Shown: piece by piece, positions 1-64,000 of the stretch
How positions within the stretch are numbered: position 1 is the stretch's first letter
Layout of the letters: every line of letters starts with the position of its first letter
Assembly (NCBI GenBank): GCA_903851035.1
Contig: CAINND010000079.1
Location: 1 to 64,000 of the forward strand
DNA: 64,000 nucleotides
Source: an uncultured Acidobacteriota bacterium
GTDB lineage: Bacteria; Acidobacteriota; Terriglobia; Terriglobales; Acidobacteriaceae
Direction: 5' to 3'
Notes under the pieces: model-generated
Databases searched by the model: none
Seen by the model: only the letters and a program-made list of their open reading frames with translations
What the model was told of the DNA's origin: nothing
Program-made: the position numbers and the translations under genes

Positions 1-488
1 ACGCCGCAGCACATGCCGCTGGAGTTATTGCTGAGGATGCCGCCGATGGTGCAGGTGGCGATGGATGCCGGGTCGGGGCCGATCTTGGCGCCGTAGGGCA
101 CCAGCACGCGATTGGCGTTGGCTCCGATGACGCCGGGCTCGACGCGCAGTTGTTTGCCGCCCGCCAGCACCTCGGCCTGGCGGAAGTTGCGTGCCACCTC
201 CACCAGCAGCCCGTCGCTGATGGCCTGCCCGCTGAGGCTGGTACCGGCCGCGCGGAAGGTGATGGGGATGCCGTGCAGGTGGCTGAACTCGAAGAGCCGC
301 CCCACCTCATCGGCGCTGGCGGCGTGCACCACGGCCCGCGGCAGCAGTTGATAAAAGCCGGCGTCGCTCGCCCAGGCCACCAGGTCGATGGGCCGCGTAA
401 GCACCCTTTCCATGCCCACGATGAGCGCCAACTGGTTGGATAGCTCTTCACTTGTAAGCTGAGGCCGCGCCGCTACCGGGATTGCCAT
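1..488 (-). CDS. FAD-binding oxidoreductase, D-lactate dehydrogenase/GlcD-like (N-terminal part)
   Basis: The reading frame runs off the left edge, so only about 162 N-terminal residues are visible. They match the FAD_binding_4 (PCMH-type) domain of glycolate oxidase and D-lactate dehydrogenase proteins: a segment reading RAAGTSLSGQA, then PDPAS followed by TIGGILSNNSSG, which hold the FAD pyrophosphate in this fold. In acidobacteria such N-termini usually belong to large proteins of over 900 residues with a C-terminal Fe-S/CCG region, but that part lies outside the window. The ATG at 488 is chosen because GGAG lies 9 bases upstream; an in-frame ATG at 497 abuts the GGAG. The gene is divergent from galE. 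The exact 2-hydroxyacid substrate cannot be told. Confidence 0.8.
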   Translation of the reverse strand, partial: MAIPVAARPQLTSEELSNQLALIVGMERVLTRPIDLVAWASDAGFYQLLPRAVVHAASADEVGRLFEFSHLHGIPITFRAAGTSLSGQAISDGLLVEVARNFRQAEVLAGGKQLRVEPGVIGANANRVLVPYGAKIGPDPASIATCTIGGILSNNSSGMCCG

Positions 489-643
489 GGATGTCATCTC
501 CGGGATGAAATGCGGAGGACCCACCTCCCCCGCGAACATCGTAGTGAAACACGAGCCCTGCCCACTGCGCAATGTGAATACGCCGCGCGGGGAGTTACAC
601 TAACTGGCATTGGGGCCGCCGACGGACCCACGGAGAGCATGGC

Positions 644-1618
644 ATGAAGGTTCTGGTGACGGGTGGAGCGGGCTACATTGGCAGCGCCACGGTGGCGCAA
701 CTGGCGGAGGCCGGCCACGACGTGCTGGTTTACGACAACCTGAGCAAGGGCCATCGCGATGCCGTGCATCCGCGCGCGCAGCTCGTGGTGGGCGATGTTG
801 GTGACCGCGCCGCGCTCGATGCCGCCATGTCCGCATTCCATCCCGAAGCCGTGCTGCACTTTGCCGCCTGGATCGAGGCTGGCGAGAGCATGAAGGAGCC
901 CGAGCGCTTCTTCCGCAACAACACGGCCAACGCGCTCAACCTCTTGGAATCCATGCTGGCGCACGATGTACGGCGTCTGGTCTTCAGCTCCACGGCGGCC
1001 TTGTACGGTGAGCCCGAGCGCACGCCCATCACCGAAGACGCACGCCTGCTGCCCACCAACGCCTATGGCGAATCCAAGCTGCTGGTGGAGCAGATGCTTG
1101 CCTGGTTCCATCGCATCCACGGCTTCAGCACGGCCAGCCTGCGCTACTTCAACGCCGCCGGAGCGGCCGGAGAGCGCGGCGAGCGTCATTCGCCGGAGAC
1201 GCATCTCGTTCCCATCATTTTGCAGGTCGCGCTCGGCCAGCGCCCGCACATCAGCATCTTCGGCTCGGACTATCCCACGCCGGATGGCACCTGCGTCCGC
1301 GACTACATCCACATCAGCGATCTTGCCGCCGCCCACCTGCTGGCCCTCGAGAAACTTGCGTCAAGCGCCGAGCCCGCGCGCCTCACCTACAACCTGGGCA
1401 ACGGCCGCGGATACAGCGTGAAGGAGGTCGTCGAGTGCGCGCGCCAGGTCACCGGCCACCCTATCCCAGCCAAACTGGAGCCGCGACGCCCGGGCGATCC
1501 GGCGGTACTGGTGGCCAGCAGCGAAAAAGCGCAGCGCGAACTCGGCTGGAGCCCGCGCCACGCCTCACTGGAAGAGATCATCAGTAGCGCCTGGGAGTTT
1601 GCGAAAACGCAGGTTTAG
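644..1618 (+). CDS. galE: UDP-glucose 4-epimerase
   Basis: 324-residue extended SDR enzyme interconverting UDP-glucose and UDP-galactose in the cytoplasm, supplying sugars for polysaccharide synthesis. The NAD-binding glycine motif GGAGYIGS is at residues 7-14. The catalytic Ser/Thr lies in SSTAALYG (about 115-122) and the YxxxK pair is Tyr141/Lys145. The C-terminal [10 protein letters not shown] stretch is typical of GalE. Length is close to the family norm (about 330). The start is preceded by GGAGAG; an ATG four bases earlier runs into a stop. A TACACT box at 596-601 could be its -10 element. The polysaccharide cluster at 36.6-52.3 kb may draw on its product, but this is inference. Confidence 0.95.
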
Positions 1619-1645
1619 GCGCGCAGAAAACTTGCTTAAACGAGT

Positions 1646-2221
1646 TTACTTATCGCACTCGAAAATAGGGATTTGCTTGGCATCGGCAGGCAGTATGACT
1701 TTTCCTGATGTGACATCTGTATCCATGAGACGTGCCGGGGGTACAGTCGGATTTTCCGGATAGGATTTCCCGTCAAACGAGAGTGTGGATTTCTGCCGAG
1801 GAATCCCTCCACCACCAACGACGACTTGAATATCCTTCCAGCCGTTGGAGGTGGATGGCATGACGAGGATGGGCAGCCGGGTGACGGGGATTTTGGAGAT
1901 GAGGCGAAAGGTGTCTCCCGTGGCGTCAAGGATGAGGGTGGTGCATCCACCGCTACCGCAATAGCCGGGCGTGGATAGGTGGACAATTACCTGCCATGAG
2001 CGGTCGCCCTTCAGATGCACGAAGGTGGCGCTGTAACGTGCCATCTCTTTTCGTCCAACGTCAGCTCTATCAAATTCACCAAGGAAAGCGCGAAGCTGCG
2101 CTTGCCTCCGGGTAAGTTTAGGTTGCTGACATTGTGCATAACAGTGAAGGGATGGCGCAGCAAAAGCTACGACCATCCCAATGCATACAATGAATGAGAA
2201 ACGACGAATCAAGCCTGACAT
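1646..2221 (-). CDS. hypothetical secreted protein
   Basis: 191 residues when started at the ATG at 2221, which has GGAGATAACG directly upstream; six extra codons are open before it. A basic start (SGLIRR) and a hydrophobic run ending near CYAQC indicate a signal peptide, so the product is probably periplasmic or secreted. The mature part holds the cysteine pair YCGSGGC and a beta-rich stretch with alternating hydrophobic residues; no catalytic motif is visible. The gene is convergent with galE and lies just after glmS on the same strand as purS and glmS. Its base composition is less G+C-rich than its neighbours. Function unknown. Confidence 0.75.
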   Translation of the reverse strand: MSGLIRRFSFIVCIGMVVAFAAPSLHCYAQCQQPKLTRRQAQLRAFLGEFDRADVGRKEMARYSATFVHLKGDRSWQVIVHLSTPGYCGSGGCTTLILDATGDTFRLISKIPVTRLPILVMPSTSNGWKDIQVVVGGGGIPRQKSTLSFDGKSYPENPTVPPARLMDTDVTSGKVILPADAKQIPIFECDK

Positions 2222-2253
2222 CGTTATCTCCTCAATCACATTAAAGGCGAGCG

Positions 2254-4128
<1,875 letters not shown>

Positions 4129-4174
4129 GGAAGACTCCTAAGAAAGCTATGTCAGCCAGCCAGCAATAGAAACA

Positions 4175-4201
4175 CGCCGCGCATAAGCAAGTTGCGCGGC
4201 G
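4175..4201 (-). terminator. hairpin between purS and glmS
   Basis: Perfect 9-bp inverted repeat CGCCGCGCA / TGCGCGGCG with a 9-base loop. Read on the minus strand it is followed by TGTTTCTATTG, a weak T-rich stretch, so it may terminate or attenuate purS transcription before glmS. The T tract is poor, so a rho-independent role is not certain. Confidence 0.4.
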
Positions 4202-4229
4202 AAGCTCACGCGCCAAAGCCGCGGCGCGA

Positions 4230-4475
4230 TTATTCCTCGATGGTGAAACGGAACTCTTCGATGACCGGGTTGGTCAGCACTTCGCGCGCCATGCGTTCCA
4301 CTTCGGCGCCGGCTGCCTCGCGGCCAAGCGTTGGGTCGAGGGCGATCTCAAAATACTTGCCCTGCCGGACGTCCTGGACGCCCTTGTACCCCATTTTGGT
4401 CAAAGCGCCCTGCACCGTCTTGCCTTGCGGATCAAGAACGCTCTTCTTCATTGCGACGTAAACGTAGGCTTTCAT
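4230..4475 (-). CDS. purS: phosphoribosylformylglycinamidine synthase subunit PurS
   Basis: 81 residues, the normal PurS size. PurS is the small structural subunit that bridges PurL and PurQ in the fourth step of purine synthesis. The N-terminal strand KAYVYVAMKKSVLDPQGKTV and the VQDVRQGKYFEIALD segment are characteristic. The start has AGAGG upstream. purL and purQ are not adjacent, which is unusual since purS often sits with purQ/purL. A TATAAT at 4487-4492 sits close upstream but overlaps the ribosome-binding region, so its role as promoter is unclear. Confidence 0.9.
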   Translation of the reverse strand: MKAYVYVAMKKSVLDPQGKTVQGALTKMGYKGVQDVRQGKYFEIALDPTLGREAAGAEVERMAREVLTNPVIEEFRFTIEE

Positions 4476-4566
4476 GGGTACCTCTGATTATACCCGCGAC
4501 GGCCGGGAATGGGGATGCCTTGGCAATGCTTCGCTTACTTCCGCATGACTCAAAGGGGCAGGCGGT

Positions 4567-5337
4567 TTACAGCCCGAACAACTCGCGCAGGCGGCGCGTT
4601 TGGGCGCGGCTTACCGGAATCTCCGTCTGCTTTTTGTCGTCCATCCGCACCTGGTAGCTGCTCTTGAACCAGGGCACGACCTCTTTGATGCGGTTGATGT
4701 TGACCAGGTAGGAGCGGTGCGCGCGCCAGAAGATGTTCGGGTCGAGCGCCGAAAGCAACTCCTCCAGTGTGCGGCAGTTCGATTGCCCTTCCATGTTCTG
4801 CGCCACCACGGTGATGACTCCGTCCTCGATGCTGGCGTAGCAGATGTCCTTCTGATCCACCAGAAACAGGCGGTTGTTGGCCTTCAGCAGCACCTTGTTG
4901 GCCTGCGTCCGCTGCTGCTCCAGCATCTTCACCAGGGTCTCGATCTTGTCTGCCGGGGTGGCCTCGGGCTGCTGCGCGCGCATGGCCTTCTCTACGGCCT
5001 GCAAAACGCGCTTCTTCTCAAATGGCTTCAGCACGTAGTCGAGCGCGCTCACCTCAAAGGCCTTGACGGCGTACTGGTCAAAGGCCGTGGCAAAGACGAT
5101 GCGCGGCAGCGGAATCTTCTTTTCCGCCAGCTTTTTGATCACGCCGAAGCCATCCAGGCCCGGCATCTGCACGTCCAGAAAGACCAGATCGGGAGAGTTT
5201 TCCTTGATCAGGGTCACGGCCTCCACGCCGTTTTTGCCCTGGCCGATGATCTCCACGTCGTCGAGGTCGCGCAGCAGGTAGCTGAGCTCCTCGCGGGCAA
5301 GCTGTTCATCGTCCACAATGATGACCGAAAGCGGCAT
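4567..5337 (-). CDS. LytTR-family response regulator
   Basis: 256 residues. An N-terminal CheY-like receiver (about 3-120) has the acidic pair in IIVDDEQ, phosphoacceptor Asp55 in FLDVQMPG, and a Lys in DYVLKPFEKK. A C-terminal LytTR DNA-binding domain (about 145-256) contains FWRAHRSYLVNINRI and ends VSRAQTRRLRELFGL. It is a two-component transcription regulator acting in the cytoplasm. Upstream in-frame codons up to 5469 would overlap the start of the divergent rlmB, so the ATG at 5337, preceded by GGGGAGGGGG, is chosen. No sensor kinase is next to it, so its partner must be elsewhere. Confidence 0.92.
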   Translation of the reverse strand: MPLSVIIVDDEQLAREELSYLLRDLDDVEIIGQGKNGVEAVTLIKENSPDLVFLDVQMPGLDGFGVIKKLAEKKIPLPRIVFATAFDQYAVKAFEVSALDYVLKPFEKKRVLQAVEKAMRAQQPEATPADKIETLVKMLEQQRTQANKVLLKANNRLFLVDQKDICYASIEDGVITVVAQNMEGQSNCRTLEELLSALDPNIFWRAHRSYLVNINRIKEVVPWFKSSYQVRMDDKKQTEIPVSRAQTRRLRELFGL

Positions 5338-5412
5338 GGGACCCCCTCCCCGGGGCGGCAACAGACGAGTATAGAGCCTGCGGGCAGCCCCCCGGTAGCC
5401 CGAAACACAATT

Positions 5413-5446
5413 TTGCAAGAAGCGCCAAGCCCCGGTGCCGTACACT
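5413..5446 (+). promoter_or_regulatory. candidate promoter of rlmB with -10 box next to the start codon
   Basis: TACACT at 5441-5446 ends only nine bases before the rlmB ATG, and TTGCAA at 5413-5418 lies 22 bases further upstream. The same TTGCAW-N22-TACACT arrangement occurs before mutM. A start site the usual 6-8 bases after the -10 box would give an almost leaderless transcript. The 22-base spacer is longer than for a typical sigma-70 promoter, so the -35 assignment is doubtful. Confidence 0.35.
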
Positions 5447-5455
5447 AAAAGGGTT

Positions 5456-6253
5456 ATGAGTGAAGTCATTTACGGCATCCATGCCATCGGCGAAGCCCTC
5501 AAGCGCGGTGGTCGGCGCTTTGATTACGTGGCCGTCTCCCGCGACCGCACCGACAACCGTCTCCAGCCCATCCTCGACGCCTGCCGCGAGCAGGGCATCA
5601 CCCTGCGCTCCGTGCCGCGCGAGGAGATTGACCGCGCCACCCGCACCAACACCCACCAGGGTGTCATGGCCGTCACCAGCCGCAAGGAGTACACCGGCAT
5701 CGAGGAACTGCTCGAGGAAAAACACGGCGACTACAACTTCCTGCTGGTGCTGGATGGCATCGAGGACCCGCACAACCTGGGCGCGCTGATTCGCAGCGCT
5801 GACGGCGCGGGCGTGGATGGCGTCGTCATCCCGGAGCGCCGCGCCGCTGGCATTACCGGCACCGTGGTCAAGACCTCGGCCGGAGCCAGCGAGCACCTCA
5901 GCGTCGCGCGCGTGGTCAACATCGCGCGCACCATTGACGATCTGAAGCAGCAGAACGTCTGGATCGTCGGCCTGGACGAGCGCGGCGAGAAGAGCTACGA
6001 CCAACTGGACTACAACATGAACTGCGCCATCGTGCTCGGTGCGGAAGGCAAAGGCCTGCACGATCTGGTCCGCCGCAAGTGCGATCTGTTGGTCTCCATC
6101 CCCATGATGGGCGCGGTCAGCAGCCTCAACGTCAGCGTGGCTGGCGGAATCGTGATGTACGAGGTGCAGCGCCAGCGCCGCCAGGCAAAACTGTTGAAGG
6201 AACAGCCCGCTCCAGCCAAAAAGAAGTCCGCCAAGCGGCAGCGGGAGGATTAG
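5456..6253 (+). CDS. rlmB: 23S rRNA (guanosine-2'-O-)-methyltransferase RlmB (TrmH/SpoU family)
   Basis: 265 residues. The N-terminal substrate-binding domain starts EVIYGIHAIGEAL. The SPOUT knot domain shows the three family motifs: LDGIEDPHNLGALIRSADG (motif 1), IVLGAEGKGL (motif 2) and SIPMMGAVSSLNVSVAGGI (motif 3). It methylates a ribose in 23S rRNA (G2251 in E. coli), though other SpoU targets are possible. The C-terminus is basic (PAKKKSAKRQRED). The ATG at 5456 fits the conserved start; the longer frame has no support. There is no clear ribosome-binding site, only AAGGG. It overlaps in function with no neighbour; the next gene starts one base after its stop. Confidence 0.9.
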   Translation: MSEVIYGIHAIGEALKRGGRRFDYVAVSRDRTDNRLQPILDACREQGITLRSVPREEIDRATRTNTHQGVMAVTSRKEYTGIEELLEEKHGDYNFLLVLDGIEDPHNLGALIRSADGAGVDGVVIPERRAAGITGTVVKTSAGASEHLSVARVVNIARTIDDLKQQNVWIVGLDERGEKSYDQLDYNMNCAIVLGAEGKGLHDLVRRKCDLLVSIPMMGAVSSLNVSVAGGIVMYEVQRQRRQAKLLKEQPAPAKKKSAKRQRED

Positions 6254-6254
6254 T

Positions 6255-8015
6255 TTGCGCCGATTCTTTTTGCGCAAATGCCTCCTGTTGATGGCCGCGC
6301 TGGCCATCGCGCTTCCGGCCTGCGCGCTGGATCGCACGGCCTTCACCTTCAAGACCACCGACCTGCAAATCACGCTCGATCCCGCGCAGCACGCGCTCTA
6401 TGCCGAAGGCACAGTCGAGGTGGTCAACCGCAGCAAGCTGCCGCAGCGCGACATTGTCCTGCAAATCAGCAGCACCCTGCGCTGGAGCAGCGTCCTCGCC
6501 AATGGCGAAGAGGTCGAGTGGCTGCAGCAGTTCTACACCACCGACGTGGATCACACCGGCGCCCTCAGCGAGGCCATCGTCCACCTGCCCAAGGCCGTCG
6601 AACCCGGCGCCACCATCAAGCTCAGCGTGCGCTACAGCGGCGTGGTCACCAAGGACGCCACACGACTGGAGCGCATCGGCACTCCCGCCACGGTTGCCCG
6701 CCGCAGTGACTGGGATGAGATTGGCGACCGCTTTACCGCCCTGCGCGGCATCGGCCACGTCGCCTGGTATCCCGTGGCCATGGAGGCCGTAAGCCTGGAG
6801 CAGGGCAACGAGCTTTTTGACGCCCTTCGCAACTGGCGCGAAGAGCGCAGCGGCCTGCTCAAGGTCGCGCTAAGTCGCACCCCGCTACCCGGCGATGACC
6901 CTGCGCCCTACCTGATCGTCACCACGGACGAGGCCTCCAAGCCTGGCCCGGTGGTCAAGGCCGAGTTTCGCGGCACCGACCCCGTTGTGGTGCTGCTGCA
7001 CGATGCGGAGAGCACCACGGACCGTCCCCGCGTCGCGGCCTACTACACAAAGTCCAATCAGATTCACGCGCGCGACTACATGGCCGCCACCGAGTCGGTC
7101 ATCCCCGCCCTTGAGGAGTGGTTCGGCACACCGCGCACCCGCATCATGCTGGTCGAGCTGACCGATCCCAACGCGCTGCCCTACGACGTGGGTTCCATCT
7201 ACTTTGCGCCCATGCGTTCCGTGGTTGCCGCCGGTGCCGAAGTCGCCCTGGCGCGTCCCGTGGCGCACTCCATGATTGAGTCGCCGCGCCCGTGGATTCG
7301 CGAGGGGTTGACGGGTTTTGCCCAGGCCATTGTGCGTGAGCATCAGGCCGGCCGTCGCGATGCCATCGCGTATCTTGCCGAGTTCTCGCCCGCGCTCATC
7401 GTCGCCGAGGCGCAGGCCAGCGGCGCTACCGCCAAGGAATCCGCCAAGCCGGACGAGACTCCGCTGGCCACCACCGGCCCGCAGCCGCTCGTCACCACCA
7501 ATGATGAAATCTTCTTTCGCAGCAAGGCCGCCTATGTCTGGTGGATGCTGCGTGACATGATCGGCGATCAGCCCTTGCAATTGGCGCTCGCCCGCTACCG
7601 TGCCGAAGACGACCGTGATACCGGCTACATGCAGCGCGTGCTGGAGGCCCAGCTTCCCAAGGGCACCAGCCTGGAAACCTTCTTCGACGACTGGGTCTAT
7701 CGCGACAAGGGCCTGCCCCAGCTCAAAGTGGATTCCGCCTACGTCCGCCAGACGCTCAATGGGCAAACCGTGACGGCCGTGACCATCCATAACCTGGGCG
7801 ATGCCTGGTGCCAGGTACCGGTGGCGGTGCGCGGCACCGGCGGAGAAACCAACGTGCGCGTCGTTGTCCCGGCGCACGGCAAAGCCGTGGTGCGCATACC
7901 CTTTGAAAAGACTCCCACGGAAGCCGAAGTCAACGACGGCAGCGTGCCGGAGAGCGAACCGCGCGACAACATTGTGCAGATTTCCGCCGCGCCCGCCGAA
8001 GCCGTCAAGCCCTGA
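6255..8015 (+). CDS. secreted M1-like gluzincin-fold protein with degenerate zinc motif
   Basis: 586 residues from a TTG start with GGGAGGAT upstream, one base after rlmB. A signal peptide ends near PACALD (about 25). The N-terminal half resembles the beta-rich domain of M1 aminopeptidases (LQITLDPAQHALYAEGTVEV), and the C-terminal half the gluzincin region. In the place of HExxH it reads RPVAH (about 334-338), followed by SPRPWIREGLTGFAQ, where the E of WIREG (Glu350) matches the third zinc ligand. The first His and the catalytic Glu are missing, so peptidase activity is doubtful. C-terminal residues 490-560 look like a beta-sandwich. Role unknown; possibly binding or scaffolding in the periplasm. 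Confidence 0.75.
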   Translation: MRRFFLRKCLLLMAALAIALPACALDRTAFTFKTTDLQITLDPAQHALYAEGTVEVVNRSKLPQRDIVLQISSTLRWSSVLANGEEVEWLQQFYTTDVDHTGALSEAIVHLPKAVEPGATIKLSVRYSGVVTKDATRLERIGTPATVARRSDWDEIGDRFTALRGIGHVAWYPVAMEAVSLEQGNELFDALRNWREERSGLLKVALSRTPLPGDDPAPYLIVTTDEASKPGPVVKAEFRGTDPVVVLLHDAESTTDRPRVAAYYTKSNQIHARDYMAATESVIPALEEWFGTPRTRIMLVELTDPNALPYDVGSIYFAPMRSVVAAGAEVALARPVAHSMIESPRPWIREGLTGFAQAIVREHQAGRRDAIAYLAEFSPALIVAEAQASGATAKESAKPDETPLATTGPQPLVTTNDEIFFRSKAAYVWWMLRDMIGDQPLQLALARYRAEDDRDTGYMQRVLEAQLPKGTSLETFFDDWVYRDKGLPQLKVDSAYVRQTLNGQTVTAVTIHNLGDAWCQVPVAVRGTGGETNVRVVVPAHGKAVVRIPFEKTPTEAEVNDGSVPESEPRDNIVQISAAPAEAVKP

Positions 8016-8026
8016 GGAAGAGACAT

Positions 8027-8563
8027 ATGAGCATGAAAATGATTCTCCTGTTGTGTGCCGTGCTGGCCGTGGCTGCCACGGCCGCCTATGCCGCTCCTGC
8101 AGAAAGCGATTTGCCCACCGTCGCCCACGTCGATTTGCAGCGCTACCTGGGCCGCTGGTATGAGATTGCCCGCTATCCCAATCGCTTTGAAAAGCAGTGC
8201 GACCGCGATGTGACGGCCACTTACAGCCTGCGCCCCGATGGCCGCATCAACGTGCTGAATGCCTGCGTCAAGGCCGATGGCACTCCCAACCAGGCGACGG
8301 GCTGGGCCAAAGTGGCAGACACGGCGACCAACGCCAAGCTCCGGGTCACCTTCTTCTGGCCGTTCTTTGGCAACTACTGGATTCTCGAGCTGGGGCAGAA
8401 CTACGATTACGTCGTCATCGGCGAACCCAGCCGCGGATACCTGTGGATACTCAGCCGCACGCCGCAGATGAGTCCGGAGCAGTACGCCTCTATCACCAGC
8501 CGCCTGGCCGCCAAGGGTTACGACGCCGGCAAGCTGATTCGCGTCAAACAGACGGCGCGTTAG
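8027..8563 (+). CDS. blc: bacterial lipocalin (Blc-like)
   Basis: 178 residues, normal for Blc. A signal peptide (about 1-22, ending TAAYAA) exports it; there is no lipobox cysteine, so it is probably soluble. The lipocalin signature [17 protein letters not shown] starts at residue 42, and the second block [20 protein letters not shown] is also typical. Blc proteins bind lysophospholipids and other hydrophobic ligands at the outer membrane. It begins 11 bases after the M1-like gene with GAGGAAGAG upstream, so both may be cotranscribed and periplasmic. Confidence 0.9.
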
Positions 8564-8654
8564 CCGTATCGCGCACGGCATCCCCGCGCCGGAGGCTCGA
8601 ACCGGTCCCGCAAAACCGTTGTAATTTCCGCTATTTCGCCCTATCGAATCCGCT

Positions 8655-8682
8655 TTGCGCATTGCTTCCCGGCACATATAAT
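8655..8682 (+). promoter_or_regulatory. candidate promoter of sucCD
   Basis: TTGCGC at 8655-8660 and TATAAT at 8677-8682, separated by 16 bases, form a good sigma-70-type promoter. It would give a 5' leader of about 130 bases before sucC. The 257-base gap between blc and sucC holds no other recognisable feature. Confidence 0.55.
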
Positions 8683-8820
8683 CAACGGTTCCAATGCGCG
8701 GGTGGCGAATTCCGTCACTGGTCTCCTTGGAAAGGTAGCAGGGTCGTTGGCTGGCCGTGGGGGTTGCCTAACACCGGCTGGCGGGCGTGTGCGAATACAC
8801 CAACACATGAGAATCCATCT

Positions 8821-9996
<1,176 letters not shown>

Positions 9997-9998
9997 CC

Positions 9999-10877
9999 AT
10001 GAGCATCCTGGTTGACCAGAACACCAAGCTGATTGTGCAGGGACTCACCGGCCGTGAAGGCACCTTCCACGCCAAGGGCTGTGCCGATTACGGCACCAAG
10101 GTCGTCGGCGGAGTCACACCCGGCAAGGGTGGCAGCACTCACGAGGGCTGGCCCATCTTCAACACCGTGGGCGATGCCGTTGCCTCTACCGGCGCCAACG
10201 CGACCGTCATCTTCGTGCCGCCGCCCTTTGCAGCCGACGCCATCATGGAAGCCGCCGACGCGGGCATCGCGCTCATCGTCTGCATCACCGAGGGCATTCC
10301 CGCCCGCGACATGGTCACGGCGTGGCGTTATCTCGAAGGCAAAAAGTCGCGCCTCATCGGCCCCAACTGTCCGGGCATCATCTCGCCGGGCAAGTGCAAA
10401 ATCGGCATCATGCCGGGCAACATCCACCGTCCGGGACGCATCGGCATCGTCTCGCGCTCCGGAACCCTCACCTATGAGGCCGTTCATCAGGTCTCGCAGT
10501 TGGGCATGGGGCAGAGCACGGCCATCGGCATCGGCGGCGATCCCATCATCGGCACCAACTTCGTGGACGCGCTCGCGCTCTTCCAGGCCGATCCCGAAAC
10601 CGATGCCATCATCATGATCGGCGAAATCGGTGGCAATGCCGAGGAGGTTGCGGCCGACTTCATCAAGGCCAATGTCAAAAAGCCGGTGGTCAGCTTCATC
10701 GCCGGACAAACCGCGCCTCCGGGCCGCCGCATGGGCCACGCCGGAGCCATCATCAGTGGTGGCAAGGGCACGGCGGAGGAGAAGTTCAAGGCCCTCAAGG
10801 CCGCCGGCGTGCACATCGTCAAGTCGCCGGCCCTGATGGGAGAAACCCTCGTCGCGGCGCTCGGCGGCAAGCACTAA
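9999..10877 (+). CDS. sucD: succinyl-CoA ligase (ADP-forming) alpha subunit
   Basis: 292 residues (E. coli 289). Rossmann CoA-binding N-terminus with [19 protein letters not shown], then [20 protein letters not shown] and [11 protein letters not shown]. The phosphohistidine is the His in [17 protein letters not shown]. It pairs with SucC directly upstream in a two-gene operon; its ribosome-binding region (GGGGGTAAG) lies in the end of sucC. Confidence 0.97.
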
Positions 10878-10916
10878 ACAGGCGCCAACTGGACGAAACT
10901 GGTAGTCTTATACAAG

Positions 10917-10950
10917 GCGTACGGCAGGTTCATATGGGCCTGCCGTACGC
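10917..10950. repeat. 12-bp perfect inverted repeat between sucD and ndk
   Basis: GCGTACGGCAGG at 10917-10928 pairs with CCTGCCGTACGC at 10939-10950 around a 10-base loop that contains CATATG. No T tract follows, so it is not a classical terminator. It sits 31 bases before the ndk start and could be an mRNA-end structure for sucCD or a protein-binding site. Confidence 0.6.
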
Positions 10951-10980
10951 GGCAAACTTCAATTCAAATTCAGGATTGTT

Positions 10981-11406
10981 ATGGAAACCTTGCAACGCAC
11001 GCTTGCCATTGTGAAGCCCGACGCCGTCGCGAAGGGCGCTGCCGGCGACATCATCGCCACCATCGAGCAGAATGGATTCCGCATCATCGGCTTGAAGATG
11101 CTGCACCTCAAAAAGGCCCAGGCCGCCGCGTTCTACGCCGTGCACGTGGGCAAGCCCTTTTTCGATTCGCTCTCCGCTTTCATGACCAGCGGTCCGGTTG
11201 TCGTGCTGGCCCTGGAAAAGGCCAACGCCATCGCCGACTGGCGCAAGCTGATGGGCGCCACCAACCCGGCCAACGCCGAGGCTGGCACCATCCGCAAGAA
11301 GCACGCCGAGTCCATCGAGCGCAACGCCGTCCACGGCTCTGACGCCGAGGATACCGCCCGCTTCGAGCTCAGCTTCTTCTTCAGTGGCTACGAGCTGGCC
11401 AAGTAG
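10981..11406 (+). CDS. ndk: nucleoside diphosphate kinase
   Basis: 141 residues, the usual bacterial size. It transfers the gamma phosphate of ATP to nucleoside diphosphates through a phosphohistidine, here the His in [13 protein letters not shown]. The N-terminus [10 protein letters not shown] and the Kpn-loop region are standard. AGGA lies five bases upstream of the ATG. A strong terminator follows the stop codon, so this is probably a single-gene unit. Confidence 0.97.
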
Positions 11407-11422
11407 TTTCTTCGCAGATTGC

Positions 11423-11459
11423 AAAAGGTGCCGGGCAATCGCCTGGCACCTTTTCTTTT
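11423..11459. terminator. intrinsic terminator after ndk
   Basis: AAAAGGTGCCGGGC / GCCTGGCACCTTTT forms a 14-bp stem with one G-T wobble and the loop AATC, followed by TTTTCTTTTC. The A run on the other side also gives a T run on the minus strand, so it can serve the convergent VOC gene as well. Confidence 0.9.
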
Positions 11460-11480
11460 CTCCTCACATCACGCCAGCTG

Positions 11481-11945
11481 CTACTTACCGCTCTCCTGCT
11501 CGCGTATCCACTTTTCGGTGCGCTCTTTCTGCTCGGCTTCGCTCAGCTCTTCGTGAGGAGCGCTGATGCCCCATGTGTGGCCAAATGGATCCACCACGCA
11601 GGCGTAGCGGTCGCCCCAGAATGCGTTCTCCGGCGGCATCATCGACTTGGCGCCGTTGGCCACGGACGCGTTATAAATCGCGTCCACGTCGGCCACGCGC
11701 AGTTGCAGCGTCACCGGAGAGCCGCCGTAGTGCAGGGCTCCGCGCGCGCCCATCTCGGGGAACTCGTCGTTGACGAAGAACTTCATTCCGCCCAGCACAA
11801 GCTCGCAGTGCATCACTTTGCCATCTTTGCCGCGCGAGGGCTCGCCCTCCACCTTGGCGCCAAAGCTCTTTTCGTAAAAGGAAATTGCCGCGGTTGCGTC
11901 GTTCACGGTAAGCGAAGGCGTAATCGCCTGGCGTGCTTCCTGCAT
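11481..11945 (-). CDS. VOC-superfamily (glyoxalase/PhnB-like) protein
   Basis: 154 residues. It shows the paired beta-alpha-beta-beta-beta units of the vicinal-oxygen-chelate fold: ITPSLTVNDATAAISFYEKSFGAK at the N-terminus, MHCELVLGGMKFFVND in the middle and ACVVDPFGHTWGIS near the end. This is the PhnB/'VOC family' subgroup, whose substrates are mostly unknown. GGAGG lies four bases before the ATG at 11945; eight further in-frame codons upstream are not needed. A paralogous VOC gene lies directly upstream on the same strand. Confidence 0.85.
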   Translation of the reverse strand: MQEARQAITPSLTVNDATAAISFYEKSFGAKVEGEPSRGKDGKVMHCELVLGGMKFFVNDEFPEMGARGALHYGGSPVTLQLRVADVDAIYNASVANGAKSMMPPENAFWGDRYACVVDPFGHTWGISAPHEELSEAEQKERTEKWIREQESGK

Positions 11946-12015
11946 CGTGCCTCCATGCCGCCTTTTCACTGGCGGGGACGGCAGTATAGCACGCTGCGCG
12001 CGGCCGTTACTTGCA

Positions 12016-12489
12016 TCAGGCTGTTCTGGACGTGACCCAGTGCCCTGTGGAGCGTTTGCGCATCTCTTCCTGGCACACCACCTCGCCGTGCGTGCTCAGC
12101 GCCCAGCAAAGTCCAAAGGGATCGGTGATGACGGCATAGCGCGCGCCCCAGTTTGCATCGTGAGGAGGCATCTTTGCCTTGGAGCCTATGACCAGTGCCT
12201 TCTCGTAAACATCGTCCACATCGTCCACAAGCAGTTGCAAAGTAATGGGCGTGCCGCCAATGTTTCCGGGAGTGTAGGATCCAGCCTCGGGAGGCTCATC
12301 ATTCAGGTAGATGCGTGTCTCGCCAAACAGCAACTCGGCGTGCATCACCTGCTGGCTGGGACCGCGAAGCACGGGGCCAGCCAGCCGCGCGCCCAGAATT
12401 CTCTGGTAAAAAGCGATCGCGGCATCGGCATTGGAGACAGTCAACGAGGGTGTCACCATCTGGCCGTGCGTCAGCGTAAAAGCATCCAT
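12016..12489 (-). CDS. VOC-superfamily protein, paralogue of its neighbour
   Basis: 157 residues with the same layout as the downstream VOC protein: VTPSLTVSNADAAIAFYQRILGAR, then MHAELLFGETRIYLND and YAVITDPFGLCWALS. The two share spacing and motif text over their whole length, so they look like a tandem duplication that has since diverged. The ATG at 12489 has GGGGGG four bases upstream; an ATG at 12501 is an alternative. Substrate unknown. Confidence 0.83.
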   Translation of the reverse strand: MDAFTLTHGQMVTPSLTVSNADAAIAFYQRILGARLAGPVLRGPSQQVMHAELLFGETRIYLNDEPPEAGSYTPGNIGGTPITLQLLVDDVDDVYEKALVIGSKAKMPPHDANWGARYAVITDPFGLCWALSTHGEVVCQEEMRKRSTGHWVTSRTA

Positions 12490-12543
12490 AGAGCCCCCCA
12501 TGGGCAGCTAGATACTAACAAAGCCACACGCCCGTCCCAAGGG

Positions 12544-12578
12544 ACGAAAGTGCTGGTTACGGGGGCTTCCACTTTCGT
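12544..12578. repeat. inverted repeat upstream of the second VOC gene
   Basis: ACGAAAGTG at 12544-12552 pairs with CACTTTCGT at 12570-12578 (17-base spacer). Just before it CGTCCC and GGGACG flank AA. The pair lies in the 207-base gap between the two minus-strand genes ending and starting here; no T tract follows. It may be a structured mRNA end or an operator. Confidence 0.4.
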
Positions 12579-12696
12579 GCCGCAGTGCTTCACATACCGT
12601 CGCCAGTAGGAAACTGGGCATTGACCCACGGTCATGCTAGAAAAATGACACGTCTTCATCCACGAGCATCAGCCGTCGTTCATCCGGCCGTCATAC

Positions 12697-12984
12697 TTAC
12701 TCTACCGGGTGATACAACTCGCGGCTGCGCGTCGCCACCAGGGCATCCACGCCGCCCGTGATGTATTTGGCAAAGTGCGCGGAGGTGCGGTGCGCTTCCA
12801 GCGCGGCCTCGTCCTTGTAACGCTCGTAAAAGAAAAAATGCAGAGGGTTTTCGTCGGACTGAATAGTGTCGTACTGCAAACAGCCCGGCTCGGCGAGGGT
12901 GGCGGTGCGCATTAACTTCAGCAGGCGGATGCACTCTTCCACTTTTCCGGGATGAATGGTCATGCTGACGGCGAGTATGGTCAT
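12697..12984 (-). CDS. quinol monooxygenase-like ABM-domain protein (YgiN family)
   Basis: 95 residues, one antibiotic-biosynthesis-monooxygenase (ABM) domain: an alpha-beta ferredoxin-like fold with LAVSMTIHPGKVEECIRLL, then EPGCLQYDTIQSDENP and FFFYERYKDEAALEAH, followed by the HFAKY helix. These dimeric proteins include YgiN quinol oxidases and heme or polyketide monooxygenases; the substrate cannot be read from the sequence. The start at 12984 has GGAGG four bases upstream. Confidence 0.87.
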   Translation of the reverse strand: MTILAVSMTIHPGKVEECIRLLKLMRTATLAEPGCLQYDTIQSDENPLHFFFYERYKDEAALEAHRTSAHFAKYITGGVDALVATRSRELYHPVE

Positions 12985-13097
12985 AAGGCCTCCATTGTTT
13001 TCGATGGGTTCATTGTCGCACCCGCGGCCCCCGAGAGAGAAGCGCGGGCAAAGCAAAAGCCCCGCCGTTGTAGCGGGGCCTTGCGTTCCCTCAAAAC

Positions 13098-14660
<1,563 letters not shown>

Positions 14661-14662
14661 TC

Positions 14663-15472
14663 ATGCCTGAGTTACCCGAGGTGGAAACCATCGCCCGCGG
14701 CCTGCACCAGCGCCTCGCCGGCCAGCGCATCACCGACGTATGGATTGGCAACAAGACGAATCTGCTCAAGTCGCCCGCCCGCCAGATCGCCAGGGTACTC
14801 ACCGGCGCACGCATCGTCGCCTTCCGCCGTGTCGGCAAGCACATCGTCTGCGACCTCGACTCCGCCGCAGGCCCCGCGCAGTGGATCATCCACCTCGGCA
14901 TGACGGGCCGCTGCGCCGTCTGCGAGCCCGGCCATCCCCTGGCTGCGCACACGCACCTCGTCGCTACCCTGGCCAGCCATCGCGAGATGCGCTTCGTCGA
15001 TCCCCGCCGCTTCGGCAAGCTCCAGGTCGTCACGGGCCACAAATTCCGCGCCCCCGGGCAGGAGCCCACCACGGTGGATGAAGATACCTTTGTCGCGCTC
15101 TTCAAGGGACGCAACACGCCCATCAAGAGCGCGCTGCTCAACCAGTCTCTGCTCAGCGGAGTCGGCAACATCTACGCCGATGAGAGCCTCTTCCGCGCCG
15201 GCATCCGTCCGCGCCGTAAAGCCTTGCGCATCACGCGCGCCGAACTGCTTGCCCTGCGACACTCCGTGCAGCAGGTGCTGGCCGAAGCCATCGCCGCCGG
15301 GGGCAGCAGCATCAACGACTATGTGGACGCCAACGGCGACGAGGGCTTCTTCCAGCTCCAGCACCGCGTCTACCAGCGCACCGGCGAACCCTGCCTCGTC
15401 TGCCGCACGCCCATCGCGCGCACGGTCATCGCCGGGCGCAGCAGCCACTACTGCCCAAAATGCCAGAAGTGA
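14663..15472 (+). CDS. mutM: formamidopyrimidine-DNA glycosylase
   Basis: 269 residues. Base-excision repair enzyme removing oxidised purines such as 8-oxoguanine. The N-terminus PELPEVETIARGL carries catalytic Pro and Glu, VGKHIVCDL carries the conserved Lys, and GVGNIYADESLFRAGI is the H2TH region. The C-terminal zinc finger has CLVC and CPKC with the conserved Arg loop RTVIAGRSSHYCP. The ATG at 14663 is required by the free N-terminal Pro; the longer upstream frame is not used. Divergent from purA. Confidence 0.96.
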   Translation: MPELPEVETIARGLHQRLAGQRITDVWIGNKTNLLKSPARQIARVLTGARIVAFRRVGKHIVCDLDSAAGPAQWIIHLGMTGRCAVCEPGHPLAAHTHLVATLASHREMRFVDPRRFGKLQVVTGHKFRAPGQEPTTVDEDTFVALFKGRNTPIKSALLNQSLLSGVGNIYADESLFRAGIRPRRKALRITRAELLALRHSVQQVLAEAIAAGGSSINDYVDANGDEGFFQLQHRVYQRTGEPCLVCRTPIARTVIAGRSSHYCPKCQK

Positions 15473-15553
15473 AATAGCCGGAAGCAGGGAAGTCCGGAAG
15501 TAAGTACTCTCCGCTTTTCGCCTGCGGATTGGTATTTCTATCGCGCACAAAAA

Positions 15554-15587
15554 GGCCGCCATCGCAGGCGGCCCTTGCTTTTGATTT
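15554..15587. terminator. terminator between mutM and hisC
   Basis: GGCCGCC / GGCGGCC stem around ATCGCA, followed by CTTGCTTTTGATTTT. A run of A precedes the stem, so it may act in both directions between the convergent mutM and hisC. Confidence 0.6.
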
Positions 15588-15600
15588 TGCTCTTACCGGT

Positions 15601-15670
15601 TTCCGCAACCTCCGCAACCTCCGAAACCTCCGAAACCTTGAAACTTTGAAACCTTGCAACTTTGAAACTT
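15601..15670. repeat. short degenerate tandem repeat at the hisC 3' end
   Basis: About eight consecutive units of 8-9 bases grading from CCGCAACCT through CCGAAACCT to TGAAACTTT and GAAACTTG. The array ends four bases before the hisC stop codon position, in the intergenic space. It looks like a slippage-prone minisatellite; no function is evident. Confidence 0.7.
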
Positions 15671-15674
15671 GTTT

Positions 15675-16805
15675 CTACCCCGCGTGCGCGCCCGTCGTCA
15701 CGTTCTTCAGCGCCTCCAGGAACTTGCGGTTCTCCTCCGGAGTTCCCACGCTCACGCGGATTGCCGTGCGTGCGCCCCAGCTTCCCGTCAGCGGACGCAC
15801 GATGATGCCGTTCATCTGTAGCCGCCGCGCCAGTGTGCTGGCATCCTCGCCGGTCTCAATGTAGATGAAGTTTGCCCAGCTCTCCACCGGCTGGTAGCCC
15901 ATCTCCTTCAGGTGCTTGCTGAGCACGGCCAGTTGCGCCGAGTTGTTGCGCATGGACTTCTCGTAGTGCTCGCGGTCGTCCAGGGCCGCCATGGCCGCAG
16001 CGTCGCCCAGCCCGTTCACGATGAATGCCGTCTTCAGCCGCGCGATGTAACCAATCAACTCCGCCGGGCCCATGCCGTAGCCCACTCGCAGGGAGGCCAG
16101 TCCGTAGGCCTTGCTGAAAGTGCGCAGCACCACCACGTTGCGCTCCTCGCGCACGTACTGCTCGGCGTGACTGTATTCCACGCCGCGTTCGCGCGCCAGC
16201 CACTCGGCGTAATCGTAGTAGGCCTCGTCCAGCGCCACCACAACGTGATCCGGCAGCCGGTCCAGGAAGCGATCCATCTCCGCCGCCGTAATCAGCGTGC
16301 CCGTGGGATTGTTGGGATTGGCCAGGTAAACCAGCCGCGTGTCACTGTCAATCGCGTCGCAGATGGCGTCCAGGTCATATCCGTCGCCGCGCGTGGGAAC
16401 CTGCCGCAACTCCGCTCCCGCCGAGCGCGTCACAATCGGATACACGATGAACGAGCGCTCGCTGGTCACCGCGTTCAGTCCCGGCATCAGCAGGGTACGG
16501 GCCAGTATGTCCAGCAGGTTGGTCGAGCCCGCGGTGACGATCAACTGGTTCACCGCCACGCGATGCAGCTTGGCCAGGCGCTCGCGCAGCCCGGTCATGT
16601 CCGTGTCAGGATACAGATTCACGCCGCGCATTGCGGCATCCATGGCCTTCATCGCCAGCGGTGAAGGGCCCAGTGGATTTTCATTCGAGCCGAGCTTGAT
16701 CATCTTCACGCCAAACTCGGCTTCGGCCTGCTGAATCGGCCGGCCCGGCACATACGAAGCCAGGGCGCGCACGCGCTCCGGCACCATCTCTGCAAACTTC
16801 CCCAT
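15675..16805 (-). CDS. hisC: histidinol-phosphate aminotransferase
   Basis: 376 residues, fold-type I PLP enzyme. Transaminates imidazole-acetol phosphate in histidine synthesis; close relatives act on aromatic amino acids. KLGSNENPLGPSP at the N-terminus, NPNNPTGT near 163-170 and the PLP Lys (Lys232) in RTFSKAYGLASLRVGYG are diagnostic, and RPLTGSWGARTAIRVSVGTPEEN lies near the end. GAGG lies seven bases upstream of the ATG. No other his gene is adjacent. Confidence 0.9.
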   Translation of the reverse strand: MGKFAEMVPERVRALASYVPGRPIQQAEAEFGVKMIKLGSNENPLGPSPLAMKAMDAAMRGVNLYPDTDMTGLRERLAKLHRVAVNQLIVTAGSTNLLDILARTLLMPGLNAVTSERSFIVYPIVTRSAGAELRQVPTRGDGYDLDAICDAIDSDTRLVYLANPNNPTGTLITAAEMDRFLDRLPDHVVVALDEAYYDYAEWLARERGVEYSHAEQYVREERNVVVLRTFSKAYGLASLRVGYGMGPAELIGYIARLKTAFIVNGLGDAAAMAALDDREHYEKSMRNNSAQLAVLSKHLKEMGYQPVESWANFIYIETGEDASTLARRLQMNGIIVRPLTGSWGARTAIRVSVGTPEENRKFLEALKNVTTGAHAG

Positions 16806-16855
16806 AAGGATGCCTCGTTACATGGAACCCAACATCTTACTCCGCTTTTCCGCTC

Positions 16856-18844
16856 TTAGTCGCGGCGCTTTCGTGGTGCGGCGCCCGTCCGCGGACCCTT
16901 GCTGAACCCGGCCTTCCCCCGTCCCGCCGGCGCGCCTTCGCGCTTGCCGCCGAATCCGCCCGCGCGCTTGGGAGCGCCCGTACGAGGAAAGCCCGAGCCC
17001 TCGCGTCGCGGCGCAAATCCGCCCTCGCGCTTGGCCCCAAAGCTGCCCTCTCGGCGCGGTGCAAATCCGCCTGCCGCGGGACGCTTGCTATACCCGCCCT
17101 CGCGCGGTGCAAAGCCACCTTCGCGCTCGCCCCGGGGAGCCGGCTTGCCCGGTCCCCTCACGAACTTGCGGTCGCCCTTGGGCTCAAAGCTCTTCTTCTC
17201 GCTTCTGTCGAACTTGCCGAATGGCTTCGCGGCGAAGGGCTTCTTCTCGCCGAATCCGCCTTCACGCTTCTGATAGCCACCCTCGCGCTTGGCTCCGAAT
17301 CCGCCCTCACGGCGCGGTGCAAATCCACCCGCCGCGGGACGCTTGCTATACCCGCCCTCGCGTGGCGCAAAGCCGCCCTCGCGTTCGCCAAAGGGAGCCG
17401 GCTTGCCCGGTCCCCGGCTGAACTTGCGGTCGCCCTTCGGCTCAAAGCTCTTCTTCTCGCTGCCGTCGAACTTGCCGAACGGCTTTGCGGCAAACGGCTT
17501 CTTAGCGCCAAAACTTCCTTCACGCTTCGCCCCAAAGCCGCCTTCGCGCTTCGCAAATCCGCCGGGAGCCTTGCGCTCAAATCCGCCCTCGCGCTTGGCG
17601 CCGCCAAAGCTGCGCCGCGGGGTATCAAACTCCGGTCCGCGAGGCACCGTCGCCTTGGGCAGCGTGCCGCGCGGAGTCTCCGCCGTCGGCATGTCGTAGC
17701 GACGAACGCCAGGCTTGTCCTCCACTGTGCGTACCGGGCGATCAAAGCCGCGCCCACCCGCTCGCGGAGCCGAGCTTCGCGGTGCCGAACTGCGCGGTGC
17801 AAACTCCCTGCGCGGGCGCTCCTCGCCATCCTCACGCGGAGCACGTGTTACCGGACGCGCCGCAAAGCCGGAGGCAGAGCGCTCTGTCGCCGTGCGCGGA
17901 GTAAACGTGCGCGTGCCCTCCGCCGCCGGAGCCGCGTCCGCCGCCGGCTTACCGCGGCGTCCCTTTACAAAGCGCGCCGTGTCCAGCTTTGCCGGACGAT
18001 CATCAAAGCGTTTCGCTCCGCCCCTTGCCTTCGCCGTCAGCACCCTCGGCTTAAACGGAGTCTCCAGCGACTTGCGCAGCTGGTTCACTTCCTTTGGCGT
18101 CAGGTGGCGGAACTCGCCCGACTCCAGATCCAATGTCAGCGAGCCATAGCGCACGCGCTTGATCTTCTCAATGTGGTGGCCAATCTGCTCGAACATGCGT
18201 CGGATCTGCCGGTTGCGTCCTTCCGTCAGCGTCACCTCGAACCAGGGATTCTCCTGGTCCACCGCCAGTTGAATGTGCGCCGGCTGCGTCATGATGCTGA
18301 AGCTGCGGCGCTCCACGCCCGGCTGCTTCATTCCACGCGCGCCCGTCAGTCCCGGCTCCGGTGGCAGCAGGATTCCGTTGCGCAGCTTGTCGATCTCTTC
18401 CTCCGTCGGCTTGCCCGCCACCTTCACCATGTAGGTCTTGGCCACGTGCGAGCCCGCGCGCGTCAACTGTGCCATCAGGTCGCCGTCGTTGGTCAGCAGC
18501 AGCAGGCCCTCGCTCATGTAATCCAGCCGGCCCACGGGGAAGACCCTCTCGTCCACGTTTTTCAGCAGGTCCATCACCGTCGGGCGCCCCTCGGGATCGC
18601 GCACCGTGGTCACCGTGCCCTTGGGCTTGTACAGCGCAATGTAAACGTGGCGCTCCGGTCCCTTCAGCAGCTTGCCGTCCACGCGAATTTCGTCAAAGCG
18701 CGGATCGGCCTTGCTGCCCGCCTCGGTGATGATGTGTCCGTTCACGCTCACCAGTCCGGCGGAAATCAACTCTTCTGCCTTGCGGCGCGAGGCCAGCCCT
18801 GCGGCGGCCAAAATCTTCTGTAGTCTTTGCGGATTTGCTTCCAT
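16856..18844 (-). CDS. rluB: RluB-type 23S rRNA pseudouridine synthase with long repetitive tail
   Basis: 662 residues against 250-300 for typical RluB. Residues 1-60 are an S4 RNA-binding domain (RLQKILAAAGLASRRKAEELI). Residues 65-245 are the catalytic domain, with the active Asp in GRLDYMSEGLLLLTNDGDL and EGRNRQIRRMFEQIGH. After about residue 250 comes a disordered, basic, Gly/Phe/Arg-rich tail of some 410 residues built from units such as REGGFAPREGGYSKRPAAGG and KREGGFGAKREG. It includes an 86-residue block present twice. The tail resembles RGG/FG RNA-binding regions. The gene precedes scpB on the opposite side as in many bacteria: transcription runs trpS, scpA, scpB, rluB. The start has only a weak AAAGG. 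Confidence 0.92.
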   Translation of the reverse strand: MEANPQRLQKILAAAGLASRRKAEELISAGLVSVNGHIITEAGSKADPRFDEIRVDGKLLKGPERHVYIALYKPKGTVTTVRDPEGRPTVMDLLKNVDERVFPVGRLDYMSEGLLLLTNDGDLMAQLTRAGSHVAKTYMVKVAGKPTEEEIDKLRNGILLPPEPGLTGARGMKQPGVERRSFSIMTQPAHIQLAVDQENPWFEVTLTEGRNRQIRRMFEQIGHHIEKIKRVRYGSLTLDLESGEFRHLTPKEVNQLRKSLETPFKPRVLTAKARGGAKRFDDRPAKLDTARFVKGRRGKPAADAAPAAEGTRTFTPRTATERSASGFAARPVTRAPREDGEERPRREFAPRSSAPRSSAPRAGGRGFDRPVRTVEDKPGVRRYDMPTAETPRGTLPKATVPRGPEFDTPRRSFGGAKREGGFERKAPGGFAKREGGFGAKREGSFGAKKPFAAKPFGKFDGSEKKSFEPKGDRKFSRGPGKPAPFGEREGGFAPREGGYSKRPAAGGFAPRREGGFGAKREGGYQKREGGFGEKKPFAAKPFGKFDRSEKKSFEPKGDRKFVRGPGKPAPRGEREGGFAPREGGYSKRPAAGGFAPRREGSFGAKREGGFAPRREGSGFPRTGAPKRAGGFGGKREGAPAGRGKAGFSKGPRTGAAPRKRRD
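17010..17503 (-). repeat. 258-bp internal tandem repeat in the rluB tail
   Basis: Two copies with a period of 258 bp (86 codons). On the minus strand the first starts at 17503 and the second at 17245, each opening with KKPFAAKPFGKFD and running through EKKSFEPKGDRKF, GPGKPAP and REGGFAPREGGYSKRPAAGG. Differences include Gly/Arg, Ser/Val and Phe/Arg swaps, so the copies have diverged slightly. The second copy is open-ended near 17010. Confidence 0.85.
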
Positions 18845-18960
18845 GGTTGGAGCAGCCTTTCGCTGCGTTCGCTCGCCATCCGGCGATCGTGGTGGGTGGT
18901 GCGTAAATAATTCCGGGGGCCTCGTCGCCCCCGGTTACGGCCAGCGCTCGGGGTTGTATT

Positions 18961-20067
18961 CTACTCCGTGCGGTGACCCTCGTCTCCGGCGGCCCTTGCT
19001 TCTTCTGCCTCCGCCGGGCTTGCGGCTTCCACTACTGCTTCCTGCGCCGCTTCCTTCTCCGTTGCTTCTTCCTGCTTCACTTCGCCCGCGACGGAATCGT
19101 TTTCCAACGCTTCCATCCTGGCCTCCGAGCCCTCGCCGTCAAACAGCGTGGGTTCGGCCTGTGCCTCGGCATCCCCGGCGGGAGCCAGTTCGATGCCGTC
19201 GCTCACCAGTTGGCTGAACTCCTCCATGCTGGGCAGTTCGTTGATCTCGTTCAGTCCAAAGCGCAGCAAAAACTCCTTGCTCGTCTTGTACTGCATGGGA
19301 CGCCCGATCACCTGCTTGCGTCCGCTCGTTGTAATCAGCTTGCGCTCCAGCAGCGTGCCCAGCACGCCAGCGCTCTCAATGCCGCGTATGTCGCTGATCT
19401 CCGGCCCCGTCACCGGCTGCTTGTAGGCGATCACGGCCAGGGTCTCCAGCGCCGCCAGCGAAAGGCGAATAGGCGGCTTCAAGCTCTTGGCAAAGGCCCG
19501 CACCACGTCGTGATGCTCCGGCTTCGTCGCCAGCCGATATCCGCCCGCCACCTGCCGTACCTCCATGCCGCGCGATTCGTCTGCGTAATCGGCAATCAGT
19601 TCGGCCAGCACCTCGCGCAGCCGAGCCTTCACCGCCTTGTCCTCGGCAATCTCCTGCTCGCTCTTCACCGGCTTGCTGCGCTTGCGCGCCGTCGCCTCCG
19701 GAGCAGTTACGTTGGCCTCTGCCTCGGGGCTCGCTTCCGCCGTTGCCTCGGCAACGGTCTCCGCGCCGTCAGTCGCGCTCACACCGTCGCCTTGATTCTC
19801 AGCGGCTTCTGCGGCCTGCACCGTCTCGGTCAAGACTTCGGCCGTCGCGTCAAACACGGCCTCGACCGCATCCGCGCCGTCGGCTGCCGCAGTCTCCGTG
19901 CTCAGGCCATTCTCCGCCGCCAAATCGGCTGCCTCGGCTTCCGCGCGCGCCCTGGTGGAGGCCAGTTCGGCCAGCACGTTTTCGCGCAGCAGGGCAGCCA
20001 TCTGTTCCAGTGTGACCGGCTCTTCCGCCGCGTAGATGATGGCCTCGACTTTTGCTTTCAAACTCAT
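18961..20067 (-). CDS. scpB: segregation and condensation protein B with Ala/Glu-rich insert
   Basis: 368 residues; typical ScpB has 180-220. ScpB is the winged-helix partner of ScpA in the SMC condensin complex. The first winged helix begins MSLKAKVEAIIYAAEEPVTLEQMAALL and is interrupted at about residue 32 by some 110 residues rich in Ala, Glu and Thr. It resumes near VKARLREVLAELIADYADESRGMEVRQVAGGYRL. The second winged helix has LSLAALETLAVIAYKQPVTGPEISDIRG. An acidic tail of about 80 residues follows. scpA lies 36 bases upstream. Confidence 0.92.
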   Translation of the reverse strand: MSLKAKVEAIIYAAEEPVTLEQMAALLRENVLAELASTRARAEAEAADLAAENGLSTETAAADGADAVEAVFDATAEVLTETVQAAEAAENQGDGVSATDGAETVAEATAEASPEAEANVTAPEATARKRSKPVKSEQEIAEDKAVKARLREVLAELIADYADESRGMEVRQVAGGYRLATKPEHHDVVRAFAKSLKPPIRLSLAALETLAVIAYKQPVTGPEISDIRGIESAGVLGTLLERKLITTSGRKQVIGRPMQYKTSKEFLLRFGLNEINELPSMEEFSQLVSDGIELAPAGDAEAQAEPTLFDGEGSEARMEALENDSVAGEVKQEEATEKEAAQEAVVEAASPAEAEEARAAGDEGHRTE

Positions 20068-20103
20068 CGTGACTCGCTTCTCAATCTCTGTCTTAAAGAA
20101 CGC

Positions 20104-20991
20104 TTACTGCCAGTCGTCGCGTACGGCCGCGCCGGTGTCTTCCATCAGGCGGTCAAAGGCCGTGTGCTTCTTGATCACCACTTCGCCGAAGACGGCGTCC
20201 TGGCGGCACAGCACGGCCTGCAGCCGCACCATCTCCAGCAGCGCCAGGAAGGCGCATATCAGCGCCTGGCGCGAGTGCAGCGTGCGCAGCAGGTGCTTCA
20301 GCCGGATCGGCCTGTCCTCCACCATCAGCCTGCGGCGCACATAGTCAATCATCTGCGCCACCGTCACGCTCTCTTCGTTGAACTCCAACTGCGGCCGCAG
20401 CTTCGCCCGGTCCAGCACCGATTGAAAGGTCTTCACCAGGTCGATCACGTCCGCCGCCAGCTCCGGCTCCGTGCCCTCGGCGTCGCGGAACTCACGCAGC
20501 GCCGGATTGGTCAGCACCGCTTCTTCAATCTGCTGCTTCTGCAGCAGCATCTGCGCCGCCTGCTTGTAGCGCTCGTGCTCCAGCAGCCGGTTCACCAGCT
20601 CCATGCGCGGATCCTGCTCGCCCGCCGGCGCATCCGGATCGCGCGGCAACAGCAGCTTGCTCTTGATCTGGATCAGCAGCGAGGCCATGTAGATGAACTC
20701 CGCCGCCAGGTCGATATCGATGTTGGCGATGTGCTCCACGTAGGCCAAATACTGCGCCGTGATCTGCGCAATCGGAATATCGTAAATATCAATGTCCTGC
20801 TTGCGGATCAAGTCCAGCAGCAGGTCCAGCGGCCCGTCGTACACCGTGCCCACGCTCACCGAAAACGGAAACGGCTCAGCCTCCGGCTGCACCTTGCCCG
20901 GCGCGGCCTGTGCCGTGGCATTTGCCTGGCTTGCACTCTGCGCCACGTTTTGCGCAGCCAACGGCCCCGTCTTCTGTGGAAGCTCGCTCAT
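20104..20991 (-). CDS. scpA: segregation and condensation protein A
   Basis: 295 residues. ScpA is the kleisin that bridges the SMC heads. The N-terminal domain reads YDGPLDLLLDLIRKQDIDIYDIPIAQITAQYLAYVE, followed by AAEFIYMASLLIQIKSKLLLP, both standard. The C-terminal winged helix includes HSRQALICAFLALLEMVRLQAV. About 45 extra residues rich in Ala, Gln and Pro precede the core. It lies between trpS (3 bases upstream) and scpB. Confidence 0.95.
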   Translation of the reverse strand: MSELPQKTGPLAAQNVAQSASQANATAQAAPGKVQPEAEPFPFSVSVGTVYDGPLDLLLDLIRKQDIDIYDIPIAQITAQYLAYVEHIANIDIDLAAEFIYMASLLIQIKSKLLLPRDPDAPAGEQDPRMELVNRLLEHERYKQAAQMLLQKQQIEEAVLTNPALREFRDAEGTEPELAADVIDLVKTFQSVLDRAKLRPQLEFNEESVTVAQMIDYVRRRLMVEDRPIRLKHLLRTLHSRQALICAFLALLEMVRLQAVLCRQDAVFGEVVIKKHTAFDRLMEDTGAAVRDDWQ

Positions 20992-20994
20992 CGC

Positions 20995-22092
20995 CTACTC
21001 CGCGCCTTTCGATGGTGCTTCATAACCCAGCCCCATGTGCATGCTCTCGCGCACCTCGACCAGCGTCTCGTCGGCCGCCTTGCGTGCGCGCACACTACCG
21101 GCTTCCAAAATGTCCCACGCGCGCTTCGGATTCTCCTCGTACTCACGCCGCCGTTCCTGGATCGGAGCCAGCAACGTCACCAGGTTATCCGCCGCCCACG
21201 TCTTGCACTGGATGCAGCCGATGCCCGCCGTCGTGCACCCTTCGCGCACCTCGGCCTGTTTCTCCTGCGAACTGAAAATCTTGTGCAGGTCGAACACAGG
21301 ACACTTCGCCGGATCGCCCGCATCCGTCCGCCGCACCCTCGCCGGATCAGTCACCATGGTCTTCAACTTCTGCCGCAGCACCGGCTCGGGGTCGCTCATC
21401 AGCAGGCCGTTGCCATAGCTCTTGCTCATCTTGCGGCCATCCGTGCCGGGCAGCTTCGCCGCGGGAGTCAGCAGCGGCTGCGGCTCCGGAAACACCTGTA
21501 CGCGCTTCTTCTCGTCCAGCGCGCGGTCGTGGCTGTAGCGGCGCTCGCCATCCAGCCAGTAGAACTGGTTGAAGCGCCGCGCAATCTCCCGCGTAATCTC
21601 CACGTGCGGCACCTGGTCCTCGCCCACCGGAACAAACGATGCCTGGTACATCAGAATGTCGCTCGTCATCAGCACCGGATACCCAAGGAAGCCGTAGGTG
21701 TTCAGGTCCTTTTCCTTCAGGTTTTCCTTCTGCTCTTTGTACGTCGGCACCCGCTCCAGCCATCCCAAGGGAGTCATCATGCTCAGCAGCAGGTGCAGCT
21801 CGGCGTGCTGCGGCACATGGGACTGGATGAAGATCGTCGCCCGCTCCGGGTCCAGCCCCGCGGCCAGCCAGTCGAAGGTCATCTCCAGAATGTTGTCCTT
21901 CACCCGCGACGTGTCGGCGTAATCGGTCGTCAGGGCGTGCCAGTCGGCGACGAAAAAGAAGCAGTCGTAGTTCTCCTGCAACCGCACCCAGTTCTGCAAC
22001 GCTCCCACGTAGTGTCCAATGTGGAGCTTGCCCGTGGGTCTCATGCCGCTCAACACGCGGCGATTTACTGGCTGGGGTGCTTCTGCCGGCAT
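20995..22092 (-). CDS. trpS: tryptophanyl-tRNA synthetase
   Basis: 365 residues. Class I aminoacyl-tRNA synthetase charging tRNA-Trp. The HIGH motif is exact (GKLHIGHYVG, residues 21-30) and KMSKS is at 221-225 in GRKMSKSYGNG. ASFVPVGEDQVPHVEITREI is the ATP/Trp pocket region, and GIGCIQCK is a cysteine-containing segment of this family. The longer frame to 22221 is rejected because the family start is at MPAEAPQPVNRRVLSGMRP; GAGAGACGG precedes it. It heads the trpS-scpA-scpB set. Confidence 0.95.
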   Translation of the reverse strand: MPAEAPQPVNRRVLSGMRPTGKLHIGHYVGALQNWVRLQENYDCFFFVADWHALTTDYADTSRVKDNILEMTFDWLAAGLDPERATIFIQSHVPQHAELHLLLSMMTPLGWLERVPTYKEQKENLKEKDLNTYGFLGYPVLMTSDILMYQASFVPVGEDQVPHVEITREIARRFNQFYWLDGERRYSHDRALDEKKRVQVFPEPQPLLTPAAKLPGTDGRKMSKSYGNGLLMSDPEPVLRQKLKTMVTDPARVRRTDAGDPAKCPVFDLHKIFSSQEKQAEVREGCTTAGIGCIQCKTWAADNLVTLLAPIQERRREYEENPKRAWDILEAGSVRARKAADETLVEVRESMHMGLGYEAPSKGAE

Positions 22093-22328
22093 CCGTCTCT
22101 CGCTCGGGAAAATCCTTCTGGGAATGTGGGCCTGGCACGATGGCCAACCCGGCGGGCGACCAACGAAATCCGATGTGAACGGAAAGTCGCAGGAACATGC
22201 CCGAATCTCTAATTCTAACATGCCGCTGGCAGGGAACCCCGGCCCGGCGCGGTGTCTAACGCAGTGTAAGCGTTGCAGCTAGTGGAGTTGTGCTGGACGT
22301 TGTGCCGGATGTCGTCCCGGATAACGAC

Positions 22329-22370
22329 GCACCAAGTGAATCAATCTCAAATACGCACTGCACTTGGTGC
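22329..22370. repeat. 10-bp inverted repeat in the trpS upstream gap
   Basis: GCACCAAGTG at 22329-22338 pairs perfectly with CACTTGGTGC at 22361-22370 around 22 bases. It lies in the 321-base gap between the lipoprotein gene (ending 22414) and trpS (starting 22092). No T run follows on either strand. The rest of the gap holds nothing recognisable. Confidence 0.55.
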
Positions 22371-22413
22371 AAATGGTGGTGGCCTGGTTTGTAATGGATT
22401 GTGATTAGCTATC

Positions 22414-22818
22414 CTATCGCGACGGAGTCATTTCCTGATTAATCGCAATCATCGGCCTGTCCGTATGGTTCGTCCCCAGAAGGTAAATGCGCTGCCCATC
22501 TGCTTCGACATACTTCAATTCACTGGCCGGAACAGCTTTGCCGTTATCTTTCAGGACATAATTGCCCTTCATCCATACTTGGCCGTTCACAAAATATACA
22601 GTGCAGGCGTTGCTGCCATTTTCGGGCGGCTTGCATAGGATGTAGCATCCACCATCCGGGCCACCGGCCCAAACGGCTTCCGCCGGAAGGTTCGCGGGCC
22701 GTTCCTTCGGCTCATAGTTCTCTTTACACGCAACGCTCAATGCAAGCAACACAAGGACGAGCGCTTCTGTCAGCTTACGTATTATTTGTTGGATGAGTAC
22801 GCTGTTGAGCCTGAGCAT
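22414..22818 (-). CDS. small hypothetical lipoprotein
   Basis: 134 residues from the ATG at 22818, which has AAGGA eight bases upstream. An N-terminal hydrophobic helix (TEALVLVLLALSVAC) ends in a cysteine at about residue 31, a lipobox-like site for lipid anchoring. The mature part has paired cysteines (GGCYILCKPP and NACTVYF) and a beta-rich second half (VWMKGNYVLKDNGK, RIYLLGTN). The longer frame overlaps the upstream gene by over 30 bases and is not favoured. Lower G+C than its neighbours. Function unknown. Confidence 0.65.
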   Translation of the reverse strand: MLRLNSVLIQQIIRKLTEALVLVLLALSVACKENYEPKERPANLPAEAVWAGGPDGGCYILCKPPENGSNACTVYFVNGQVWMKGNYVLKDNGKAVPASELKYVEADGQRIYLLGTNHTDRPMIAINQEMTPSR

Positions 22819-22891
22819 AGCCGCAGTCCTTCTATGTAGATGGCGTCCATTATTACGCCAATACAAACTGCGGATGATAAGTTTTGCAAAC

Positions 22892-23524
22892 TTACCGCTG
22901 CGTGATCGTCGCCTGCTCGTCGCCAACCACCACGGTCTGCATGCGGTTCTTCAGCCGGAAGACCGAATCCAGCCCCACCGCGCTGCCGTACTTAGGCCGC
23001 AGATACCGCTGCGAAAAGTAATCCAGCGCAAACCTCGGAATCTCCACGCCATCAAACGTCACGTGATCCACCTGAATGGTCGCCACGCCGCGAATCGCCG
23101 CCCCGTGCGCCAGCACGATGACATGGTGCCTTCCGGTGAACAGTTGCAGCAGCGGATTCGACCTTGTGCGATTCGCCGTCATCCTATCGAAGTCCACTTC
23201 GGCCTCGCCCTGGATGAATGAAGGCCGCGTGTGGATGTGTACCGCCGTCAGTCCTTCCGGCAGCTTCACGCCGCCCTCGTTGAGGTAGGCGTTCCACTCC
23301 GCCGCGGTCAGCACCGTGGGCTGTGGCGAGGGAATTTCACGGCGGCCATTCTCGCCAATCCAGGCAATCTTCTGCTCCGCGCTCTCGTAGGCCGCAAGCC
23401 TGCTCTGCGAGGCATAGCTCTGCGCTCGCGCCGGACTCATCGCGGCCATCAGCGCCATGCCGCACACGGCGGCACAAATTGCAAAGGAGATAGCGAAGCT
23501 GCGCTTGCAGTGGAGGTTGCTCAT
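22892..23524 (-). CDS. hypothetical secreted protein, partner of AsmA-like gene
   Basis: 210 residues. A signal peptide ends at about residue 35 (MSPARAQ). The mature part contains LPEGLTAVHIHTRPSF and a run of alternating hydrophobic residues (HHVIVLAHGAAIRGVATIQVDHVTFDGVEIP) that suggests beta strands. It ends GDEQATITQR. The start codon lies seven bases after the stop of the AsmA-like gene, so the two are translated together; a shared envelope or lipid-transport role is plausible but not shown. Confidence 0.75.
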   Translation of the reverse strand: MSNLHCKRSFAISFAICAAVCGMALMAAMSPARAQSYASQSRLAAYESAEQKIAWIGENGRREIPSPQPTVLTAAEWNAYLNEGGVKLPEGLTAVHIHTRPSFIQGEAEVDFDRMTANRTRSNPLLQLFTGRHHVIVLAHGAAIRGVATIQVDHVTFDGVEIPRFALDYFSQRYLRPKYGSAVGLDSVFRLKNRMQTVVVGDEQATITQR

Positions 23525-23531
23525 GCGGAAA

Positions 23532-26153
23532 TCAATGTCCTGTCTGAGCAGCGCCCGCCGGTTTCTTCTCGTCGTTGGTCGGCGCGGTCAGCGTCTGTGG
23601 CTTCAGCAGGGTTCCCGCCAGCCGCCAGCTCTTGCCGCTCTCCTGGGTAAACACCAAAGTCAGCACGGAGTCGCGCGAAATTCCGCCCTTCAGCTCGTAC
23701 ACGCCCCCGGGGGTCTTCCAGCGGCTCGTGCGGATAGTCCATCCGTCCTTGCCCAGTTCGGCCGAGCCCTCGCCCGTCAGCACGCGCAGCGGCCTCCCAT
23801 CGGGAGAAACCTTCAGCGCGCCGCCCGTCCAGGTAAATTCCGTCTCCGCCTCGGCCCCGGCATACAACTCCATGGCCGTCCAGCCGCTCGCCGTGAACTT
23901 ATACTTGCCGCTCACCGCGCCGCTGCCCAACGTGCCCTTCAGCAGCACGGCCAGCTTCTCGGCCTGTACCTTGCTGGCCACGCCGCTGCCCTCGTACTTC
24001 GGCTTCTCGCCCGTAAAGTCCATCTTCAAGTCGCCGTTTACGGTGCCGCCCATCAGCTCGGCCCGCGCATGGTGCACTTCCACCACGCCGTGCAGCACCG
24101 TGAACTCCGCATCCAGCGCCGTACCGCTCACAACACTCGGCGTCGCTGATCCAGAAGTTGCCGCCCCAGAAGAAGCTGTCCCAGATGTTGCCGCCTTTGC
24201 CGTCGTGCTGGTCTTCGTCTCCACCGTCGTATCCAGCACCACGCGCCGGGCCGTCAAATGTCCCCGGGCCTGCAGGTTGGCCATCACGCTCGCCGCCTCG
24301 CCGCCCGTGCCCAGCAGCCGGTACCACGGAGTCTTCTTCTTTTGCGGATTCAGCAGGTCGTTCCAGCGCTCGGGGTTGAACTCCTCGGTTGCCAGCTCAA
24401 ACGTTGCCTCGCAGGGCTGGCTGGCGCGGCATGTTCGCGGAAAACTCGCGCCGCCCGTCACTCCCACCTTGCCGATGTTGGCCGCAGCATTGCGCAGCGT
24501 AAAGCGCTCGCCGTCAAACTCCACACGGGCCGCCGTTATCTCCACCGGCTGGCTCAGGCCCGGCACCTCGGCGCGTGCGTTCTTCAACTGCGCGTTGCCG
24601 CTCACCACCGGCCCGGCAAACTCCAGCCATGCGCCATTGAAGGTCAAATCCACATTCGCCGCGCCGCTCAGCGCAATTCGCGGAGCCCCGATTCCCGTCG
24701 CCCGTGCCAGCTCCTGCAGCCGCTCCAGCCGCGCGTCGCCCTTCAAACGCAGATGATATTGCCGGCCGTCGAGCTCGCCCTCCACGCTCACCGGAGTGGT
24801 CGCGCCCAGCGGCAGTTCAAGACTCTGCAATGTCAGTCCGTGCGCTTCTTTATGGGGTGTCTTTATCTTCGTCGTTTGGCGATGTGCGCCTGGCGTCTCT
24901 GTGTTGGCCGTTGCCACCATGCGCGGCACCGCCAGCTCCTTGCCCAGTACGCTGGAGCGCAGCACCAGCCCGCCAATCTGCAGGTTGCCCACCAGCTCCG
25001 GCGCGGCGCCGTTCAAACTTGTCGTGTGAAAGCTGGCCGCCATGCTCCCCTGCGCCGTCAAATCCTGCGGCAGTCCGGGACGCGTTCTCCGCGCCAGGTT
25101 CACCACCGCGTCGGCCGGCACGTTATCGGCCACAATCATCAAATCCCATTGCGGATGCCGCAGTCCCCGGGTCAGTCCGCGCACGCTCAGCACGCCGCTG
25201 CCCAGCGGTACGCGGCAGTCGCCCAGGTGCAGCTCACGCGCGCCCAGGTCGGCCACGCCGCTGCACGTCGCGTTCAGTGCGGTGTTGTCATCCGGACCCA
25301 CATCGTAGCGGCGCAGCTCGCGCAGCCGTGTCGCGGTGGCAAAGTGCAAAGCTCCGGCGGTCCCTTCCAGTTGCGCGCTGGTCTCCAGTTGACCGCGCCA
25401 GCCGCGATCCTCACCGTAAATCAGCCGGGTCAGGTTGCCCAGTTGCGCATGCTCCCAGGTCACGCTGGCCTTCACCGGAGCGTCCCGCAGCAGCGCCGCG
25501 CGTTGCACCGTCGCCTCGGCCTTGATCGTGCCCGTGTCGCTCACCGGCATGTCGGTGCGCATCGGCCGTGCTGCCAGCCGCATATGCCACTGGCCCTCTG
25601 CCGGGCTGTACAGCGTAAAGTCCGCCTCGGTCAAGCTGAACGCGCTTTTTTCCAGCCCATGCTTAAAGTTGATGCGCCCGTTCGTGACCTCAATATAAGG
25701 AAAGCGCGAGCGTCCCACCGTTGCCGAGGCCGTTGTCGGCGCGGCTTCCGTGCGTGCCGCCCGCCACAGCAGCCGCTCCACGTTCCACTCGCCCTCGCCG
25801 CGCTCCACCAGGTTCAGGCTGGCGTATTTCAGGTTCAGCCGCGCAATCTCCAGCCGCCCGCGCCACAGCGAGCTCAGCCGCAGATAGGCCGTCACCTCGT
25901 CGGCCCGCAGCAGGCTCTCCGCGCTGTACGAAGGGTCGTCGCCCACCACAAGATTTTGCAGATAAAATCCCGGCTGCGGCAGCAGGCGCAGTTCGATGGA
26001 ATCCACCGTCACCGGCCGATCCAGCGCGCGGCTGATGCTCTCCGCCACCTTGCCCTTGTAGCGCCCAATGTTGATGAACGGTGGCAGCAACGCGGCCGCC
26101 AGGGCCAGCACTACCAGGGCCGCTACGCCATGCCGTAATCCGGGCTTCGCCAT
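23532..26153 (-). CDS. AsmA-family envelope protein
   Basis: 873 residues. An N-terminal membrane segment (about 8-27, VAALVVLALAAALLPPFI) anchors a long periplasmic part. The start INIGRYKGKVAESISRALDRPVTVDSIELRLLPQPGFYLQNLVVG is the AsmA N-terminal signature. The remainder is repetitive beta structure typical of AsmA/RBG bridge-like lipid transfer proteins. A low-complexity Ala/Thr/Ser patch is near residue 690. These proteins span the periplasm and affect phospholipid transfer to the outer membrane. One base separates its start from the lepB stop. Confidence 0.88.
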   Translation of the reverse strand: MAKPGLRHGVAALVVLALAAALLPPFINIGRYKGKVAESISRALDRPVTVDSIELRLLPQPGFYLQNLVVGDDPSYSAESLLRADEVTAYLRLSSLWRGRLEIARLNLKYASLNLVERGEGEWNVERLLWRAARTEAAPTTASATVGRSRFPYIEVTNGRINFKHGLEKSAFSLTEADFTLYSPAEGQWHMRLAARPMRTDMPVSDTGTIKAEATVQRAALLRDAPVKASVTWEHAQLGNLTRLIYGEDRGWRGQLETSAQLEGTAGALHFATATRLRELRRYDVGPDDNTALNATCSGVADLGARELHLGDCRVPLGSGVLSVRGLTRGLRHPQWDLMIVADNVPADAVVNLARRTRPGLPQDLTAQGSMAASFHTTSLNGAAPELVGNLQIGGLVLRSSVLGKELAVPRMVATANTETPGAHRQTTKIKTPHKEAHGLTLQSLELPLGATTPVSVEGELDGRQYHLRLKGDARLERLQELARATGIGAPRIALSGAANVDLTFNGAWLEFAGPVVSGNAQLKNARAEVPGLSQPVEITAARVEFDGERFTLRNAAANIGKVGVTGGASFPRTCRASQPCEATFELATEEFNPERWNDLLNPQKKKTPWYRLLGTGGEAASVMANLQARGHLTARRVVLDTTVETKTSTTAKAATSGTASSGAATSGSATPSVVSGTALDAEFTVLHGVVEVHHARAELMGGTVNGDLKMDFTGEKPKYEGSGVASKVQAEKLAVLLKGTLGSGAVSGKYKFTASGWTAMELYAGAEAETEFTWTGGALKVSPDGRPLRVLTGEGSAELGKDGWTIRTSRWKTPGGVYELKGGISRDSVLTLVFTQESGKSWRLAGTLLKPQTLTAPTNDEKKPAGAAQTGH

Positions 26154-26154
26154 A

Positions 26155-26946
26155 TCACCGCACCACGTGCAGCATGCGCGACCAGCGGGTCTCGTTGAAG
26201 AAGTGCGTCAAAATGTGGAAGAAGAATCCGACGCGGTCGCCCAGGCTGGTGCGCATGTACTCGTCGCCCGGCGTCTGGAACGACCAGTAGATGAACATCG
26301 GCCGCCCAACCACGTTCTCCCGGGGAATGAATCCCCAGTAGCGGCTGTCGTAGCTCACGTCGCGGTTGTCGCCCATGCCAAAGTAATTTCCCGGCGGCAC
26401 CACCAGGTCTTCGCCCTGGATGAACTCCGTCATGTGCAGCTCCCAGCGGTCGTACAGCCGGTCGTCCGCCGTCGGCGGCACGTTGGGGAAGTTCTCCTTG
26501 TACGCGCTGCGCTGCGTCGGCTCGCTGTGGATGGCGTATGGCTCATTCTGTGCCTGGCCGTTGACGTACACCGTCCCGCCAATCAGGTGGATGCGGTCTC
26601 CCGGCACGCCGATCACGCGCTTCACCACGAACAGTCCCGGCTCGGCCGGGCTCACGAACACCACTATGTCGCCGCGCTTGGGGTCGCGGTACGGCACCAG
26701 CCGGTCGATCCAGCTCGATTTCGGCGCCAGCCGCACCCGGTCCACAAACACGTGGTCGCCAATCAGCAGCGTGCCCACCATCGAAGGCGTGGGAATCTCA
26801 AAGGCCTGCATGCAGAAGGTGATGATGAACAGTCCGATGACCAGCACCGAGGCGATGCTGGCGATAAACTCCGCTGTGGTTTCCTTCGGCTCTTCCGGCT
26901 GTTGTTCCGGCTGCTTCTTCTCTTCAGCTTCGTTGGCCAATTTCAT
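26155..26946 (-). CDS. lepB: signal peptidase I
   Basis: 263 residues. Membrane serine protease removing signal peptides. An acidic cytoplasmic N-terminus (about 1-27) is followed by one membrane segment (28-46). The nucleophile is Ser55 in IPTPSMVGTL and the general base Lys110 in FVVKRVIGVPGD. The third box reads GDNRDVSYDSRYWGFIP. It is the second of two tandem signal peptidases; it lies 22 bases after the first and one base before the AsmA-like gene. Confidence 0.95.
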   Translation of the reverse strand: MKLANEAEEKKQPEQQPEEPKETTAEFIASIASVLVIGLFIITFCMQAFEIPTPSMVGTLLIGDHVFVDRVRLAPKSSWIDRLVPYRDPKRGDIVVFVSPAEPGLFVVKRVIGVPGDRIHLIGGTVYVNGQAQNEPYAIHSEPTQRSAYKENFPNVPPTADDRLYDRWELHMTEFIQGEDLVVPPGNYFGMGDNRDVSYDSRYWGFIPRENVVGRPMFIYWSFQTPGDEYMRTSLGDRVGFFFHILTHFFNETRWSRMLHVVR

Positions 26947-26967
26947 CCCATCCCGCTCTGCCCGGCG

Positions 26968-27879
26968 TCATGGCGCCACGCGCAGAATGCGCCGCCAGCG
27001 CGGCTCCCCAAGCAGGCGGGAGAAGCGGGCGCGCAGCAAGGAAAGTTTATCATCCGCCGCCCTGCTTGCCACACTCCCGGCCCGGGCGCCGTGGCTTTCT
27101 CCGGCGTCGTCGTCTTCCTCGGCCTGCGCCATGCTGAAGTACACAAGCACCGGCCTGCCCACCACGTACTCAACGGGCACAAAGCCCCAGTAGCGCCCAT
27201 CCAGACTGCGGTCGCGGTTATCGCCCAGCACAAAATACTGCCCGGCCGGAACCACCAGCTCGCCGTGCTGCACCTGCCGTCGCAACTCGCTGGCCCACTC
27301 CGGCCGCAGGTTCTCGTTGTAACGCACGCCCCTCGGGAAGTTATCGCGATACTCATCCGGCGTCCGGTCCTTGAAGACCGCGTACGGCTCGTCCACCGCC
27401 CGACCGTTGCACCACACCCGCCCCTGTTGCAGATGAATCCTATCGCCCGGCACGCCAATCACCCGCTTCACAAAGAACTCCGCCGGATCCACGGGATAGT
27501 GAAACACCACAATCTCTCCGCGTTGAATCTTCTGGTAGGGCAGCAGCCAGCTCCACCCTCCCGACGGAGCCCACCGCGCCTTGTCCACCAGCAGGTAGTC
27601 GCCCACCAGCAGCGTCTCTTCCATTGAGCCCGATGGAATGCGAAACGCCTGCGCCAGAAAGCAGTTGATGAACAGCGCGATTACCAGCACCAGCAGCACA
27701 AACTGCCCCGCCGCGGCCACTTCGCCATGCGCGGAATCCTCTGCCGCCGCCGCGCCTTCCTGGCTCGCGCCTGCGCTTGCCGCTTCCGTGTTCGTCTGTG
27801 GGGGAGTTGTCGCCGTGGAATCTGTCGCCGTGAAATTTATTTCCCGTGGATCTGTTTCTTCGGGTCGGCTCTCACTCAT
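26968..27879 (-). CDS. lepB: signal peptidase I (second copy)
   Basis: 303 residues. A long Thr/Ala/Glu-rich N-terminus (about 55 residues) precedes a single membrane segment (58-76). The catalytic Ser85 is in IPSGSMEETLLVGD and Lys138 in FFVKRVIGVPGD; GDNRDRSLDGRYWGFVP is the third box. The ATG at 27879 follows GGAGGGCGGCGGCG and overlaps the rnc stop by eight bases; the longer frame lies inside rnc. The two LepB copies differ in N-terminal length and active-site surroundings, so they may have different substrate preference. Confidence 0.93.
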   Translation of the reverse strand: MSESRPEETDPREINFTATDSTATTPPQTNTEAASAGASQEGAAAAEDSAHGEVAAAGQFVLLVLVIALFINCFLAQAFRIPSGSMEETLLVGDYLLVDKARWAPSGGWSWLLPYQKIQRGEIVVFHYPVDPAEFFVKRVIGVPGDRIHLQQGRVWCNGRAVDEPYAVFKDRTPDEYRDNFPRGVRYNENLRPEWASELRRQVQHGELVVPAGQYFVLGDNRDRSLDGRYWGFVPVEYVVGRPVLVYFSMAQAEEDDDAGESHGARAGSVASRAADDKLSLLRARFSRLLGEPRWRRILRVAP

Positions 27880-28648
27880 CGCCGCCGCCCTCCAGCCTTT
27901 GCAGCGCGCGCTGCGCCGCCTGCTGGCTGGCCATCTTCTTCGTCGCCCCACAGCCCTCGGTGTGGAACTCACCCTGCCCTGCTTTATGCGGCACTACGCC
28001 CGGCACCACCACTCGCATCACAAACTGCCGCTGGTGCGCCGGACCGCTGACTCCGGCCAGTTCGTAGATGGGTTCGCCGCGCCCTTCGGCCAGCAACAAC
28101 TGTTGCAACCGGCTCTTGTGATCGGCTGCCAGGGTCACCTCGCCGTCGCCGCCGGCCAGCCTCTCCAGCTCCGGCTCCAATATGTGACGCACCACAAACG
28201 CCCGCGCCGCCGCCATGCCGCCATCCAGATACAGCGCCGCCAGCACGGCCTCGCAGGCATCGGCCAGCAGCGCGCCCTTGCGCCGCCCGCCGCTCTTCTC
28301 CTCGCCGCGCCCCAGCCGCAGATGCTCGCCCAGTCCCAGCGTGTTGGCGCACAACCGCAGATGCGTGGCGTTCACCAGGTGCGCGCGCAGGCGGCTCAAC
28401 TCGCCCTCGCCGCGTCCGGGGTAGCGTGCCAGCAGTTCCTCGGCCGTCACCAGCCCCAGCACGGCGTCGCCCAGGAACTCCATCTCCTCGTTGTCCAGTG
28501 TGTGATCGCTCTGCTCGCGCGCAAAGGAGCTGTGGGTCAGCGCGCGCAGCAGCAGCTCGCGGCGGGCAAACCGGTGCCCCAGCACGGATTCCAGTTCATC
28601 CAGCGTTGGCCGTGTCATCGCACCTGTCGCCTTCGCGCGGGAGGTCAT
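27872..28648 (-). CDS. rnc: ribonuclease III
   Basis: 258 residues. Double-strand-specific RNase for rRNA and mRNA processing. The signature NEEMEFLGDAVLGL is at 53-66, with metal ligands Glu57 and Asp61; the second acidic cluster is GALLADACEAVLAALYLDGG. A C-terminal double-stranded RNA-binding domain begins DHKSRLQQLLLAEG and ends KKMASQQAAQRALQRL. The start ATG overlaps the upstream TPR gene stop as ATGA. It is the third gene of the run TPR-TPR-rnc-lepB-lepB. Confidence 0.95.
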   Translation of the reverse strand: MTSRAKATGAMTRPTLDELESVLGHRFARRELLLRALTHSSFAREQSDHTLDNEEMEFLGDAVLGLVTAEELLARYPGRGEGELSRLRAHLVNATHLRLCANTLGLGEHLRLGRGEEKSGGRRKGALLADACEAVLAALYLDGGMAAARAFVVRHILEPELERLAGGDGEVTLAADHKSRLQQLLLAEGRGEPIYELAGVSGPAHQRQFVMRVVVPGVVPHKAGQGEFHTEGCGATKKMASQQAAQRALQRLEGGGDE

Positions 28649-29595
28649 CTTGCAGTCGGGCTATTCTCGGGCACCGGAGAGCGCCGGTCCTTCTGCTCCT
28701 GCAAATCCGGAGTGGCCAGCTTCAGCAGCCTGTTCTTTTCGCGCTCCGCCAGCAGGCGTACCTGCGAGCCCGTCGCCGAACCGGCAATTGCCTTGTCCGC
28801 CGCCCGCAGCGCCGATTGCACGTCCTCGCTCTTGTCGTGGCTTACGGCCAGCCGCAGATACACCACGGCGTCCGTGCGCTCCCGCTCCTCGTTGATGGCC
28901 GCGTTGAATTCCTTGATGGCATTAAAGTATTCGGCGCGCTTAAAGCTCACCGTCCCCAGCACCTCGTGTGCCGTGCCGCGCAACTGCGCCATCACCTCGG
29001 CAAACTGCGCCGCGTTCATCCCCGCCGGAGGAGGCACTTCATTGGCATGGCGCAGCGCGTTGCGCGCGTCCGCTTCCGCCTCGCTCAGCCGCTCGTTGCG
29101 GTCCAGGTCGAATTCGTGGGTGCGCTCGCTCAGCATCTGCGCCGCCGTCAGCAGGGCCACCGGGTTGTTGGGCTCATACTTCAGCACCGCCCGCGCCATC
29201 GCCAGGCTCTTGTCGCCGTCGCCCAGTGCCTGGTATTGCCCCATCGCCTGCTGGAACAGATATCCCCGCAGCTCGCTCTCCGGATAGCGTTGCGCAAATT
29301 CCGTCGCCGCCGCCTCCAGCTTCGCCGCGTCGGTCAGAGCCGATGCCGCCTGAAAGGCGTCATACTCTTCCTGCGTCTTCGGCTGCGGAGCCTTGCGCGC
29401 CTCCTGGTTTGCCTGGGGTGCCGTGGACGCAGCCGAGGATGCTGCCGCGGATGCCGCCGCGGATGGTGTTGCCGGTGCCGCCGCCGGTGCTGCCGGCAAT
29501 GTCTGCGCCGCCGCCGTCTGTGCCACGGCCGCTCCGGCCGCAAGCATCAGCATCATGAGTGCAAGTATGACTTTTTTCACCGTTCCGCTCTCCAT
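28645..29595 (-). CDS. secreted TPR-like protein with Ala-rich linker
   Basis: 316 residues. A signal peptide (about 1-26, ending AAVAQ) is followed by an Ala/Pro/Ser-rich linker (about 27-70). The helical repeat region has LEAAATEFAQRYPESELRGYLFQQAMGQYQALGDGDKSLAMARAVLKYEPNNPVALLTAAQML, a TPR-like pattern, and later FKRAEYFNAIKEFNAAINEE. It is probably a periplasmic protein-interaction scaffold. It ends in an ATGA overlap with rnc and starts 15 bases after the larger TPR gene. Confidence 0.8.
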   Translation of the reverse strand: MESGTVKKVILALMMLMLAAGAAVAQTAAAQTLPAAPAAAPATPSAAASAAASSAASTAPQANQEARKAPQPKTQEEYDAFQAASALTDAAKLEAAATEFAQRYPESELRGYLFQQAMGQYQALGDGDKSLAMARAVLKYEPNNPVALLTAAQMLSERTHEFDLDRNERLSEAEADARNALRHANEVPPPAGMNAAQFAEVMAQLRGTAHEVLGTVSFKRAEYFNAIKEFNAAINEERERTDAVVYLRLAVSHDKSEDVQSALRAADKAIAGSATGSQVRLLAEREKNRLLKLATPDLQEQKDRRSPVPENSPTAR

Positions 29596-29610
29596 GGTTG
29601 CCTCTGGTTG

Positions 29611-31116
29611 CTACTCGTCCTTTTGCCGCGCCGCAGTCTGAAACGGCTGCAGCAATCCTTTTTCCGCCGCCGCCTTCAGCTCTGCCGGCCCATCCAGGTC
29701 GCGCGCAATGCGATAGTGCTCCACCGCCTGCTCGCGATGCTCCTGCAAGTCCGCAATCCTGCCAAGATACACATGCGACCAGCCCTTGATCTTCACGTCG
29801 CTGCTCACGTTGGCCGCGCGTTCAAAGAAGCCCTGTGCCTCATCCATCCTGCCGCCGGCAATCGCCGCCCGTGCCAGCACGAACAGCGCCCGCCCCTGGT
29901 CTTCTTTATTCTGGATCGCCTGTTCCGCGTAGTTCTTCGCTCCGTCCAGGTTGCCGCTGGCCAGGGCGCGTTCGGCCAGCTCCACCAGCCGGTCGCGATG
30001 CTCGGTCCGCCGCACCAGCTCACGTGCGCCGCTCTTTTCAAAGGGAACGTCGGCCGCGAACTTCTGCAGCTTCTCCAGATCCATCTCGTGCAGCCAGTTG
30101 CCGTAAGCCTGGTCCAATCCAAGCTCGTCGTGCTCAAAGGCCTTCAGCTTGTCGTTGAAGTACCAGGTCAGGATGAAGCCCTGCCGCGTGGCCTCCCACG
30201 CGTAACGGTCTTTCTCCTTGCCGTCGCCCTTCGGCCCGCCCACCTGCCGCGCCTCAATGGCTTTAATCAGCGACTCGGTCAGCAGCAGCCCAATGTCAAA
30301 GCGATAGGCCTCTTCCAGCGGCGCCGCCTGCACGCTTTGCAACAGCGGACTGATCCGCCGCAGCGTCGTCCCTCTGCTCAGCACCATCGCGTCCAGAATG
30401 TAGTGCAGGTACGCGTGCCGAATCTGGTCCAGCCGCGGAGCCGTGTTCGTCGCCGGTGACAGCACCAGGTAATAGTCGTCGCCATAGTTGCGTGAATTGA
30501 TCTCGCTCGGCGCCGCCAGCGGCTCAACGTACACCACAAAGTCGTGCTTGATGTAGCCGCTCTGGGTGCGCCGCAAGTAGAAGTCCATGCCCAGCAGCGT
30601 CTCGTTCACCGGCTTGTGCAGTTGCGCCACCAGCGCCTGGTAGACGGCGCGATGCCGCAGCCAGATCGCGTTCAGGTCCACCGCCCGGCTGAACTTCTTC
30701 AGCAACGGCACCGCGCCCAGCACAAAAATCGCATCCGGAGGCAGGTTCGCCTCCGCCGTGCGCAGCTCCACCTGCGGCCCGTCCGCCAGGTTCAGCCCCA
30801 GGCTCACATAATTGGAGAGCGTTCTGGCCGCCGTGTCCTGCAGGTGATCGTCGTAGAAGGCGCACAGGTTGCGCAGCGCCGTCTGTGCCTCCGGCGTCTG
30901 TGCCGCCTTCAGCACCTCGTCGCGCACCCGGGCGCGCAGCGGCAGGCTCTGCCCCATGTCGGCGTCGTAGCCGCAGGCGTTAATGGAAGCCATCACCGTG
31001 AACAGTCCCTGGCTGGTCTCCACGCTCATGCGCGCCGGCATCGGCGTCTGCGCCGCAGCCGGAAGCGTCAGTGCCGCGCATAGCAGCAACAGGGTCAAAC
31101 AACGGGCATTCAACAT
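29611..31116 (-). CDS. secreted TPR protein with HxxxH motif
   Basis: 501 residues from the ATG at 31116, which begins a signal peptide (MLNARCLTLLLLCAALTLPAAAQ). The open frame continues upstream to 31401 only because the repetitive DNA there happens to lack stops. The central region has a metallopeptidase-like HAYLH (minus strand 30417-30403), where a HExxH motif would have Glu in second place. The C-terminal third is TPR repeats (ERALASGNLDGAKNYAEQAI; FFERAANVSSDVKIKGWSHVYLGRIADL). An alternative start at 31152 is possible. Exact role unknown; it may bind rather than cut. Confidence 0.75.
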   Translation of the reverse strand: MLNARCLTLLLLCAALTLPAAAQTPMPARMSVETSQGLFTVMASINACGYDADMGQSLPLRARVRDEVLKAAQTPEAQTALRNLCAFYDDHLQDTAARTLSNYVSLGLNLADGPQVELRTAEANLPPDAIFVLGAVPLLKKFSRAVDLNAIWLRHRAVYQALVAQLHKPVNETLLGMDFYLRRTQSGYIKHDFVVYVEPLAAPSEINSRNYGDDYYLVLSPATNTAPRLDQIRHAYLHYILDAMVLSRGTTLRRISPLLQSVQAAPLEEAYRFDIGLLLTESLIKAIEARQVGGPKGDGKEKDRYAWEATRQGFILTWYFNDKLKAFEHDELGLDQAYGNWLHEMDLEKLQKFAADVPFEKSGARELVRRTEHRDRLVELAERALASGNLDGAKNYAEQAIQNKEDQGRALFVLARAAIAGGRMDEAQGFFERAANVSSDVKIKGWSHVYLGRIADLQEHREQAVEHYRIARDLDGPAELKAAAEKGLLQPFQTAARQKDE

Positions 31117-31230
31117 GCAAACACGGATCTTCAGGCAAGCCTCCAGGAACATAGCGCAGCGCAATCTATTGGTGCTTGTCTGCAAGTGTAAGAGGTGCGG
31201 GGCGGGTAAGTAAATGCCCGCGCAAGCCGG
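31117..31230. other. short gap before the repeat block
   Basis: No gene, terminator or promoter was recognised between the TPR gene start and the first hairpin repeat. Confidence 0.4.
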
Positions 31231-31372
31231 TGCCCCATTCAAGCCCTCTGTTGGCTTGAGTGGGGTATTTGTTCTTGCTCTTGTTTTTGCCGTTGTTCTT
31301 GTTTTTGTTCTTGTTCTTGATTTTGTTATTGCAGTGTCATCCTGAGCGCAGCGAAGGACCCCCGCGCGGCTG
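31231..31372 (+). repeat. composite dispersed repeat, copy 1
   Basis: Three parts in order. First a hairpin CCCCATTCAAGCC (31233-31245) with loop CTCTGTT and GGCTTGAGTGGGG. Then about 70 bases of TTG/TTC-type hexamers (GTTCTTGCTCTTG and similar). Then GTGTCATCCTGAGCGCAGCG followed by AAGGACCCCC. Copies 3 and 6 have the same order, so this is one composite family. Confidence 0.8.
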
Positions 31373-31416
31373 GCACCTTCAGTGCCGCTCCAGGTCACCA
31401 ATTAGAAAATTGTAGA

Positions 31417-31504
31417 GTGTCATCCTGCGCGAAGCAGGCGCCGAGCGCCTGCGGCCGGCAGCCGGGTGCCCCACCTTCGCCGCCTCTGTTGCGGCTAAGG
31501 TGGG
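31417..31504 (+). repeat. dispersed repeat, copy 2
   Basis: GTGTCATCCTGCGCGAAGC at 31417 opens an embedded hairpin GCAGGCGC (31434-31441) / GCGCCTGC (31445-31452) with loop CGA. A second hairpin follows: CCCCACCTTCGCCGC with loop CTCTGTT and GCGGCTAAGGTGGG (to 31504). The loop is identical to copy 1 while the stem sequence differs. Confidence 0.75.
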
Positions 31505-31521
31505 AATCAGTACCCTCCACA

Positions 31522-31655
31522 CGGGTGCCCCATCCTGGCCGTAGTTGCCAGGGTGGGGTAGTTGATTTTGCTCTTGCCTTTGCCGTTGTTCTTGCTCTTG
31601 ATTTTGTTTTTGCAGTGTCACTCTGCGCGAAGCAGGCGCGTCAGCGCCAACGCGC
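31522..31655 (+). repeat. composite dispersed repeat, copy 3
   Basis: GGGTGCCCCATCCTGGC, loop CGTAGTT, then GCCAGGGTGGGGTAGTTG; about 55 bases of TTG/CTC hexamers; then GTGTCACTCTGCGCGAAGCAGG and a GGCGC/GCGCC hairpin. It ends just before the anti-sigma gene stop, so it may also shape that transcript's 3' end. Confidence 0.75.
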
Positions 31656-31657
31656 CG

Positions 31658-32317
31658 TTATCCGCCCACGATGATGTTGCTGAAGCTGATGACCACTCGC
31701 CCGCTCGTTGGCAGCCCAAAGCTGGTCGCCGGGCGGAACTGCGTAAAGATCAGCGCGTTCTTCATCGCCGGTGACAGCTCGGTCGTTCCCGTTGCGCTCA
31801 GCACGCGGTAATCCTGCACCCTGCCATGCGGGTCGATGATTGCTTCCACCATCAGCGCCTCGCCGTTCGGCACGCCCGCATCCAGCCCAAAGGGCGTCGA
31901 GGTCATCTCCGGAGGCGTGTACAAACTGGTCGGCACGTCGTTATAGCTCACCGTGCGCGCCGGCACCAGCACGCCAATCAGCAGTCCAAAAATCACCACG
32001 GCGGATACCAATCCTGCCGCCGCCGGCAGCATAAAGGCGTTCAGCACGTTCTCCCAGCGCACCAGCACGCCCTGCCACGGCGATTGCCGGCGGCCCAGGT
32101 GCTGTGCGGCGGCCACGCGCAAACGCAGTTCCAAATCCACAGGAGCCGCCACTCGTCCCAGCCCCGCCAGCATCCGCCGATTCGCGTGCAGATCGGCGTA
32201 CAGGTTGCCGCACTCCTCGCACTGCCGTATGTGTCGTTCCACGGTCACGGCCTGCGCGGGCTCCAATTCGGAATCCAGCAGCGGCGAAAACCACTGCCGA
32301 GCTTCTGCGCATTTCAT
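31658..32317 (-). CDS. zinc anti-sigma factor with TonB-like C-terminal domain
   Basis: 219 residues. The N-terminus carries the zinc anti-sigma motif Hx3Cx2C (His29, Cys33, Cys36 in RHIRQCEECG) in a helical sigma-binding domain. A membrane segment is at about 97-119 (LPAAAGLVSAVVIFGLLIGVLV). The outer part ends with a TonB C-terminal-like domain (LMVEAIIDPHGRVQDYRVLSATG; FTQFRPATSFG). The start overlaps the ECF sigma stop as ATGA, the usual coupling of sigma and anti-sigma. The outer domain may sense an envelope signal; this fusion is unusual. Confidence 0.85.
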   Translation of the reverse strand: MKCAEARQWFSPLLDSELEPAQAVTVERHIRQCEECGNLYADLHANRRMLAGLGRVAAPVDLELRLRVAAAQHLGRRQSPWQGVLVRWENVLNAFMLPAAAGLVSAVVIFGLLIGVLVPARTVSYNDVPTSLYTPPEMTSTPFGLDAGVPNGEALMVEAIIDPHGRVQDYRVLSATGTTELSPAMKNALIFTQFRPATSFGLPTSGRVVISFSNIIVGG

Positions 32318-33030
32318 GGCGTCACCTCAACTTCCCCGCTGCTCGTAGCCAGCTTGGCGCGGCTGCCCGCCTGCGAAGCAGGCTCCGGCACAAGGCCCGG
32401 CTGGCTCTCCTCCAGCCGCTTGCGCAGCGCGTTGCGTCCGCGCACCAGCCTCGATTTCACCGTCCCCAGCGTCGTCTCAGTCATCTCTGCAATCTCTTCG
32501 TAGGTCATGCCTTCCATGTCGCGCAGCACAACCGTGGTGCGATAGTGCTCCGGCAACTCGCTCAGCGCCCGCTCCAGCCGCGCCCGCATCTGGCTGCGCG
32601 CCGCCATCTCGTAGGGGCTTGCACTGCCGTCGCGCAGCGTCTCAATCGGAGCCAGCGCCGCATTGGCCGTGCCCGTCTCGTTGCCCGTCCAGCCGTTCGT
32701 CCCCGCATCCAGCGGAGTCTCCTGCGCCTTGTGACGGAAGAACCAGCGCCGACGGTTGCTCGCCTCGTGGATGGCGATGCGATACATCCAGGTCTTCAGG
32801 CTGCTCTCGCCGTTAAAGCGGCTCATCCCGCGGAAGACCTTCAAAAACACATCCTGCGTCGCGTCCACGGCGTCGGCCGGGTCGTCGAGGATGCGGTACA
32901 CAAGGTTGTAAATGGACTGGTGATACTGGGCGATGAGCCATGTGTAGGCATCCTCGTTGCCGGCCTTCAACTCGGCCAGTATCGAGGCTTCCTCGGCGCG
33001 TATTGCGGAACCAACCGCCAATTCGCTCAC
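32314..33030 (-). CDS. ECF-type RNA polymerase sigma factor
   Basis: 238 residues from a GTG at 33030 with GGAG eight bases upstream; another GTG at 33054 is possible. Region 2 reads AYTWLIAQYHQSIYNLVYRILDDPADAVDATQDVFLKVFRG, and region 4 LPEHYRTTVVLRDMEGMTYEEIAEMTETTLGTVKSRLVRGRNALR. A spacer of about 45 residues rich in Thr/Asn/Ala separates them. It directs RNA polymerase to envelope- or stress-type promoters and is held by the coupled anti-sigma. The longest frame reaches 33222 but has no start signal. Confidence 0.93.
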   Translation of the reverse strand: MSELAVGSAIRAEEASILAELKAGNEDAYTWLIAQYHQSIYNLVYRILDDPADAVDATQDVFLKVFRGMSRFNGESSLKTWMYRIAIHEASNRRRWFFRHKAQETPLDAGTNGWTGNETGTANAALAPIETLRDGSASPYEMAARSQMRARLERALSELPEHYRTTVVLRDMEGMTYEEIAEMTETTLGTVKSRLVRGRNALRKRLEESQPGLVPEPASQAGSRAKLATSSGEVEVTP

Positions 33031-33342
33031 GGACGTGACTCCTACGGCGCTCACCGTATGCCCCCCATGGTAATCCTCACCAATTGCCAGAACAACCTTT
33101 TGCCAGCCGCACCTCGCTATTTCCCAATTCGGAGAACGCCAAAGCCTTCTCCCCGACAATGAGATAGACCCCGCCCACCCGGCAAAAGTTCCCTCAAAAA
33201 GTGCCAAAACATGAAAAAGCATTTAGGAAAGTAAATGAATGAGAGATGCCCATCTATTGCTTACAGAGGGGAATTTAATCTTGTAAAACCAGCAATCAAC
33301 TGTAATAGTCAAGCAAATCATCGCTAAAAAAGGAATTGTCAG
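33031..33342. other. intergenic region upstream of the sigma gene
   Basis: 312 bases between divergent genes. The part from about 33220 to 33342 is A+T-rich and may hold promoters for the secreted-protein gene on its right. No clear -35/-10 pair, repeat or RNA was recognised. Confidence 0.4.
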
Positions 33343-34413
33343 ATGAAACATTCTGCATGGTTTCGTGCGATTTGGCTGGCTCTAATCACTTTGATTTTGA
33401 GTCTCACGTTAGTTGCGCAAGCAGGCGATCCGACGGACTTGCTGATAAAAGGGCTGAAGAAGCAATTTGTACCGACGGTATTCAACAAAGACGAGACTGA
33501 GATTATTACTGCAGGCGTGGTTGTGGAAATCCAGAAGGACAGGCTACTGGTGTTCCGGCAGCCATTGGAATATTGCCCAATCAGCACCTACAAGAATGGC
33601 AAGCTCTCACAGGGGTTTCGTGATCAGGTGGATGTTGCGTTTGCGGATAAACTCGACGGTGTTAATGGATTCAGAAGCTATCCACAGAAGATGCTTGGCG
33701 TCGGAGACAAAGTCTGGATTAGCGGGTTTGGAATTTCAAACAAAAAGAATGCTTTTCTAGCTGTAGTCGTCACTGATCCCTACGACGATGGGCGCTATTG
33801 CGGAATGCTTCAATTCCCCTATGAAAAGGATCATCCGCCAACACCAGATGATGCAATGAGAATGATGTCAGAGGTGCTGGCGTCTCAGTCAGCACAAGAT
33901 AAATCAGCAATAGTGGGGCCGGTCCCAGAGGCAGCACCGAACCCGGCACAAGCCGGCCCGCCCCCACCACTTGCTGGCGATTACGCTTCAGCGGGAGGCT
34001 CACGCATCCTTTTGCTTTTAGACGGTACATTTGTGAAGTTTATGGGGAGCGGGCAAGTTCATGGCCAATATGTCGTTGATGGGGAGAACTTGACACTAAC
34101 GTTTCCCTCTACAGGATTTACCCAGCACTTCAAGTTACAAAGCGGCAAACTGATGGATGAGAATACTAAGCAGAAATGGGCTCGAACCGGGGACATCCCG
34201 GCTGATTCAGCGGCATATCAAGAAATTGCACCGCCGCCTCCACCAACTGATATAGCACCAATTATTTCTATCGGACAAACCAAGTCGCAAGTAATTACTT
34301 CACTTGGGGAGCCACAGCGCAAGACAGCTGCAGGGGCGAAAGAAATCTTCTTTTATACCAACCTGAAGACGAAGGTGACTTTCACTAATGGAAAAGTTAG
34401 CAACGTAGAGTAG
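33343..34413 (+). CDS. hypothetical secreted protein with SmpA/OmlA-like C-terminus
   Basis: 356 residues. A signal peptide (about 1-26, IWLALITLILSLTLVAQA) is clear. The C-terminal 55 residues (ISIGQTKSQVITSLGEPQRKTAAGAKEIFFY) resemble the short alpha-beta repeat seen in SmpA/OmlA (BamE)-type proteins, a pattern of about 'GMTk.qV...lG.P'. The middle has a Pro-rich linker and a beta segment (GQYVVDGENLTLTFP). AAGGA lies upstream of the ATG. Base composition is clearly lower in G+C than neighbours and the next gene has the same flavour, suggesting recent acquisition. Function unknown. Confidence 0.75.
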   Translation: MKHSAWFRAIWLALITLILSLTLVAQAGDPTDLLIKGLKKQFVPTVFNKDETEIITAGVVVEIQKDRLLVFRQPLEYCPISTYKNGKLSQGFRDQVDVAFADKLDGVNGFRSYPQKMLGVGDKVWISGFGISNKKNAFLAVVVTDPYDDGRYCGMLQFPYEKDHPPTPDDAMRMMSEVLASQSAQDKSAIVGPVPEAAPNPAQAGPPPPLAGDYASAGGSRILLLLDGTFVKFMGSGQVHGQYVVDGENLTLTFPSTGFTQHFKLQSGKLMDENTKQKWARTGDIPADSAAYQEIAPPPPPTDIAPIISIGQTKSQVITSLGEPQRKTAAGAKEIFFYTNLKTKVTFTNGKVSNVE

Positions 34414-34467
34414 AGCGTGCGTATGCGGACGGGCGCTTGGCTAACCCAATCGCCATAGAAAGGAAAA

Positions 34468-35163
34468 ATGATGAAGATGAAGGTTTGGCTATCGCTCCTC
34501 TTGGCATTTGGATTCTCCATCACGGCATATGGGCAGCAGAGTGCTCCGCCCTCGGCAAAACCCGCCGACAGCGGGCCTACGCTGGCAGCGACCATGCAAT
34601 TTATCCAAGAAAAGTTAAGCGAACATGGTCAGGTTGCTTATGCAATGCTCCGAAGCGATGACCCGGGAATTACTCATCGCACTATTGACAGAATCACAGA
34701 CGTAATGGCCGACCCAGGTGCGTGCACTCTATACATCACAGGGCTCTCCGACGGGAATATCATTCTTGCGCCGGGAATGACTCTCAAGCAGGGGTTGAGT
34801 ACCAACGACTACAGCACCCACAAAGTTAATACGGTCACAATCGCCTTCAAACAAGTCGAGAAAGTTTCTGTCTCCAAATTGCAGGATTACCAGAATCAAA
34901 CATTTGCAGAAGCTGGTCATCCAGAGATCACATCCTCATTAACACCGACGGTCTTCCATGTGAAGCTTTCGGGTTCCAGTGCCATTGTCACTGGGCACGT
35001 TTCCTTCACTCAGGGAACGCAGGCTCCCGTTGAAAGGGATATTACTAGCAAGATAATTGGATACACCTTCCGCGATGAGGAGACCGCCACCAAAATAGCC
35101 AAAGCAATGAAACATACTATGGAGTTGTGCGGCGGCGGTGTCACCAAGAAGGAACTCTTCTAA
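34468..35163 (+). CDS. hypothetical secreted protein
   Basis: 231 residues with a signal peptide (about 1-22, ending ITAYGQ). The body begins with a long amphipathic helix (TMQFIQEKLSEHGQVAYAML) and continues in beta-type text (VNTVTIAFKQVEKVSVSKL), then ends in a helix with LCGGGV. No catalytic motif is visible. AAAGGAAAAATG precedes the start. It lies 54 bases after the SmpA-like gene and shares its low G+C content. Confidence 0.7.
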   Translation: MMKMKVWLSLLLAFGFSITAYGQQSAPPSAKPADSGPTLAATMQFIQEKLSEHGQVAYAMLRSDDPGITHRTIDRITDVMADPGACTLYITGLSDGNIILAPGMTLKQGLSTNDYSTHKVNTVTIAFKQVEKVSVSKLQDYQNQTFAEAGHPEITSSLTPTVFHVKLSGSSAIVTGHVSFTQGTQAPVERDITSKIIGYTFRDEETATKIAKAMKHTMELCGGGVTKKELF

Positions 35164-35179
35164 ACGGTTAGTACGGACG

Positions 35180-35224
35180 GGTGCCCCATCCTAACCTTCC
35201 GTTGGTTAGGGTGGGGTAGTTGAC
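35180..35224 (+). repeat. hairpin repeat, copy 4
   Basis: GGGTGCCCCATCCTAACC, loop TTCCGTT, then GGTTAGGGTGGGGTAGTTGAC. The stem matches with one G-T wobble. It follows the stop of the secreted-protein gene by 16 bases and could end that transcript; no TTG tail or second block follows here. Confidence 0.7.
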
Positions 35225-35252
35225 CTAGTTTTTTATTTGGCAGTCGGCTTCT

Positions 35253-35426
35253 CTACTTCTTCTTGCCCTTCGCGGCCTCTTGCTGCACCGCTTTATCCCC
35301 GTCGCCCTTGTGCTCCCGGTTGTGACGCAGTTGCGCCTTGGCAATCTGCTCGGCGGTCATTGCGCTGTGGTGATCAGACTGTAGTACATCGCTCTTCGGA
35401 TTTGTGTTGTTCGGTGTGTTTTCCAT
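35253..35426 (-). CDS. small hydrophilic protein
   Basis: 57 residues from the ATG at 35426, which has AAGGG upstream. The text is polar and charged (NNTNPKSDVLQSDHHSAMTAEQIAKAQLRHNREHKG) with a basic end (AAKGKKK). No membrane segment or cysteine. It is probably disordered with one helix around AEQIAKAQLRH. Function unknown; its reality rests on the start signal and composition. Confidence 0.5.
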   Translation of the reverse strand: MENTPNNTNPKSDVLQSDHHSAMTAEQIAKAQLRHNREHKGDGDKAVQQEAAKGKKK

Positions 35427-35490
35427 AGTCCCTTCTTTCAACTTCTATCCCGCGGCGAGCGCCCAAAGTTACGAATAAGCAGAAAAGATT

Positions 35491-35530
35491 GGTGCCCCAT
35501 GTCTGGCCTGTTTTTGGCCAGACGTGGGAA
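35491..35530 (+). repeat. hairpin repeat, copy 5
   Basis: GGTGCCCCATGTCTGGCC, loop TGTTTTT, then GGCCAGACGTGGG. The stem is different in sequence from the others but still pairs along its length with the same single G-T wobble. Confidence 0.65.
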
Positions 35531-35692
35531 GCCGTCAGTTCCACCTCATAACAGGTTGACGTCCCCTGCAAGCCTTTCATCGGCCTGCGTGGGGCAAGTG
35601 TATTGGTCTTTGCCGCATCCGCCTGTGCCGGATTGACCATCCTCAGCCACTCCAACGGTAGATAGTGGTGATGTACCGAGGAGAACCATCCA

Positions 35693-35887
35693 ATGACGAC
35701 CGAATTCATCCACCTCACGCCGAAACCCGTTTCGCAGCACGATGCCCCCGCTCCGGCAACGACTCCAGTGCAAACAGAGAAGCAGAAAGCGCAGGAGCAG
35801 GCAGATCGCATCGCCGACGAAGCCGCCCAGCGCGCCGGCAACAGGGAAGAGCGCTACGACCAGGATCACGGCATTATCACCAAGTAG
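35693..35887 (+). CDS. small hydrophilic protein
   Basis: 64 residues. GAGGAGA lies about nine bases before the ATG. The protein is rich in Gln, Ala, Glu and Pro (AQEQADRIADEAAQRAGNREE) with no hydrophobic core, and ends DHGIITK. It lies between repeat copies 5 and 6 and is similar in flavour to the small gene on the opposite strand. Function unknown. Confidence 0.5.
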   Translation: MTTEFIHLTPKPVSQHDAPAPATTPVQTEKQKAQEQADRIADEAAQRAGNREERYDQDHGIITK

Positions 35888-35896
35888 CTCTCTACG

Positions 35897-35944
35897 GGCG
35901 CCCTACCCTTCCGCCCGCAGTTGGCGGAGGGTGGGGTAGTTGAT
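35897..35944 (+). repeat. hairpin repeat, copy 6a
   Basis: CCCTACCCTTCCGCC, loop CGCAGTT, then GGCGGAGGGTGGGGTAGTTGAT. It lies ten bases after the stop of the small plus-strand gene and directly before copy 6b, in tandem. Confidence 0.65.
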
Positions 35945-35950
35945 CTTGCC

Positions 35951-36110
35951 GGGTGCCCCACCCTTCCGACCGTAGTTGGCGGAGGGTGGGGTAGTTGCTC
36001 TTGTTCTTGCCGTCGTTGTTGCTCTTGTTGTTGTTCTTGATTTTGATCTTGTTCGTAGTGTCATCCTGAGCGAAGCGGGCGCCAAGCGCCCGCGCAGTCG
36101 AAGGACCCCT
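35951..36110 (+). repeat. composite dispersed repeat, copy 6b
   Basis: GGGTGCCCCACCCTTCCG, loop, GGCGGAGGGTGGGGTAGTTG; about 65 bases of TTG/TTC hexamers; then GTGTCATCCTGAGCGAAGC with an embedded hairpin GCGGGCGC (36075-36082) CAA GCGCCCGC (36086-36093); then GTCGAAGGACCCCT. This is the most complete composite copy. Confidence 0.8.
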
Positions 36111-36609
36111 ATAATTTACGTGAACTAAACAAGCGCCCCACGCTCACCCCTCGCACCGGTACGAAAACCCCTCCAAACCCTGCACCGAAAAACGGTTTTG
36201 ACCGTAACTCTCCTCTCTGCCCCCTTAATCACGAAGCATTCAGTTTTTTCCTGTTTTCCGCGCAGGTTTTCGCACCGACGCAGCCCGTTAAAGCCCTCTA
36301 CGCGCAGATCTCCCCGAAACCCTGTCGAGCGCGACAGGCTTTGCAGCATTTTTCACCCACCACGCACGAAAATGCACCTTCCATGCTCGCCATCGACTCG
36401 AAATGAAAGCCGAAATCGCACAAAAATCACCTGCCGCGCGCCCAACTCGCCATTTTTGCCCCTCCCACATTGGCCCGCCCGCAACTCATGGGAAATCAAC
36501 CGCTTCCCGCGCATCGGCGCAAAGAATCTAGCTGCACCCTGCACCCACAGCGTGCTATTCTTCTCCGCAAGTTAGCACTCTCCCCCCGCGCTAACGTCTT
36601 TCCACCCAT
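36111..36609. other. gene-poor region upstream of the polysaccharide cluster
   Basis: About 500 bases with open frames on both strands that lack start signals and family text. A 6-bp inverted pair GTTAGC/GCTAAC (36571-36595) lies shortly before the first glycosyltransferase. No convincing gene, RNA or promoter was recognised. Confidence 0.4.
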
Positions 36610-37809
36610 ATGCTTAGCGGCCTCACCAGCGCCGTAGAAATGTCCGCCGTTCGCCCTAGCGAGCGCATTCGCCTCGCCCTGGTCATTCACAGCCTGGAGA
36701 GCGGCGGCGCGGAACGTCAATTCCTGCAACTGGTTACGGGCCTCGACCGAACGAAGTTCGATCCCCTGATCCTCGTCGGACGCCCCTCCCGCGAGCGTCC
36801 GGAAGCCAATGTTGGATGCGAAATTCTCGGCCCCGCGCCCTTTTTTCGCGCCACCGCAGGGCTGCAATTCGCGGGACGCATCTTCAGCCTGGCCAGTCAC
36901 TTACGCCGCTTCCGCCCACACATTCTGCACGCGTTTTTAGAGGAGCGCACGCTGTGGATGACGGCTGCGGCAGAACGTTTTTCGCCCGTTCCCGTCTTTC
37001 TTGGCAACCGCCGAGCGTCGGTTAACTCCTATCATCACAATGGCTTACAGCGGTTGCTGGAACGGGCTTCGATGCGCCGTCTGGATGCCATGCTGACCAT
37101 CAGCCACGCCCTGGAAGATGAAGTGAAAGCCGATGGTTTTCAGCGGGTTACGACGATTCCGATTGGCGTGGACACCCTTCATTTCCGCCCCGGCCGAGGC
37201 TGCGACCTGCGCTCTGATATTGGTTGGATTAATAACGAAAAAGTTATTGGCATGGTGGCTAACTTCTGGGAGTGCAAGGGGCACGAAAATTTTGTTCGCA
37301 CCGCGGCCATTTTGCATGCGCGGCATCCGGGGTACCGATTTTTGCTGATGGGTAATGATCGCGGAAGGCTTGCCGGAGTGCGTCGGCAGATTGCGGAGCG
37401 CGGTTTGGACGGGGTCTTTCACATTGTTGAAGGCAGCCTGGATGCGGCGCCTATGTATGCGGCGATGGATGTCTACTTGTGCACCTCGGAGAGTGAAGGC
37501 TTTGGCAACGCCGTGCTGGAGGCGATGGCCAGCGGCCTGCCCGTGGTTGCAACCGGCGTGGGGGGATTGGTGGAGGCTTTACAGGATGGCGAAGAGGGTT
37601 TGCTGATCCCGGCAAAGGCGCCGGAGATGGCGGCCCGAGCGGTGGAGCAACTGTTGGGAAATGATGAACTGGCGCGGCGGCTGGGCACGGCGGCGCGGCG
37701 GCGGGTGGTGGAGCGGCACTCGGTGGAGGCGATGGTGCGGGCGCATGAAGAGTATTACGTGAGCGCCCTGCGGGAGCGCGGCAAGGCGCGAAAAAAAACG
37801 AGTGAATGA
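36610..37809 (+). CDS. glycosyltransferase, GT4 family
   Basis: 399 residues, GT-B fold. The N-terminal acceptor domain opens RLALVIHSLESGGAERQFLQL with the GGAE loop. The C-terminal donor domain has IGMVANFWECKGHENFVRTAAIL and the EX7E-type block SEGFGNAVLEAMASGLPVVATGVGGLVEAL. It transfers an activated sugar to a lipid-linked glycan in the cytoplasm. The start is uncertain: ATG at 36610 or 36640, neither with a clear ribosome-binding site. It leads the cluster but is 279 bases from the next gene, so it may be its own unit. Confidence 0.88.
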   Translation: MLSGLTSAVEMSAVRPSERIRLALVIHSLESGGAERQFLQLVTGLDRTKFDPLILVGRPSRERPEANVGCEILGPAPFFRATAGLQFAGRIFSLASHLRRFRPHILHAFLEERTLWMTAAAERFSPVPVFLGNRRASVNSYHHNGLQRLLERASMRRLDAMLTISHALEDEVKADGFQRVTTIPIGVDTLHFRPGRGCDLRSDIGWINNEKVIGMVANFWECKGHENFVRTAAILHARHPGYRFLLMGNDRGRLAGVRRQIAERGLDGVFHIVEGSLDAAPMYAAMDVYLCTSESEGFGNAVLEAMASGLPVVATGVGGLVEALQDGEEGLLIPAKAPEMAARAVEQLLGNDELARRLGTAARRRVVERHSVEAMVRAHEEYYVSALRERGKARKKTSE

Positions 37810-37914
37810 TACTGCCTGCGTAATATCGCCGCCGACAGTATTTCTTAAAGGAACAATCCACTGCTAGGCAATAACGCTTTTGGGACTTACGAAAAGTTTG
37901 GGAATTTGATTTTC

Positions 37915-37931
37915 TGTTTACTCAGTAAACA
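37915..37931. promoter_or_regulatory. 17-bp palindrome, operator candidate
   Basis: TGTTTACT at 37915-37922, one base (C), then AGTAAACA at 37924-37931, a perfect dyad. It lies in the 278-base gap 157 bases before the phosphoglycosyltransferase start. It fits a dimeric repressor or activator site controlling the polysaccharide operon. No -10/-35 pair was clear. Confidence 0.5.
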
Positions 37932-38087
37932 AAGTGAATTGATTGTCTCTCTGCGGACGGGCCGGGGAGAATTCTAATGTGCGAGCCCGTTCCCCGCCGG
38001 AGTTGCGGAGTTTTCCGGCGCGAGGTTGAAGTCTGAGAATTTTCTTACAGAAGTGCCGGCAAGGAGTGCGCTGCCAAGGGTGGGAGC

Positions 38088-39467
38088 ATGATCCGTCGCA
38101 TCAGTCTGTATGAGTTCTTTTATCTGCTGATCTGGTACCTGTTGCCCGCGGTTGCCTTCTTTTTTTCAGGCATGGGGTTAAGGGTGGCGGGGCGTATCCA
38201 TCCCCTGGGATACGACTACTACATCGTATGCACATTGCTTGTGCTGCTGTGGATGATCGCCTCAACGCATTTCCGCGTTGCGAGGATTGACGCGCTGTTT
38301 GCAGGGCGCGAGGGCTGGCGGAGTTGTATGAAGGCCATCACATGGACCTTCATGGCGGCCTTTACGGCGATGTTCTTTTACCGTGGCGGCAGCTACAGCC
38401 GTCTGCTGCTGGGGCTGAGCGCGGTGCTGCTGGTGGCCGAGGCCGCGGGCTTCCGAGCCATCTTCCGGAAGTGGATTGTGCGGGTGCGCTGCGAGGGCGC
38501 GCTGGTGCGGGTGCTGGTGGTGGGCACCACGGAATTTGCGCGGCAGATCAGCGAGCGGCTGGCCACGGGCACCTACTCCAACTGCTTTACCGTGGCCTTT
38601 GTGCACTTGCCGGGGGAGGAGCGCCAGACGCCGGATGGGGTTCCCGTGCTGGAGCTGGACGAGTTGCTGCTGCGCAACATCCGCGACTTTGCCGACGACG
38701 TGGTGATCGCCGTCAGTCCGCAGACGATGCCGCATTTGAAAGATGTGGTGGAGCAGTTGAAGGGGCTGGCGCTGCCGATACGGCTGATGCTGGACTTTGG
38801 CGGCGAGCTGCCGCTGGGCGACCGCCTCTTCCACGTGGGCTCGGCCAGTTTGCTGGATGTGCCGCTGGCGCCGGCCGAGACGATCAGCTATGTGGTGCTG
38901 AAGCGGGCCTTCGACGTGGCCTTCAGCCTGATTGTGCTGCTGGCGGCGGCCGTGCCCATGGCGCTGATTGCGGTGGCGATACGGCTGACCAGCCCGGGGC
39001 CGGTTTTCTTTACCCAGGAGCGGGTGGGCATCAACGGACAACTTTTCAGGATGCTGAAGTTCCGCACCATGCGGGTGGCCGAGCGCAGGGAGAGCGACAC
39101 GCTGTGGGGCAGAGCCAACGAAGAGCGCTGCACGGCCCTGGGCAGGGTGCTGCGGCGCACCAGCCTGGATGAGCTGCCGCAGTTCTTCAACGTGCTGATG
39201 GGCGAGATGAGCGTGGTGGGCCCGCGGCCGGAGCGTCCGCACTTTGTGGAGAAGTTCCACGACGAGATTGGCCAGTACAACGTGCGCCACCACCTGAAGA
39301 GCGGCATCACGGGCTGGGCGCAGGTGAACGGACTGCGCGGCGATACCGACATCCGGGAGCGGGTGCGTCACGACCTGTATTACATCCAGCACTGGAGCCT
39401 GGGCTTTGACCTGCGAATCATTGTGATGACCGTGCTGGGCGGAATTTTTACCGAGCACGCCTACTGA
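38088..39467 (+). CDS. undecaprenyl-phosphate glycosylphosphotransferase (WcaJ-like)
   Basis: 459 residues. Four or five membrane segments in the first 130 residues, a Rossmann-like middle part, a further membrane segment near 275-300, then the catalytic C-terminus. The catalytic part carries the polyprenyl-phosphate-hexose-1-phosphate transferase blocks: GPVFFTQERVGINGQLFRMLKFRTM, LRRTSLDELPQFFNVLMGEMSVVGPRPERP and ITGWAQVNGLRGDT. It starts repeat-unit assembly by putting sugar-1-phosphate on undecaprenyl phosphate. AGGGTGGGAGC precedes the ATG. It is the first enzyme of the Wzx/Wzy-type cluster that follows. Confidence 0.94.
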   Translation: MIRRISLYEFFYLLIWYLLPAVAFFFSGMGLRVAGRIHPLGYDYYIVCTLLVLLWMIASTHFRVARIDALFAGREGWRSCMKAITWTFMAAFTAMFFYRGGSYSRLLLGLSAVLLVAEAAGFRAIFRKWIVRVRCEGALVRVLVVGTTEFARQISERLATGTYSNCFTVAFVHLPGEERQTPDGVPVLELDELLLRNIRDFADDVVIAVSPQTMPHLKDVVEQLKGLALPIRLMLDFGGELPLGDRLFHVGSASLLDVPLAPAETISYVVLKRAFDVAFSLIVLLAAAVPMALIAVAIRLTSPGPVFFTQERVGINGQLFRMLKFRTMRVAERRESDTLWGRANEERCTALGRVLRRTSLDELPQFFNVLMGEMSVVGPRPERPHFVEKFHDEIGQYNVRHHLKSGITGWAQVNGLRGDTDIRERVRHDLYYIQHWSLGFDLRIIVMTVLGGIFTEHAY

Positions 39468-39536
39468 CGGAAGCAGAGTAGGAGCAGACGTCGCGGCAGG
39501 GCAATCCACTTGCAAAAAGTATCCGGGGGAGAAGAA

Positions 39537-42068
39537 GTGCGCGGCTGGTTGGGGGTGTTGATGCTGATGATCGGCACGTCCACGCTGGCCAGGGCGCAGG
39601 CGGAGTTGCCCGTGGCTTCGACTACGGCATCGGCGGCGGAGAAAGAGAGCGCGGATCGCGTAAGCGCGGATCGCGTATCGGCGGATGGTGTAGCGGGCGA
39701 TGCGGCACGAGTGGAGAGCCGGGCGCGGCTGGTGCACCTACCGGGGAATCTGTGGGAAGACCAGGTGGCGCTGATTAGCTCTCCCACACGCTGGCAGAGG
39801 GGGACGTGGGCGGGGCTGGCTCCATGGGCCGCGGGCATGAGCGTGCTGCTGGCGAGCGATACGGCGGTGGAAGGCCATGTGACGGCACAGGCGGCGACGG
39901 CCAGAAGTTACCGGAGATTTTCAAATGCTGGGCTGGGCGCGATGGCTGGCGTGGGCGGCGGAATGTATGTGTGGGGACGCCTGGTGGGGAATGACCGGCT
40001 GCGTGAGACCGGCGTGCTGAGCGGCGAGGCCGTGCTGGACGCATACATAGACGCGGCGCTGCTGAAGGCAATCGCGGGGCGGGAGCGTCCTACGGCGGGC
40101 GACGGGCGGGGAAGATTCTTTACGGGCGGCGGGAGTTTTGCGAGCGAGCACGCGGCGGTGAGCTGGGCGCTGGCCAGCGTGCTTGCCCATGAGTATCCGG
40201 GAGCGGGGACGAAGTGGCTGGCGTATGGCGGCGCGGCGGCGATCAGCGCGGCCCGGGTGGCCGGCGGCGAGCACTTTGTGGGCGACGTGGCGGTGGGCAG
40301 CCTGGTGGGCTGGTACTGGGGCCGTCAGGTGGTGCGCGCCAGGGGCGAGGATGCAGAGATCGATCAGCTGCGCTGGGGACGATTTGTGCGCGACGAGCGC
40401 GATGAGGTGGACCAGGGCGTGCGCTGGACGGGCTCGACGACGGTGCCGCTGGGGAGCTGGGTGTATGCGGCGCTGGAGCGGCTGGCGGCCAGAGGATACG
40501 TGAGGACGGCCTCGGCGGCGCTGCGTCCGTGGACGCGGTTGGAGTGCGCGCGGCTGCTGGACGAGGCGCGGGAAAACCTGGTGGAAGAAGACGCAGCGAG
40601 CGAAGAGCTGGTGCGGGCTCTGGAGGTGGAGCTGCGGCGGGAGGCGGATGTGCGCGAGGGGGCGGTGAATCGCCAGTCCGGAGTGAGCGAGCTGTACGCG
40701 CGCTACCTGGGGATCGCCGGAACTCCGCTGCGCGACGGCTTCCACTTTGCGCAGACGATAGTGGATGACGATGGGCGTCCGTATGGGCAGGGGAGCAACG
40801 GGCTGTTCGGCGTGGAGGCCCGGGCCGAGGCTGGTCCGCTGGCAGTGTATGTGCGCGGCGAGTATCAGAACGCGGGGGCGCTGCCGGGCTACAACGCTGC
40901 GGCGCAGACGGCGATTGCGGTGATGGATGGACTGCCGGCCGGGTGGAACATGCGGGCGGGGGCGACGAGCCGGGTGCGAGTGATGGAAGCCTACGCCGCG
41001 CTGAACTTGAACAACTGGCAGTTGAGCGTGGGGCAGCAGCAGCTTTGGTGGGGACCGGCGCGGGAGACTTCCATGATTTTGAGCAACAACGCCGAGGCGA
41101 TGCCGATGCTGCGGGTGACCAGGGCGGCTCCGATACGGCTTCCGCATGGGGACGCATTGCTGCGAGTGGACGCGTTTTTTGCGCGCGAGGGCGGAGTGCA
41201 CTATGTGGCGCTGGGCCAGAGCTTTGTGCTGCATGGCAGCGCGGCGGAAGGATTAGAGCCTCCGCCGATGGTGTGGGGAGCAAGCGTGGCGCTGCAGCCG
41301 ACGAAGGACCTGGAAATTGGACTGGCGCACACGGTGATCTTTGCCGGGTATGGTAGGCCTCTGACGTTGCAGACGTTTCTGCACACGTTTTCGCTGGAGG
41401 GAAACAACCAGGCGCTGGACCCCGGCAAGCGGACGCTGGAGTACAGCCTGAGCTACCGGGTGCGGGCCTGGCGCAGCGCAATGATGATCTACGGCGAAGG
41501 CTTCAGCTACGACGCGCCGAACCCCGCGAAATATGCGCAGCGCTTTGCCATGAATCCCGGAGTGTTTTTGCCCAGCCTGCCGGGCGTGCCGAAGGTGGAT
41601 CTGCGGGTGGAGGGCGGCTCGACGAACCTGCCGGGGCTGGCGGCCAAGGCCTACTTCTACAGCAACACGCACTATCCGCAGGGCTACACGAATTACGGGC
41701 AGATATTTGGAAGCTGGCTGGGGCGGCAGGGGACGGGCGGCGCGGCCGAGGTGCGCTGGTGGCTGACGGGGCGCAACCGGCTGACGGTCCTGTATCGCAC
41801 GGTGCAGGTGGATGGCAGCCTGCTGGGCGGCGGACGCGCGACGGAGGTTGCAGGCGGCGTGACCTGGATGCTGGGGTCGAAGGTGGAGTTCACGGCGCGC
41901 AGCCAGTACGAGGTGTGGCGGTTTCCACTGTTGGGAGCGGGCAGGCACAGCGACGTGGCGACATGGTTTGAGGCGCGGGTTTATCCCCGGCGGCTGAGCA
42001 CACTGCGGCGGGCGGCGCAGGGCGGGCCGGAGGCGGCAGGAGAGAGTTTGCGGGAGCGGGAGAGATGA
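39537..42068 (+). CDS. PAP2 phosphatase-Wzi fusion protein
   Basis: 843 residues from a GTG start with GGGGGAG upstream; a TTG nine codons earlier is an alternative. Signal peptide to about residue 21 (TSTLARAQ). Residues 80-270 form a PAP2-type acid phosphatase domain: KX6RP (Lys177 to Arg184-Pro185), SEH (203-205) in place of SGH, and SxxR...GEHxxxD (Arg240, His246, Asp250). The rest (about 290-840) is a Wzi-type outer-membrane beta barrel, whose E. coli relative anchors capsule to the cell surface. The fusion suggests that removal of a lipid-pyrophosphate and surface attachment are linked. Its start is 70 bases after the initiating transferase. Confidence 0.85.
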   Translation: MRGWLGVLMLMIGTSTLARAQAELPVASTTASAAEKESADRVSADRVSADGVAGDAARVESRARLVHLPGNLWEDQVALISSPTRWQRGTWAGLAPWAAGMSVLLASDTAVEGHVTAQAATARSYRRFSNAGLGAMAGVGGGMYVWGRLVGNDRLRETGVLSGEAVLDAYIDAALLKAIAGRERPTAGDGRGRFFTGGGSFASEHAAVSWALASVLAHEYPGAGTKWLAYGGAAAISAARVAGGEHFVGDVAVGSLVGWYWGRQVVRARGEDAEIDQLRWGRFVRDERDEVDQGVRWTGSTTVPLGSWVYAALERLAARGYVRTASAALRPWTRLECARLLDEARENLVEEDAASEELVRALEVELRREADVREGAVNRQSGVSELYARYLGIAGTPLRDGFHFAQTIVDDDGRPYGQGSNGLFGVEARAEAGPLAVYVRGEYQNAGALPGYNAAAQTAIAVMDGLPAGWNMRAGATSRVRVMEAYAALNLNNWQLSVGQQQLWWGPARETSMILSNNAEAMPMLRVTRAAPIRLPHGDALLRVDAFFAREGGVHYVALGQSFVLHGSAAEGLEPPPMVWGASVALQPTKDLEIGLAHTVIFAGYGRPLTLQTFLHTFSLEGNNQALDPGKRTLEYSLSYRVRAWRSAMMIYGEGFSYDAPNPAKYAQRFAMNPGVFLPSLPGVPKVDLRVEGGSTNLPGLAAKAYFYSNTHYPQGYTNYGQIFGSWLGRQGTGGAAEVRWWLTGRNRLTVLYRTVQVDGSLLGGGRATEVAGGVTWMLGSKVEFTARSQYEVWRFPLLGAGRHSDVATWFEARVYPRRLSTLRRAAQGGPEAAGESLRERER

Positions 42069-44512
42069 TGAGCGGGAATGGGGACATGGCAACTACATGG
42101 AACGTGAGCGGCGCTGCGCTGCGCTGCAAGATGCAGGGTGCTTTGGCGGAGTCATCGTCGGTGGCGGCACTGCGCTGGGCGATGGTGATGGCGCTGCTTG
42201 TGATGACCCTGTCCGGAGTGGCTCCGGCGCAGGAGAGAGCGACGAGTGCGGCGGCTGATTGCAGCAGCACGGCTAGCGTGCGCAGCGAAGCACATGGAGA
42301 TTGCGCGGTGGATGCGCAAGGCGCGGAGGGGCGTGGCTCCTATGTGCGGAGCATTCCTGCCGCGGCTGGCGATGCGGTGGCACTGCCGCAGTTAAGTTCC
42401 ACGGAGGCGCGCGGGGACGAGGAGAAGTTGAGAGCGGCGCGCAGCGCGCCACGGACGGAGCCGCAGGCCGCGTTGGCAAAGACCGAGTTCGAGCGGCTGG
42501 TGGAGGCGGTGACCGGACGGGCGTTGCCCATCTACGGGCAGAGTTTGTTTTCGCAGCGGCCCAGCACGTTTGCGCCAATTGAGCAGGCTCCGGTGACGAA
42601 GGATTACGTGGTGGGGCCGGGCGATGAGTTGCAGATACGAATCTGGGGGCAGCTCAATGCCGACCTGCGGGTGACGGTGGACCGCGCGGGGGAAATCTAC
42701 ATTCCCAAGGTGGGCGAGCTGAAGGTGGCGGGGGTGCGCGCCAGCGAGTTGGACGCGAAGCTGCGCGACGAAGTGGGCCGGCTGTACAGAAACTTTTCGC
42801 TGACGGCAAACCTCGGACGCATCCGCTCGATACAGGTGTTTGTAGTGGGGCAGGCGAGAGAGCCGGGCAGCTATACGGTGAGTTCGCTGAGCACGCTGGT
42901 GAACGCCATCTTTGCGAGCGGCGGGCCTTCGGCGGCGGGCTCGCTGCGGGACATCCAGGTACAGCGCGAAGGGAAGACCGTTGCACACCTGGACCTGTAT
43001 GCGCTGCTGGTGAAGGGCGACAAGAGCGGCGATGTGCGACTGGAGCCGGGAGACGTCATTTACTACCCGCCGGTGGGGGCGATGGCGGCGGTGACGGGTT
43101 CGGTGAAGGCGGCGGCGATTTACGAGATGAAGCCCGGCGAGCGGCTGGAAGATCTGCTGCGTGACGCAGGCGGGATGGCGACGACGGCCGACGCGGGGCG
43201 GGTGACATTAGAACGCCTGCTTGCGCGGGAACGCCTGCTGGGGCAGGAGCGCGTGCCTGGGCAGGAGAAGCCATCGGTGATGGAGTTTCCCCTGGACGCC
43301 CAGGCGCTGGGACTGAAGGTGGAGGACGGCGACATTGTGCGCGTGCTGGGCGCGGTGCCCAGGCTGGAAGAGGCGGTGACGCTGCGCGGCAGCGTGGTGC
43401 ATCCGGGGAATGTTCCATGGCGGAAGGGAATGCGGGTGCGCGATCTGATCCCCGACGCGCAGGCTTTGCTGACGGGCGAGTACTGGCTGCGGCGGGTGAC
43501 AGCCGAGGGTGACAAGACAGCGGCACAGGGGTTGGCCGGCAACCTGCATCGCACGGCGGCCGAGATCAACTGGAGCTACGCGATCATTCAGCGGGTGAAC
43601 CCCGTGGATTTGACCTCGCGGCTGGTGCCGTTTGACCTGGGACGGGCGGTGCTGGCAGGCGACGAGGAGAACAACCTGCTGTTGGAGGCGGGCGACATCG
43701 TGACCGTCTTCAGCCAGGCGGATGTGATGGTGCCGGTGCGCGAGCGCACGCGCTATGTGCGGGTGGAGGGCGAGGTTCTGCGGCCGGGAATCTACCAGGT
43801 GGCGGAGGGCGAAGGCCTGCGCGAGGTATTGGCGCGGGCGGGCGGGCTGACGGAGAAGGCTTACGCATATGGCACGCAGTTGACGCGGGAGTCGGCGCGG
43901 CGCGAGCAGCAGAGGAGCCTGGACGAACTGGCACGCACCCTGGAGGCGGAGCTGCGACGGGCCTCGGCCATGGAAACCAGCCATGCGGGCGAGGACGCAC
44001 AACTGGTCCGCGAGCGGCTGAGCGCGCAGGAGAGTTTGATTGCGCAGTTGCGGGCGACGACCGCCAGCGGCCGTGTGGTGCTGAACCTGCCGGCGTCGGC
44101 CGATGGGTTGCTGGCGTTCCCACGGCTGGAGATGGAGGACAACGACCAGGTTATGGTGCCGGTGCGGCCCTCGACGGTGAGCGTGATGGGCATGGTGTAT
44201 AACGCGGGCTCGTTTGTGTACGCGCCGCGGCGGACGGTGGGCGACTACCTGAAACTGGCCGGGAGGGGACGTCCGATGGCAGACATGCGCCACGCGTTTG
44301 TGCTGCACGCCGATGGCACGGTGACGGCCAGCACGGCGGTGAACGGATTGTTCAGCGGCGACCGCTTCAGCAGCCTGCGCATGCGCGCGGGCGACCAGAT
44401 TGTGGTGCCCGGGCGGATGCAGAGCGGCGGGCTGCTGCGCGGACTGCGCGACTGGACACAGATCAGCGCGCAACTGGCATTGACCGGCGCGGCGGTGGCC
44501 ATCCTGCGATGA
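42065..44512 (+). CDS. polysaccharide export protein (Wza-like, multiple SLBB domains)
   Basis: 815 residues. A signal-peptide-like stretch (about 37-58, RWAMVMALLVMTLSGVAPAQ) is preceded by an unusually long N-terminus. The Poly_export domain opens VVGPGDELQIRIWGQLNADLRV. At least four SLBB beta-grasp units follow, such as VFVVGQAREPGSYTVSS, LRGSVVHPGNVPWRKG, VRVEGEVLRPGIYQVAEG and VMGMVYNAGSFVYAPRRT. No terminal membrane helix like that of Wza is obvious beyond LTGAAVAIL. It forms the outer-membrane exit channel for the polymer. The start overlaps the upstream stop as ATGATGA. Confidence 0.9.
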   Translation: MMSGNGDMATTWNVSGAALRCKMQGALAESSSVAALRWAMVMALLVMTLSGVAPAQERATSAAADCSSTASVRSEAHGDCAVDAQGAEGRGSYVRSIPAAAGDAVALPQLSSTEARGDEEKLRAARSAPRTEPQAALAKTEFERLVEAVTGRALPIYGQSLFSQRPSTFAPIEQAPVTKDYVVGPGDELQIRIWGQLNADLRVTVDRAGEIYIPKVGELKVAGVRASELDAKLRDEVGRLYRNFSLTANLGRIRSIQVFVVGQAREPGSYTVSSLSTLVNAIFASGGPSAAGSLRDIQVQREGKTVAHLDLYALLVKGDKSGDVRLEPGDVIYYPPVGAMAAVTGSVKAAAIYEMKPGERLEDLLRDAGGMATTADAGRVTLERLLARERLLGQERVPGQEKPSVMEFPLDAQALGLKVEDGDIVRVLGAVPRLEEAVTLRGSVVHPGNVPWRKGMRVRDLIPDAQALLTGEYWLRRVTAEGDKTAAQGLAGNLHRTAAEINWSYAIIQRVNPVDLTSRLVPFDLGRAVLAGDEENNLLLEAGDIVTVFSQADVMVPVRERTRYVRVEGEVLRPGIYQVAEGEGLREVLARAGGLTEKAYAYGTQLTRESARREQQRSLDELARTLEAELRRASAMETSHAGEDAQLVRERLSAQESLIAQLRATTASGRVVLNLPASADGLLAFPRLEMEDNDQVMVPVRPSTVSVMGMVYNAGSFVYAPRRTVGDYLKLAGRGRPMADMRHAFVLHADGTVTASTAVNGLFSGDRFSSLRMRAGDQIVVPGRMQSGGLLRGLRDWTQISAQLALTGAAVAILR

Positions 44513-45705
44513 GCGAGAGGGAGACAGAGAGGGATGCGATGACGGCGCAGGGAGACCCGAGCGCGATGCAATGGATGATTCGCCTGGGCGGCGAGCGCAG
44601 ATGGCTGCTGCGCTGCACGCTGCTGGGGCTGGGCGCGGGAGTGCTGGCGGCCGCGCTGTGGCCGTCGAGCTACGAGGCGACTACAACGTTGCTGGCTCCT
44701 CCGCAGGCGACGCCATTCGGTTCGAGTTATTTGCAGCAGGTGGGGAGCTTGAGTCCGGCGCTGGGCGGGCTGGGGTTGAAGAATCCGGCGGACTTGTATG
44801 TGAGCCTGCTGAAATCGCGCACGGTGGAGGACCAGATGATCGCGCGATTCCGCCTGGGCGAGCGCTATGGCAAAGCGCGGCTGGGCGATGCGCGCAAGGC
44901 GCTGGAGCAACGCACGGAGATTGCGGCAACCACGCGCGACGGAATTATTCGGCTGACCATGGCAGACACGGACGCGGCGATGGCGGCGACGCTGGCGAAC
45001 GCATACGTGGAGGAGTACAGGAAATTCGCCTCCAATTTGGCAGTGACCGAGGCGGCTGGACGGCGGCTGTTTTTGGAGCAGCAGGTGGCGCAGACAAAAG
45101 AGCGGCTGGCACGGGCCGAGGAGTCATTGAAGCAACGGCAGCAGAGCTCGGGCGTGATTCAACTGGATGGGCAGACCCGGGCGCTGCTTGAGTCGGCGGC
45201 GAGTTTGCGGGCGCAGGTGGCGGCCAAGCAGGTGCAGTTGCAGTCGCTGGCCAGCTATGAGACGGCGGAGAACCCGGAGGTGCAGTTGGCAAGGCAGCAA
45301 CTGTCGGCCCTGGAAGGACAGCTGCGTTTGCTGACCGGCGGAGACGCCGCGGGCGGCGAGCTGCTGGTGCCCAAAGGCAAACTGCCGGAGGCGGGACTGG
45401 ATTATCTGCGCAGTTTGCGCGAAGTGAAGTTTGAAGAAAACGTGCTCGAACTGCTGGCGCGTCAGTACGAGGCGGCGCGGCTGGATGAGGCGCGTCAGGG
45501 GGCGACGTTGCAGGTGGTGGACCGCGCGGTTGTACCCGACCGCAGGAGCGGCGTGCCGCGCAGCGTGATGGTGCTGCTGGGCGCGCTGCTGGGGCTGATG
45601 GCGGGCGTGGGGCTGGTGTTGTGGCACGGGCGTGCCTGGTGGCTGGGCGAGGAGGGACAGGCGTTGGCCGAGGCGTGGGGAATCAAAGGACGACGGCGAG
45701 CGTGA
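44509..45705 (+). CDS. Wzz-type chain-length determinant
   Basis: 398 residues. Membrane segments at about 34-52 (TLLGLGAGVLAAALW) and 347-366 (VMVLLGALLGLMAGVGLVLW) flank a large coiled-coil-rich periplasmic part (KERLARAEESLKQRQQSSG; ARQQLSALEGQLRLL), the PCP/Wzz layout. The Pro in the second membrane region is present (VPRSVMV). No C-terminal tyrosine kinase domain is present, so it resembles PCP-1/PCP-2a without BY-kinase. It sets polymer length with the Wzy polymerase. Start and previous stop overlap as ATGA. Confidence 0.88.
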   Translation: MSERETERDAMTAQGDPSAMQWMIRLGGERRWLLRCTLLGLGAGVLAAALWPSSYEATTTLLAPPQATPFGSSYLQQVGSLSPALGGLGLKNPADLYVSLLKSRTVEDQMIARFRLGERYGKARLGDARKALEQRTEIAATTRDGIIRLTMADTDAAMAATLANAYVEEYRKFASNLAVTEAAGRRLFLEQQVAQTKERLARAEESLKQRQQSSGVIQLDGQTRALLESAASLRAQVAAKQVQLQSLASYETAENPEVQLARQQLSALEGQLRLLTGGDAAGGELLVPKGKLPEAGLDYLRSLREVKFEENVLELLARQYEAARLDEARQGATLQVVDRAVVPDRRSGVPRSVMVLLGALLGLMAGVGLVLWHGRAWWLGEEGQALAEAWGIKGRRRA

Positions 45706-45835
45706 GAGTAACTCCGCGTATGGAGCGAGGCGGGGATGTTCGTACGACTGGCGAGAGACGGCGCGGCATAAAGAAATTTCTTAAGGAGCGGATGGTTTGA
45801 CGCGGGCTGGCGCACAACACGGCGAGGAGCATGGC
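45706..45835 (+). promoter_or_regulatory. gap before the flippase gene
   Basis: The only real break in the coupled cluster, 130 bases if the ATG at 45836 is used. It holds the palindrome AGAAATTTCT (45772-45781) and the purine-rich AAGGAG (45783-45788) that would serve a TTG start at 45797. No clear promoter pair was found; an internal promoter is possible. Confidence 0.35.
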
Positions 45836-47077
45836 ATGGCAGGCGATGTGCTGTGGCTGTACGCCTTGCAGGGGCTGAACTACCTGGTGCCGCTGCTGCT
45901 GCTGCCGTTTCTTGTGCGCGTGCTGGGCGTGGGTCGCTACGGGCTGATGGCCTTTGCGCAGGCGATTGCGCAGTACTTCATCATCGCCACGGATTACGGC
46001 TTTAACTTTTCGGCGGCGCGGCGGATTGCCCTGCACCGGGAAGATGCGCGCGAGGTGTCGCGGATTTTTCACGGCGTGCTGGCGATCAAACTGGTGCTGG
46101 TGGCGGCCGGGGCCTTGGCGATGGTGACCAGCGTATGGCTGCTGCCTGCCATGCGACGGGAGATGTGGATCTACCTGGCGGCCTACGTGGCGGTGGTGGG
46201 CAACGCGCTGTTTCCGGTGTGGCTGTTCCAGGGGATGGAGCGAATGCGCTTCATCAGCATGCTGACCGGGGGCTCCCGGCTGGCGGCCGCGGCGATGGTG
46301 TTGTGGCTGGTGCGATCACCGAATGATGTGGCGCTGGCCACGCTGCTGCAATCGCTGGGCTGGCTGATGGCGGGTGTGGCGGGCGCATGCTTCGGGGCGC
46401 GGCACTTTGAGTTGGAACGGCATCCGCTGGAGCGCGGGCATTTGCTGGAGCTGCTGCGCGAGGGACGACATTTGTTTGCCAGCAACGCGGCGGTGACGCT
46501 CTACACGAATACGAATGTGTTTCTGGTCGGCGTCATCGGGGGCAACGTGGAGGCGGGGTACTTCAGTTTGGCGGACAGATTTTTGCGGGCGGTGACCGGT
46601 CTGGCGTATCCGGTGATTCAGGCGGCGTATCCGCGCATGGTGCGGCTGGTGGCGGAGTCGCGCACGGCAGCGATGGAGTTTTTACGCCGGCTGACGGAGT
46701 TTGCTGCCGTAGTGGCCGTGGCGGTGGGCGGCGCCGTGCTGCTGCTGGCTCCGTGGCTGGCGCGGGTGGCCTTTGGCCGGGCGGCACTGGGCGTAGTGCC
46801 GGTGATACGGGCAGCGGCCTTCTTTCCGCTGGCGGCGGCCATGAGCGGAATGATCGGCATGCTGGGGCTGATACCCATGGGGATGGACCGCGCGCAGAGC
46901 CGGATGCTGGTGGCGGCGGGCGTGCTGAACGTGGTGGTGGCCAGCATGTGGATTCACAAGGCGGGCGCCGTGGGCGGCGTGCTGAGCATGCTGCTGATAG
47001 AGACTCTGCTGACCGTGGGCGGCCTGGCGCTGCTGACGCGCGCACAGAACGTGGAGGACTGCCATGCCGCAGAGTGA
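45836..47077 (+). CDS. polysaccharide flippase (Wzx, MATE-like)
   Basis: 413 residues with about 12 membrane segments, the Wzx/MVF layout (WLYALQGLNYLVPLLLLPFLVRVLGVGRYG at the N-terminus, which is standard). It carries lipid-linked repeat units across the inner membrane. GAGGAG lies six bases before the ATG at 45836; a TTG at 45797 with AAGGAG eight bases upstream would add 13 residues and is the alternative start. It overlaps the next gene by 14 bases. Confidence 0.88.
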   Translation: MAGDVLWLYALQGLNYLVPLLLLPFLVRVLGVGRYGLMAFAQAIAQYFIIATDYGFNFSAARRIALHREDAREVSRIFHGVLAIKLVLVAAGALAMVTSVWLLPAMRREMWIYLAAYVAVVGNALFPVWLFQGMERMRFISMLTGGSRLAAAAMVLWLVRSPNDVALATLLQSLGWLMAGVAGACFGARHFELERHPLERGHLLELLREGRHLFASNAAVTLYTNTNVFLVGVIGGNVEAGYFSLADRFLRAVTGLAYPVIQAAYPRMVRLVAESRTAAMEFLRRLTEFAAVVAVAVGGAVLLLAPWLARVAFGRAALGVVPVIRAAAFFPLAAAMSGMIGMLGLIPMGMDRAQSRMLVAAGVLNVVVASMWIHKAGAVGGVLSMLLIETLLTVGGLALLTRAQNVEDCHAAE

Positions 47078-48260
47078 TCCGGTGGCGAGCATTGGATTTA
47101 TTGACGACGCGCACACCTTTGGCGGCACGCAGATTGCGCTGGCCCGGGCGATTGCCGCTCTGCTGGCGGGCAGCCCACTGAACATTGTGTGCGTGTGTCC
47201 GAAGGCGACGGAAAAGGCCATCGTAAAGATTACGGGGAGGCATGAGCGGCTGCGCTTTGTCGGTTGTCCGGCGGCGCTGCCGCTGAACATTGCATGGTTT
47301 CCGCTGCGGATAGCCCGGTTCCATTCCATCCTGCGGAGGCTGGTGCGGCAGGGAATCAACGAGTGGTGGCTGAACCTGGCGGGCATCGAGTTTGGGCTGG
47401 CGCCGCTGCTGGCGCTGCGGAGGCTTGGGATAAAGCCGACGGCGTGGCTGCATAACCCTTCGAGCTTTACGTCGTACAGCGCACGCGCCAGCTGGTTGCG
47501 GCGCGGGCTGAGCCGGTTGCGCGATGCGGCGGCCGAGCGCTGGGTTTTTCCTTTACACACGCGGCTGCTGCTGCCCAGCCGCGCGGCGGAGGAGAGTCTG
47601 CGGGCGCGCGTGCGCGGAGGAGTGGAGATCGCGACAGGACATCTGTATCCCGCGCTGGCAGAGCTTACAGAGTGGATGCCGGCGAGCGCGCGGGGCGATG
47701 GCGAACTGCGAATGTGGATGATCGGGCGGATTGATTTCGCTCCGAAGAATAATTTGGCCGCGCTGCGGGTGCTGCGCAACCTGCTGCGCGAAGGCGTGCG
47801 GGCGCGGCTGATGGTGGTGGGCGAGGGTCAGGATGCGGGCTGCTTTGCGATGGCCGCGCGGGTACTGGGCGTGCATGAGCATGTGGAGATGCTGGGATGG
47901 ATGGGCGATCCGTGGCAGCAGGTGAGCTTTGATGACGTGGTGCTGGTGCCGAGCGTGCTGGAAGGAATGCCGCTGGTGGCACTGGAGGCGATGCAGCGCG
48001 GCCTACGGCTGGTGGTGACCCCGATCGCTCCCTTTCGCGAAGCCTGTCCGAAGGAGGTTGTGGCCGAAGGGATGGAGGATGGCGCGCTTGCGGCGAAGGT
48101 GCGCGAGGTTGCGCTGCTGGAGCATGGGGCGCTGGTGAAGCTGTATCGCGAACGGCTGGAGAGGTTTTCGCAGTTGGCATTTGTGCGCAACTTTGCCGCC
48201 TTGCTGCCGCCGGAGCTGAATGCACAGACATGGGCGCGCGCGGAAGGATGGGCGGAATGA
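47064..48260 (+). CDS. glycosyltransferase, GT4-like
   Basis: 398 residues, GT-B fold. The N-terminal domain has SIGFIDDAHTFGGTQIALARAIAALL with the GG(T) loop. The C-terminal domain has RMWMIGRIDFAPKNNLAALRVLRNLL, LMVVGEGQDAG, and the donor-site block PSVLEGMPLVALEAMQRGLRLVVTPIAPFREA. GGAGGACTGCC precedes the ATG. The start lies inside the flippase gene, and its stop overlaps the acyltransferase start. Sugar specificity cannot be told. Confidence 0.88.
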   Translation: MPQSDPVASIGFIDDAHTFGGTQIALARAIAALLAGSPLNIVCVCPKATEKAIVKITGRHERLRFVGCPAALPLNIAWFPLRIARFHSILRRLVRQGINEWWLNLAGIEFGLAPLLALRRLGIKPTAWLHNPSSFTSYSARASWLRRGLSRLRDAAAERWVFPLHTRLLLPSRAAEESLRARVRGGVEIATGHLYPALAELTEWMPASARGDGELRMWMIGRIDFAPKNNLAALRVLRNLLREGVRARLMVVGEGQDAGCFAMAARVLGVHEHVEMLGWMGDPWQQVSFDDVVLVPSVLEGMPLVALEAMQRGLRLVVTPIAPFREACPKEVVAEGMEDGALAAKVREVALLEHGALVKLYRERLERFSQLAFVRNFAALLPPELNAQTWARAEGWAE

Positions 48261-48952
48261 CGGGCCGGCTGGCAAGGTGGTTGCTGCAACGCTTCCGCGG
48301 GAAAGAGGTTGTGCTGCCGGAGGGAATTCCGGCGGCGATGGTGCTGCGGCATCTGCTGCGCAAAGGGACTTTGCCGTGGCTGCGCGGGCTGATGGTGTGG
48401 CCGCTGCTGGGCGAGTGCGGCGGCAACTTTTTTCTCGGGCGGGGATGCCGCATCCTGTGCCACGCCAAGCTGCGGGTGGGTCGCAACGTGTACGTGGGCG
48501 ACCATGCGCACCTGGACTGCCTGAGCCTGGAAGGCGTGGAGCTGGGCGACAACGTGACGCTGCGCGAAGGTTGCTGGCTGCAGGTGACGAGCCGCTACGA
48601 CAATCCCGGCGTGGGAGTAAGAATCGGACGGGGAACGTACATTGGTCCGCGGGCGGTGATTGGCGCGGCAGGGAGGATTGTGATTGGCGAGCGCTGCCAG
48701 ATTGGCGCGAACCTTTCGCTGGTGGCGGAGAATCATCGCTTCGATGGCGCGGGGGAGATCTTTGCGCAGGGCGTGCGGCGCGAAGGCATCGTGATTGGCG
48801 ACGACGTGTGGATCGGCAACGGGGTGACGATTCTGGATGGCGTGACCGTGGGTGAGGGCAGCGTGCTGGGCGCGGGCACGGTGTTGACGCGCTCGGTGGC
48901 GCCGCGCTCGATTGTGGCGGGCGTGCCGGGAAGGGTGATGCGCACGCGATGA
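48257..48952 (+). CDS. left-handed beta-helix acyltransferase
   Basis: 231 residues from an ATG that overlaps the previous stop as ATGA. The hexapeptide-repeat core shows the I-G-x4 rhythm: LRVGRNVYVGDHAHLD, VRIGRGTYIGPRAVIGAAGRIVIGERCQIG and GIVIGDDVWIGNGVTILDGVTVGEGSVLGAGTVL, ending APRSIVAGVPGRVMR as in WcaF/serine O-acetyltransferase-type enzymes. The catalytic His is probably in ENHRFDG. It would O-acetylate a sugar of the repeat unit. Confidence 0.9.
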   Translation: MTGRLARWLLQRFRGKEVVLPEGIPAAMVLRHLLRKGTLPWLRGLMVWPLLGECGGNFFLGRGCRILCHAKLRVGRNVYVGDHAHLDCLSLEGVELGDNVTLREGCWLQVTSRYDNPGVGVRIGRGTYIGPRAVIGAAGRIVIGERCQIGANLSLVAENHRFDGAGEIFAQGVRREGIVIGDDVWIGNGVTILDGVTVGEGSVLGAGTVLTRSVAPRSIVAGVPGRVMRTR

Positions 48953-50232
48953 TGGTGAAGCTGCGCATGGGCGACCGCTTCCTCTACTTTGTGCTGCTGT
49001 GGTGCCTGTGCTCCTACAAGGTGCTGCTGGGCGGAGTGGGCGAGGCCGGATGGCGGGTGGACGACCTGCTGCTGGCCGCGGCCTTTGTGTTGCTTCTACT
49101 GCGTGGCGACCTGCGGCGGATGCCACGCTCGGCGGCGCTGCAGGCGTACCTGTGTTTTCTGGCGGTGAATCTGATTTCAGCTTTGTGGAATGGCTGGCGC
49201 GGGCGCGTGCCTGTGCTCTACGGGCTGCTGTTTACGGCGCGGCTGGCGGAGTACTTGCTGTTTTACGCCATGGGCTGGGTGCTATGCACGCGCGGAGCGA
49301 AGCTGTGGAGCAGTTTCCGCTGGTACTTCTACGCGCTGTGCGTGGTGGTTCCGTTGCAGACGGTGGGCGTGCTGAAGGTGGCGAGCCAGTTCAACGCCAA
49401 CCGTGCGAGCGGCAACACGAATGGTCCGTATGAGCTGGCGGTTGTGGCGGCATTTTTTATCTGCATATTTGGCTACGAGGAACGGAAAAAACTGAGCACG
49501 CTGGCGGCGGTGCTGATGATGGCACTGACGGCTTCTCGGGGAACGTTTGCCGGGACGGCCATGGGCTATGCAAGGCGCGCGCTGCGGCAAAAGGGGCAGC
49601 GGGTGCGCGCGCTGCTGCTGGCTTCGGCACTGGTGCTGGCGGCCCTTGGAGCGAGCGTGTGGATGGAGCATCGCACAGCGGGCGCAGCAGACAACGACGC
49701 ACTGGGCAGCCGTTTGCAGAGCGGCTCGCAACTGACGAGCGTGGCCGAAGCGCGGCTGCTGTGGGATGCGGCTCCGGTGTACGCCAACGAGAACGACTAC
49801 TACGCCGGAACGTTTTTGGACGCGGCGGATTACGCGGTGCTGAGCGGCGGCGACGTGAGCGGCATGATCCGCGTGGCTCGCTGGGCGACCCTGCTGAAGA
49901 CGACGCTGGCGCACGGGGATTCCATGCTGATCGGGTTGGGGCCGTCATTCGGCTCGGCGGCCGTGGATGGCTATTACGTGAGGGTGTTTATCGAGACGGG
50001 AATCCTGGGCCTGGCGGTTTTTCTGTGGTTCCTGCGCAGGCTGTGGCAAGCGCAGGCGGCGGGCGCGGCCTTTCAGGAGTTTCTGCTGATCGTGGCGGTG
50101 ACGGGAGTGTTCATCGACGTTTTTGCCAGCTACAAGACGATGCTGCTGCTGTGGGTGTGGCACGGAGTGAACCAGGCATGTGCGTGCAATGTAGTTAAAG
50201 ACGCGGTGAAGGATGAGAGCGGCCATGCATAG
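48949..50232 (+). CDS. O-antigen ligase/polymerase-type membrane protein (Wzy-like)
   Basis: 427 residues with about 10-11 membrane segments and a large periplasmic loop (about 230-330) that holds ENDYYAGTFLDAADYA and DSMLIGLGPSFGSAA. The layout, with a short RASGNTNGPYELA block, fits the Wzy_C/WaaL family. In this cluster it is the expected polymerase of repeat units. The start ATGATG overlaps the acyltransferase stop. Confidence 0.8.
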   Translation: MMVKLRMGDRFLYFVLLWCLCSYKVLLGGVGEAGWRVDDLLLAAAFVLLLLRGDLRRMPRSAALQAYLCFLAVNLISALWNGWRGRVPVLYGLLFTARLAEYLLFYAMGWVLCTRGAKLWSSFRWYFYALCVVVPLQTVGVLKVASQFNANRASGNTNGPYELAVVAAFFICIFGYEERKKLSTLAAVLMMALTASRGTFAGTAMGYARRALRQKGQRVRALLLASALVLAALGASVWMEHRTAGAADNDALGSRLQSGSQLTSVAEARLLWDAAPVYANENDYYAGTFLDAADYAVLSGGDVSGMIRVARWATLLKTTLAHGDSMLIGLGPSFGSAAVDGYYVRVFIETGILGLAVFLWFLRRLWQAQAAGAAFQEFLLIVAVTGVFIDVFASYKTMLLLWVWHGVNQACACNVVKDAVKDESGHA

Positions 50233-51421
50233 CCCAATGGCAGATCGCGTAATGCGCATCGCTTATCCGATGCGCGTGGACGCCCTGAGCAAACCGGGCG
50301 GCGATGTGCTGCAAGTTCGGAGATACATCGAAGAGGGCGCGCGCGCGGGCGACGATGGCGGGCCGCTGTTTGCAGGCGAGTTGCTGACTGACCTGCGTGC
50401 GGGTTTTACAGACTTCGACCTGGTGCACCTGACGAACCTGGACCGCCCGGCCGACACCTGGCAGGCGATGCGGAGCGCGCAGGGCGCGGGCAAGCCCATC
50501 GTCCTCTCTCCCATACATCACTCATACGAGGAGATTGAGCGCTTTGAACGCTATGGGCGCGGCGGTGTGGTGGGCGCCGTCAGCGGAGGGTTGGGCTTTC
50601 AAAGGTTGGAGCACCTGCGCGGGCTGGTGAGAAGCGTAAGCGATCCAAAACTGCTGCGGTCGGTTGCGGCGGTGCTGGGGCGCGGGATGCGGCGGGCGCA
50701 GAGGGAGATTCTGGCGGCGAGCCAAAGGGTACTGCTGTTGAGCAGTCACGAGCGCGAGGCATTGCTACGCGACGTGGGCGCGGTGCCGCAGGAGAAATTC
50801 GTGCTGCTGCGCAACGGGATGGATGCGGCGGCTGACTTCGATGCGAATGATGCGCAACAACATGCCGCGCGCGATGCGGACGTTTGCGTTGTGGGGCGCA
50901 TTGAGCCGCGCAAGAACCAGTTGGGCATACTGCGCGCGCTCGGCGGGCTGGGTGTGCGCGCGGTGTTTGTCGGCGCGATGAATCCGAATCACCGGGAGTA
51001 TGGCCGACTTTTTGTGCGCGAAGTGGAAGCCACTGGATGCCAGTGGCTGGGAGCCGTCACTCACGAAGAGACATTGGGATGGATGCGGCGCGCGCGGGTG
51101 CATGTGTCCGCCAGTTGGTTTGAGGTGCTCTCGATGGTTGATATTGAGGCGCACGGCGCGGGCTGCGTGGTGGTGGCCAGCCTGTGCGGCGGCTCGCGCG
51201 AGGTGCTGGGCGAGCGGGCGGAGTATGCCGACCCGGGCAGCGAGGAGAGCCTGCGGAGGGCAATCGTGCGGGCACTGGAGCGCAGCCGGGAGCGGCTGGG
51301 CGCGAATGGATCGGCGGAAAACGAAATGTCACGGATTGAGTTGCCCACCTGGAAGGATGTGGCACGGCAACTGGCGGGAATCTACCGCGAGGTACTTGCG
51401 GAGTGTGGGAGCCAGCGGTGA
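50225..51421 (+). CDS. glycosyltransferase (GT4-like)
   Basis: 398 residues. GT-B fold: the C-terminal donor half has VCVVGRIEPRKNQLGILRAL, WLGAVTHEETLGWMRRARVHVSASWFEVLSMVDIEAHGAGCVVVASLCGGSREVLG, with the EX7E-type spacing. The N-terminal domain lacks the usual GG loop but has LVHLTNLDRP. The start is taken at the ATG at 50225; an ATG at 50213 is possible. It overlaps the polymerase gene and its stop overlaps the next start as GTGA. Confidence 0.83.
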   Translation: MHSPMADRVMRIAYPMRVDALSKPGGDVLQVRRYIEEGARAGDDGGPLFAGELLTDLRAGFTDFDLVHLTNLDRPADTWQAMRSAQGAGKPIVLSPIHHSYEEIERFERYGRGGVVGAVSGGLGFQRLEHLRGLVRSVSDPKLLRSVAAVLGRGMRRAQREILAASQRVLLLSSHEREALLRDVGAVPQEKFVLLRNGMDAAADFDANDAQQHAARDADVCVVGRIEPRKNQLGILRALGGLGVRAVFVGAMNPNHREYGRLFVREVEATGCQWLGAVTHEETLGWMRRARVHVSASWFEVLSMVDIEAHGAGCVVVASLCGGSREVLGERAEYADPGSEESLRRAIVRALERSRERLGANGSAENEMSRIELPTWKDVARQLAGIYREVLAECGSQR

Positions 51422-52287
51422 ACTTTGCAATTTGCATACCGACGCTGAATGCGCGTCCACAGTGGGCGCGGCTGACGGAGGCTTTGCGCGCGCAGACCAT
51501 GCAGCCGAGCGAGGTATTGGTGGCGGACTCGGAGTCTGACGACGGCACGGCGGGACTGGCCGCTGGCGAAGGCTATCGCGTGATGAGCATCCGGCGCCGT
51601 GAGTTTCGCCACGGGGGGACGCGGCAGTTGATGGCGGAGCAGTGCGATGGGGCGGAGGTGATCCTGTACATGACGCAGGACGCGATACCGGCCAGCGAGC
51701 GCAGCATGGAGAATCTGCTGGCGAGCTTTGCGGATGACGATGTGGCCGCCGCCTACGGACGCCAGTTGCCGCACCAAGGGGCCGGGGCGATTGCAAGGCA
51801 CGCACGGATGTTCAACTACCCGGCGCGGGCGGAGGTGCGAACGCGAGAGGACGCGGCGCGGCTGGGTATCAAGACGATTTTTTTCTCCAACTCCTTTGGG
51901 GCCTATCGACGCAGCGATTTGATGGCGGTGGGTGGGTTTCCTAGGGAGGTGAACTTTGGCGAGGACACGGTAATGGCGGCGCGGCTGCTGCTGACAGGAA
52001 AGAAGATTGCCTACGCGGCTGGGGCGGAGGTGTATCACTCACACGACTACAGCTGGCGGCAGGAGATGGCGCGCTACGAAGAGGTTGGCCGTCTGCACGG
52101 CGAAGAGCCCTGGCTGCGGGAGAGTTTTGGCGGCGCAGGCGGCGAAGGGCTGCGCTTTGTGATGAGCGAGGCGGCTTATCTGGTACGTCACGCACCGGGC
52201 CAACTGCCGGCGGCGCTGCTGCACACGGCGGCAAAATATTATGGCTATCGCCGGGGGTTGCGGCGGGCGCGCAGGAAAGCGCTGTAA
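51418..52287 (+). CDS. glycosyltransferase, GT2 family (rhamnosyltransferase-like)
   Basis: 289 residues from a GTG overlapping the previous stop; GGAG lies upstream. GT-A fold: FAICIPTLNARPQWARLTEALRAQTMQPSEVLVADSESDDGT is the nucleotide-sugar region with the DSxSxD motif, MTQDAIPASE holds the DxD-like acid, and NFGEDTVMAARLLLTGKKIAYAAGAEVYHSHDYS is the C-terminal catalytic block. The layout is like RfbF-type rhamnosyltransferases. Last gene of the cluster. Confidence 0.88.
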   Translation: MNFAICIPTLNARPQWARLTEALRAQTMQPSEVLVADSESDDGTAGLAAGEGYRVMSIRRREFRHGGTRQLMAEQCDGAEVILYMTQDAIPASERSMENLLASFADDDVAAAYGRQLPHQGAGAIARHARMFNYPARAEVRTREDAARLGIKTIFFSNSFGAYRRSDLMAVGGFPREVNFGEDTVMAARLLLTGKKIAYAAGAEVYHSHDYSWRQEMARYEEVGRLHGEEPWLRESFGGAGGEGLRFVMSEAAYLVRHAPGQLPAALLHTAAKYYGYRRGLRRARRKAL

Positions 52288-52331
52288 GTAACTGGCAGGA
52301 AACAGAATAGGCCTTAAGGCTTGGAGTTGCC

Positions 52332-52382
52332 TTGACGCCGGGGCCATCGGAAGATAATCTTCTAACTGTGAAGCGTGTCACA
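52332..52382 (+). promoter_or_regulatory. candidate tatA promoter with CRP/FNR-type palindrome
   Basis: TTGACG at 52332-52337 and TAATCT at 52355-52360 are 17 bases apart. Seven bases further, TGTGA-N6-TCACA at 52367-52382 is an exact match to the CRP consensus core. In this downstream position a bound regulator would block rather than activate. The leader to tatA is about 100 bases. Confidence 0.5.
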
Positions 52383-52465
52383 GCCCATCTGTGCGCGCAC
52401 GAGCTAGGCTAAATCATGGGCGGGGTTCCGTTGTGGACCCTCCGCAAGATGCCACTGGAGGATTT

Positions 52466-52687
52466 ATGTTTGAAGGACTGTTCCAGCCGATGCACCTGAT
52501 CGTTATCCTTGTCATTGCCTTGCTCGTCTTTGGACCGAACAAGATATCCGAACTGGGCAAGGGACTTGGCCAGGGCATTAAGAACTTTAAGGACGCGGTG
52601 AACGAGGACCCCAACAAGAACGCGGCCAAGACGGCGAATCCGCCGGCCAACCCGCCAACGAATCCTCCCGCGAATCCGCCCGCATAA
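52466..52687 (+). CDS. tatA: Sec-independent translocase subunit TatA/E
   Basis: 73 residues. GGAGG precedes the ATG at 52466; the longer frame has no support. An N-terminal membrane helix (HLIVILVIALLVFG) is followed by the conserved GPNKISELGKGLGQGIKNFKDAV amphipathic helix, the TatA/TatE pattern. The C-terminus is a Pro/Asn/Ala tetrad repeat (NPPANPPTNPPANPPA) with no acidic tail. It forms the protein-conducting ring of the twin-arginine pathway; tatB and tatC are not adjacent. Confidence 0.92.
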   Translation: MFEGLFQPMHLIVILVIALLVFGPNKISELGKGLGQGIKNFKDAVNEDPNKNAAKTANPPANPPTNPPANPPA

Positions 52688-52715
52688 GGCTGTAGATCAA
52701 TATTTGAGATTGATG

Positions 52716-52746
52716 CCCGCGCCGGAAGATGGCGCGGGTTTTGTTT
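52716..52746 (+). terminator. intrinsic terminator after tatA
   Basis: CCCGCGCC / GGCGCGGG 8-bp stem around GGAAGAT, followed by TTTTGTTTT. A classical rho-independent terminator. Confidence 0.85.
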
Positions 52747-52747
52747 T

Positions 52748-52777
52748 GCGGCGAACCTGATGGGGTTCGCCGCTTTT
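52748..52777 (+). terminator. second hairpin after tatA
   Basis: GCGGCGAACC (52748-52757) pairs with GGTTCGCCGC (52764-52773) around a 6-base loop, followed by TTTTC. It may back up the first terminator or end the convergent acyl-CoA synthetase transcript. Confidence 0.55.
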
Positions 52778-52821
52778 CGTGCTATCCACTTATGGGGCCG
52801 GGCTGGTTGCAAGCCCGATGG

Positions 52822-54474
52822 CTACTTGATGCCGTCCACTTCCGTGGCTAGCGATTTGGCACTCTCACGCAGCTTGAACTTTTGCAGCTTGCCGGTACTG
52901 GTTTTGGGCAGGGGGCCGAAGACGACGGTGCGCGGCACCTTGTAGTGCGCCATGTTCTCGCGGCAGAAGGCGATGATGTCCTCGGCCGTGGTGAGGTCGC
53001 CCTCCTTGAGGGTGACGAAGGCGCAGACGGTCTCGCCCCATTTAACGTCGGGCTTGGCGACGACGCCGGCTTCGAGGATGGATGGGTGGCGGTAGAGAAC
53101 GCTTTCGACCTCGATGGTGGAGATGTTCTCGCCGCCGCTGATGATGATGTCCTTGAGGCGGTCCTTTACTTCGATGTAGCCGTTGGGATGCATGACGCCG
53201 AGGTCTCCGGTATGGAACCAGCCGCCGGCGAAGGCGTCCCTGGTGGCACGGGGATTCTTGAGATAGCCGCGCATGACGGTGTTGCCGCGCATGAAGATCT
53301 CGCCCATGCGTTTGCCGTCGGCAGGATAAGGCTCGACGGTTTGCGGATCGCCGACCATGAGACCTTCCAGCGTGACATAGGGCACGCCCTGGCGGGCCTT
53401 GAGCACGGCCTGCTCGGTGGCGGGCAGTTCGTCCCACTCCTGCTGCCAGGCGCAGACGGTGACCGGGCCGTAGACTTCGGTGAGTCCATAGACATGGGTG
53501 ACCTGGAATCCGGCGGCCTGCATCTTTTCGATGATGGCGGCGGGCGGCGCGGCTCCGGCGGTCATCATTTGCACACCCTGCGGAATGGGGCGGCGATCGC
53601 TCTCCGGAGCGTTGACCAGCATGCCCATGACGATGGGGGCTCCGCACATGTGGGTGACGTTGTGGTCGGCGATGGCGTCGTACATCGCCTTGGCGCTGAC
53701 CTGGCGCAGGCAGATGTGTGTGCCGGCCATGGCGGTGATGGTCCAGGGAAAACACCAGCCGTTGCAGTGGAACATGGGCAAGGTCCACAGGTAGACGGGA
53801 TGATGCGGCAGGGCCTGGGTGAGCACGTTGCCGATGGCGTTGAGGTAGGCTCCGCGATGGTGATAGACGACACCCTTGGGATTGCCGGTGGTGCCGCTGG
53901 TGTAGTTCAGGCTGATGGCCTGCCACTCGTCGGCGGGCTTGGGCCAGTCGTAATTGGCGTCGCCCTGGGCGAGGAAGGCCTCGTAGTCGCACTGGCCGAG
54001 AAGCTGACCGCCCTTGCCGCGGGGATCGTTGATGTCAATGACGAGCGGAGGGTTGGCCATTTTATCGAGCGCCTTGCTGATGACGGGCGAGAACTCGGTA
54101 TCCGTGATGAGGATTTTGGCTTCGCTGTGCTCGAGGATGAAGGCGATGGATTCGGCATCGAGGCGAATGTTGAGGGCGTTGAGGACGCCGCCGCTCATGG
54201 GCACGCCGAAGTGGGCTTCGAGCAGCTCCGGCACGTTGGGCGCCATGACGGCGACGGTGTCACCCACGCTGATGCCGCGCTTGTGCAGGGCGCTGGCCAG
54301 CAGCACGCAGCGCTCATAGGTCTGCAGCCAGTTGCGGCGCAGATCTCCATGCACGACGGCGGTGCGCGTGGGATAGACGGAGGCGGTGCGGCGAATAAAA
54401 CTGAGCGGAGAGAGAGCTTCCCAGTTGGCCTGGTTTTTGTCCAGGTCCATCTCAAAGATGTTGCGTTCAGACAT
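52822..54474 (-). CDS. acyl-CoA synthetase (AMP-forming)
   Basis: 550 residues. Activates a carboxylic acid to acyl-adenylate, then to acyl-CoA. The ATP loop LNYTSGTTGNPKGV, the adenine motif YGLTEVYGP and the GGWFHTGDLGVMHPNGYIEVKDRLKDIIISGGENIS hinge are all present, and the catalytic Lys is in PKTSTGKLQK. The closest type is a medium-chain or DmdB-like (methylmercaptopropionate) ligase; the substrate is not certain. GAGGAAACAC precedes the ATG at 54474; four more codons lie upstream. Convergent with tatA. Confidence 0.88.
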   Translation of the reverse strand: MSERNIFEMDLDKNQANWEALSPLSFIRRTASVYPTRTAVVHGDLRRNWLQTYERCVLLASALHKRGISVGDTVAVMAPNVPELLEAHFGVPMSGGVLNALNIRLDAESIAFILEHSEAKILITDTEFSPVISKALDKMANPPLVIDINDPRGKGGQLLGQCDYEAFLAQGDANYDWPKPADEWQAISLNYTSGTTGNPKGVVYHHRGAYLNAIGNVLTQALPHHPVYLWTLPMFHCNGWCFPWTITAMAGTHICLRQVSAKAMYDAIADHNVTHMCGAPIVMGMLVNAPESDRRPIPQGVQMMTAGAAPPAAIIEKMQAAGFQVTHVYGLTEVYGPVTVCAWQQEWDELPATEQAVLKARQGVPYVTLEGLMVGDPQTVEPYPADGKRMGEIFMRGNTVMRGYLKNPRATRDAFAGGWFHTGDLGVMHPNGYIEVKDRLKDIIISGGENISTIEVESVLYRHPSILEAGVVAKPDVKWGETVCAFVTLKEGDLTTAEDIIAFCRENMAHYKVPRTVVFGPLPKTSTGKLQKFKLRESAKSLATEVDGIK

Positions 54475-54530
54475 GTGTTTCCTCACCTTGGCGAACAGTT
54501 GGGCGAGATTACGTCAGGCGGGCGGGGATG

Positions 54531-55358
54531 TCAAAAACTCTTTGCGCCACCGGCGAACCAGTGTAAGGCGCCGAGCAGGAGGCGCGTGAACTCCTGGACG
54601 GAGCGGCTCTCGTTGTGCGGGCAGTGCTCGCCTCCAGCGATGAGGCGAATCTCGGCCGCGGGCAGCTCGCGGCGGAAGGCGTCGAGCTCTCCGGGATCGG
54701 TGCGGGAATCTTCAGCGCCGTGGAGGAGTGCGACCTTTGGCGCTGATTCGACGTAATTCAACTCGCGTAGGCGGCCATCGTAGAGGTCTTCTCCCGCAGC
54801 TAGACCATGGTGGTGCAGGGCCAGCCAGACGTTGCCTTCCGCCAGCAGCATCTGGCGCCAGAAATCTTCGCCATGATCGGCGGCAAGGATGTGGCTGACG
54901 CGCTCGCCCCAGCACTCGGGACGCTCGACCATGTCGCGGAAGAAATCCTGCGAGTTGGCTTTGAGGCGGCTGTAGTGGAAGGCCTCCAGCACAAGGCCCG
55001 CGCAACGCTCGGGATGCTGGAGGGCCATCCAGGCGGCGATCACCGAGCCGTCGCTGTGTCCCCAGAGGATGGCCTGCTGGATGCCAAGAGCGTCGAGAAA
55101 GAGGAAAGTCTCCTCGGCGGCGCGGCGATGAAAGTCCGGGGTCATCACGGCCGTGTGCGAGCTGCGCCCGTATCCACTGCGATCAGGAATAATAACGCGA
55201 TAATGGCCAAGCGCGTGCAACACGCGATGGATGGAAAAGATCTCGTATCCCCAGCCACTGTGCAGAAAAATGAGCGGCGCGCCCGTGCCGTGCTCGCGAT
55301 AGTGAATGCGGGTGGGGCCACCGGAGAGCGGCGAATGCGGAAGAGATACGAAGGGCAA
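54531..55358 (-). CDS. alpha/beta-fold hydrolase
   Basis: 275 residues. The oxyanion region is LIFLHSGWGYE, the nucleophile elbow is GHSDGS with Ser102, the acid is in HGAEDSRTDP and the base His is in GGEHCPHNES. DRSGYGRSS is also typical of this family. There is no signal peptide, so it is cytoplasmic. Its substrate is unknown; it is transcribed toward the acyl-CoA synthetase with a 56-base gap. Confidence 0.88.
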   Translation of the reverse strand: MPFVSLPHSPLSGGPTRIHYREHGTGAPLIFLHSGWGYEIFSIHRVLHALGHYRVIIPDRSGYGRSSHTAVMTPDFHRRAAEETFLFLDALGIQQAILWGHSDGSVIAAWMALQHPERCAGLVLEAFHYSRLKANSQDFFRDMVERPECWGERVSHILAADHGEDFWRQMLLAEGNVWLALHHHGLAAGEDLYDGRLRELNYVESAPKVALLHGAEDSRTDPGELDAFRRELPAAEIRLIAGGEHCPHNESRSVQEFTRLLLGALHWFAGGAKSF

Positions 55359-55443
55359 GCGTGGTCTCCTGTTTCTTATGTTCAGGGCAACGGTAGTGCG
55401 CGCGATGGATGTACTTAAGATGCCACGGACGGGCGTTGGGTTG

Positions 55444-57804
55444 CTAGGGTTTCTCCGGCCACTGGTGGCGCGGGTAGCGGCGCATCAATTCGCGGCGCAC
55501 CTGCGGGTAGAGGCGCTCCCAGAAGCCCGCGAGGTCGCTGGTGGTTTGCACAGCGCGCTGGTTGGGCGCGAGCAGATGCACAACCATTGGGGTGCGGCTG
55601 GGGCCGACGCGCGGTGTCTCCTTCATGCCGAAGAAATCCTGCAGACGGCTGGCGATCCACGGCGGTTTGCCGCGTTCGTAATGCACGCGCGTCCAGCGGC
55701 CACCGGCGAGGCGAACCTTGGCCGGGGCAAGCTCCTGCAACTTTCGCGCGCCGATTTGCTGCTCGACGAGCGTGGGGAGGCTTTCCGCCGCACGCTGGAG
55801 CTCGGCAAAGCTGCGCAGGCCCTGGCAAAGCTGGCGCAGCGCAGATTCGAGTATGGGCGAGGTCTGGCCTTCGGGAGTGGGCTCGGCAAGGCCGGCCATT
55901 TCAGCACGGACGATCAACTCATCGAGCGCGGCGAGGTCGGTGAAGCGGGCGATGCCCGCCTCGATTGCTTTTGCGGCAAGCATTACGGCGGCGGTCTCGG
56001 CATCCTTGGGCGCGCCGCGATGCTCATCGAGGAGCATCTCATCGTAGTAGAGAGCGCTGACCTGCTCGACGCGCTCGGCACGGGCGTTCCATTCGAGGGT
56101 ATCAAGCTCGCGCACGCGAGAAGGGAAGAGCTCGATGAGCCATACGGGTTCGACGCGCGCGGTGAGGCGAATGAGCGGCAGCGGCTTGTCACGGCGATCC
56201 TCGGCCTCAACGGCTGTGAAGAACGGATAGGGCGGGGCGTCGGAGGAGAGTTCGGCTGAGCCTCCGTTGCTGAGCAGCACCTGTTTGCCCGCGCGCAGTT
56301 TGGCCACGCGATCGGGAAAGCCAGTGAGCACGCTGATGAGGAGCGCATCGTCATCATGCGTGTGCTGCTTGCGCGGTCGGGCCATGCGCTTGAGTTGTGC
56401 TACGAGCTGGCGTGTCTGCGGGTCAAGCACGGACTCCATGCGCGCGTGGAGATCAATGGAAGCGTTCCCGCCGTTCTGCGCGCCCACGCTGAGCACGGCC
56501 GCCGCCAGGCAGCCATCCTCGCCCACGCCGCGCGCATCGGATTCGACGAGGATGCGGGCGAGGCGCGGTGGAAGCGGAAAGCGCGCGAGCTTGGCGGCCA
56601 TCTCGCCACGGGCGCCGAGAAGATCAAGGACGCGCGAGGCATGTTCGACAGCCTCAATGGGCGGCGCGTCCAGCCAGGCGAGCGCGGCGGGCGAGGCGAT
56701 GCCCATGGCGCGCAGGGTGAGCAGCAGCTGCGAGAGCTCCTCGCGCGCGATCTCCGGCACATCCACGGCGGGGCGGCGCAGGTAATCCTCCTCGGGATAG
56801 AGACGCAGGACGGTGCCGGGAGCGGTGCGTCCGGCGCGTCCCGCACGCTGGCGGGCACTGGCCTGGCTGATGCGGCCAATGTGCAGGGTGGGCAGGCCGC
56901 TCCAGGGCGAGTGCGTGGCAATGCGCGCGAGGCCGCTATCAATGACGGCTGTGACGCCCTCGACGGTGATGGAGCTTTCGGCGACGTTGGTGGCGAGGAT
57001 GAGCTTCTGCTGCGCGGCGGAGGCGAGAGCTCGATCCTGCTCGGCGGGCGTGAGGCTGCCATGCAGGGGCAGCACGAGGAGATTGGCGCGGCGCGCGATG
57101 GGAGCGCAGGCTCGCTCGGCACGGCGAATCTCCGCCGAGCCGGGAAGAAAGGCCAGTATGTCACCGCGATGACCGTCACGCAGGAGCAGCTCAAGGGCCT
57201 CGGCCATCTGCGCCTCAAGCGGCTTGGGAGAGTAGGGAAGATGACGGATGGTGGTGTCGTAGAGGCGCCCCTGGCTGCGGATGACCGGACAATGGCCGAG
57301 GAATTGCGCGATGGGAGCGGCGTCCAGCGTGGCCGACATGACGATGAGCTTCAGCTCCGGACGGCGCTGTTGCAGGCGGCGCAGCAAGGCCAGCGCGAGA
57401 TCGCCATCCAGGTGCCGCTCGTGGAACTCGTCGAGAACGACGGCCTCAACGCCGCGCAGATCGGGGTCGCTGATGAGTCGGCGGGTGAGCACACCTTCGG
57501 TGACGAAGCGCAGGCGCGTCTGCGGACTGGAGACATCTTCAAAACGAACCTGGTAGCCGACGGTTTGGCCGACCTCTTCGCCCATCTCGAAGGCCACGCG
57601 GCGGGCGGCCATGCGGGCGGCGATGCGGCGGGGCTCCAGCACAAGCACCTGGCCGCTGAGCCACGTGAGCAGAGACGGAGGCACGCGCGTGGTTTTACCG
57701 GCGCCGGGCGGCGCCTCCAGCACAAGGCAGGAGTGATGCTGCAGGCTGGATTGGAGCTCCGGCAGAACAAGATCGACCGGCAGCGGAGTTTTGCGGATGG
57801 GCAC
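55444..57804 (-). CDS. hrpB: ATP-dependent helicase HrpB
   Basis: 786 residues (E. coli HrpB 824). A DEAH/RHA-type helicase. Walker A is GAGKTT (34-39), the DEAH box reads DEFH in VVLDEFHERHLDGD, and the motif VI-type text is QRAGRAGRTAPG. The HA2 and HrpB C-terminal regions follow, ending RRYPRHQWPEKP. The Ala-to-Phe change in the DEAH box is normal for HrpB. It is taken to remodel RNA or RNP. The start at 57804 is near the family start. Confidence 0.93.
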   Translation of the reverse strand: MPIRKTPLPVDLVLPELQSSLQHHSCLVLEAPPGAGKTTRVPPSLLTWLSGQVLVLEPRRIAARMAARRVAFEMGEEVGQTVGYQVRFEDVSSPQTRLRFVTEGVLTRRLISDPDLRGVEAVVLDEFHERHLDGDLALALLRRLQQRRPELKLIVMSATLDAAPIAQFLGHCPVIRSQGRLYDTTIRHLPYSPKPLEAQMAEALELLLRDGHRGDILAFLPGSAEIRRAERACAPIARRANLLVLPLHGSLTPAEQDRALASAAQQKLILATNVAESSITVEGVTAVIDSGLARIATHSPWSGLPTLHIGRISQASARQRAGRAGRTAPGTVLRLYPEEDYLRRPAVDVPEIAREELSQLLLTLRAMGIASPAALAWLDAPPIEAVEHASRVLDLLGARGEMAAKLARFPLPPRLARILVESDARGVGEDGCLAAAVLSVGAQNGGNASIDLHARMESVLDPQTRQLVAQLKRMARPRKQHTHDDDALLISVLTGFPDRVAKLRAGKQVLLSNGGSAELSSDAPPYPFFTAVEAEDRRDKPLPLIRLTARVEPVWLIELFPSRVRELDTLEWNARAERVEQVSALYYDEMLLDEHRGAPKDAETAAVMLAAKAIEAGIARFTDLAALDELIVRAEMAGLAEPTPEGQTSPILESALRQLCQGLRSFAELQRAAESLPTLVEQQIGARKLQELAPAKVRLAGGRWTRVHYERGKPPWIASRLQDFFGMKETPRVGPSRTPMVVHLLAPNQRAVQTTSDLAGFWERLYPQVRRELMRRYPRHQWPEKP

Positions 57805-57936
57805 GAGTCAATCGGAACACGGCGGGGCGCGTGCGTCAACGGCACGATGTTAAGGCTGCAGCACTTGACGCATGGCTCGGCAATGCCGCATGGTAAATGC
57901 TCCTGCCGTTACATCTTTCCAATTGAGGGTGCCAAG

Positions 57937-58701
57937 GTGAAAAAGTTTCTGACGCTCGTAGTGTTTTGCTGCTGGGCAGTGCTGGCCAGCGCGCAGGAGA
58001 TCACGGTGGCCGCCGCCGCTGACCTGGCCGGAGTCTTTCCGGAGGTGGCTGCGCGCTTTGAGCGTCAGACGGGGCACAAGGTGAACTGCAACTTCGGCTC
58101 CTCGGGTAACTTTACCTTGCAGATACAGAACGGCGCTCCTTTTGACCTGTTTTTCTCGGCCGACGTGCAGTATCCGCAGAAGCTGGAGGCCGCAGGACTG
58201 GCTGAGCCGGGCACGCTCTACCACTACGCGATTGGGCGGCTGGTGCTGTGGGTTCCGAACGGCTCGCAACTGGACGTGAAGCAGGGGCTGAAGGTGCTGC
58301 AACTGCCGCAGGTGAAGCACATTGCCGTGGCCAATCCGGCACATGCGCCCTACGGACGGGCGGCGGCGGAGGCTTTGAAGCACGAGGGGATTTACGAGGC
58401 TCTGCAACCGAAATTCCTGACCGGCGAGAACATTTCGCAGACGGCACAGTTTGTGCAGTCGGGTAATGCCGACGCCGGGCTGATTGCGCTCTCGCTGGCC
58501 ATGGGGCCGAATATGCGCAATGCCGGGCGTTACTATGTTGTGCCGGAGTCTTACTACGCGTCGCTGGAGCAGGCGGCGATTCTGCTGAAGAACTCGAAGA
58601 ACAAGGCAGTTGCGGCGCAGTTTCTGGAGTTTGTGAAGCGTCCGGAGATTGTGAAATTGATGTCCGACTACGGCTTTACGCTGCCGGGCGGGAAGAAATA
58701 G
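57937..58701 (+). CDS. modA: molybdate ABC transporter substrate-binding protein
   Basis: 254 residues from a GTG with GAGG eight bases upstream; the very long frame that begins inside hrpB is not real. A signal peptide ends at about residue 20 (AVLASAQ). EITVAAAADLAGVFPEVAARFERQTGHKV and NFGSSGNFTLQIQNGAPFDLFFSADV are the ModA anion-site blocks, and NPAHAPYGRAA is a third. It binds molybdate or tungstate in the periplasm. modB and modC are not beside it: a tRNA fragment and foreign DNA follow instead. Confidence 0.93.
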   Translation: MKKFLTLVVFCCWAVLASAQEITVAAAADLAGVFPEVAARFERQTGHKVNCNFGSSGNFTLQIQNGAPFDLFFSADVQYPQKLEAAGLAEPGTLYHYAIGRLVLWVPNGSQLDVKQGLKVLQLPQVKHIAVANPAHAPYGRAAAEALKHEGIYEALQPKFLTGENISQTAQFVQSGNADAGLIALSLAMGPNMRNAGRYYVVPESYYASLEQAAILLKNSKNKAVAAQFLEFVKRPEIVKLMSDYGFTLPGGKK

Positions 58702-58767
58702 ACGGAAGCGCGCGGCAGGGCCAGACGCGGAAATGCACGTTGTTATTTATTAAAGGATGAAGGGATT

Positions 58768-58812
58768 TGGTGGACCTGGTCGGGTTCGAACCGACGACCT
58801 CTTCCATGCCAT
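58768..58812 (-). other. 3' half of a tRNA gene (att-site remnant)
   Basis: On the minus strand the sequence runs from the anticodon-loop end through a 5-bp T stem GTCGG/CCGAC with loop TTCGAAC and an acceptor 3' strand CAGGTCC-A-CCA. The loop ATGGCAT would give the anticodon GGC (Ala). The 3' anticodon stem GGAAG has no CTTCC partner before the loop, and no 5' acceptor GGACCTG is found. The gene is truncated, as is left by an element integrated in the 3' end of a tRNA gene. Type is inferred, since no full tRNA is in the window. Confidence 0.75.
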
Positions 58813-59178
58813 AGCGTAAGTGCTATGAATATCAATAACATAGAGCGACCTCAAGGGGCTGCCAAGACCCTCTTAGGGCTCGAAGAACACCCTAGGCCGA
58901 AGCTCAACGGGTAAATCAACGGGTAAGGCCGAACACACAAATGCCCATTTTTATCGATGGGCATTGTTGTATGGAAGTGACCAAGGCCAACTGATAGGCC
59001 AGGGAATTGATCGTACCTAGCAGCCAAAATGAGTGCCAATGTCCTGCCGGTTCACTCTGTAATCCCGGACGCAGGATGCAATTGGGGTGGCACTGGAGAC
59101 AGTGACCACCAAGAGCCTCATTTATTGCAAAATGTGCTGCAAGGCATGTGCATATGTGCTACAAAGTACATTCCGACA
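58813..59178. other. island border region without a clear gene
   Basis: 366 bases. The 11-bp direct repeat TCAACGGGTAA occurs at 58904-58914 and 58916-58926. A 62-codon frame on the minus strand (58851-59039) shows no family text. No integrase gene was found. The base composition is lower in G+C than to the left. Confidence 0.45.
58940..58965. terminator. hairpin in the island border
   Basis: AATGCCCAT (58940-58948) pairs perfectly with ATGGGCATT (58957-58965) around an 8-base loop. On the minus strand it is followed by TTGTGTG, a weak terminator-like tail. Confidence 0.45.
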
Positions 59179-60087
59179 ATGTCAGAACAATTCAAGGAGT
59201 GGAACGGCGATGAGTGGCAGGAGCATATTGTCCAACTGCTCCGGGCACGCTATTCCGAACCGGGTCAGTTTCAGGAGATGCCGTCGCGAGATAGAGGTGA
59301 TCTCGGACTGGAAGGATTCAGCCGCGATGGAATCTGCTACCAATGTTACGCACCCGAACCTCCCTATAGTGTTGCCGAACTCTATGAGAAGCAGCGCAAT
59401 AAAATCACAGCCGACATCGGCAAGTTCATAAAGAACCACAGGAGGCTTGCAGCGGTCTTCGGTGAATTGAAGATAAAGCGGTGGCTTTTGGTAGTGCCGC
59501 GCTACCTGAGCACACAACTCCTAGTGCATTGCACGACAAAGATAGCCGAGGTAATCCAAGCGCAACTCCCATACGTCGATGGTCAGTTTGACATTGGCGT
59601 AATCACGGATGCTGAATTTGCGTTTGAGCTATGCCAGCTCGCCGCCGTTCGGGGATATCTTCACGATGTATTGGTACCGGTGCCGGATGCAGCCCAGATT
59701 GAGGAGTTCGCCACCGAAAACGTCTCACTCCTGGGGAAGGTCTCGCATAAAGCTGGGAAGCTTCCGAAGCTCGACTCACCTTCGAAGATTGATGAATTCT
59801 CGTCGCGCATGGTGCAACACTACTTGCGCGGAAAGAGCGCAATTGACGCGCTTCGAGAGAGAGACCCGGAGCAGTTCGAATCCCTGCTCCGCTGCAAGCA
59901 AGCCAAGGAAGACCTGCTTGAGATTCAGTCGCTGGTTCAAGTTGGGGATGCATCAACGGTCCTGAAGACCTTTAATGAATTCAAGCTCGAAGTTGAAAGG
60001 CAGGTTAGTGTCTCGCCCCATACTGCCGAAGTGGTTGCATGGGGTGCTGTCGCTGACTGGTTATTCCGCTGCCCACTGGATTTTTAG
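59179..60087 (+). CDS. effector-like component of an ABC-three-component system (degenerate nuclease-like N-terminus)
   Basis: 302 residues. The frame is open upstream to 59029, but the ATG at 59179 gives the natural protein start; no strong ribosome-binding site is visible. Residues 10-60 (WQEHIVQLLRARY; DLGLEGFSRDGICYQCYAPE) match the restriction-nuclease-like pattern in which an acid and a Q-x-K follow each other, but here the last position is Tyr57 instead of Lys, so cutting activity is uncertain. The C-terminal 100 residues end with VADWLFRCPLDF, a text I associate with ABC-3C effector C-termini. Two bases separate its stop from the next gene. The set is compatible with a defence role. 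Confidence 0.65.
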   Translation: MSEQFKEWNGDEWQEHIVQLLRARYSEPGQFQEMPSRDRGDLGLEGFSRDGICYQCYAPEPPYSVAELYEKQRNKITADIGKFIKNHRRLAAVFGELKIKRWLLVVPRYLSTQLLVHCTTKIAEVIQAQLPYVDGQFDIGVITDAEFAFELCQLAAVRGYLHDVLVPVPDAAQIEEFATENVSLLGKVSHKAGKLPKLDSPSKIDEFSSRMVQHYLRGKSAIDALRERDPEQFESLLRCKQAKEDLLEIQSLVQVGDASTVLKTFNEFKLEVERQVSVSPHTAEVVAWGAVADWLFRCPLDF

Positions 60088-60089
60088 CC

Positions 60090-60563
60090 ATGAACGATTT
60101 CGAAATACTTGACGTGAAGTTCACATTCAAGAAGAGACCTCTCGACCTACCTGGTGACCTTCGACCCAACTGGCGGGTTCCGGTTCTGCTCATGATGCTT
60201 CAATACTGCTGCCGTGGTGGCAAATCACACCTGTATAAGCTACACCTCCTTAACTGGACGATGCGTGACCAGCGGAGACAAGAAGCACTCATTACCTCTC
60301 TATCAGGCGTTCCCCAATACGACAAGATTCAGGTTCAGGTGGAGCCAAGCTTTGTTCAGGCCGTTCAATTTGCGGTCGGTGAGGGACTCGTGGAACGACT
60401 GGAGAATAGTCGCGTGAAGATAACCGACTCAGGTAAGCAGCTCGTGAAGGAAATTGAGAAGGCAGCTTGCCTCAGTGTTGAGAGGGCGTTCCTCAAGAAT
60501 ATCGGCCTCAGGCTAACCGAGGAGTGGCTCGCGGGTTTTGCCGCATGGAGCAGGGCGGCATGA
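60090..60563 (+). CDS. middle component of an ABC-three-component system (winged-helix-like)
   Basis: 157 residues. The text has an SHLYKLHLLNWTMRDQRRQEALI helix pair, then LVERLENSRVKITDSGKQLVKEIEKA, the form of a winged helix ('G.v......i.lT..G'). Small proteins of this kind stand between effector and ATPase in ABC-3C systems and in Lamassu (LmuC-like). No catalytic residues. The start is two bases after the effector stop, and its end overlaps the ATPase start by four bases, so all three are one operon. Confidence 0.65.
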   Translation: MNDFEILDVKFTFKKRPLDLPGDLRPNWRVPVLLMMLQYCCRGGKSHLYKLHLLNWTMRDQRRQEALITSLSGVPQYDKIQVQVEPSFVQAVQFAVGEGLVERLENSRVKITDSGKQLVKEIEKAACLSVERAFLKNIGLRLTEEWLAGFAAWSRAA

Positions 60564-62572
60564 GACTTCGCATCCGCCATTTGTCGATTAGGGTGACAAC
60601 CGACTCCGGCAATTTTGGGGCAGAACTGTCATTCGCGCCCGGACTGAATGTCATTCGCGCTTCCAACTCAATGGGAAAGTCCACCGCGATTCAGGCAATT
60701 GTTTATGGTTTAGGGCTTGAAGCTATCCTGAGCACTAGCCAAGGTGTGCCCTTTGCCCATGTCCTTACCCACTCGCTCAAAGCCGGGACTACAGAGGCCA
60801 ACGTTATTGAATCGTCCATTCTGCTTGAGTTTGAGAATGAAGCTGGGATTATCTGGACAACGGAGAGAACTGTTAAGGGCGAACGCAATCCTCATCTCGT
60901 TACAGTCTACTACGGGCCATTGCTCACTGCAGGGGGAAATCACCCTCGTCAGGACTTCTACGTGCGGCGACCTGGTGCCGCAAAGAATGAGGCTGGGTTT
61001 CATTGGAACTTTGCCGAGTTCATCGGCTGGCAATTGCCTCAGGTCGAGACGTTCGACGGGAATATCGTCCCCCTATACGTCGAGGCAATTTTTCCGCTCA
61101 TGTTTGTAGAACAGAAACGAGGATGGTCAGATATTCAAGCTCGGTTTCCTACCCAGTATCGAATCAAAGAGGTGAGCCAGCGCGCTACCGAATACTTGTT
61201 GAGATTGGATTCCTACGAACTACTGCTCAAACGGAGGTCACTAAACCAGCAGTCTTTCCAACTAGCGCAACAGTGGAAGTCTAAGGTTGATGCTGGAAAC
61301 GGCTACGCAAGCAGCGAGAATATGCGGGTTGAGGGCCTCCCAGCCGCGCCTACAACCCAATGGCCTCCAGAGGGCGGCACGCGCCTTCAGGTATTTCGTT
61401 CTGGGGAATGGGTGGACTACGAAGCAGCGCAGGAGACGGACAAATCCACTTTGCAACGGCTTCCAGTAGCTTCCCGCGTCGATAGTACAGTTGTACTATC
61501 GACACAAAAGGCTCTTGAAGACGCTGAGAAAGCACTGGCCTCGATTCAGTATGCTATTGGTCGAAAGCTAGATGCACAGGAACAGCTTGAGCTTGAGGTC
61601 ACTCGCATCAATAAGCGCGTTGGCGATATTGAAACTGAGATACGTCGCAACAAGGACGAACTCGTGTTGCGGAAACTCGGCTCACGGCAGAATCTGAGCA
61701 TTTCCGCGTCGAATTGCCCCACTTGTCACCAAGGTATCCCAGATAGCCTTGTTTCCGACCTTCGGGCAGAATTCATGACAGTGGAGGAGAACGTCGCTTT
61801 CTTGGAAGAGCAGCGGAAAATGTTCAAGGCTATCCTTGAGCGCACAACGAGAGACTTGGCACGTTCGCGTGTTGAACTAGCGGCTGACAGAGAAGAGGCT
61901 AATCGCATACGCAGCAGCATCCGTGCCTTGAACGCGACCCTAACCTCGCCCAATGGCACTCCCTCTACTTCGGACATCGAAGCTCGCCTAGCCATTCAGG
62001 ATGCGATCGAGCGGAGGGCGCGTGTGGTTCGCCGAATCGAGGAAGTCCAGTCGTCTCTCGCGGCATTGGCTGAGCAATGGGCTGCTAACGAAGCAGCGTT
62101 AGCAATACTCCCCAGGGGGGGTATCTCGGCCTCCGATGAACAGAAGCTTTCATTCCTGAATGAGAGTCTCCGCTCTCAAGTCAACGAGTATGGAATGGGC
62201 AGCATCGACACCAATGCCTTGACCATAAACCGCGATACATATCTTCCGAATCACGAGGGATTCAATCTCGCCTTCGATTTGTCGGCAAGCGACTTGATAC
62301 GAACAATTTGGGCGTACATGAACGGCCTGAGAGAAGTCGCGGTGAGATTCGAGACAAACCACCTCGGGCTGTTGGTGTTCGATGAACCAAAGCAGCAGGA
62401 CGCTGCGGCGGAGAGTCTAGCTGCATTTCTCAAGAGGGTCTCGCTGTCGGTAGCCGCCCACCATCAGGTCATAGTTGGTACGAGTGAGCCACTTGCTAGT
62501 CTCACTCCGATGCTCGCTGGCCTGCCCGTGTCTCTTGTGAAGTTTGACGGACGTGTCATCACCGAAAGGTGA
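60560..62572 (+). CDS. Rad50/SMC-like ABC ATPase with zinc hook
   Basis: 670 residues. Start chosen at the ATGA overlap with the middle gene; GGAG lies nine bases upstream. The N-terminal ATPase half has FAPGLNVIRASNSMGKSTAI with Walker A at 34-42. A long coiled coil (about 220-560) is folded at a zinc hook Cys386-Pro-Thr-Cys389. The C-terminal half has Walker B LLVFDEPKQQD (Asp608, Glu609), an ABC-signature-like LSASD before it, and HHQVIVGTSE, the H-loop. The head and hook resemble Rad50/SbcC but the protein is shorter. It is expected to form a DNA-bound ring or clamp with its two partners. Confidence 0.85.
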   Translation: MRLRIRHLSIRVTTDSGNFGAELSFAPGLNVIRASNSMGKSTAIQAIVYGLGLEAILSTSQGVPFAHVLTHSLKAGTTEANVIESSILLEFENEAGIIWTTERTVKGERNPHLVTVYYGPLLTAGGNHPRQDFYVRRPGAAKNEAGFHWNFAEFIGWQLPQVETFDGNIVPLYVEAIFPLMFVEQKRGWSDIQARFPTQYRIKEVSQRATEYLLRLDSYELLLKRRSLNQQSFQLAQQWKSKVDAGNGYASSENMRVEGLPAAPTTQWPPEGGTRLQVFRSGEWVDYEAAQETDKSTLQRLPVASRVDSTVVLSTQKALEDAEKALASIQYAIGRKLDAQEQLELEVTRINKRVGDIETEIRRNKDELVLRKLGSRQNLSISASNCPTCHQGIPDSLVSDLRAEFMTVEENVAFLEEQRKMFKAILERTTRDLARSRVELAADREEANRIRSSIRALNATLTSPNGTPSTSDIEARLAIQDAIERRARVVRRIEEVQSSLAALAEQWAANEAALAILPRGGISASDEQKLSFLNESLRSQVNEYGMGSIDTNALTINRDTYLPNHEGFNLAFDLSASDLIRTIWAYMNGLREVAVRFETNHLGLLVFDEPKQQDAAAESLAAFLKRVSLSVAAHHQVIVGTSEPLASLTPMLAGLPVSLVKFDGRVITER

Positions 62573-63005
62573 GGAAAGAGCAAGTTGTCAGTGAATCGAG
62601 TGGTCGCCTGCCTCATCGCAACGGTTGATCGTAAGGTACTAGTCAAAACGAGTGCGGGTGTAAATGCGGGTGCAGCCTGAAGCTGTGACGTTCGTTGTTC
62701 AGGTGGCTCTGTTATCTATTGTCAACCGCCCGCAGCACACTCTTGCAATCGGCTAAACTTTGCAACTGCGAGATACTAACTCTACAACTGAAACTAAATA
62801 AACAGGTGATCTGGTATTACTGGTTTAGTAACGTTAGCCCCTCGCCTGTATTATCTCCAATAGCAATTTCTTGCCATTGTCACCCATTATGATCATAGAA
62901 ATCACTTGACAGCTGCTCGTCAGGTTATTAATCTGTCTCCCTCCCCCACAGCAACGAGAGTCCTCCAGGGTCTCGCTGCCGATATCCCTAACATGGAGCT
63001 TTCTT
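62573..63005. other. intergenic region after the ATPase gene
   Basis: 433 bases, A+T-rich from about 62,750. The frame of the ATPase continues open for about 35 codons after its stop, which has no known meaning. No gene, terminator or repeat was recognised. It may hold promoters for the next secreted-protein pair. Confidence 0.4.
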
Positions 63006-63782
63006 ATGAAGGTGCCGATTTCGGCAGTGGCAGTACTCTATCTACACTTCTTCACATTCACATTATCAGCACAAGTTTCAACACCTTCATCGAGCACGAT
63101 TCAGGGGTTAACTGTGGGACAGGTATTGAACTTGGCAATCACAACGCTCGCATCAAATTCTCTGCCAAACGATATTCAAATTCAAGGCTCCATGCAGATT
63201 ACATCTGGAGGCAGGAGTGAAACCGCCGCAATCACAGCGGCTGCTCTCGGGGTATCGCAAAGCTACGAGGCTATTTCTGGCCCCAATACGCAGAGCAAGG
63301 TGGTTTACACCCATGGAGCAGCCTCGCTCAATGGGGTAACTGCGTCGGTTGAGTTTGCGAGCAGTGCCCAGTCTGGTTTATTTCCAGCTCAATTGCTCTG
63401 TGGCCTTGCTAGCACTCCGAATGGAAGTGGCACAATCATTGGAATTGAGAATGTAAATGGGGCGTCGCTGCTTCACTTCCAGACATTCCAGAACTTCCCG
63501 GATGTGCCCAATAACGGCCTCGCCCCTTTCACTCAACGTGATTGGTGGATCGATCCAAGTACCGGGCTGGTTAAGAGACTTGCCTTTGATCGAAGGTCTG
63601 CGGGGGGAGCAACGCCTGCTGTGCACTATGAATACACATATCTAAGCTATCAGAGCCAGAATGGCCTTCTTACCCCGACCAAGATTTCCCTAACGGTCAA
63701 CGGAACCCAATACGCCACAATCTTGATTACATCCATCCAGGTTAATACAGGCCTGACCAGTGCCAGCTTCCAGGTTCAATAG
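63006..63782 (+). CDS. hypothetical secreted protein
   Basis: 258 residues. GGAG lies seven bases upstream. A signal peptide ends near residue 22 (FFTFTLSAQ). The mature part is rich in Ser, Thr, Asn and beta-type text (GSMQITSGGRSETAAITAAA; SKVVYTHGAASLNG) and ends SLTVNGTQYATILITSIQVNTGLTSASFQVQ. RDWWIDPSTGLVKRLAFDRR stands in the middle, as in lipoprotein-carrier-like or DUF-type periplasmic proteins, but I do not recognise the family. It lies 11 bases before the RHS-type gene and shares its low G+C content. Confidence 0.7.
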   Translation: MKVPISAVAVLYLHFFTFTLSAQVSTPSSSTIQGLTVGQVLNLAITTLASNSLPNDIQIQGSMQITSGGRSETAAITAAALGVSQSYEAISGPNTQSKVVYTHGAASLNGVTASVEFASSAQSGLFPAQLLCGLASTPNGSGTIIGIENVNGASLLHFQTFQNFPDVPNNGLAPFTQRDWWIDPSTGLVKRLAFDRRSAGGATPAVHYEYTYLSYQSQNGLLTPTKISLTVNGTQYATILITSIQVNTGLTSASFQVQ

Positions 63783-63793
63783 GAGATATCTCA

Positions 63794-64000
63794 ATGAAAC
63801 GGACATTCATTCTGTTTCTGCTCATGTTGATTGCAGCCACTGCTTTGGCGCAGGATACCCGAGTTGGCTTGCCTGTATTTGGTTCGTTTGATACAACGCC
63901 CTACGACGTGGTCAACCGCCAAAACTTAAACACGCATGTCACCATTCCAATTGCCACTGTGCCTGGCCGCGGTTTTCCATTTCAATTGTCTGTGAGTTAT
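63794..64000 (+). CDS. RHS-repeat-type secreted protein (N-terminal part)
   Basis: 69 codons to the right edge, no stop. AGGAG lies eight bases before the ATG. A signal peptide (about 1-19, LIAATALAQ) is followed by GLPVFGSFDTTPYDVVNRQNLNTHVTIPIATVPGRGFPFQLSVSY, the start seen in acidobacterial RHS/YD-repeat proteins, which are often over 1000 residues. Most of the gene is outside the window. Such proteins form beta-cocoon shells that hold a variable C-terminal toxin or wall-associated domain. Confidence 0.65.
   Translation, partial: MKRTFILFLLMLIAATALAQDTRVGLPVFGSFDTTPYDVVNRQNLNTHVTIPIATVPGRGFPFQLSVSY

Follow-up and report, generated by a model that had tools for sequence, protein, structure and literature searches.

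REP/RAYT systems have already been published; in the survey of Nunvar et al. 2010 (PMC2817692), gammaproteobacteria alone were reported to have suitable RAYTs. For the TIRYTs, some inverted repeats are described as overlapping the 3' end of the gene, with genome-wide copies in one case (PMC3733652), and most TIRYTs were later assigned to subclass 2.1, which has a helix-turn-helix C-terminus (PMC6006769). The latter report also describes class 3 TnpA-Y1 transposases, again acidobacterial, by Y----Q and a CnGA foot. Here we describe a family of hairpins in a 64,000-nucleotide stretch of DNA (the window) from an uncultured member of the Acidobacteriaceae, which departs from the published systems in its head, the arrangement of its copies, and its tail. 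We consider it likely that these hairpins are REP-like non-autonomous mobile elements and that the inner stem goes with the RAYT lineage.

A hairpin family on a common scaffold

We found seven hairpins in the window between 31229 and 35991, all on the + strand, with six stem types on the common scaffold GGTGCCCCA...TGGGG. A sequence-only reading of this DNA had reported at least seven copies that share GGTGCCCCA. Six do start with this exact sequence (31229, 31465, 31524, 35180, 35491 and 35952), but the seventh, at 35897, has the variant start GGCGCCCTA; the window's seventh exact GGTGCCCCA lies outside the interval, at 28573, and does not fit the foot pattern used for the genome count. Seven exact occurrences in the window compare with 0.92 by chance, and 0 of 100 shuffles reached seven. 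The window hairpins do show the stems quoted by that reading, loops of the NNNNGTT kind and, after CCCCA, the T-G wobble; among 46 aligned copies, 28 have T-G at the wobble position and 18 have C-G. A scan for perfect stems of at least 11 bp lists four of the seven hairpins (31229, 31524, 35180 and 35491), the remaining three having an inner mismatch. Folding as single-stranded DNA beats shuffles for all seven (z -3.0 to -7.0), the weakest fold being that of 35897, where 2 of 200 shuffles were equally good. These results confirm that the family of hairpins with varied, paired stems is real.

The hairpin at 31229..31265 belongs to subfamily B (TTCAAGCC/GGCTTGAG), has the stem of the pair around the genome's own RAYT at contig C92, and is followed on the + strand, as in the two cases below, by an (NNNTTG)n tail, here of 11 units (31266..31331). 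At 31465..31505 lies a hairpin of the CCTTCGCCG type with one inner mismatch, whose 6-nt inner stem is that of RAYTs L038 and L048 of the congener G003. Subfamily C is represented at 31524..31558 by the CCTGGC variant of CCTAGC, with a tail of nine units (31559..31612), and subfamily D (CCTAACC/GGTTAGG) at 35180..35216, where the 6-nt inner stem equals that of RAYT L042 from another genome. A hairpin of the GTCTGGCC type at 35491..35528 has the 6-nt inner stem of RAYT L118 of the congener G001. The last two belong to subfamily A (CCTTCCGCC) and share the stem found with the genome's RAYT at C37: the first (35897..35936) has the head GGCG and the foot CCCTA, and the second (35952..35991) carries one stem change and leads into a tail of 10 units, one being TCG (35992..36051). 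RAYT L042 has a hairpin at one side only.

Stem subfamilies and RAYT genes

Using the outer foot only, we obtained 61 matches in the genome stretches examined, which comprise 42 different interiors. Each of these interiors keeps five or six of the six inner positions paired, 38 of them all six. Mean inner pairing is 5.90 of 6, whereas exchanging arms at random among the copies gives 4.43 on average and never more than 5.12 in 2000 shuffles, so the expectation that the stems of further copies would pair above chance was borne out. Because the MAFFT alignment misaligned the stems, its consensus fold recovering only six pairs, we used a script to count covariation in register. Within the four subfamilies that have at least four copies this gave 4 double pair-keeping changes, 57 single pair-keeping changes and 24 pair-breaking cells. 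With only four double pair-keeping changes inside subfamilies, independent compensatory evolution of each copy is not supported; stem differences mainly separate a few subfamilies. The claim that structure and not sequence is selected simplifies too far: pairing is kept, but the stem is nearly fixed in each subfamily and matches a particular RAYT, so both pairing and stem sequence seem to matter.

The genome carries two Y1_Tnp genes of the RAYT family (L026 and L027). Their products score 111.8 and 110.4 bits against REP_Tyr_transpos NF047646, above the cut-off of 80, and 36.5 and 29.2 bits against the IS200/IS605 transposase model NF033573, below the cut-off of 55. A relative of both is E. 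coli TnpA-REP 4er8 (E 6e-14), and Y1_Tnp is the sole Pfam family found in them, with no helix-turn-helix C-terminal domain by Pfam. The HuH motif H61-V-H63 and Y120..N124-P125 are invariant in the RAYT alignment. Each gene lies between inverted hairpins of the same stem, CCTTCCGCC (subfamily A) for the RAYT at C37 and TTCAAGCC (subfamily B) for that at C92, and these flanking palindromes recur in the genome. Thus the check for an associated RAYT/Y1 transposase, which the sequence-only reading had proposed, turned up two genes, both flanked by inverted hairpins of the family. No RAYT for the abundant subfamily C was found in the own genome, nor in G001 as far as searched; two partial RAYTs in G001 carry TTCAAGCC, not the subfamily C stem. 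Subfamilies that have no resident RAYT may be leftovers, or may have been moved by a lost or related RAYT.

We compared 76 RAYT loci, those of relatives coming mostly from Acidobacteriaceae, and saw inverted hairpin pairs around RAYT genes. The flanking arms match at at least 8 of 11 bases in 47 loci; the other 29, some for want of flanking sequence, do not show a well-matched hairpin pair. Inner stems that flank one RAYT share 5.48 of 6 bases versus 2.51 shuffled (shuffle maximum 3.30, n=44), and loci with exactly one hairpin per side give 5.39 versus 2.44 (maximum 3.65, n=23). For most hairpin subfamilies, the own genome or that of a relative contains a RAYT with matching hairpins at both ends. 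RAYT distance tracks stem distance with a Mantel r of 0.218 (n=62; maximum of 2000 permutations 0.146), or 0.191 after dropping one near-duplicate locus (n=61), a modest correlation in which RAYT and host phylogeny are partly confounded. Given the matched flanking stems and the stem similarity that tracks RAYT similarity, the stem most probably serves as the address that a cognate single-strand transposase recognises. For E. coli TnpA-REP, a swapped upper stem is described as still bound and cleaved (PMC8266576), so the stem sequence need not be the address. RAYTs of the TTCAAG type have a GTGG head in seven of eight loci, those of relatives, the exception being the own L027. With dozens of transposase-stem pairs built on a common scaffold, including six in the single genome G003, the family lends itself to probing the RAYT recognition code by stem swaps between close relatives.

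The RAYT genes, the inverted flanking pairs and the stem-RAYT correlation support well the earlier suggestion of a mobile hairpin. We propose that the RAYT, an HUH/Y1 single-strand transposase, would recognise the hairpin in single-stranded DNA, cut beside the foot and join the element to a new site, and that copies would land or be amplified in head-to-tail order, chiefly between genes. The family has a common head and foot (GGTG, CCCCA/TGGGG), and the inner stem varies with the RAYT lineage, so that the apparent compensatory mutation is mainly the coexistence of stem subfamilies. We infer binding and cleavage, and movement in trans.

The hairpins could instead be solo ends of a fully mobile IS200/IS605-like transposon (TIRtron), with the unit hairpin-RAYT-hairpin moving as an insertion sequence and the dispersed hairpins being remnants of its ends, not mobilised in trans; we hold this to be rather unlikely. 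Two RAYT ends in G001 do diverge at the hairpin foot: for 367 nt inwards of the foot they are 98% identical, and just beyond it they are unrelated (16/60), a pattern that also supports our main reading. At C94 a RAYT remnant ends at a hairpin. Likewise, the own RAYTs adjoin prfA and yfiH and are missing beside these genes in stretches from three congeners. However, the hairpins (about 105-125) far outnumber two RAYT genes and one remnant, both proteins fall short of the IS200 cut-off, and head-to-tail runs of mixed subfamilies are unlike IS remnants. As candidates for clean empty sites, the prfA and yfiH sites were rejected; none of the reading frames in the own DNA downstream of the RAYT beside prfA matched the congeners. 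The window's hairpins at 31229-31558 lie in a gap between a TPR and a zinc finger gene and are absent from it in two congeners, which favours our main reading; two of three congeners were comparable here, as we did not find the TPR gene at G003's sigma locus. Against the main reading, we observed neither a transposition event nor a target duplication nor a clean insertion of a single copy. The non-canonical head, the lack of inverted doublets, the want of a RAYT for subfamily C in the own genome and the 29 loci that show no well-matched pair count against it as well.

Copy arrangement and the (NNNTTG)n tail

With the foot-only pattern, the own genome yields 62 copies, spread over many contigs, and with the reversed pattern 0. 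A covariance model built from the MAFFT alignment, which has the same six pairs and works mainly by sequence, gives at least 125 matches. By a rough gene call, 10 of 103 copies lie in a called ORF, and 13 lie at a stretch edge. Among neighbours less than 400 nt apart, 46 of 47 pairs are on the same strand, head to tail, and one is opposite; some units recur every ~166 nt at C37. Both observations would suit spread by simple tandem duplication and recombination, no transposase being involved today and the RAYT link being historical. We consider this quite improbable, as copies sit on many contigs, adjoining copies often differ in subfamily, for example within the window, and matching hairpins persist on either side of RAYTs in many genomes.

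Many copies consist of a GC-rich stem and then a T-rich tail, and the gaps between divergent genes hold few hairpins (7/80 versus a background of 23/108), as might be seen if the hairpins acted as RNA or as transcription terminators and selection on transcripts kept the pairing. The scarcity between divergent genes is compatible with several readings. An Rfam search of the window gave 0 matches at the gathering score, and the orientation of hairpins relative to flanking genes is of several kinds by the rough gene call, both of which speak against the RNA element proposed earlier. This reading also leaves unexplained that stem type tracks RAYT type, and we regard it as highly improbable. The family also illustrates that genome repeats with covarying stems do not necessarily function as RNA.

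The tail that follows many copies is an odd (NNNTTG)n repeat. Adjacent NNN slots are identical at 0.13 versus 0.15 shuffled, which does not support recent hexamer slippage; at an 18-nt step slot identity is 0.26 versus 0.17 shuffled (shuffle maximum 0.28). Of 41 runs, seven lack a listed hairpin in the 80 nt upstream, which weakens the idea that the tail marks the hairpin alone. A GTGTCATCCTGAGCG repeat lies downstream of six of these seven, and at least one (L002) shows a TGGGGTAG foot that was not retained by the script. We found nothing relevant in the open-licence literature on the tail or on these sequences. Tentatively, and we think improbably, the tail could be a working part of the element, an array of alternative sites for cutting or joining, regularly placed every 6 nt from the hairpin foot, where a RAYT would launch or land copies. 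If so, it would account for the same-orientation head-to-tail pile-up without inverted REPINs, and tail-driven spread of hairpins would be a mode not described in the REP/RAYT literature compared.

Comparison with described systems

Like REP elements, the hairpins are short palindromes with many, mostly intergenic copies. They resemble the REP-rayt-REP arrangement of Nunvar et al. (PMC2817692), as described there, in having the same NCBI transposase family, two inverted flanking palindromes, further genome-wide copies, and a stem and transposase that change together. However, the REP head is given as GT(A/G)G, whereas window copies have GTGC and one GCGC in place of this canonical head, and the reported alternating BIMEs contrast with the head-to-tail clusters found here, where many copies also carry the (NNNTTG)n tail. 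REPINs are similarly short palindromes thought to be spread by RAYTs (Bertels and Rainey 2011, PMC3116915), but are presented as inverted doublets, the proposed mobile form, in contrast to our same-orientation neighbours.

The Y---NP signature and HuH motif of both own RAYTs are those given for class 2 TnpA-Y1 (PMC6006769). Unlike subclass 2.1 as defined in that report, they have no helix-turn-helix C-terminus by Pfam. The TIRYT motif GGGGWSAS, compared as reported (PMC3733652), is absent from the window scaffold GGGGTAGT and its reverse strand GGGGCACC. TIRYTs/TIRtrons, known from Acidobacteria and others, are described as including RAYT-like genes of an acidobacterial group with terminal inverted repeats (PMC3733652), a likeness to the present family, and they are probably its nearest published relatives.

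Hairpin copies and stem covariation

Seven hairpins lie on the + strand of the window, starting at 31229, 31465, 31524, 35180, 35491, 35897 and 35952. The sequence-only reading had given all copies a common left end; six of the seven do start with GGTGCCCCA, but the hairpin at 35897 starts with GGCGCCCTA. Four have a perfect stem of at least 11 bp and the other three an inner mismatch, six stem types are represented, and all seven fold better than shuffled sequences (z -3.0 to -7.0). Unrelated strong hairpins, with stems of 11-15 bp, are also present at 10917-10950, 11423-11454 and 61478-61503, and the one at 11423, AAAAGGTGCC..GGCACCTTTT, looks terminator-like.

The window's own genome is a 3.26 Mb draft of 121 contigs; the names of its relatives suggest that it belongs to the Acidobacteriaceae. 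We found 62 matches to the foot pattern GGTGCCCCA-N(20-40)-TGGGG in it and none to the reversed pattern. A covariance model, a check that the sequence-only reading had proposed, gave at least 125 matches with E values of 0.01 or lower; as it scored 150 of 2275 candidates, this count is possibly low. From the fetched stretches, 105 copies were listed by a first script, with rough stem-type labels: 47 in A, 26 in C, 25 in B, 4 in D, 1 in E, and 2 unclassed. A stem-based inventory gave 114 hairpins, including 7 CCTTCG, 6 TGTCTG and 1 CATCTG, the stem types found on transposase genes of congeners. A related foot pattern, counted with overlapping matches, occurs in six other genomes (congeners G001, 12, and G003, 10; G008, 38; G016, 13; G024, 30; G030, 29; reversed controls 1, 2, 0, 6, 0 and 3, respectively).

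When the outer foot alone was required, 42 distinct interiors were recovered and every one was paired at 5 or 6 of the 6 inner positions, while shuffling arms between copies gave a mean of 4.43 and at most 5.12 (2000 shuffles). With the interiors reduced to 15 distinct arm pairs, the result still stands, though by a narrow margin (5.73 against a shuffle maximum of 5.60). Within the four subfamilies with at least 4 copies each, we counted 57 single paired, 23 single broken, 1 double broken and 4 double paired changes. The covariation noted in the sequence-only reading is real, yet it lies mostly between subfamilies.

Orientation, hexamer tails and a second repeat

Among neighbouring hairpin pairs no more than 400 nt apart, 46 of 47 share one orientation. 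Degenerate hexamer tails, (NNNTTG)n, begin where the hairpin stem ends, on the 3' side only, in the window at 31266-31331, 31559-31612 and 35992-36051. Across 103 copies (the two unclassed were left out here and in the orientation count), TTG recurs at every sixth position straight after TGGGG in 79, 63, 45, 34, 24... percent; for the other phases the figure is 0-6 percent, and ahead of isolated copies it is likewise 0-6 percent. In long tails, which were picked by their TTG, the TTG hardly varies (0-0.15 bits) and the NNN is free (1.2-1.5 bits); a looser choice of tails gave 0.34-0.74 and 1.41-1.67 bits. TGGGG(NNNTTG)4 occurs 23 times in the own genome, 13 times in G001, 8 times in G024 and a single time in both G002 and G003; it is absent from the other 56 of 61 genomes, and the reversed control gave 0 in all. 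We found nothing in print on this tail in the open-licence literature.

A second repeat, GTGTCATCCTGAGCG...GTCGAAGGACCCC, has its own stem, variable yet paired, and lies on the + strand at 31334, 31417, 31615 and 36058. It often follows hairpin and tail, standing within 120 nt downstream of 35 of the 103 copies. Of 41 runs of at least 4 tail units, 34 have a hairpin no more than 80 nt upstream, and 28 are followed within 60 nt by a GTGTCATCCTGAGCG repeat. Allowing up to 3 substitutions, the own stretches hold 55 GTGTCATCCTGAGCG matches, some plainly chance hits in genes, and the repeat is present in G001 too. The hairpins flanking one transposase locus of genome G029 have a stem and loop, ATCCTGAGCGCAGCGAAGGGT, like the core of this repeat, hinting that it too may be transposase-linked.

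The tail could be a working part of the element, an array of alternative sites for transposase cutting or joining. We consider this improbable, and slightly more so in view of the tails that lack a listed hairpin.

Hairpin-flanked RAYT genes

As the sequence-only reading had suggested looking for, the own genome carries two open Y1_Tnp genes, each flanked by hairpins, and a remnant at C94, which has a CATCTG hairpin downstream and ends at a TTCAAGCC hairpin. Both proteins score above the REP_Tyr_transpos cut-off and below that of IS200, Y1_Tnp is their sole Pfam family, and their best solved relative is E. coli TnpA-REP (4er8, E 6e-14), placing them with REP-associated tyrosine transposases (RAYTs). 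The inverted pairs around them are CCTTCCGCC for one gene and TTCAAGCC for the other. About 40-47 nt separate the upstream repeat from the start codon, and the downstream hairpin overlaps the gene end and encodes the last residues (ELPHPPPKRRAEG, ELPHSSQKKA). The hairpin thereby supplies the C-terminal tail at both loci, and at one of them, L027, the stop codon as well. In the stretch L019 (3880-4050), downstream-type sequence of a CATCTG RAYT remnant ends at a TTCAAGCC hairpin with head GGGTGGCCC, after which comes a CCTAACC hairpin, possibly because one element broke into another.

A search for RAYTs had matches in 37 of 61 genomes, the own genome being one of them. Scanning named genomes yielded 78 loci, and the first 28 on that list were taken on; the final set, after removal of 4 duplicates, held 76 loci (69 near full length), mostly from Acidobacteriaceae with some from other families of the same class. 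In 47 of the 76, the arms of the flanking hairpins agreed in at least 8 of 11 bases. Where both arms had 11 nt (n=44, taking the best pair where a locus had several), 5.48 of 6 inner bases were common to the two sides (shuffled 2.51, maximum 3.30); loci with exactly one hairpin per side (n=23, one near-duplicate removed) gave 5.39 (2.44, maximum 3.65).

RAYT distance correlated with stem distance (r 0.218; 2000 permutations reached at most 0.146) in the 62 loci left after a filter dropped 7 of the 69, and without one near-duplicate (n=61) r was again 0.218 (maximum 0.191). Inner bases in common fell from 5.31 of 6 at protein distances below 0.3 (36 pairs) to 2.95 at 0.3-0.4 (236) and 2.24 at 0.4-0.5 (1024), which makes close RAYTs the main source of the signal. 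Relatedness of the hosts is insufficient to account for all of it, since G003 has six RAYTs of five stem types.

Several window copies match particular RAYTs by stem: 31229 and, together, 35897 and 35952 match the two own genes (RAYT-B and RAYT-A), 31465 two RAYTs of G003, and 35491 one of G001. The links of the remaining two are weak, since six matching nucleotides are few: at 35180 the six inner bases are those of locus L042, and 31524, for which no exact match was found among the stems of the RAYT loci compared, belongs to subfamily C, which has TCCTAG in common with L035, L109 and L138.

The order of TPR, zinc-finger and sigma genes is that of the window in two of three congeners; in these two, the gap between the TPR and zinc-finger genes is an estimated 165-180 bp or so, against 541 bp in the window, and no hairpin was found there. 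No RAYT was found around prfA and yfiH in the 4-5 kb fetched from three congeners. G001 has two RAYT ends with 98% identity over the 367 nt that run inwards from the foot of the hairpin; beyond the foot they are unrelated (16/60). All three are signs of movement; an event itself was not seen.

Comparison with REP/RAYT systems

REP-rayt-REP organisation and co-evolution are described for gammaproteobacteria (PMC2817692), and acidobacterial RAYT-like genes with inverted repeats have been published as TIRYTs (PMC3733652). TnpA-REP is described as using GTAG as a guide and cutting at CT or CA, and the upper stem of the E. coli system as swappable (PMC8266576), which argues against stem sequence as an address in that group. 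Canonical REPs carry GT(A/G)G at the head and form inverted doublets; tested for both, the window family has neither. It works like a REP/RAYT system but is a variant form rather than a canonical REP.
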